DNA from: a virus
Strand: one strand, 5' to 3'
IMG/VR virus record: IMGVR_UViG_3300044616_000153
Span: 1-21,895 of that record
DNA: 21,895 nt
Both the position numbers and the translations under genes were made by a program. Shown here piece by piece: positions 1-21,895 of the stretch. The first letter of the stretch is position 1, and each line of letters begins with the position of its first letter. Under the pieces are notes generated by a model, which saw nothing but the letters and a program-made list of their open reading frames with translations, made no database searches and was not told the origin of the DNA.

Positions 1-2
1 AT

Positions 3-290
3 AAATGTATTGACCATATAGATTTAAATAAAAGCAATAATGCTATATTAAATTTAAGAGAAGCAACTAACTTTGAAAACGGCTATAACCGTGATGTTTA
101 CAAAAATAGCACATCTGGTTTTAAAAACGTTCAATGGGATTCTGTATCAAACAAATGGCGCGTCCGTGTAAGGGTTAATGGGAAAAGGCATCATGTTGGA
201 AGGTTTGAAAACAAAGAAGATGCAATTAACGCTGCTAGAGTATTTATGCTAGAGCATCACAAAGAATTTTCAAGGGTAACTAATGGCTAA
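3..290 (+). CDS. HNH homing endonuclease with AP2 DNA-binding domain, 3' part only
   Basis: This is the last 95 codons of a gene whose start lies left of the window. It begins with the second half of an HNH motif (CIDHIDLNKSNNAILNLREA; the H and the N residues are those expected for metal binding and structure). An AP2-like domain follows, with the pattern SGFKNVQWD...KWRVRVRVNGKRHHVGRF and then an alanine-rich helix. In this family HNH supplies a single- or double-strand nick and AP2 reads the target DNA; such genes are usually selfish homing elements in phages. It ends 8 bases inside the terminase gene, in another frame. It is visibly richer in AAA/AAT codons than the terminase, which fits separate ancestry (inference). 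A packaging-associated HNH is possible, but the AP2 domain favours the homing type. Confidence 0.85.
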   Translation, partial: KCIDHIDLNKSNNAILNLREATNFENGYNRDVYKNSTSGFKNVQWDSVSNKWRVRVRVNGKRHHVGRFENKEDAINAARVFMLEHHKEFSRVTNG

Positions 291-1839
291 AACAAAAGAG
301 CAAAGCAGTAAGCAAGTATCAAATGATGGCTTAAATTTAGATTTTAGCAAGAGTCCTAAAGTTTATGAATTTTTGCAGGATGATTCTTTTGTGCAAGGAC
401 TTTGCGGGCCTGTAGGTAGTGGTAAGTCCTACGCTTGCTGTGCAAAGATATTCATTAAAGCGTTACAGCAGAAGCCGTCACCTGTGGATAACATTCGATA
501 CACGCGTTTTGCCGTAGTGCGTAACAGTTACCCTATGTTAAAGACCACAACTATCAAGACATGGCTAGACTTGTTCCCAGAATCCACGTTTGGCCCACTG
601 CTTTGGACTCCGCCTATTACTCACCACATCCGTTTGCCTGCAAAAGGTGAGGCTGCTGGTGTAGATTGCGAAGTTATCTTCTTAGCGCTAGACCAACCTA
701 AAGATGTGCGTAAGTTGCTGTCGTTAGAGCTGACTGGTGCGTGGGTAAACGAGGCGCGTGAGCTACCAAAGGCTGTAATTGATGGGCTTACACACAGGGT
801 AGGCCGTTATCCTACTAAGCGTGATGGTGGTGCTACATGGCATGGCGTATTCATGGACACCAACCCTATGGATGACGACCATTGGTGGCACAGGGTAGCG
901 GAAAAAGAGAAAGTAACTGGCGCATACGCTTGGAAGTTCTTTAATCAGCCAGGTGGCGTGATAGAAGTTGACCCATCTGACTTGCCTGACAATCCTGAAG
1001 CCAATGACCACATCTTTGCCTCTGGGCGATGGTGGAAAATCAATCCTAAAGCGGAGAACTTAAACAATCTGCCTGCTGGTTACTACCCACAGATGCTTGG
1101 TGGTAAGAACTTAGACTGGATTCGTTGCTATGCCGAGGGTAAGTATACCTATGTGCAAGAAGGTCGCCCTGTGTGGCCTGAATATAACGACCAAATGATG
1201 TCTGCTACCGTAGAATACGACGATTCACAGCCAATACAGATAGGTTTGGACTTTGGTTTGACACCTGCAGCGGTGATTGGACAGCGTTTATCTAATGGCA
1301 GATGGGTTGTGTTGCATGAAATAGTCACAGAAGACATGGGGCTAGAGCGTTTTGGTCAGCAATTGCTTGCAGAATTAAACGCTAGATACCCAAAAGCACA
1401 GGTAATGATGTGGGGCGACCCTGCTGGTATGCAACGAGATGCCATTTATGAGGTCACAGCCTTTGATTATCTGCGAACATTAGGGCTAAGAGCGCAACCA
1501 ACGCACTCAAATGACTTTAAAGTACGTCGTGAAGGCGCTGCCGCACCAATGCAACGACTTATTGATGGCAAACCGGGCTTGATTGTTGACACTTCATGCA
1601 AGATGTTGCGTAAATCACTAGCTGGTGGGTACCATTTCAAGCGTGTTTCTGTAGGTGCAGGGCAAGAACGGTTCCGTGATGCACCAAATAAGAACGAACA
1701 CTCACACGTTGGCGACGCATTTGGCTATTTAATGCTAGGTGGCGGTGAACATAAGCGTATGACACGTAATCCACTAGCCTCTAGTGGCCCTATATTTGCA
1801 AGAACTGTGATGAGCGACTTCGATGTATTTAAGTATTAA
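283..1839 (+). CDS. terL: Terminase large subunit (packaging ATPase/nuclease)
   Basis: The 518-residue protein is the motor that pumps DNA into the prohead and cuts concatemers. The N-terminal ATPase shows a Walker A motif GPVGSGKS at residues 42-49, a Walker B-like segment GAWVNEARE near 152-160 with the catalytic glutamate, and a coupling-type MDTNP at 191-195. The RNase H-like nuclease has acidic residues in the expected places: GLDFG (D323), WGDPAG (D379) and HVGDAFGY (D478). The length is normal for a podovirus TerL. No small terminase subunit is in the window, so it probably lies upstream. Placing terL before the portal differs from T7, where gene 19 is at the far right end. The gene starts inside the upstream HNH gene and its last 17 bases overlap the next gene. 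The family call is firm. Confidence 0.96.
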   Translation: MAKTKEQSSKQVSNDGLNLDFSKSPKVYEFLQDDSFVQGLCGPVGSGKSYACCAKIFIKALQQKPSPVDNIRYTRFAVVRNSYPMLKTTTIKTWLDLFPESTFGPLLWTPPITHHIRLPAKGEAAGVDCEVIFLALDQPKDVRKLLSLELTGAWVNEARELPKAVIDGLTHRVGRYPTKRDGGATWHGVFMDTNPMDDDHWWHRVAEKEKVTGAYAWKFFNQPGGVIEVDPSDLPDNPEANDHIFASGRWWKINPKAENLNNLPAGYYPQMLGGKNLDWIRCYAEGKYTYVQEGRPVWPEYNDQMMSATVEYDDSQPIQIGLDFGLTPAAVIGQRLSNGRWVVLHEIVTEDMGLERFGQQLLAELNARYPKAQVMMWGDPAGMQRDAIYEVTAFDYLRTLGLRAQPTHSNDFKVRREGAAAPMQRLIDGKPGLIVDTSCKMLRKSLAGGYHFKRVSVGAGQERFRDAPNKNEHSHVGDAFGYLMLGGGEHKRMTRNPLASSGPIFARTVMSDFDVFKY

Positions 1840-2311
1840 AGACCTAAACGACAATCTGCCTAAAGTTAAGGGGCTTATCTTTGTTCCGTTCATAGTTGAG
1901 CATGCTATGGACATTTCTGAAGGCGAATTTGCTGGTTATTCTGCACAACGCATGGTTGGCGTCAGACAATTACTAGAACATCAAGCACAATTTGGCTTTG
2001 CCTTTACTTGTTTCTACTATGGCAAACCAGTCGCCTGCTTTGGTTGCGCCCCATTGTGGAAAGGCGTGGCTGAGATGTGGTCAGTCATTGGAGACGTAGC
2101 TAGAACTAGGCCAATCGCCATGACTAAGATAGGAATTGCAGTGGCAGATATGGCTGAGATAGCTATGGGCTTGCATAGATTGCAAATAACTGTTAAAACA
2201 TCGGATGCGAGAGCTGTTTCTTGGGCTAAAGCTATCGGGTTTATATCTGAGTGTACTATGAAAGAGTATAGCGAGGATAAGTTTGATTATAATTTAATGG
2301 TTAGGAGATAG
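1823..2311 (+). CDS. GNAT-like acyltransferase fold protein (DUF2833-like phage protein)
   Basis: The 162-residue product has a GNAT-like layout. A beta strand is followed by GVAEMWSVIGDVARTRPIA (81-99), a helix, the strand HRLQITVKTSD (118-128) and AVSWAKAIGF (131-140), which matches GNAT motif B, where bound cofactor normally contacts. The usual motif A loop (R/QxxGxG/A) is not evident, so acetyl-CoA binding is uncertain. Proteins of this shape in podoviruses are often grouped with DUF2833 and with the T7 gp13 internal virion protein. It could therefore be a virion or assembly factor instead of an active enzyme. It starts 17 bases before the terminase stop, which suggests translational coupling; the next in-frame Met (residue 28) would remove conserved-looking strands. 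The fold call is reasonably sure, the activity unknown. Confidence 0.75.
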   Translation: MYLSIKDLNDNLPKVKGLIFVPFIVEHAMDISEGEFAGYSAQRMVGVRQLLEHQAQFGFAFTCFYYGKPVACFGCAPLWKGVAEMWSVIGDVARTRPIAMTKIGIAVADMAEIAMGLHRLQITVKTSDARAVSWAKAIGFISECTMKEYSEDKFDYNLMVRR

Positions 2312-2313
2312 AT

Positions 2314-2544
2314 ATGGGCAGTATTGTTGGTGGTGGTGGTGACGGTGGTGCAGGTGCAATGTTGGCTAAACAACAAGCTGACGCAGAAGCGATGCGTAAA
2401 CAGGCTGAAGCTGAGAAGCGCGACTTAAATGAACAGATAGCGTCTGGCCGTATGGCTCGTGCTCGTGGTGGTGCTCGTATGTTGTTATCAGAACAGCGCC
2501 TTAACCCAGAAGAAGGTTTATCTACACCTACTACACTAGGGTAA
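2314..2544 (+). CDS. Small glycine-rich/coiled-coil phage protein, function unknown
   Basis: This is a 76-residue protein with a clear Shine-Dalgarno (AGGAG about 6 bases before the ATG). It has three parts: a glycine-rich N terminus (residues 4-14), a charged helical segment rich in Ala/Glu/Lys/Gln (about 16-44, likely coiled coil), and a tail with RARGGARMLLS followed by a short Leu-Gly end. Small proteins with such a GR/GG-x-LL...G-L-G tail are common next to structural genes in phage genomes, and that is the only family hint. There is no signal peptide or membrane segment. It sits two bases after the GNAT gene and three bases before the next ORF, inside the head-gene operon. A minor virion or scaffolding-related role is a guess. 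Confidence 0.7.
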   Translation: MGSIVGGGGDGGAGAMLAKQQADAEAMRKQAEAEKRDLNEQIASGRMARARGGARMLLSEQRLNPEEGLSTPTTLG

Positions 2545-2547
2545 GCC

Positions 2548-2700
2548 ATGAAAGAAACTTCTAAAATGCAGAAGAAAGTGGCCAAAGTTATGCGCGAGTA
2601 TAAGGCTGGAACACTTAAATCTAGTTCTGGCGACAAAGTAACAAGCCATGACCAAGCCGTAGCCATAGCCATGAGTGAAGCAGGAGTAAAACGCAAATGA
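2548..2700 (+). CDS. DUF6496-type small basic protein
   Basis: The 50-codon gene (start MKETSKMQKKVAKVMREYKA) lies between two small phage genes. Its central part reads GTLKSSSGDKVTSHDQAVAI and then AMSEAG. This matches my memory of the DUF6496 family, short proteins with the signature K-V-M-x-E-[FY]-K-x-G-x-L-[KR]-S...A-I-A-I-A-x-S-E-A, widespread in phages and bacterial genomes. Their function is unknown. The product is lysine-rich, which would suit nucleic-acid or acidic-partner contact (inference). A purine-rich AGGGTAAG lies just upstream of the ATG. The stop codon overlaps the next ATG as ATGA, so the two are probably translated together. Confidence 0.8.
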   Translation: MKETSKMQKKVAKVMREYKAGTLKSSSGDKVTSHDQAVAIAMSEAGVKRK

Positions 2701-2852
2701 ACGTAGAGATAAGCATAGAGTTAGAAGCAGAAGACTTAAAGAAAGATAAACGTCTATCTAAATATGTGATGCAGATGCTTGCAAAACAAAGCAAAGAAAA
2801 GAAGAAGTCTTTGATTGAGGATATGCCAGACGACGAAGAAATGGATGACTAA
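2697..2852 (+). CDS. Small charged helical protein, unknown
   Basis: This 51-codon gene is bounded by an ATGA overlap with the preceding gene and a one-base TAATG overlap with the following one. AGGAG lies ten bases before its start. The product is almost entirely charged: an acidic start (NVEISIELEAED), a lysine-rich middle (KDKRLSKYVMQMLAKQSKEK) and an acidic tail (EDMPDDEEMDD). This predicts one or two amphipathic helices. I do not recognise a family. The snug fit in the operon, with both junctions overlapping, is the main reason to believe it is translated. Confidence 0.68.
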   Translation: MNVEISIELEAEDLKKDKRLSKYVMQMLAKQSKEKKKSLIEDMPDDEEMDD

Positions 2853-3430
2853 TGGCTATTCAAGTAGAACGCGAATCAGTTACTACTAAGTCTAGGTTTG
2901 TATCGCCTACTTATACCGATAAGGATGGCGTTCAACAAGCTATTGGCTCTGATAGGTCAATGCCCGTAATAGAAATAAACCATCTTCGCTTACATGAAGC
3001 TAGGGCATATTATGTTTATAAGATGTACCCATACTCTGCTGGCTTGGCTGCTGGGTCTAGTATAGACATTGCATTAGCATTTCCTGCTGGCACAACGCCA
3101 CACCTTATCTTTCAATACGAAAGTGCTGGTGAGTCTGAGTTCTATATGTACGAAGCGCCAACAACATCTGGTGGAACTGCATTAACTAAGCATCGTAGAA
3201 ACAGAAACGTTGTTACAACTAGCGTTGCGGCCGCTGTCATTGCTCCAACTGTAACGTCAGTAGGCACAGAGGTGTATTCTGAGTTCATCCCTACTAGTAA
3301 CAAAGGGGGTGGTGGTGGCAGTTATAGCTTTGAGTTTGTGTTGGCTCCATTGACAACATACTTGTTTAGGCTAACAAATGTAAATGCACAACCTCACCCT
3401 TGTAACTTAAGAATTGAATGGTATGAATAG
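2852..3430 (+). CDS. Beta-rich phage structural protein (probable head decoration or appendage)
   Basis: The 192-residue protein has alternating short beta strands with little helix. It has a conserved-looking middle (HEARAYYVYKMYPYSAG, then FPAGTTPHLIFQYESAGESEFYMYEAP) and an end with a glycine run followed by FVLAPLTTYLFRLTNVN and LRIEWYE. The closing pattern, a strand 'tTYLFrltN' followed by a strand ending in EWYE, recurs in a family of phage virion proteins of the same length that I remember from marine and freshwater phages. A jelly-roll or similar fold is inferred. It lies directly before the portal in a block of head genes, so head decoration, portal-associated or capsid-fibre roles are all open. 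No signal peptide or transmembrane segment is present. Confidence 0.65.
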   Translation: MAIQVERESVTTKSRFVSPTYTDKDGVQQAIGSDRSMPVIEINHLRLHEARAYYVYKMYPYSAGLAAGSSIDIALAFPAGTTPHLIFQYESAGESEFYMYEAPTTSGGTALTKHRRNRNVVTTSVAAAVIAPTVTSVGTEVYSEFIPTSNKGGGGGSYSFEFVLAPLTTYLFRLTNVNAQPHPCNLRIEWYE

Positions 3431-3438
3431 GAAAAATT

Positions 3439-5016
3439 ATGGCTGAAATGAGATTAAAACCGGAAGATATTTTAAAACGTCACGAGATTGCTCTGACTAA
3501 GAAAGAGGAGTTTCGCTCTCTTTATGACGAGGCTTATGAGTTTGCATTGCCACAACGTAACTTATACGATGGCTTCTATGACGGCAAGGTAGGCGGTGCT
3601 AAGAAGATGAATCGTGTCTTTGACGCTACAGCAATTAACTCTACACAACGCTTTGCTAACCGTATGCAGTCTGGCATATTCCCACCGCAAACTAAGTGGT
3701 GTCGTCTTGAGGCTGGGACTGATATACCTGCTGACCGTAAGGCTGAGGCGCAAGGTGCGCTAGACGTTTATACCGAGAAGATGTTTGCTACTATCAAGCA
3801 ATCTAACTTTGACATTGCTGTAGGCGAGTCATTGCTAGACCTTTGCGTTGGTACGTCAGTAATGATGGTGCAACCCGGTGACGATACTAGCCCAATCAAC
3901 TTTATACCAGTGCCACAGTTCCTAGTTGCATTTGAAGAAGGCGCTAATGGTCGTGTAGATAACGTGTATCGTCGCATGCGTTTAAAAGGCGAGGCAATAT
4001 CACAGCAATGGAAAGACGCTAAGATTGAGGGAGCGTTAAAGAGCAAAATCGAACAGAAGCCGACAGAAGATATTGAACTAATAGAAGCGACAGTGTTTGA
4101 TGCTAAACGCGGTGACTATTGCTACCATGTTATCCACAAGGAAAGCAAATCAGAGATTGTTTACCGTCGTATGAAGTTTAGTCCTTGGGTTGTTAGCCGT
4201 TACATGAAAGTGGCTGGTGAAATCTATGGTCGTGGCCCATTAATCACAGCCTTGCCTGACATTAAGACATTGAACAAAGTGCTAGAGTTAGTGCTTAAAA
4301 ATGCGTCATTAGCTATTGCTGGTGTTTATACTGCGGCTGATGATGGTGTGCTTAACCCTAATACTGTCACAATCGCTCCAGGCGTGATTATTCCTGTAGC
4401 TCGTAACGGTGGGCCACAAGGCGAGTCATTGAAGCCTCTACCACGCGCTGGTGACTTCAACGTATCTCAAATCGTGATGAACGACTTGCGTATGAACATT
4501 AAGTCTATCTTGCTAGATGAGTCATTGCCACCAGATAACATGTCTGCTCGTTCTGCAACAGAAGTTATTGAGCGCATGAAACAGCTATCACAAAACCTTG
4601 GCTCTGCCTTTGGTCGCTTGATTAACGAGACTATGGTTCCACTTGTAGAGAAGATACTACAGATTATGGATGACCGTGGCATCATTGACTTGCCATTAAA
4701 AGTAAATGGCCTTGAGATTAAAGTAACGCCTATCTCACCACTAGCTATGTCACAGAATATGGATGATGTGCAAAACATTATGCAATACTTGCAGATTACA
4801 CAGCAAGCTGGGCCAGAAGGTCAGTTCACACTTAAGACTGATATGTTGCTAGACTTGATTGCAGATAAGATGGCTATACCGCAAGCAGTGCGTAATTCAC
4901 CAGCCGAGCGTGATATGATGAAACAACAAGCCGCTCAGATGGCTCAACAAGCCGCACAAGCTAATCCAGAGATGGCATCGCAAGTTGTAGGTGAAGCTAT
5001 GAAAGGTGCAATGTAA
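3439..5016 (+). CDS. Portal protein (T7 gp8-type head-to-tail connector)
   Basis: The 525-residue protein forms the dodecameric vertex through which DNA enters and leaves the head. The N-terminal helix region (MKPED-like start, EEFRSLYDEAYEFALPQRNL at about 23-42) is followed by the characteristic motif INSTQRFANRMQSGIFPPQT, as in podoviral connectors. The middle has the wing and stem helices (GRGPLITALPDIKTLNKVLE) and DESLPPDNMSARSATEVIER near the crown. The last 30 residues are rich in Gln and Ala, as in many T7-like connectors, and probably form the barrel or a flexible end. Length matches T7 gp8 (536 residues). AGGA precedes the ATG, and the stop overlaps the next start by one base. Confidence 0.95.
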   Translation: MAEMRLKPEDILKRHEIALTKKEEFRSLYDEAYEFALPQRNLYDGFYDGKVGGAKKMNRVFDATAINSTQRFANRMQSGIFPPQTKWCRLEAGTDIPADRKAEAQGALDVYTEKMFATIKQSNFDIAVGESLLDLCVGTSVMMVQPGDDTSPINFIPVPQFLVAFEEGANGRVDNVYRRMRLKGEAISQQWKDAKIEGALKSKIEQKPTEDIELIEATVFDAKRGDYCYHVIHKESKSEIVYRRMKFSPWVVSRYMKVAGEIYGRGPLITALPDIKTLNKVLELVLKNASLAIAGVYTAADDGVLNPNTVTIAPGVIIPVARNGGPQGESLKPLPRAGDFNVSQIVMNDLRMNIKSILLDESLPPDNMSARSATEVIERMKQLSQNLGSAFGRLINETMVPLVEKILQIMDDRGIIDLPLKVNGLEIKVTPISPLAMSQNMDDVQNIMQYLQITQQAGPEGQFTLKTDMLLDLIADKMAIPQAVRNSPAERDMMKQQAAQMAQQAAQANPEMASQVVGEAMKGAM

Positions 5017-5291
5017 TGGCAACACTTGATGGATGGGAAGGGCTTGAGTTTCAAGCTACAGACATACGTAAGGTAGAGCAGGCGCGTGAGGACTTGGCTA
5101 AACTATGTCACCGCGTACTTGCATCTAACGAAGACGGCAAGAAGTTAATGGAATGGTTACGCAATACAATATTAGAGCATCCTGTCGCCGTGCCGGGAGC
5201 TGACCCTAGCTTTGCATTTTATCGTGAAGGACAATGTAGCGTCATTAGGGATTTAGAAGCACGGATTAAACAAGCAAAGGAACTTAAATGA
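5016..5291 (+). CDS. Bbp19-like small phage protein
   Basis: The 91-residue, mostly helical protein has the profile of the Bbp19 domain first seen in Bordetella phage BPP-1. A helix covers 20-50 (REDLAKLCHRVLASNEDGKK), an Ile/Pro-containing turn (HPVAVPG) follows, and the end is FYREGQCSVIRDLEARIKQA. The F-x-x-G-Q-x-x-x-[VI]-R-x-[IL]-E motif is the part I recognise. Its role is not established; it always travels with portal and scaffold genes, so head assembly is likely. It overlaps the portal stop by one base and the scaffold start by four (ATGA), a strong sign of coupled translation. Confidence 0.75.
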   Translation: MATLDGWEGLEFQATDIRKVEQAREDLAKLCHRVLASNEDGKKLMEWLRNTILEHPVAVPGADPSFAFYREGQCSVIRDLEARIKQAKELK

Positions 5292-6061
5292 CCGAAGAAA
5301 ATACCCAACCCCAAGGCGGAGAACAACCTGCTGAAGGCTTATTGGACAGTATTTCACTAGAAAGTAACGAGCCAGTAGATACAAGCAAGTCAGAAATAAG
5401 CCATCTACAAGCACCAGAAGACGATTCACCGTTAGAGCGCCCAGATTGGTGGCCTGAGAATTTTTGGAAGAAAGACGATGCGGAGCCTGACCTTGAGGCC
5501 ATAGCAAAATCTTGGACAGATTTACGGAAACAAATTAGCCAAGGTAAACATAAAGCGCCAGAAGACGGTAACTATGATTACTCAGCATTTGGTTCAACAC
5601 CAGAAGACGACCCAGTTCGTCAGCATGTGTCAGGTTGGGCTAAGGAGTATGGCGTAAGCCAAGTTGCTCTTGATGCTTTAGTTGGTGGCGTAATAGAGAA
5701 GGCTGGCTCTGTGCAACAACAAGCTAAGTTTGATGCTGCTGCCGAGAAGAAAGCGTTAGGCCCTAATGCTGACGTTATTATTAAAGGCATGACTGAGTGG
5801 GCTGGTGGCCTAGTGCAGAAAGGCATTTGGGGCAAAGATGACTTTGAAGAATTTAAGTTTATGGGCGGTACTGCAAAAGGTATTCAAGCATTAACTAAAC
5901 TACGCGAAGCCTATGAAGGTCGTATTCCTACTCAATCAGCCCCTATTGATGGTGCGCCATCTAAAGACGAGCTGATGGGTATGGTAGCTGACCCACGTTA
6001 TAAAACAGATGCAGCTTACCGCACTAAAGTTGAAAGAATGTTTAACCAAGCGTTCAATTAA
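5288..6061 (+). CDS. Capsid assembly scaffolding protein
   Basis: The 257-residue acidic protein is in the scaffold position between portal and capsid. The first 50 residues are disordered and rich in Glu/Asp/Pro/Gln. They are followed by RPDWWPENFWKKDD...DLEAIAKSWTDLRKQI (51-83), the typical 'P-W-x-P-E-x-F-W ... E-A-x-A-K-S-x-x-x-L' motif of podoviral scaffolds. The middle is helical, and the C terminus carries KDELMGMVADPRYKTDAAYR and VERMFNQAF, the expected capsid-contacting helices. It forms a core around which coat proteins assemble and is lost on maturation. It shares ATGA with the Bbp19-like gene, and AAGGA lies six bases before the start. A terminator follows 18 bases after its stop. 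Confidence 0.9.
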   Translation: MTEENTQPQGGEQPAEGLLDSISLESNEPVDTSKSEISHLQAPEDDSPLERPDWWPENFWKKDDAEPDLEAIAKSWTDLRKQISQGKHKAPEDGNYDYSAFGSTPEDDPVRQHVSGWAKEYGVSQVALDALVGGVIEKAGSVQQQAKFDAAAEKKALGPNADVIIKGMTEWAGGLVQKGIWGKDDFEEFKFMGGTAKGIQALTKLREAYEGRIPTQSAPIDGAPSKDELMGMVADPRYKTDAAYRTKVERMFNQAFN

Positions 6062-6078
6062 CTGCAAATGTAGCAACG

Positions 6079-6107
6079 ATACCCAGCTTCGGTTGGGTAT
6101 TTTTTTG
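6079..6107 (+). terminator. Rho-independent terminator after the scaffold gene
   Basis: A nine-pair stem (ATACCCAGC / GTTGGGTAT, with one G-T pair) closes on the extra-stable C(UUCG)G tetraloop at 6088-6091. Six further Ts follow directly (6101-6106). It lies 18 bases after the scaffold stop and would end or reduce transcription from the upstream head-gene operon. Confidence 0.92.
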
Positions 6108-6147
6108 TCCTAATCATAAATATTTCTTATCAATATGTAAAAAACAA

Positions 6148-6176
6148 TTGTATTTATTTATTGACTGTGATATAAA
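6148..6176 (+). promoter_or_regulatory. Candidate sigma70 promoter with extended -10, driving the capsid gene
   Basis: TATAAA at 6171-6176 is preceded directly by TGA (6168-6170), giving the TGn extended -10 form. A weak -35 element, TTGTAT at 6148-6153, lies 17 bases upstream of it. The site sits just after a strong terminator and ahead of the most highly expressed phage gene, which is where a promoter is expected. Transcription would start near 6183. A phage-encoded polymerase with its own promoter cannot be excluded. Confidence 0.5.
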
Positions 6177-6182
6177 GAGCGT

Positions 6183-6315
6183 GGGCATATCATTAAATTG
6201 ACCCCGAACTCAAGTAACCTTGACGATTGGCTTCCGTAAGTAGCAAGCAACGGCCCGCTTCGCGGCACACCACAGCACAAAACTTTATTTATAATTCGTT
6301 ATTAGGAGATACAAA
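6183..6315 (+). promoter_or_regulatory. Hairpin-containing 5' leader of the capsid mRNA
   Basis: The roughly 130 bases between the candidate promoter and the capsid ATG contain no ORF of note. They hold two small inverted repeats: TCAAG-taac-CTTGA around 6210-6223, and a GC-rich hairpin CCGC-ttc-GCGG at 6255-6265 inside an otherwise AT-rich stretch. A strong Shine-Dalgarno, AGGAG at 6304-6308, stands seven bases before the ATG. The leader may stabilise or tune the capsid transcript (inference). A perfect TATAAT at 6290-6295 has no partner -35 and would start RNA at the Shine-Dalgarno, so it is a poorer promoter candidate. Confidence 0.4.
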
Positions 6316-7158
6316 ATGAGTATTGGTCTATCAAATGCTTTTGTAACCCTCTTTGACGCAGAAGTTAAACAAGCATACCAAGGTAAAGCAATGTTGGTAG
6401 GTGCTGTACGTCAGCGTCGTGGAGTAGAAGGTTCTACAGTTAAATTCCCAAAAGTAGGTCGTGGCGTTGCTACACCTCGTGTTGGTCAAACAGATGTTAC
6501 ACCATTAAACGTTGGTTTTTCTAACGTTACATTAACACTAGCTGACTGGATTGCTGCTGAATACAGCGACATATTCTCTCAAGCTAAAGTAAACTTTGAT
6601 GAGCGTTCAGAGCTTGTTCAAGTATTAGGTAATGCTATTGGCCGTCGTCAAGACCAATTGATTCTTGATGCTTTGGCTGCTTCTGGCACATCATTAGCAG
6701 TTGGCAACGACGTTGGTGGTACAGATACAAACATGAACGTAGCTAAACTTCGTCAAGCTAAAGGCTTGATGGACAAAAACAACGTTCCACCTACAGACCG
6801 TGGCATTATCATTCACTCTAATGGTTTACAATCATTATTGGCAGAGACAGCCGTAACTAGCTCTGACTTCAATACTGTTAAAGCATTGGTAAACGGTGAA
6901 CTAGATACATTCTTAGGTTTTAAATTCCATGTTATTGGCGACCGCACAGAAGGTGGTTTGGCAATTGATGGTTCATTAGACCGTACATGTTTTGCGTTCC
7001 ACAAAGATGCTATCGGCTACGGCGAAGGTATTGCTCCAAAAACAGAAATCAATTACATCCCAGAAAAAACATCTTTCTTGGTTGCATCTATGTTCTCTGC
7101 TGGCGCAACTACTATCGACGCAGAAGGTATTGTGTCTATTGTTGCTCGTGAATCTTAA
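6316..7158 (+). CDS. Major capsid protein
   Basis: The 280-residue coat protein is presumed to have the HK97 fold. Its N-arm starts MSIGLSNAFVTLFDAEVKQA. The E-loop and spine region carries VRQRRGVEGSTVKFPKVGRG (31-50). TLADWIAAEYSDIF, VNFDERSELVQVLGNAIGRR and QDQLILDAL follow (spine helix, about 93-120), a pattern common in podoviral coat proteins. It is shorter than T7 gp10A (345 residues), mainly for lack of a C-terminal extension. Codons are strongly biased to GGT, GCT and CGT, with no GGG glycine codon that I could see, consistent with high expression. A perfect-looking AGGAG, its own candidate promoter and a terminator upstream isolate it from the scaffold operon. The call follows from gene order and motifs together. 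Confidence 0.93.
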   Translation: MSIGLSNAFVTLFDAEVKQAYQGKAMLVGAVRQRRGVEGSTVKFPKVGRGVATPRVGQTDVTPLNVGFSNVTLTLADWIAAEYSDIFSQAKVNFDERSELVQVLGNAIGRRQDQLILDALAASGTSLAVGNDVGGTDTNMNVAKLRQAKGLMDKNNVPPTDRGIIIHSNGLQSLLAETAVTSSDFNTVKALVNGELDTFLGFKFHVIGDRTEGGLAIDGSLDRTCFAFHKDAIGYGEGIAPKTEINYIPEKTSFLVASMFSAGATTIDAEGIVSIVARES

Positions 7159-7169
7159 GGAGATAAACA

Positions 7170-7448
7170 ATGGCATATTCATCAACTGGTTTTTCAACCG
7201 TAGCAGCATCTAAAGCTGGTAACTCTCCAGCTATTTATGCTTATAAAACAACAGATGCAATTGCAGACGTTAATACTTCAGGCTATTTCAATGGCTTGGC
7301 AACAGTATTAAGCGTTGGCGATTTAATCTACTGCGTAACATCAACAGGTTCTACTGCTGTTGCTACTTTAGTTTACGTTCTTTCTAACGCTTCTGGCGTT
7401 GTAGATGTAAACGATGGTACAACATTAGCTAACACTGATGGTGATTAA
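7170..7448 (+). CDS. Small capsid-associated (probable decoration) protein
   Basis: The 92-residue beta-rich protein is encoded 11 bases after the capsid gene with a strong AAGGAG. The sequence contains YAYKTTDAIADVNTSGYFNG, then VGDLIYCVTSTGSTAVATLV and a closing VDVNDGTTLANTD. This 'ttDaia-v-tagYFn-...l-vGDli-v' pattern is familiar from small proteins in marine and freshwater phage genomes that sit next to the coat gene. A similar module also occurs at the tips of some virion proteins. A trimeric or monomeric decoration role is inferred from context, with co-transcription to match coat stoichiometry. A terminator follows its stop. Confidence 0.65.
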   Translation: MAYSSTGFSTVAASKAGNSPAIYAYKTTDAIADVNTSGYFNGLATVLSVGDLIYCVTSTGSTAVATLVYVLSNASGVVDVNDGTTLANTDGD

Positions 7449-7461
7449 TAAGTAATACACT

Positions 7462-7496
7462 AGCCGCCCTGCTGAAAAGTGGGGTGGCTTTTATTT
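7462..7496 (+). terminator. Rho-independent terminator after the capsid/decoration unit
   Basis: The stem AGCCGCCC (7462-7469) pairs with GGGTGGCT (7482-7489), including a G-T pair, around a loop containing CTGAAAA. A T-rich tract, TTTTATTTAT, follows. It lies 13 bases after the decoration gene stop. The next gene starts only 15 bases beyond it, so tail genes need read-through or another promoter. Confidence 0.85.
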
Positions 7497-7500
7497 ATGT

Positions 7501-7505
7501 AGAGG
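7501..7505 (+). promoter_or_regulatory. Ribosome-binding site that fixes the tail tube A start
   Basis: AGAGG stands five bases before ATG 7511. The longer reading frame from GTG 7484 would begin inside the terminator stem and has no such site, so the ATG is preferred. Confidence 0.7.
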
Positions 7506-7510
7506 TATAT

Positions 7511-8125
7511 ATGGCTGCTGGTGATTCTGGAGTTTCTATTTGTTCTGACGCATTGATAATGCTAGGTGCAAAACCAATCACATCATTTACTGAAGGTACA
7601 GACGAAGCCTCTGTATGTGACCGCCTATACCCAGATATTCGTGACCAAGCTCTGATGATTTATCCATGGAGCTTCTCATTCAAGAAGACGCAACTAGCTC
7701 GATTAGTAACTACCCCAACCAATGAGTTCAAGTATGAATACCAAATGCCTTCTGATAGGCTTGGTGCACCTCGTGCTGTGTATAACTCTAACGGTATTAG
7801 CGAGACGCCAATTGTAGGCTACCGCATCATGGGTGCAAAGTTGCTCACTAACGAAGAAACTATTTACGTCGATTACCAATACTATACACCTGAGACTGAA
7901 ATGCCAGTGTGGTTTATTCAGTTGCTCAAATACTTAACGGCATGGCATATATCAATACCAATCACTGACCAAACAGAGAAGGCTGCTTATTGGCAATCTG
8001 TCGCAGTTGGCTCTCCTGGTGAGAATGGTCGTGGTGGGTATATGCGTACTGCCATGAATATTGATGGTCAAAATCAACCAGCAAATAGCATTAAAGATTT
8101 CTCTCTAATTTCTGTACGAGGATAG
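7511..8125 (+). CDS. Tail tubular protein A (T7 gp11-type adaptor)
   Basis: The 204-residue protein forms the ring under the portal that joins the nozzle. The opening SICSDALIMLGAKPITSFTE and the following DEASVCDRLYPDIRDQALMI, then YPWSFSFKKTQLARL, are the hallmark of gp11-type adaptors (C-x-A-L-x-x-L-G, and R-D-x-x-L-x-x-x-P-W-x-F). The middle YEYQMPSDRLGAPRAVYN also matches the family, and length is close to T7 gp11 (196). It is followed three bases later by tail tube B, as in T7. The start was moved from GTG 7484 to ATG 7511 because of the terminator and the AGAGG site. Confidence 0.93.
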   Translation: MAAGDSGVSICSDALIMLGAKPITSFTEGTDEASVCDRLYPDIRDQALMIYPWSFSFKKTQLARLVTTPTNEFKYEYQMPSDRLGAPRAVYNSNGISETPIVGYRIMGAKLLTNEETIYVDYQYYTPETEMPVWFIQLLKYLTAWHISIPITDQTEKAAYWQSVAVGSPGENGRGGYMRTAMNIDGQNQPANSIKDFSLISVRG

Positions 8126-8128
8126 TAG

Positions 8129-10348
8129 ATGGCTCGTTTTGTCACAATGCAGACAAACTTCACGGCTGGTGAGCTTGACCCTCTTATTCGTGCGCGTAAT
8201 GATTTAAAGTCATACGGTAATGCTTTAGAAAAAGCTACGAACGTAGTCTGTCAGCCACAAGGCGGAATTACTCGCAGGTCTGGCACTCGTTACATCACAG
8301 CATTGCCTAACTCTGGCACTGAGTCTGCTGGCAATGGCTCACGTTTAGTTGCCTTTGAGTTCTCTACATCTGATAGCTACATGCTTTGCTTTACGCACAA
8401 TCGCATGTATGTATTCAAGAATGGTGCATTGGTTAGTAACATAAATGGTACTGGCAATGCTTACCTAGTTACGACTATTGGCTCATCTGTATTAAACGAA
8501 ATGTGCTGGACACAATCTGCTGATACATTGATTGTTACCCATGAGACCATAAACCCAGTTAAGATTGTTCGTGGTGGTAGTGACTCAACTTGGACTGCAT
8601 CTAGCTTGGCTTTTGATAGTGTTCCTAAGTATGCGTTTACATTAAGCACATTTAATCCACCTGGCACATTAACGCCATCTGCTGTAGCAGGAAAAATAAC
8701 ATTAACTGCATCACAAGCTGATGTAACTGGCACAGCGCAAACTGGTTCTACATCAACTACAATCAAGTTAGCTACAGGCGCAAGTGCTACAGATGACGCA
8801 TACAATGTCATGTATGTCACAATTACTGGTGGTACTGGCTCTGGACAAGTTCGCAGAATAACTGATTACGTTGGCGCAACAAAAGTAGCGACTGTCAATA
8901 CTGCTTGGACTACAACTCCTGACAACACATCAGTATATGCTGTAACGATATTTGTAACGGCAGATGTTGGCCAATACATTAATGCTACGCCACAAGGTCG
9001 CGCTAAGATTGTTGAGTATGTTAGTGGCACTGTAGTAAATGCTGTTACAGAGTTTCCATTCTTTGCGTCTACTGCTATAGCAACAGGCAACTGGCAATTA
9101 GAGAATGGTTACGAAAGCGTATGGTCAGCATCTCGTGGCTACCCAAGAGCGGTAACATTTCATCAAGGTCGTTTATATTTTGGTGGAAGCAAGTCAAGAC
9201 CATCAACTATATGGGGAAGTCGTGTAGGTCAGTTCTTTGACTTTGAGCCTACAGAAGGTTTTGATGATGACGCTGTGGAGGCTACGCTAGATACCAATAC
9301 ATTTAACGCCATTGTAGATATTATTAGTGGTCGTGACTTGCAAATATTTACTACTGGTGGTGAGTTCTATGTGCCACAACAAGGCTTAGAGCCAATCACT
9401 CCAACATCATTCTTTGTAAATAGTGCTGGCCGTAATGGAAGCAAACCAGGTGTTCGCGTTCAATTGCTAGATGCAGGCACGTTATTTATGCAACGCCAAG
9501 GTAAAGCCTTAAGCGAAGTGTCATTTAGCGACACACAACTTACTTACATAACCAATAAGATTTCATTACTATCCGGCCATTTGCTTAAAGAGCCAAAACG
9601 CATGGCATTGCGTAAAGCTGTTGATACTGATGAGAATGACTTGTTGTTAATTGTCAATGCTACAGACGGAACTATCGCTGCTTATTCGTTATTACGTGCA
9701 GAGAATGTAATTGCTCCATCTGAGTTTATTACTAGCGGTGGAGAGTTCCAAGAGATTGGTGTAGACATTACTACTATTTACTCTGTAGTTAAGCGTACTA
9801 TAAATGGCGTTGTTCAATATTACGTTGAGAAGTTTGAACATGGACTATTAACTGACTGTGCACAGACTGGCGGAGCTGTTTCGTCATTAACTGTGTCACA
9901 CCTCGTAGGAAAGACTGTAAACCTATTGTTGGATGGATTGGTTCAAGCTGATAAAGTCGTCGGTTCTGGAGGCACTGTGACGCTTCCAAGGCCATCTACA
10001 ACGAGTTATGAGACTGGATTGCCGATTACAATAGAAGCTAGGACTATGCCAGTTGACATTAAACTGCAAACTGGAACTAGAGTTGGCTTTAAGAAACGGA
10101 TTGTAGAAGTAAATGCGCTAGTGTTAGAAACTCAACACATGAAGATTAATGGCATTGAAGTTCAATTCCGGACATTTGATACAGCCAATATACTTGATAC
10201 AGACATTCCAGAATTTACAGGAACTAAAGTAGTTAATGGTATTCTTGGCTATAGCAACGAAGCTAAGATTACAATTACGCAAACATATCCACTCAAGTTT
10301 ACTTTGCTTGGGATGGAATATAAAATAGCTGTACATCAGGGGACTTAA
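8129..10348 (+). CDS. Tail tubular protein B / nozzle (T7 gp12-type)
   Basis: The 739-residue protein forms the tail nozzle. The N terminus has TNFTAGELDPLIRARNDLKS, then ALEKATNVVCQPQGGITRRS and GTRYI (32-55), the standard opening of gp12-type proteins. MYVFKNGALV, TLIVTHETINPVKI and HQGRLYFGGS follow in the family order, and LDAGTLFMQRQGKALSEVSF stands in the later half. Length is near T7 gp12 (794). Residues about 200-275 (TGSTSTTIKLATGASATDDA onward) look like a separate module inserted into the tube protein, seen in various phage tail proteins. GAGGATAG precedes the start. Together with tail tube A it makes the short tail. Confidence 0.93.
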   Translation: MARFVTMQTNFTAGELDPLIRARNDLKSYGNALEKATNVVCQPQGGITRRSGTRYITALPNSGTESAGNGSRLVAFEFSTSDSYMLCFTHNRMYVFKNGALVSNINGTGNAYLVTTIGSSVLNEMCWTQSADTLIVTHETINPVKIVRGGSDSTWTASSLAFDSVPKYAFTLSTFNPPGTLTPSAVAGKITLTASQADVTGTAQTGSTSTTIKLATGASATDDAYNVMYVTITGGTGSGQVRRITDYVGATKVATVNTAWTTTPDNTSVYAVTIFVTADVGQYINATPQGRAKIVEYVSGTVVNAVTEFPFFASTAIATGNWQLENGYESVWSASRGYPRAVTFHQGRLYFGGSKSRPSTIWGSRVGQFFDFEPTEGFDDDAVEATLDTNTFNAIVDIISGRDLQIFTTGGEFYVPQQGLEPITPTSFFVNSAGRNGSKPGVRVQLLDAGTLFMQRQGKALSEVSFSDTQLTYITNKISLLSGHLLKEPKRMALRKAVDTDENDLLLIVNATDGTIAAYSLLRAENVIAPSEFITSGGEFQEIGVDITTIYSVVKRTINGVVQYYVEKFEHGLLTDCAQTGGAVSSLTVSHLVGKTVNLLLDGLVQADKVVGSGGTVTLPRPSTTSYETGLPITIEARTMPVDIKLQTGTRVGFKKRIVEVNALVLETQHMKINGIEVQFRTFDTANILDTDIPEFTGTKVVNGILGYSNEAKITITQTYPLKFTLLGMEYKIAVHQGT

Positions 10349-10350
10349 TT

Positions 10351-10854
10351 ATGGCTTTTGCATTACCATTTATTGCTGCGGCAGCGCCTTATGTGGCAGT
10401 TGGTAGCGGAGTATTATCTGCTGTTGGCTCATTGCGACAAGGACAGCAACAAAAGACAATGTATCAATTGCAAGCACAACAGGCCCAGTTAAAGGCTAGT
10501 CGTGATGCTTTGCAATATGAACAACAAGCCAACTCCGTGTTAGGCAGGATGCTACAGAATAATGCTACTGCTGCCGCTAAAGGATTTGCTGGTGGCGTAT
10601 CAGGTTTCTCTGGTTCTGCTAAATTAATTCAAGAGCGCAATGTTAAAGAAGCTGGTCAAGATTTTGCGGTATTGCAAGAAGGCGCTAAATCAGCAATGTC
10701 GTTTGGTGATATTCAATCAATAATGTTAAATGAGGCGGCAAGCGATGCAGTTACAGGTTCTTACTTTGATGCTATTGGCAAACTTGGTTCTGCTGCGGCT
10801 TCCTATGCCAAGAATTTTGCAGGCACAACAACAACTGATGCGGCTGCCGCTTAA
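10351..10854 (+). CDS. Internal virion (ejection) protein, T7 gp14-type
   Basis: The 167-residue protein has a hydrophobic N terminus (ALPFIAAAAPYVAVGSGVLS, 3-22), then a Gln/Ala-rich helix (34-58), a glycine-rich turn (AKGFAGGVSGFSGSAKL) and further helices to an Ala-rich end. This small, Ala-rich, amphipathic profile directly after tail tube B is that of T7 gp14, which on infection forms a pore in the outer membrane. Sequence identity within this family is always low, so the call rests on position and profile. AGGGGA precedes the ATG. Confidence 0.82.
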   Translation: MAFALPFIAAAAPYVAVGSGVLSAVGSLRQGQQQKTMYQLQAQQAQLKASRDALQYEQQANSVLGRMLQNNATAAAKGFAGGVSGFSGSAKLIQERNVKEAGQDFAVLQEGAKSAMSFGDIQSIMLNEAASDAVTGSYFDAIGKLGSAAASYAKNFAGTTTTDAAAA

Positions 10855-10874
10855 GGTAAATGGAGTAAAGTTTA

Positions 10875-12572
10875 ATGGCTGATTTACCAAGATATCAATC
10901 TACTGGTCGAGTTTATTCTGACTTACCTCAGTTAGACTTTGCCAATGTGCGCGAGTCATTCAAGCAATCGCAAACCATGTCTAATCAATTGGACAGATTA
11001 TCTACTTATGCGTTTGCAGAAATGGGTAAACAGACAGAAAAGCAAGCAGAGCAGTTTGCGCTTGATAATCCAATTACGATAGAGCAATTAAAGAACGCTC
11101 AATCTAATGGTATCAATGCTGACGATTTAATTAAGGCTAGTGGTGGCGGCCAGATTTGGGAAGATACGTTGCGTAAATTCCAAGGTGAACAATTGCGTTC
11201 ACAACTTGAGGTACATGGACAAGCGGCATTAACGGACATACTTTCTCAAGTAGAGCGCAGAGAGTTAACAGACCCTAATGAAATTAAGCAAAAGTTTGAG
11301 TCTGCTGTTACTGGTTTTGAAAAGCCATTAGCCAACATCAATGCCGATTCTGCTGTTAGATTTAAACAGTCGATGGGCGCTACTGCTGGTGCATTTTATA
11401 AAGAAGCAACAAAAAAACTAACTGCTGATTATGTTAATGACCAACAAATATTAGCTGAAGAAAATTTAACGTATAGTTACAGAGCAGCTAAAGCAATGAT
11501 TGGTACAATTAATGACCCAGCATTACTTGATGAGGCTGAGAACTTATTGTTTAGACGCGTATACGAGCAAGCGCGTGAAGGCGGTACAGAGTTTGCTCAA
11601 CTTAAAGCCAATGAGTTTAAAAAAGAATTTAATGCTATTAAGTTAAATCACTTTACTGAAGTTGCCACATCTAGCGCATACGCAACAGATATTGTTGCTG
11701 CGGCACAAAAGATTAGAGCTGGTGACTTTGGTGAGTCATCAGCATTATATGCAAGCCTACCTGAAGAAGAAAAGAAAAAGGTTAGGCAGAATTCTTTACT
11801 TGCTTGGAGTGATGTAATTAATGCCACTAAGCAAGCTGAAGATTATACTAAATTGCAAAATAAAGAAAAAGATAACAATGATGTTATTAAGCTATATGAG
11901 TTGCCTGACAATAGCAAAGAAAAGCGCAATCTAGCTAGAGACTTGTTTAAACGTAATGCTATTACACAATCTACACTTGATGGCGTATTAAATCCTAAAA
12001 GTGACGATGAAGCTAAAGGTGACCCGTTAGTTGGCGCTCATGCTGAGTCTGATATTATTTATGGCCGCATTACTACTGAAGCACAATTAAACGCTTTATA
12101 CCCAACGCTAACAAGAAAGCAACGCGCTAATTTAATTACAAGCATGGCTAGTAAAGTAGTTGCTAATAATAAAGCTCAGATTAGAACTGCTGCTGGCGCG
12201 GCTGAAGACCCTATGTCTCCAGTTGATTTGCCTACTGCCAAACGTATTCAAAGCATTAATGAATTGGCTGAAGGTTTTAAAGTGCAGACTAATCCTGATG
12301 GCTCATTAAAGTATAGCCCAAATGAGGCTACTCAATTGGCTATTAAAGAATACCCTAAATCAGAGCAAGTTCAAGAAGCTAAGAAATCTCAAGCTAATGC
12401 TTATGATTCTATGAAGACTAATTTTATTGGCTTTAACCCTGACACTATGACTCCTGAGGGATATGCGGCTAAAAGAGGTTTAAGTGATGGTGAGAAAGTA
12501 AAGTTACAACGTCAATATAAAAACTACCAAGCTAAGAAAGCAATTACTGGATTAGGTGCTGGCGCATTATGA
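10875..12572 (+). CDS. Internal virion (ejection) protein, T7 gp15-type
   Basis: The 565-residue, almost wholly helical protein is charged and Gln/Ala/Lys-rich, with no signal peptide or membrane segment. The start (ADLPRYQSTGRVYSDLPQLD...SFKQSQTMSNQLDRL) resembles the openings of gp15-type core proteins, which share the segments 'LPQLDF' and 'SNQLDRLS'. Such proteins form the periplasmic part of the DNA ejection channel. T7 gp15 is longer (747). GGAG stands nine bases before the ATG. The stop overlaps the next start as ATGA, so stoichiometric translation with the next gene is likely. Confidence 0.82.
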   Translation: MADLPRYQSTGRVYSDLPQLDFANVRESFKQSQTMSNQLDRLSTYAFAEMGKQTEKQAEQFALDNPITIEQLKNAQSNGINADDLIKASGGGQIWEDTLRKFQGEQLRSQLEVHGQAALTDILSQVERRELTDPNEIKQKFESAVTGFEKPLANINADSAVRFKQSMGATAGAFYKEATKKLTADYVNDQQILAEENLTYSYRAAKAMIGTINDPALLDEAENLLFRRVYEQAREGGTEFAQLKANEFKKEFNAIKLNHFTEVATSSAYATDIVAAAQKIRAGDFGESSALYASLPEEEKKKVRQNSLLAWSDVINATKQAEDYTKLQNKEKDNNDVIKLYELPDNSKEKRNLARDLFKRNAITQSTLDGVLNPKSDDEAKGDPLVGAHAESDIIYGRITTEAQLNALYPTLTRKQRANLITSMASKVVANNKAQIRTAAGAAEDPMSPVDLPTAKRIQSINELAEGFKVQTNPDGSLKYSPNEATQLAIKEYPKSEQVQEAKKSQANAYDSMKTNFIGFNPDTMTPEGYAAKRGLSDGEKVKLQRQYKNYQAKKAITGLGAGAL

Positions 12573-13081
12573 AAACATTAGAACAGCTTTACGGTGAAGA
12601 ATACGACGCACATTTGTATGCAGACATATTGCCAGACGAAACTCCAGTTGAGCGAGTGCTTGCAGACAATAAGCCTACAGTGCAAAACATGCCACAAAGT
12701 GCTTATGAAAGAGGGCTTGAGTTAGCAGGCATTGGTGTTGAACAAGCCGCACAATTCTTAGAAGGTTTAGGCTCAGTTAATATTGGTGGCATAGATTTTA
12801 CATTGCGCGACTTAATGCCAGTTGATACTGGTACATCAGAAGCATTAAAGACTGCTGGTAGCGGTATGCCTGTTACTGTAGGTAGCGGATTGCAAACTAG
12901 GTTAAAGCCTGAGTTTGGCAAGGCTGGGGCAGAGTTATCATTACTTGGCCCTGCTGGAAAGTTAATTGAAAAAGGCGTAGCCAAAGTTGCTAAAACGTCA
13001 ATGAAAAATAAAGCTAAACTGGCAACTGGAACTGCTACAATATCGGCATCAGAAGCGTCAAAACAAAAGGCTAAAGAATGA
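12569..13081 (+). CDS. Small ejection-complex partner, unknown
   Basis: The 170-residue protein is encoded between the gp15-type gene and the 999-codon gene, with ATGA overlaps at both ends (12569-12572 and 13078-13081). The N-terminal half is acidic (LEQLYGEEYDAHLYADILPD). The middle, MPQSAYERGLELAGIGVEQA through IGGIDFTLRDLMPVD, resembles segments found inside very large phage virion proteins. The C terminus turns strongly basic, with Lys/Ala repeats, and then VAKTSMKNKAK. It may be an N-terminal part of a gp16-type protein that is encoded separately here, or an independent core protein. I cannot recognise an enzyme domain. No Cys and no membrane signal are seen. Confidence 0.7.
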   Translation: MKTLEQLYGEEYDAHLYADILPDETPVERVLADNKPTVQNMPQSAYERGLELAGIGVEQAAQFLEGLGSVNIGGIDFTLRDLMPVDTGTSEALKTAGSGMPVTVGSGLQTRLKPEFGKAGAELSLLGPAGKLIEKGVAKVAKTSMKNKAKLATGTATISASEASKQKAKE

Positions 13082-16077
13082 TTAATCAAAACATTAATTC
13101 TAAGATTGACCAATTAACTGGTGACATCCCAGCTATTAATGAGTCATTGCCAATATCTGAAGCTGACTCAGTATTTACTGGTGAAACAGAAATGGTGGCT
13201 GGTGTTGGGGCTATTGGTAAAAAAATAATAGAAAAAGCTACAAGTGGCGCTATAAAGAAAACACTTGAGCGTGAAGTTAAGCCAACCGTTGTTATTGAAA
13301 AGATTAAACCTGCCGGTGAGCAAGTTAAAGAAATGGCTATTGGCGCAGAGAAGTCTGGCCTTGGCACTAAAACAGAGGCAACAAAGGCTGGCAAGATACA
13401 GCAAAAGATTAATGAGGAGCCACAAGTAACTGTAGAACAATTACAGGAAACGATTGACTCTACTACGCCAGTTCTTGAAAAACAAAATGCTAATGTGCAG
13501 AAGTTAGAAGAAGATGCGGCTAATGGCGTTACTGGAGCTAAAGAAGAATTAGCTCAAGCTAAAGATGAGTTGAATACAGTTAAGCAACCATTCAATCTAC
13601 CGGTATTGTCTCAAGATGTAGACTTGCAATCAGTTGTTAAATCTATTTCTGAAGCAAGCAATATTAAAACAGAGAACATTACATTTGAGGATGTAGTTGC
13701 ATCTGCTAAATCAGCAGGCATGGATGATACGTTTATTAGCAAGTTAACAGAAGGTACTCTTACTGTTAATCCTAAAAACACTTACATGGCTTTAGAGGCT
13801 CAGAAGTCTAGTGCATTACATTTGCAAGACTTGATGAGACGATTCAAAGATAATCCAGAAAGCATTACCGCTGCCGATGAGCTTGAGGCAATGCAAACTA
13901 TTTCATTCCATAGCTTAATTCAGCGCAGTGTAAAGGGCTATCAAACTAACGTGGCGCAATCTCTTGCTGTTATGAGAATACCGCGCGAAGGCTTTGTAAA
14001 TCTTGAAGAAGCGACAAGTGGATTGATGTCTAGTTCTGATTTGCGTAAATTTGCTGATGCGTTCTTGAGTGAGGCTGATGCCGCTAAACGCGCTAAATTA
14101 ATTGATGCAACTGCTATTGGTGGATGGAAAGACAAAGCGTTCTCTGTGTTTGTTAATAACATCTTATCTCGCCCAGCAACACATGTTAAGAACGCCATAA
14201 GTAATACGCTTATGATGCCAATACGTTTGGCTGAAAAAGCTGGAGCTGCTGGTGTAGGCACTGCAAGAAAGGCAATGGGATTAGGCGCTGATGAGCAGTA
14301 TTATTTTTCTGAAGTATTCTCTAGTTTGTCTGCTACTACCCAAGCAATTAAAGATGGCTTTAACATGGCTAAGTTTGCAGCCAAAGAAGGCTACTCATCT
14401 ACGATGGATGATGCCAATAAGATTGGTATAGCTAAAGCTAGGACTGAGATATTTGATTACAATGCTGATAGTCCATTAGCCGGATTCTTGAAGGGCATAA
14501 ATTTTGTAGCTACATTGCCTGGTCGTTCTTTACTGACTGCGGATGAGTTCTTTAAAGGCGTTAACTATCGCTTTGAGATGGAAGCAATGGCAACTCGTAA
14601 TGGCATTAAAGCCTACGATGATGCTGTTAAGGCTGGCAGTAGTTCTGCTGATGCTGAAAACATATACGACAAAGCAGTTCAAAATGTATACGACAATCCG
14701 CCTGACGAACTAAATGCTTTAGCTCAAGAGGCTACGTTTACTAAGCCGTTAGAGGGATGGGCTAAGAAAGCACAAGAACTCATTAGCGATGATTCAGCCA
14801 TGGGTTTCTTGGCTAGATTGCAAATACCATTTGTTACCACTCCAGTAAACTTAAACTTACAAGTATTGGAGCGTACACCACTAGCCGCGTTAGGCAAAAA
14901 GATTAGAGGTGACATTGCTAAAGGTGGCAAAGAAGGTGACATGGCCTTGGCTAAGATTGGCATGGGAACAAGTGCTGGCATGATGATGGCTGGCTATGCT
15001 GAAGAAGGTAAGATTACCGGTGCAGGCCCAGCAGATAAAGGTCAACGTGACGCTTTGATGCGTCAAGGATGGCAGCCATATAGTTTAGTGTTTGACTTCT
15101 CAGACATGACAGAATCACAAAAAGAGGAATTTGCTAAATTACCTGTAGATGTTCGTTATGGCTCTGGTGATTATGCTGGCAAAGTATATGTGTCATATCA
15201 AGGCATGGAGCCTATTGGCGCATTTATGGCCATGTCTGCTAACTATCACGAATACGTTAAGTATGAGAATGACAATAGCAAAATCAATGCAATGAGAGCT
15301 GGTCTTGCTTATGGCTTCTATGACTACATGATGCAGAGTCCATTCTTGCAAGGCTTAAGCAATATCTCATCATCACTTGGCATGTCTTATCGCTCTAACC
15401 AAGATGACGCTGTTAAGTTGATGGACACGCTTGGCCAGTCATTAGTAAACTTTGCTGGTAGAACAGTTATCCCATTAAGCGGATTGGTTACTTCTGTTCG
15501 TGAGAAAACAGACCCATATCAACGCGAATACAAGATTGATGCTAATGCAGAGAGTAGTTTGCCTACTGGTATTCGACAAGGCATTAATGATGTATTAAAT
15601 ACGGTTCCCGGGTTAAGCGACACATTGCCGTTGAAACTTAACTTATGGGGTGAGCCTGTAGAGTATGAGTATGCTTGGGCGCCAATCAGAATGAAAGAAG
15701 GCAAGCAAACTGAGGCTGACCAAATTATTATTCAAACTGGCGCTAAAGTAAAAATGCCAGCAAGGAACTTAACTGAAGCAGTTGAAAAAGGATTAAGTGT
15801 TACAGTTGACTTAAACCCAAATGAATATAATGAAATGCTGTTAATTGCTAACGACCCAGCAGGCTTGAACTTGCAAGAAGGTATTGTAGGTTATGCTGAA
15901 GAAATTAAGGACTTGCCATTATACAGACAACAATCAATGATAAACGATTATATTCAAGAAACATTTTCTAAAGCAAGGAAATTGTTATATACTAACTCGC
16001 AATATTCTGAAGACATACAAGCAAGAATTCAAGAGCGCGCAGATATAATTAGAGACGTAGGACAAGGGGCTAAATAG
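13078..16077 (+). CDS. Large internal virion (ejection) protein, T7 gp16-type position
   Basis: This is the largest gene of the window, 999 residues. A charged, coiled-coil-prone N-terminal third (about 110-180) is followed by GWKDKAFSVFVNNILSRPAT at about 349-368, then HVKNAISNTLMMPIRLAEK. 'N-x-I-L-S-x-P-x-T-H-x-x-N' is a motif I know from large phage virion and polyvalent proteins. A second hydrophobic-rich part covers about 635-660, and FDYMMQ/GLSNISSS follows. The position after gp14- and gp15-type genes and before the fibre gene is that of T7 gp16 (1318 residues), which enters the inner membrane. No lytic transglycosylase (catalytic Glu in the ESG-type motif) is seen, either here or in the small partner gene. 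Function as inner-membrane ejection protein is inferred from order and size. Confidence 0.8.
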   Translation: MINQNINSKIDQLTGDIPAINESLPISEADSVFTGETEMVAGVGAIGKKIIEKATSGAIKKTLEREVKPTVVIEKIKPAGEQVKEMAIGAEKSGLGTKTEATKAGKIQQKINEEPQVTVEQLQETIDSTTPVLEKQNANVQKLEEDAANGVTGAKEELAQAKDELNTVKQPFNLPVLSQDVDLQSVVKSISEASNIKTENITFEDVVASAKSAGMDDTFISKLTEGTLTVNPKNTYMALEAQKSSALHLQDLMRRFKDNPESITAADELEAMQTISFHSLIQRSVKGYQTNVAQSLAVMRIPREGFVNLEEATSGLMSSSDLRKFADAFLSEADAAKRAKLIDATAIGGWKDKAFSVFVNNILSRPATHVKNAISNTLMMPIRLAEKAGAAGVGTARKAMGLGADEQYYFSEVFSSLSATTQAIKDGFNMAKFAAKEGYSSTMDDANKIGIAKARTEIFDYNADSPLAGFLKGINFVATLPGRSLLTADEFFKGVNYRFEMEAMATRNGIKAYDDAVKAGSSSADAENIYDKAVQNVYDNPPDELNALAQEATFTKPLEGWAKKAQELISDDSAMGFLARLQIPFVTTPVNLNLQVLERTPLAALGKKIRGDIAKGGKEGDMALAKIGMGTSAGMMMAGYAEEGKITGAGPADKGQRDALMRQGWQPYSLVFDFSDMTESQKEEFAKLPVDVRYGSGDYAGKVYVSYQGMEPIGAFMAMSANYHEYVKYENDNSKINAMRAGLAYGFYDYMMQSPFLQGLSNISSSLGMSYRSNQDDAVKLMDTLGQSLVNFAGRTVIPLSGLVTSVREKTDPYQREYKIDANAESSLPTGIRQGINDVLNTVPGLSDTLPLKLNLWGEPVEYEYAWAPIRMKEGKQTEADQIIIQTGAKVKMPARNLTEAVEKGLSVTVDLNPNEYNEMLLIANDPAGLNLQEGIVGYAEEIKDLPLYRQQSMINDYIQETFSKARKLLYTNSQYSEDIQARIQERADIIRDVGQGAK

Positions 16078-16078
16078 T

Positions 16079-17641
16079 ATGGCAGATTATCCAATTAGCA
16101 ACGTATCAAGGCGCATAGTCTATACTGGCTCGGCAGGCGTTGGCCCATACTCTTTCCCATTTGAAGTGCTTGAAAACACAGACATCAATGTTTACTTGAA
16201 TGACACGTTACTAGCTCTAACTTCTAACTATACAGTTTCTATTAGCGCAACATTTGGTACTGGTTCAATAACATTAGTAACTGCCCCAACATCTGCTGAC
16301 GAGATTACCATTGTTGGCGCTAGAGCCATTGAGCGTACTACAGACTTTACTACTGGCGGTGACTTCTTCGCTAACACATTGAACGATGAGATGGACTCAC
16401 AAACCATCTTAGTTCAACAAGTAGCAGAAACAGCAGAGCGTTCATTACGCGCACCTGTAACAGACCCTACAAGCATTAACATGACATTGCCTAGGGCTGC
16501 TGATAGGGCTGGTAAGTTCTTGGCATTTGATGCTAACGGCAATCCTGTGCCAGGCTCTACTCCAACTGAACTTGCAGAAGTGCTGGCCTTGTCTGACGAG
16601 ATTGAACTTATTGCATCTATTGCAGATGACATTATTGCAGTCAATGATGATTTAGAAGCTATTGTTGCCGTAAATACTAACTCAGCAAACGTTAATGAAG
16701 TTGCTGCTGGCATGGAGTATGTGCAGGCAGTTGGCTCTGACTTAGGTGGCTCTGGCTTCTTATACGACTTAGGTAGTATTACTGATGCTGACACAGGTCA
16801 AGTTGCAACTCCAGATGGCTACATTGTTGGAGTATATAATGCGTTAGATGACATTGCTGCTGTAGATGCAATTGCTGCTGACTTAGCTACTGTTGCAGAT
16901 ATTGCACCAAATGTTACTACTGTTGCAGGCGTGGCATCAAATGTCACCACTGTTGCTGGCATAAGTTCTAATGTGACCACTGTTGCTGGCATATCAGCTA
17001 ATGTTACTACCGTTGCAGGTATATCAGGCAATGTAACATCTGTAGCTACCAATACGACTAACATTAATACTGTTGCTGGTATTAACGCTAACGTCACTAC
17101 CGTTGCTGGCATTAGCCCGAATGTTACTACTGTCGCTGGTGTAAGCTCTAACGTTACAACTGTTGCAGGCATTAGTTCTGCTGTTACTACTGTTGCAGGC
17201 GATTCAGCAGATATTCAATTGTTGGCTGACAATATTGGTACTATATCTTCAAAAGCAAATGCTGGCGCTAACTCAGACATCACCTCTCTAACTGGCTTGA
17301 CTACTCCATTGTCTGTATCACGAGGTGGTACTGGCGCAACTACAGCAACAACTGCTAGAAGCAATATACTTCCAACCTACACTGGCAATGCAACGAAGGT
17401 GCTTGCTGTCAATGCAGGGGCAACTGATGTTGAGTATATTACTATTGCTGCTGGTGGAGTGACTGATGGCGACAAAGGTGACATTACTGTTTCGTCATCT
17501 GGTACTGTTTGGAGTCTTGACGATAACGCAGTAACAACAAATAAGATTAACAATAGCGCAGTAACAACTGACAAGATTAACAATAGCGCAGTAACGGCAG
17601 ATAAACTTGCTGCAACACTTGACTTAGGGAGCATAGCATAA
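16079..17641 (+). CDS. Tail fibre with T7 gp17-type anchor
   Basis: The 520-residue protein has an N-terminal part (1-150) matching the T7 gp17 tail-fibre anchor: RRIVYTGSAGVGPYSFPFEV, then NVYLNDTLL, EITIVGARAIERTTDF, and the motif LNDEMDSQTILVQQVAE with ERSLRAPV. These bind the tail between adaptor and nozzle. Ten decapeptide repeats T-V-A-G-I-x-x-N-V-T follow at 271-374 and probably form a trimeric shaft. LSVSRGGTGATTA and three [NS]AVTxxKINN repeats (483-512) come before the end. No receptor-binding tip is obvious, so the downstream fibre gene may provide it. AAGGGG precedes the ATG; the stop overlaps the next start by one base (TAATG). Confidence 0.93.
   Translation: MADYPISNVSRRIVYTGSAGVGPYSFPFEVLENTDINVYLNDTLLALTSNYTVSISATFGTGSITLVTAPTSADEITIVGARAIERTTDFTTGGDFFANTLNDEMDSQTILVQQVAETAERSLRAPVTDPTSINMTLPRAADRAGKFLAFDANGNPVPGSTPTELAEVLALSDEIELIASIADDIIAVNDDLEAIVAVNTNSANVNEVAAGMEYVQAVGSDLGGSGFLYDLGSITDADTGQVATPDGYIVGVYNALDDIAAVDAIAADLATVADIAPNVTTVAGVASNVTTVAGISSNVTTVAGISANVTTVAGISGNVTSVATNTTNINTVAGINANVTTVAGISPNVTTVAGVSSNVTTVAGISSAVTTVAGDSADIQLLADNIGTISSKANAGANSDITSLTGLTTPLSVSRGGTGATTATTARSNILPTYTGNATKVLAVNAGATDVEYITIAAGGVTDGDKGDITVSSSGTVWSLDDNAVTTNKINNSAVTTDKINNSAVTADKLAATLDLGSIA
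16889..17200 (+). repeat. Ten-fold 30-bp coding repeat in the tail fibre
   Basis: Units of exactly 30 bases, starting about every 30 from 16889 (visible as TGTTGCAGGC or close variants at 16921, 16951, 16981, 17011, 17071, 17101, 17131, 17161, 17191), encode T-V-A-G-I-x-x-N-V-T. The unit at about 17039-17068 has diverged to SVATNTTNIN. Nucleotide drift is at third positions and in the x-x residues, which shows selection on the protein and past duplication. Confidence 0.92.
17525..17614 (+). repeat. Three-fold 30-bp coding repeat near the fibre C terminus
   Basis: Three consecutive 30-base units encode NAVTTNKINN, SAVTTDKINN and SAVTADKLAA. The block AAGATTAACAATAGCGCAGT is identical in the first two copies (17543-17562 and 17573-17592). 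Such modules are common at fibre ends and probably help trimerisation. Confidence 0.9.
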
Positions 17642-18912
17642 TGGCTACGGCATTAAAACTTAGACGCGGCACTACCACACAGCACAGCACATTTACTGGT
17701 GCAGAAGGGGAGATAACCGTAGATACCACAAAAGATACTGCTGTTGTCCATGACGGTACTACTGCTGGTGGTTTCCCACTTGTGACTGAGACTGGCTCTC
17801 AGACGCTTACCAATAAAACTTTAGCATCTCCAGTTATTACAGGGGCATCTATATTACCTGCTGGTTCTGCTAGTGCTCCTGCTATTACAACTACTGGTGA
17901 CACTAACACAGGTATATTCTTCCCTGCTGCCGATACCATTGCCTTTTCTGAAGGGGGTGCTGAGGCTATGAGAATTGATAGTAGTGGGAATTTGTTGGTG
18001 GGGACTACTTCTCCTTTACAGTCATCTCAACTTACTGTGTATGCAAGCCCAACACCAATTACAACAATAGATAGGACAACAAACATTGGGGCAACAGTAT
18101 CATGTGCTTCAAGTGGAACTGGCTATATACAAGGGGGTGTTCGCTTAGGAACTGAAGGAAATTCAGGGATATACGGATACGATGATGGTGCAAGTGGCGC
18201 ACAAGGCATTGGTATATTTACGGGTAATAATACAACAATAGCAGAGCGTATGCGTATTAACTCAAGTGGTGCTATTGGGTTAAATGGTGCTAACTTTGGT
18301 ACATCTGGTCAAGTATTAACATCTGGTGGTTCTGCAGCAGCTCCATCTTGGACAACTTTTACATCTTATGGTGGATTTTCAACTGTTATTTTTGCATCAT
18401 CAGGAACATGGGCAGTTCCATCAGGGATTACTAAAGCAAGAATAACTGTTATTGGTGGCGGTGGTGCAGGCAGAACAAACATTACTGCGGCATCAGGCGG
18501 TAGTGGTGGTGTTGCGGTTGCATATTGCACAGGGATAAGCGGAACGCTAACAATTACGGTGGGTGTTGGACAAGCAAATGCTACTGCGCTTGCAGGAGGA
18601 ACATCTTCAGTTACAGGAACAGGTGTTTCTATAAGCGCAACTGGTGGGGCTGGGGCAACAAGTGGTAGTAATGGCGCAAATGGAGTAGGGACTGTTACAA
18701 CAGGAACGGCGTTAAGAACATCATCTGTTCTGCAGGCTATTACATTAAGAAAAGCGACATATTTATTGACAAATGGGGCATTGCCTGGAGAGCTATCTAC
18801 TGGTACAGCTGCATTAGTATGGAGTCCATCAGCTGATTATACTGCAGGTGCTGGTGGTGGCACCACTGGTAGTTCAGGTAGCGTTGGCGGCGCAGTAATA
18901 ATTGAATACTAA
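17641..18912 (+). CDS. Second tail fibre / receptor-binding protein with tropism-determinant-like N terminus
   Basis: The 423-residue protein opens with LKLRRGTTTQHSTFTGAEGE and ITVDTTKDTAVVHDGTTAGG. This is the N-terminal beta module found in the BPP-1 major tropism determinant and in many fibres. Then come SQTLTNKTLASPVITGA (a repeat widely used in fibres), GDTNTGIFFPAADTIAFSEG with AMRIDSSGNLLVGTTSP, and a C-terminal glycine-rich part (about 265-423) with runs such as GGGGAG and a final GGAVIIEY. Such Gly-rich ends are receptor-binding tips. No lectin fold with variable residues is seen and no reverse transcriptase gene is in the window, so a diversity-generating element is not supported. 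From about 17950 on, GGG and other G-rich codons increase, unlike the neighbouring genes, which suggests an imported tip. Confidence 0.85.
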   Translation: MATALKLRRGTTTQHSTFTGAEGEITVDTTKDTAVVHDGTTAGGFPLVTETGSQTLTNKTLASPVITGASILPAGSASAPAITTTGDTNTGIFFPAADTIAFSEGGAEAMRIDSSGNLLVGTTSPLQSSQLTVYASPTPITTIDRTTNIGATVSCASSGTGYIQGGVRLGTEGNSGIYGYDDGASGAQGIGIFTGNNTTIAERMRINSSGAIGLNGANFGTSGQVLTSGGSAAAPSWTTFTSYGGFSTVIFASSGTWAVPSGITKARITVIGGGGAGRTNITAASGGSGGVAVAYCTGISGTLTITVGVGQANATALAGGTSSVTGTGVSISATGGAGATSGSNGANGVGTVTTGTALRTSSVLQAITLRKATYLLTNGALPGELSTGTAALVWSPSADYTAGAGGGTTGSSGSVGGAVIIEY

Positions 18913-18916
18913 AGGA
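18912..18916 (+). promoter_or_regulatory. Ribosome-binding site of the fibre chaperone
   Basis: AAGGA stands six bases before ATG 18923. It decides against the in-frame TTG at 18902, which lies inside the preceding fibre gene and has no comparable site. Confidence 0.7.
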
Positions 18917-18922
18917 ATAAAC

Positions 18923-19315
18923 ATGAAAGCACTTATATCACCAAATCAAGATAACTTTGTGGTTCAAGTAGAGTCTGACGATAAAACATTTGAAATTGGC
19001 TTGCCTTTATATTGGACTACTTGCCCTGATAGCATTGTTGCCTATCAATATCAATACTTGGATAATCAATTTGTGGCTTATGTTCCACCCGCTCCCACTG
19101 CAGATGAAAACAAAGCAACGGCAGTTGAATTATTACAACAAACTGACTGGACAACTATTGCAGATGTAGGTAATCCACAAATGTCAAATCCTTATCTTGC
19201 CAATCAATCTGATTTTATTATTTATCGTAATTTGGTAAGACAGCATGCTGTTTATCCAGTACAGGGTAATATTAATTGGCCTAGAGTTCCAGTTGAAGAC
19301 TGGGTTAAAGTTTAA
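18923..19315 (+). CDS. Tail fibre assembly chaperone
   Basis: The 130-residue protein is encoded directly after the fibre tip gene, the usual place for its chaperone. The N-terminal half (MKALISPNQDNFVVQVESDD) is followed by IVAYQYQYLDNQFVAYVPPA. The C-terminal half has ENKATAVELLQQTDWTTIAD and later YRNLVRQHAV...GNINWPRVPVEDW. The second half is the Phage_tail_APC pattern (L-L-x-x-T-D-W ... Y-R-x-x-[LV]-R ... W-P-x-x-P). Such proteins help the fibre fold and may stay bound. The change of host-range tip and chaperone as a pair is a known exchange unit in phages. Confidence is good for the family, less for the partner. Confidence 0.8.
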   Translation: MKALISPNQDNFVVQVESDDKTFEIGLPLYWTTCPDSIVAYQYQYLDNQFVAYVPPAPTADENKATAVELLQQTDWTTIADVGNPQMSNPYLANQSDFIIYRNLVRQHAVYPVQGNINWPRVPVEDWVKV

Positions 19316-19338
19316 TATTAATTAAGAGAACATTAAAA

Positions 19339-19548
19339 ATGTCAGAGCCTATAGACCCAGTAGAATACGGTAAACTAATCTCAAAGGTTGAGTCACTTGA
19401 GAAGAAGATAGACAAGATGGAGAGTGCGCTTGATGAGTTACTTGCCTTAGCTAACAAAGGTCGTGGTGGCTTTTGGGCTGGCATGATGATAGCTTCTCTA
19501 GTAGGGGCTGTTATATCTTATATATCTCGTATGATGTTAGGGCATTAA
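19339..19548 (+). CDS. XhlA/hemolysin-like membrane protein (lysis-associated)
   Basis: The 69-residue protein has a coiled coil with charged heptads at 8-40 (YGKLISKVESLEKKIDKMES), a short linker (NKGRGG) and one membrane-spanning helix (FWAGMMIASLVGAVISYISR, 45-64). It ends with a few residues after the helix. This shape is that of XhlA-like or coiled-coil plus one-TM proteins in lysis cassettes, which act as holin accessory factors, or as holins in some phages. It opens the lysis block; the next start is two bases after its stop. The start is weakly supported by AAGAGA 11 bases upstream. A tail-linked membrane anchor is an alternative. Confidence 0.65.
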   Translation: MSEPIDPVEYGKLISKVESLEKKIDKMESALDELLALANKGRGGFWAGMMIASLVGAVISYISRMMLGH

Positions 19549-19549
19549 T

Positions 19550-20014
19550 ATGAAACATATATTACTTTTTATTAGTTTATTATTTATAAATATTGCTCAT
19601 GCAGACGAGACTACCATTAACTATAAAGGTCAGCCAGTTCCATCTGCCATGGCTCCATCAATGTCAGCCTTTAGTCAAGATGTATGTAGCATCGGTATCA
19701 GTGGCGCTGTCAATGGCGGTATATTCTCTGTTGCTGGTGGTACAATGGTCACAGATAACAACTGCGTTAAACTTCGTTGGGCTAAGTTCCTAAGTGACAG
19801 CGGCCTCAAGGTAGCAGCAGTATCATTATCTTGTGCGGCTAACCATGACAACTGGGTAGCAATGGAAATGAGTGGTAGCCCATGTCCTATAGGTGGTGCT
19901 ATTGGTGATGCGGCAAGAAAGGCTTGGTATGATTTACATCCAAACTGGTTTGAGGAAATTTATGGTAAAGACTTTGTCCTTATCACTCCTCTGCCTGATT
20001 CTTCTAAGGAGTAG
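19550..20014 (+). CDS. Exported phage protein with four cysteines, function unknown
   Basis: The 154-residue precursor has a clear signal peptide (KHILLFISLLFINIAHA, cleavage after A18, leaving DETTINYKG) and four cysteines (46, 72, 95, 112). The mature part begins with KGQPVPSAMAPSMSAFSQDV, a block I remember from many phage proteins near fibre and lysis genes. It continues with IGISGAVNGGIFSVAGGTMV, DNNCVKLRWAKFLSDSGLKV, then ASLSC-like and GSPCPIGG. No catalytic motif is visible. It would be periplasmic or outer-membrane bound; cysteines suggest disulfides. The 3' end overlaps the start of the next gene by 53 bases. Possible roles include envelope modification, superinfection exclusion or lysis; the sequence does not decide. 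Confidence 0.7.
   Translation: MKHILLFISLLFINIAHADETTINYKGQPVPSAMAPSMSAFSQDVCSIGISGAVNGGIFSVAGGTMVTDNNCVKLRWAKFLSDSGLKVAAVSLSCAANHDNWVAMEMSGSPCPIGGAIGDAARKAWYDLHPNWFEEIYGKDFVLITPLPDSSKE
19952..19956 (+). promoter_or_regulatory. Ribosome-binding site within an upstream gene
   Basis: GAGGA stands five bases before ATG 19962 and lies inside the coding part of the 154-residue exported protein. It supports the start of the Cys/Pro-rich gene, whose first 22 codons from here form a signal peptide. Confidence 0.6.
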
Positions 20015-21041
20015 TTATGTTTACGCATATTGTTACGCAAATCAGTGGGCGGATTACGGCCCTGTATACTCAAGTCTTGGCGTCGCTCAAGGCACTACTC
20101 TCCAGGCTTGTCAACAACTTGCGTGTGAGCTTTTCCCGGGCATACCAGAATGTAGTCAACCTGTTCAACCCCCTTGTACAGACATTGTTGAAAATCAAAG
20201 CCTTGCTTGTGAGCCTAACTACTCAGGTTCAGTTAATCAAACAAGGACTAAAACTTGTAGTAACAACCAGTGGACAGATTGGGTCACAACTTCTAACAAC
20301 TGTACGCCAAATCCCCCAAGCTGTAATCCAAGCGTTCAAGAAAGACCAGTAGCATGTCAGCAGGGGTTTGTTGGAACGATAACAGAACAGCAAACAACAA
20401 CATGCCCAACGCCTTACAGTCCACCTATAGTTTCACCTTGGATAGAAACATCAAATACATGTACAAAGAGTGCAACCAATCCAACCAACATGTCGAGTCC
20501 GGTAAATCCTGCGAGTCCGTTAAGTGTACCTGCGACCCCGGAAGCAATGCCACCTGCACCTGCACCGGAGCCACCACCAGAGCCACCACCGATGGAAGCG
20601 CCACCCCCAGACATACCAGCTTCCCCTGCTCCCACTGCAGAGACAACGACAGCACCGCCAGTGGCCTCGTCAGGAAACACAAGTACACCAGCATCCGCTC
20701 CACCGCCAGCAAGTGCGCCACCGCCACCGACTACATCGAACGCGAGTACGCCGACTACCTCTCAGCCACAAGTACCAAAGGGCAAGGAGTTGGTGCCAGG
20801 GTTTGGAGTAGTGATGAGCCTAGAGATTTTAAACAAGCCAATGCAGATTCAGGAGATTCAATTGAACGACGCACTGGCATACCAGCAGGAGTTACCGTAT
20901 GAGCTTAGAGGAAATCAAGGAGTCTTACTCCAACTTATCACCGAAGGGAATATTGCTGACGCTTTCACTAATCTTGCCAGCGATAGGTGGAACAGCCTAC
21001 GTCGGTATAACGACTTACAACCGAGTTATAGCGGCGACTGA
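19962..21041 (+). CDS. Exported cysteine- and proline-rich modular protein
   Basis: The 359-residue precursor is not a family I can name with certainty. Starting at ATG 19962 gives a signal peptide (K3, then LSLSLLCLILL, cleavage after VYA at 22). The mature part contains 12 cysteines between 24 and 167. Residues 72-114 and 121-167 are two similar modules with C-x(10)-C, then [YF]-x-G-x(8)-T-C and [WI]-x-x-x-x-TSN-[NT]-C. Module patterns of this type occur in phage and pilus surface proteins. A long Pro/Ala/Thr linker (174-272) with runs such as PPPEPPPMEAPPP follows. The C-terminal block (273-359) starts at GKELVPGFGVVMSLEIL and ends RYNDLQPSYSGD. Codons for Pro and Ala are GC-rich compared with the phage average. 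It overlaps the previous gene by 53 bases and the next by 143. The start moved from GTG 19893, whose extra 23 residues would spoil the signal peptide. Confidence 0.7.
   Translation: MVKTLSLSLLCLILLRSSYVYAYCYANQWADYGPVYSSLGVAQGTTLQACQQLACELFPGIPECSQPVQPPCTDIVENQSLACEPNYSGSVNQTRTKTCSNNQWTDWVTTSNNCTPNPPSCNPSVQERPVACQQGFVGTITEQQTTTCPTPYSPPIVSPWIETSNTCTKSATNPTNMSSPVNPASPLSVPATPEAMPPAPAPEPPPEPPPMEAPPPDIPASPAPTAETTTAPPVASSGNTSTPASAPPPASAPPPPTTSNASTPTTSQPQVPKGKELVPGFGVVMSLEILNKPMQIQEIQLNDALAYQQELPYELRGNQGVLLQLITEGNIADAFTNLASDRWNSLRRYNDLQPSYSGD
20006..20011 (+). promoter_or_regulatory. Ribosome-binding site of an embedded ORF
   Basis: AAGGAG lies five bases before ATG 20017 and spans the last two sense codons of the exported protein. 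The ATG opens a frame different from that of the Cys/Pro-rich gene. The spacing and strength are as good as for the capsid gene. Confidence 0.5.
20017..20352 (+). CDS. Embedded basic 111-residue ORF, possibly an overprinted gene
   Basis: This frame runs inside the Cys/Pro-rich gene, one base out of register, two bases after the 154-residue gene. It has a very good ribosome-binding site. The predicted product has no Cys, no Glu, one Asp, seven Lys and five Arg. Leu, Val and Gln runs such as QTLLKIKALLVSLTTQVQLI form amphipathic or semi-hydrophobic helices, which would suit membrane action. Against it, the +1 reading of Cys- and Thr-rich codons naturally gives Val/Leu/Lys, so composition may only mirror the other frame. 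I recognise no family. The frame that carries the signal peptide and disulfide modules is the better-supported gene here; this one is listed as a possible second product. Confidence 0.3.
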   Translation: MFTHIVTQISGRITALYTQVLASLKALLSRLVNNLRVSFSRAYQNVVNLFNPLVQTLLKIKALLVSLTTQVQLIKQGLKLVVTTSGQIGSQLLTTVRQIPQAVIQAFKKDQ

Positions 21042-21369
21042 AGCGATTGAGGCAGCCAAGCCTTATGACGATGCAGAGTTACGAGCAGAAGTAAATGCGT
21101 TAAAGGTTCAACTTTCTGCACAACAATCATCTGTCAACACAGTTAAAGACTCTATGGTTACTACATCTAACCAGCTAGTGTCCATGCAAGAGAAAGTATC
21201 TAATGCTATTGGCACAGCGAATGAAGCCAAGGCTATTACTAACGGCAACGTGCGTGAGACATCAGCGTCATTACTTGGTGTGCGTGAGGAAATGAAAGCA
21301 ACTCGTGAAGGCATAGAGTCACAACTTAAAGCACTTAAACGTGCTACATCTAACCCACTAGGAAACTAA
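20899..21369 (+). CDS. Membrane-anchored coiled-coil protein of the lysis block
   Basis: The 156-residue protein begins MSLEEIKESYSNLSPKG, followed by one membrane helix (ILLTLSLILPAIGGTAYVGI, 18-37). A long charged coiled coil follows from about 55 to 145 (DDAELRAEVNALKVQLSAQQ, later REEMKATREGIESQLKALKR), and the end is NPLGN. 'LSPKGILxxLxxILPAIGG' is a start I know from phage proteins near holin genes. An inner-membrane protein with a long coil could be an i-spanin (Rz-like) or a holin accessory; neither is proven. AGGAG seven bases before the ATG supports this start, though 143 bases are shared with the Cys/Pro-rich gene in another frame. The coil keeps good heptads after the overlap ends, so this frame is real. 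Confidence 0.75.
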   Translation: MSLEEIKESYSNLSPKGILLTLSLILPAIGGTAYVGITTYNRVIAATEAIEAAKPYDDAELRAEVNALKVQLSAQQSSVNTVKDSMVTTSNQLVSMQEKVSNAIGTANEAKAITNGNVRETSASLLGVREEMKATREGIESQLKALKRATSNPLGN

Positions 21370-21370
21370 T

Positions 21371-21868
21371 ATGTTATCTATTATCTCAGGTCTATTAGGC
21401 ATAGGCTCATCAGCACTACCAAGTATCTTAGGATTCTTCCAGCAGAAGGGAGACCAGAAGCATGAGATGGCTATGGCTCGTTTGCAGACAGAACGTGAAG
21501 CAGCTATGGCTGCCGCTGGCTTTGCATCACAAGAAAAGATTGAAGCTATTAAGTTAGATGAGATTGAAGTGCAGACTTATGCACAAGAGCGTGAGGCTTT
21601 ATACAATCACGACATGAAGATGATGGACAAGGCATCACAGTCTGTCGTTGATATGAACGCTAGGGTTCGCCCATTGATTGCGTTTACTTTTGTTGGCTTG
21701 CTAGTGCTAGTAGACCTTGTTGGCTTAGGATGGGCAATCTATACAGGCGTAGAGTTCACTGTAGCTATGGGCTTGGTATTCTCTGACGACGAGATGGCTA
21801 TTGTGTCTAGTATCATTGGTTTCTACTTTGGCTCTCGTCAATGGGAAAAACATAGTGCGAGCAAGTAA
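21371..21868 (+). CDS. Holin-like 3-TM protein (GTA_holin_3TM type)
   Basis: The 165-residue protein has an N-terminal hydrophobic helix (LSIISGLLGIGSSALPSILG, 2-21) and an internal charged helix (KGDQKHEMAMARLQTEREAA onward, to about 95). A second membrane helix (RPLIAFTFVGLLVLVDLVGL, 100-119) follows, and the end has VSSIIGFYFGSRQWEKH. The last motif ('I-I-G-F-[YW]-F-G-x-R-x-[WF]-x-K') and 'x-R-P-[LT]-I-A' are typical for the holin superfamily seen in gene transfer agents and many phages. It would open or weaken the cytoplasmic membrane in lysis. AGGAA stands upstream of the ATG. It lies immediately before the probable endolysin start, a usual lysis pair. Confidence 0.82.
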   Translation: MLSIISGLLGIGSSALPSILGFFQQKGDQKHEMAMARLQTEREAAMAAAGFASQEKIEAIKLDEIEVQTYAQEREALYNHDMKMMDKASQSVVDMNARVRPLIAFTFVGLLVLVDLVGLGWAIYTGVEFTVAMGLVFSDDEMAIVSSIIGFYFGSRQWEKHSASK

Positions 21869-21895
21869 AGAACTAATTAAAATGCTTAAGCACCA
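21855..21895 (+). CDS. Start of a probable endolysin (GH24-like), cut by the window end
   Basis: A frame opens at GTG 21855 inside the holin-like gene and stays open to the window end: 13 codons plus 2 bases, reading (V/M)RASKELIKMLKHH-like. The pattern S-x-x-[LI]-I-x-x-[IL]-K-x-x-E at the start of phage GH24 lysozymes is similar, and the position after a holin is right. The start (GTG, or ATG 21882 ten codons in) has no clear ribosome-binding site. Only a short stretch can be judged, so the call is weak. Confidence 0.35.
   Translation, partial: MRASKELIKMLKH

Follow-up and report, generated by a model that had tools for sequence, protein, structure and literature searches.

Our analysis indicates that the gene at 19962..21041 (plus strand) of the window, a stretch of 21,895 nucleotides forming positions 1 to 21,895 of the IMG/VR virus record IMGVR_UViG_3300044616_000153, is in all likelihood read in two frames. 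Frame 0, the main ORF, encodes an exported Cys/Pro-rich protein of 359 aa, and nested within it in the +1 frame lies ORF1 (20017..20352, plus strand, 111 aa), an unannotated second gene recognised by its stop avoidance, its helical moment and its AF2 model. The earlier note on this DNA described the main protein and overlooked ORF1, which appears to have been selected to stay open; that description is thus incomplete. As a whole we propose, with less than even confidence, a two-frame podovirus lysis gene whose nested product would be a disruptin-type outer-membrane disruptor replacing spanins.

The main protein is real and lies far beyond a chance ORF. As previously described, it starts at ATG 19962, five bases downstream of a GAGGA (19952-19956), and begins with a signal peptide (residues 1-22, ending ...YVYA/YC; 19962..20027, plus strand), which is conserved among homologues. 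The frame stops at the TGA at 21039-21041, and nearly all homologues keep it open to a TGA. The 12 Cys of the mature protein, the two Cys modules of about 48 residues and the Pro-rich linker are likewise present as claimed. By AF2 and alignment, the modules span about residues 70-117 and 119-167 (20169..20462, plus strand), and each was modelled as a three-stranded beta unit, with a pLDDT of about 90 over residues 70-170. The Pro/Ala/Ser/Thr-rich linker (20463..20777, plus strand) varies in length among homologues and, like the C-terminal block (20778..21038, plus strand), was modelled at low confidence. This block does have the 87 residues ascribed to it, with its own constraint chiefly in the first ~40 (about residues 272-312), whereas the last ~47 are conserved only at the level of a by-product.

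More than 150 relatives of the main protein were found in environmental phage contigs: 84 were confirmed in a first scan of IMG/VR, 99 came from a clade B search with the more distant homologue of MW202481.1 as query, and 23 from a clade C search with L060 as query. The cysteines are conserved in the main frame, Cys 24, 50, 55, 64, 132, 148 and 167 being invariant and C121 nearly so in 37 aligned homologues, and the number of module copies ranges from one to about five. Sequence searches of Pfam, PHROGs and PDB assigned no family to the main protein, a two-pattern scan of GTDB genomes did not find it, and BFVD gave a single match, to an unnamed protein (H6BJ76, 30% identity). Structure matches of the Cys modules by Foldseek and VIA-align, SasG/Aap-type sheets among them, were weak (best Z 4.3), and we therefore claim no fold. 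An exported disulfide protein with a variable number of modules would fit a periplasmic or surface role, and may, as the earlier note suggested, take part in exclusion or adhesion. In the public record of MW202481.1 (Podoviridae sp. ctXG6705; our locus L151), the main-ORF homologue at 35489-36975 is called 'transport protein tonB', and both the upstream exported gene and ORF1 are unannotated. This homologue shows 52.7% identity over 56% of the query, and ORF1 is present in it. The TonB label found no support in Pfam, where no TonB family appeared among the matches of the window protein (E<=1) or of the 37 homologues (E<=0.1).

ORF1 begins where the preceding gene ends. The upstream exported protein (19550..20014, plus strand, 154 aa) matches phrog_20531 (4.8e-7; residues 189-274 of 314, unknown function), and its gene accompanied the main ORF in 52/52 homologues tested. 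Directly 5' of its stop TAG (20012-20014) lies the ORF1 Shine-Dalgarno AAGGAG (20006..20011, plus strand), so that the start context in the window reads AAGGAG-TAGTT-ATG, with the ATG two bases after the stop. All 124 homologues of the three clades possess the ATG; it falls within -4 to +5 nt of the upstream stop in 123 of them and follows an SD-like motif in 111. The junction itself varies by clade (TAGTTATG or TAATG) and the arrangement is kept. Part of this conservation could follow from the frame-0 codons of the signal peptide. Over the N-terminal domain and the first module or modules, the +1 frame was open in every full-length main-ORF homologue examined except L072, and among further contigs with the upstream gene all have ORF1 where they are long enough to tell. 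ORF1 is 111-114 aa long in homologues and reaches about 165-178 aa where a Cys module has been added, still without a stop.

In order to ask how often such a frame would be open by composition alone, synonymous codons were permuted within the region so that neither the main protein nor the regional codon usage changed. For single sequences the permutation P was 0-0.06. Among 34 dereplicated homologues of the three clades, about 45 stops were expected in ORF1 and 0 were observed, these expectations being not fully independent because the representatives within a clade are related. For this reason the agreement of the three clades is the stronger argument: 16.8, 11.7 and 16.1 stops were expected in clades A, B and C, respectively, and none was found in any. 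The same avoidance is visible codon by codon. L, V or I codons standing before A or G formed a +1 stop in 0/1,038 cases (0/448 in A, 0/494 in B, 0/96 in C); when C or T followed, such codons of the ORF1 region ended in TA in 34%, 58% and 47% of cases (A, B, C). In the +2 frame of the region stop avoidance was absent, which means that ORF1 does not reflect a general dislike of TAG, TAA or TGA. It is very improbable, then, that the open frame is a by-product of main-protein composition with no second protein behind it. Such ORFs do arise readily in genes poor in L, V, I and M, and the low identity of the +1 frame would agree with this reading, but it would have to account for about 45 expected stops with the main protein and codon usage already fixed, and for avoidance in one frame only. 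From these data, dual coding by frame 0 and ORF1 is a conclusion that we hold with high confidence.

We then considered the product of ORF1 under the same two constraints, an unchanged main protein and an unchanged regional codon usage. Synonymous choices raised the hydrophobic moment at 100 degrees (mean z +2.2, +3.2 and +3.5 in clades A, B and C) and did not raise it at 60, 80, 120, 140, 160 or 180 degrees; in control genes the moment z at 100 degrees was -0.6. Positive charge was raised as well (mean z about +1.4), but the region's +2 frame, which is not under selection, likewise carries an excess of charge, and this makes charge the weaker of the two signals. MW202481.1, which first came up as a single distant match, shows the same pattern, with a charge z of 5.1 and a moment z of 4.1. 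Since the moment is specific to an alpha-helix and charge is in excess, selection appears to act on ORF1 at the protein level. AF2 modelled it as a single 108-residue helix (pLDDT 88, pTM 0.39). A signal peptide is absent, and the ORF1s of clade B include very hydrophobic stretches. Residue identity of ORF1 was barely above that of a main-frame by-product (for example, 0.41 for the +1 frame vs 0.37 for the +2 frame at a main identity of 0.66), and over ORF1 synonymous sites diverge about as much as in ordinary genes nearby. Unlike the downstream overlap described below, ORF1 is therefore loosely constrained in sequence. Taken together, these results make it very probable that ORF1 is translated and that its product must form a cationic amphipathic helix, with little demand on the exact residues. 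We discounted matches of ORF1 to tape-measure proteins in PHROGs (best 2.3e-4) as a general likeness between amphipathic helices, because they fell in several different families and came from a minority of members; none was found for the clade B ORF1 scanned.

A further reading frame follows ORF1. ORF2 (20354..20902, plus strand, +2 frame, nested, 182 aa) starts one base after the ORF1 stop (TAG-C-ATG), and its own stop overlaps the start of the next gene (ATGA). It is open in clades A and C and not in B: downstream of ORF1, the +2 frame had 15 stops vs 85.5 expected in A, 39 vs 94 in C and 146 vs 143.5 in B. ORF2 might add a third layer of coding, or it might serve as a path for reinitiation. 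This raises the question of whether the +1 and +2 frames are both open only as a path of termination and reinitiation, leading from the gene at 19550 through ORF1 and ORF2 to the gene at 20899, with idle peptides. The junctions TAGTTATG, TAGCATG and ATGA do tile the window in this way, stops are avoided in both frames in clades A and C, and the residue identity of ORF1 is at by-product level. An idle peptide, however, would not acquire the helix-specific moment and excess charge of ORF1, which require selection on the protein. Moreover, such a relay is broken in clade B and in part of clade A (L010, L025), because ORF2 is not open to the next gene there, and yet ORF1 persists. We consider the relay unlikely as the sole explanation.

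The genes around ORF1 form a lysis cassette, in the order small TM protein, upstream exported protein, main ORF/ORF1, TM and coiled-coil protein, holin-like 3-TM protein and lysozyme. The downstream TM and coiled-coil protein (20899..21369, plus strand, 156 aa) has an N-terminal TM segment and then a coiled coil by sequence, and it resembles an i-spanin in layout only, its matches to Rz-like PHROGs being weak (0.76 for the window, 0.027 and 0.083 for the clade B neighbour). The 3-TM holin-like protein (21371..21868, plus strand) matched Pfam GTA_holin_3TM (8.3e-5, narrowly missing the cut-off of that family) and the holin family phrog_3427 (0.0013), and in relatives a lysozyme (PHROG endolysin) comes after it. 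The earlier placement of a modular exported disulfide protein beside lysis genes is thus supported, with the holin-like gene at 21371 and the lysozyme of the relatives as its company. In clade B, a SprT-like metalloprotease lies between the TM/coiled-coil and holin-like genes (L188:6333-6692, L151:7126-7464; HExxH by eye). The two end overlaps of the main ORF also agreed with the earlier account, 53 nt with 19550-20014 and 143 nt with 20899-21369, and both are conserved in relatives. Four-fold sites of frame 0 change little in either overlap; in the downstream one, for example, the figure is 0.09, compared with 0.41-0.61 elsewhere at 60-75% identity. Within that downstream overlap, conservation is stronger in the neighbour's frame than in frame 0, which barely exceeds the third frame; hence the last ~47 residues of the main protein are mostly dictated by the neighbour.

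We further surveyed these loci for spanins by a lipobox scan for spanin lipoproteins, which recovered lambda Rz1 as positive control. The window end and the cassettes of six relatives gave none besides matches inside the lysozyme gene, and the complete 41-kb genome of MW202481.1 gave none, its sole match again lying inside lysozyme. Among 116 loci that extend 2.5 kb or more downstream, those with ORF1 showed no separate spanin lipoprotein gene, although two loci share a 42-aa ORF. In clades A and B, a hydrophobic out-of-frame ORF lies within the lysozyme gene (e.g. L019:7214-7453, L188:7346-7540), and in four clade A loci (L012, L020, L021 and L074) it shows a lipobox. An ORF of this kind could be a by-product or a second nested gene.

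L072 is the only homologue seen without ORF1: many stops interrupt its +1 frame, and it has no ORF1 ATG. In this locus the TM/coiled-coil gene (Rz-like PHROG, best 1.8e-4) overlaps a lipoprotein gene (Rz-like PHROG, 2e-4). This one ORF1-less locus suggests that ORF1 and an Rz/Rz1-like pair may be in exchange. The endolysin of this ORF1-less relative (L072, L267, L324) is phrog_181, also with chitinase-family matches, in place of the usual lysozyme. The same locus bears on the spanin-like bridge that the earlier note had offered for the main protein. In the form weighed here, the exported protein itself would carry out the outer-membrane step together with the downstream TM/coiled-coil protein. 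The overlap of a Pro-rich exported protein with a TM and coiled-coil gene, and the weak Rz-like matches of the clade B neighbour, would suit such a bridge. The main protein, however, has no lipobox at YVYA/YC and so no outer-membrane anchor, and in L072 homologues of both proteins stand beside a separate Rz/Rz1-like pair; as Rz/Rz1-like genes coexist with a main-protein homologue there, the main protein is probably not the outer-membrane step. We regard the bridge as quite unlikely. The TM and coiled-coil neighbour could still be part of an unrecognised spanin.

The exchange in L072 and the biophysics of the helix make a disruptin-type role our leading proposal for ORF1, a tentative one that is held somewhat short of an even chance. 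In this model, frame 0 would yield an exported disulfide-rich protein of beta modules on a Pro-rich stalk. ORF1 would probably be translated by ribosomes that end the upstream gene and restart at AAGGAG-TAGTT-ATG, a reinitiation suggested by the conserved site. Lacking a signal peptide, the cationic amphipathic helix would accumulate in the cytosol, exit once the holin has opened the inner membrane and the lysozyme has cut the wall, and then bind and disrupt the outer membrane in place of Rz/Rz1 spanins. The adjoining holin-like and lysozyme genes provide the lysis context. Against the proposal stand the loose constraint on the ORF1 sequence, its length, which is great for a disruptin (111-170 aa), the chance that the TM and coiled-coil neighbour belongs to a spanin, and the lipobox ORFs inside the lysozyme gene of four clade A loci. 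A different role is possible, though doubtful: ORF1 may be a real membrane-active helix whose site of action is the inner membrane, where it would be a holin, an antiholin or a factor that times lysis, or it may have another envelope role. The evidence for dual coding and for the helix fits this equally, and the very hydrophobic stretches of clade B and the location in a lysis cassette would agree with it. On the other hand, a 3-TM holin-like gene is already there, and an inner-membrane role leaves the absence of spanins and the exchange in L072 unexplained. More speculative is a combined reading for clades A and C, to which we give a rather low probability, of a 1.08-kb gene read in two layers over nearly its whole length, with a reinitiation relay, whose ORF1 would be the overprinted, spanin-replacing disruptin of many uncultivated podoviruses, exchanged with Rz/Rz1.

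Overlapping lysis genes are already known, and what is new here is the arrangement and the product. Small phages have out-of-frame lysis genes, as with phiX174 E inside D and MS2 L. ORF1, as proposed, would resemble these as a membrane-active lysis protein whose gene overprints another, but its phage is tailed, has dsDNA and carries holin-like and endolysin genes, and its host gene encodes an exported protein. Likeness to the nested genes Rz/Rz1 of lambda lies in the overlap of lysis genes in different frames, in the step proposed and in the adjoining TM and coiled-coil gene. Unlike that pair, there is no lipobox protein, the nested ORF1 encodes a cationic helix and not a Pro-rich lipoprotein, and the product of the gene around it is an exported disulfide protein. 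In the account given by PMC12819732, which cites Holt et al. 2022, the disruptin of phage phiKT is an amphipathic-helix peptide that acts at lysis in a phage without identifiable spanins. ORF1 is similarly cationic, amphipathic and encoded with lysis genes, a likeness by description; the phiKT disruptin is a short peptide, whereas ORF1 has 111-170 aa and lies out of frame inside the gene of an exported protein. The overlapping exclusion genes olg1/olg2 of Pseudomonas phage Fc02, which act in superinfection exclusion (PMC9936078), are comparable by description as phage ORFs overlapping in alternate frames, but differ in location and function.

Among tailed phages that infect Gram-negative hosts, about 13% have no identifiable spanins, and PMC12819732 describes it as an open question whether such phages encode disruptins or other outer-membrane disruptors. 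The finding of a conserved cationic helix, encoded out of frame in spanin-less cassettes, suggests that some disruptors are missed, as annotation skips nested genes. The three-part test used here, namely frame-specific stop avoidance, start context and angle-specific helical moment, needs homologous sequence only and could be applied to other spanin-less cassettes. At the opposite end of the window, a partial ORF at its very start (3-290) looks by eye like an HNH/AP2-type homing endonuclease.
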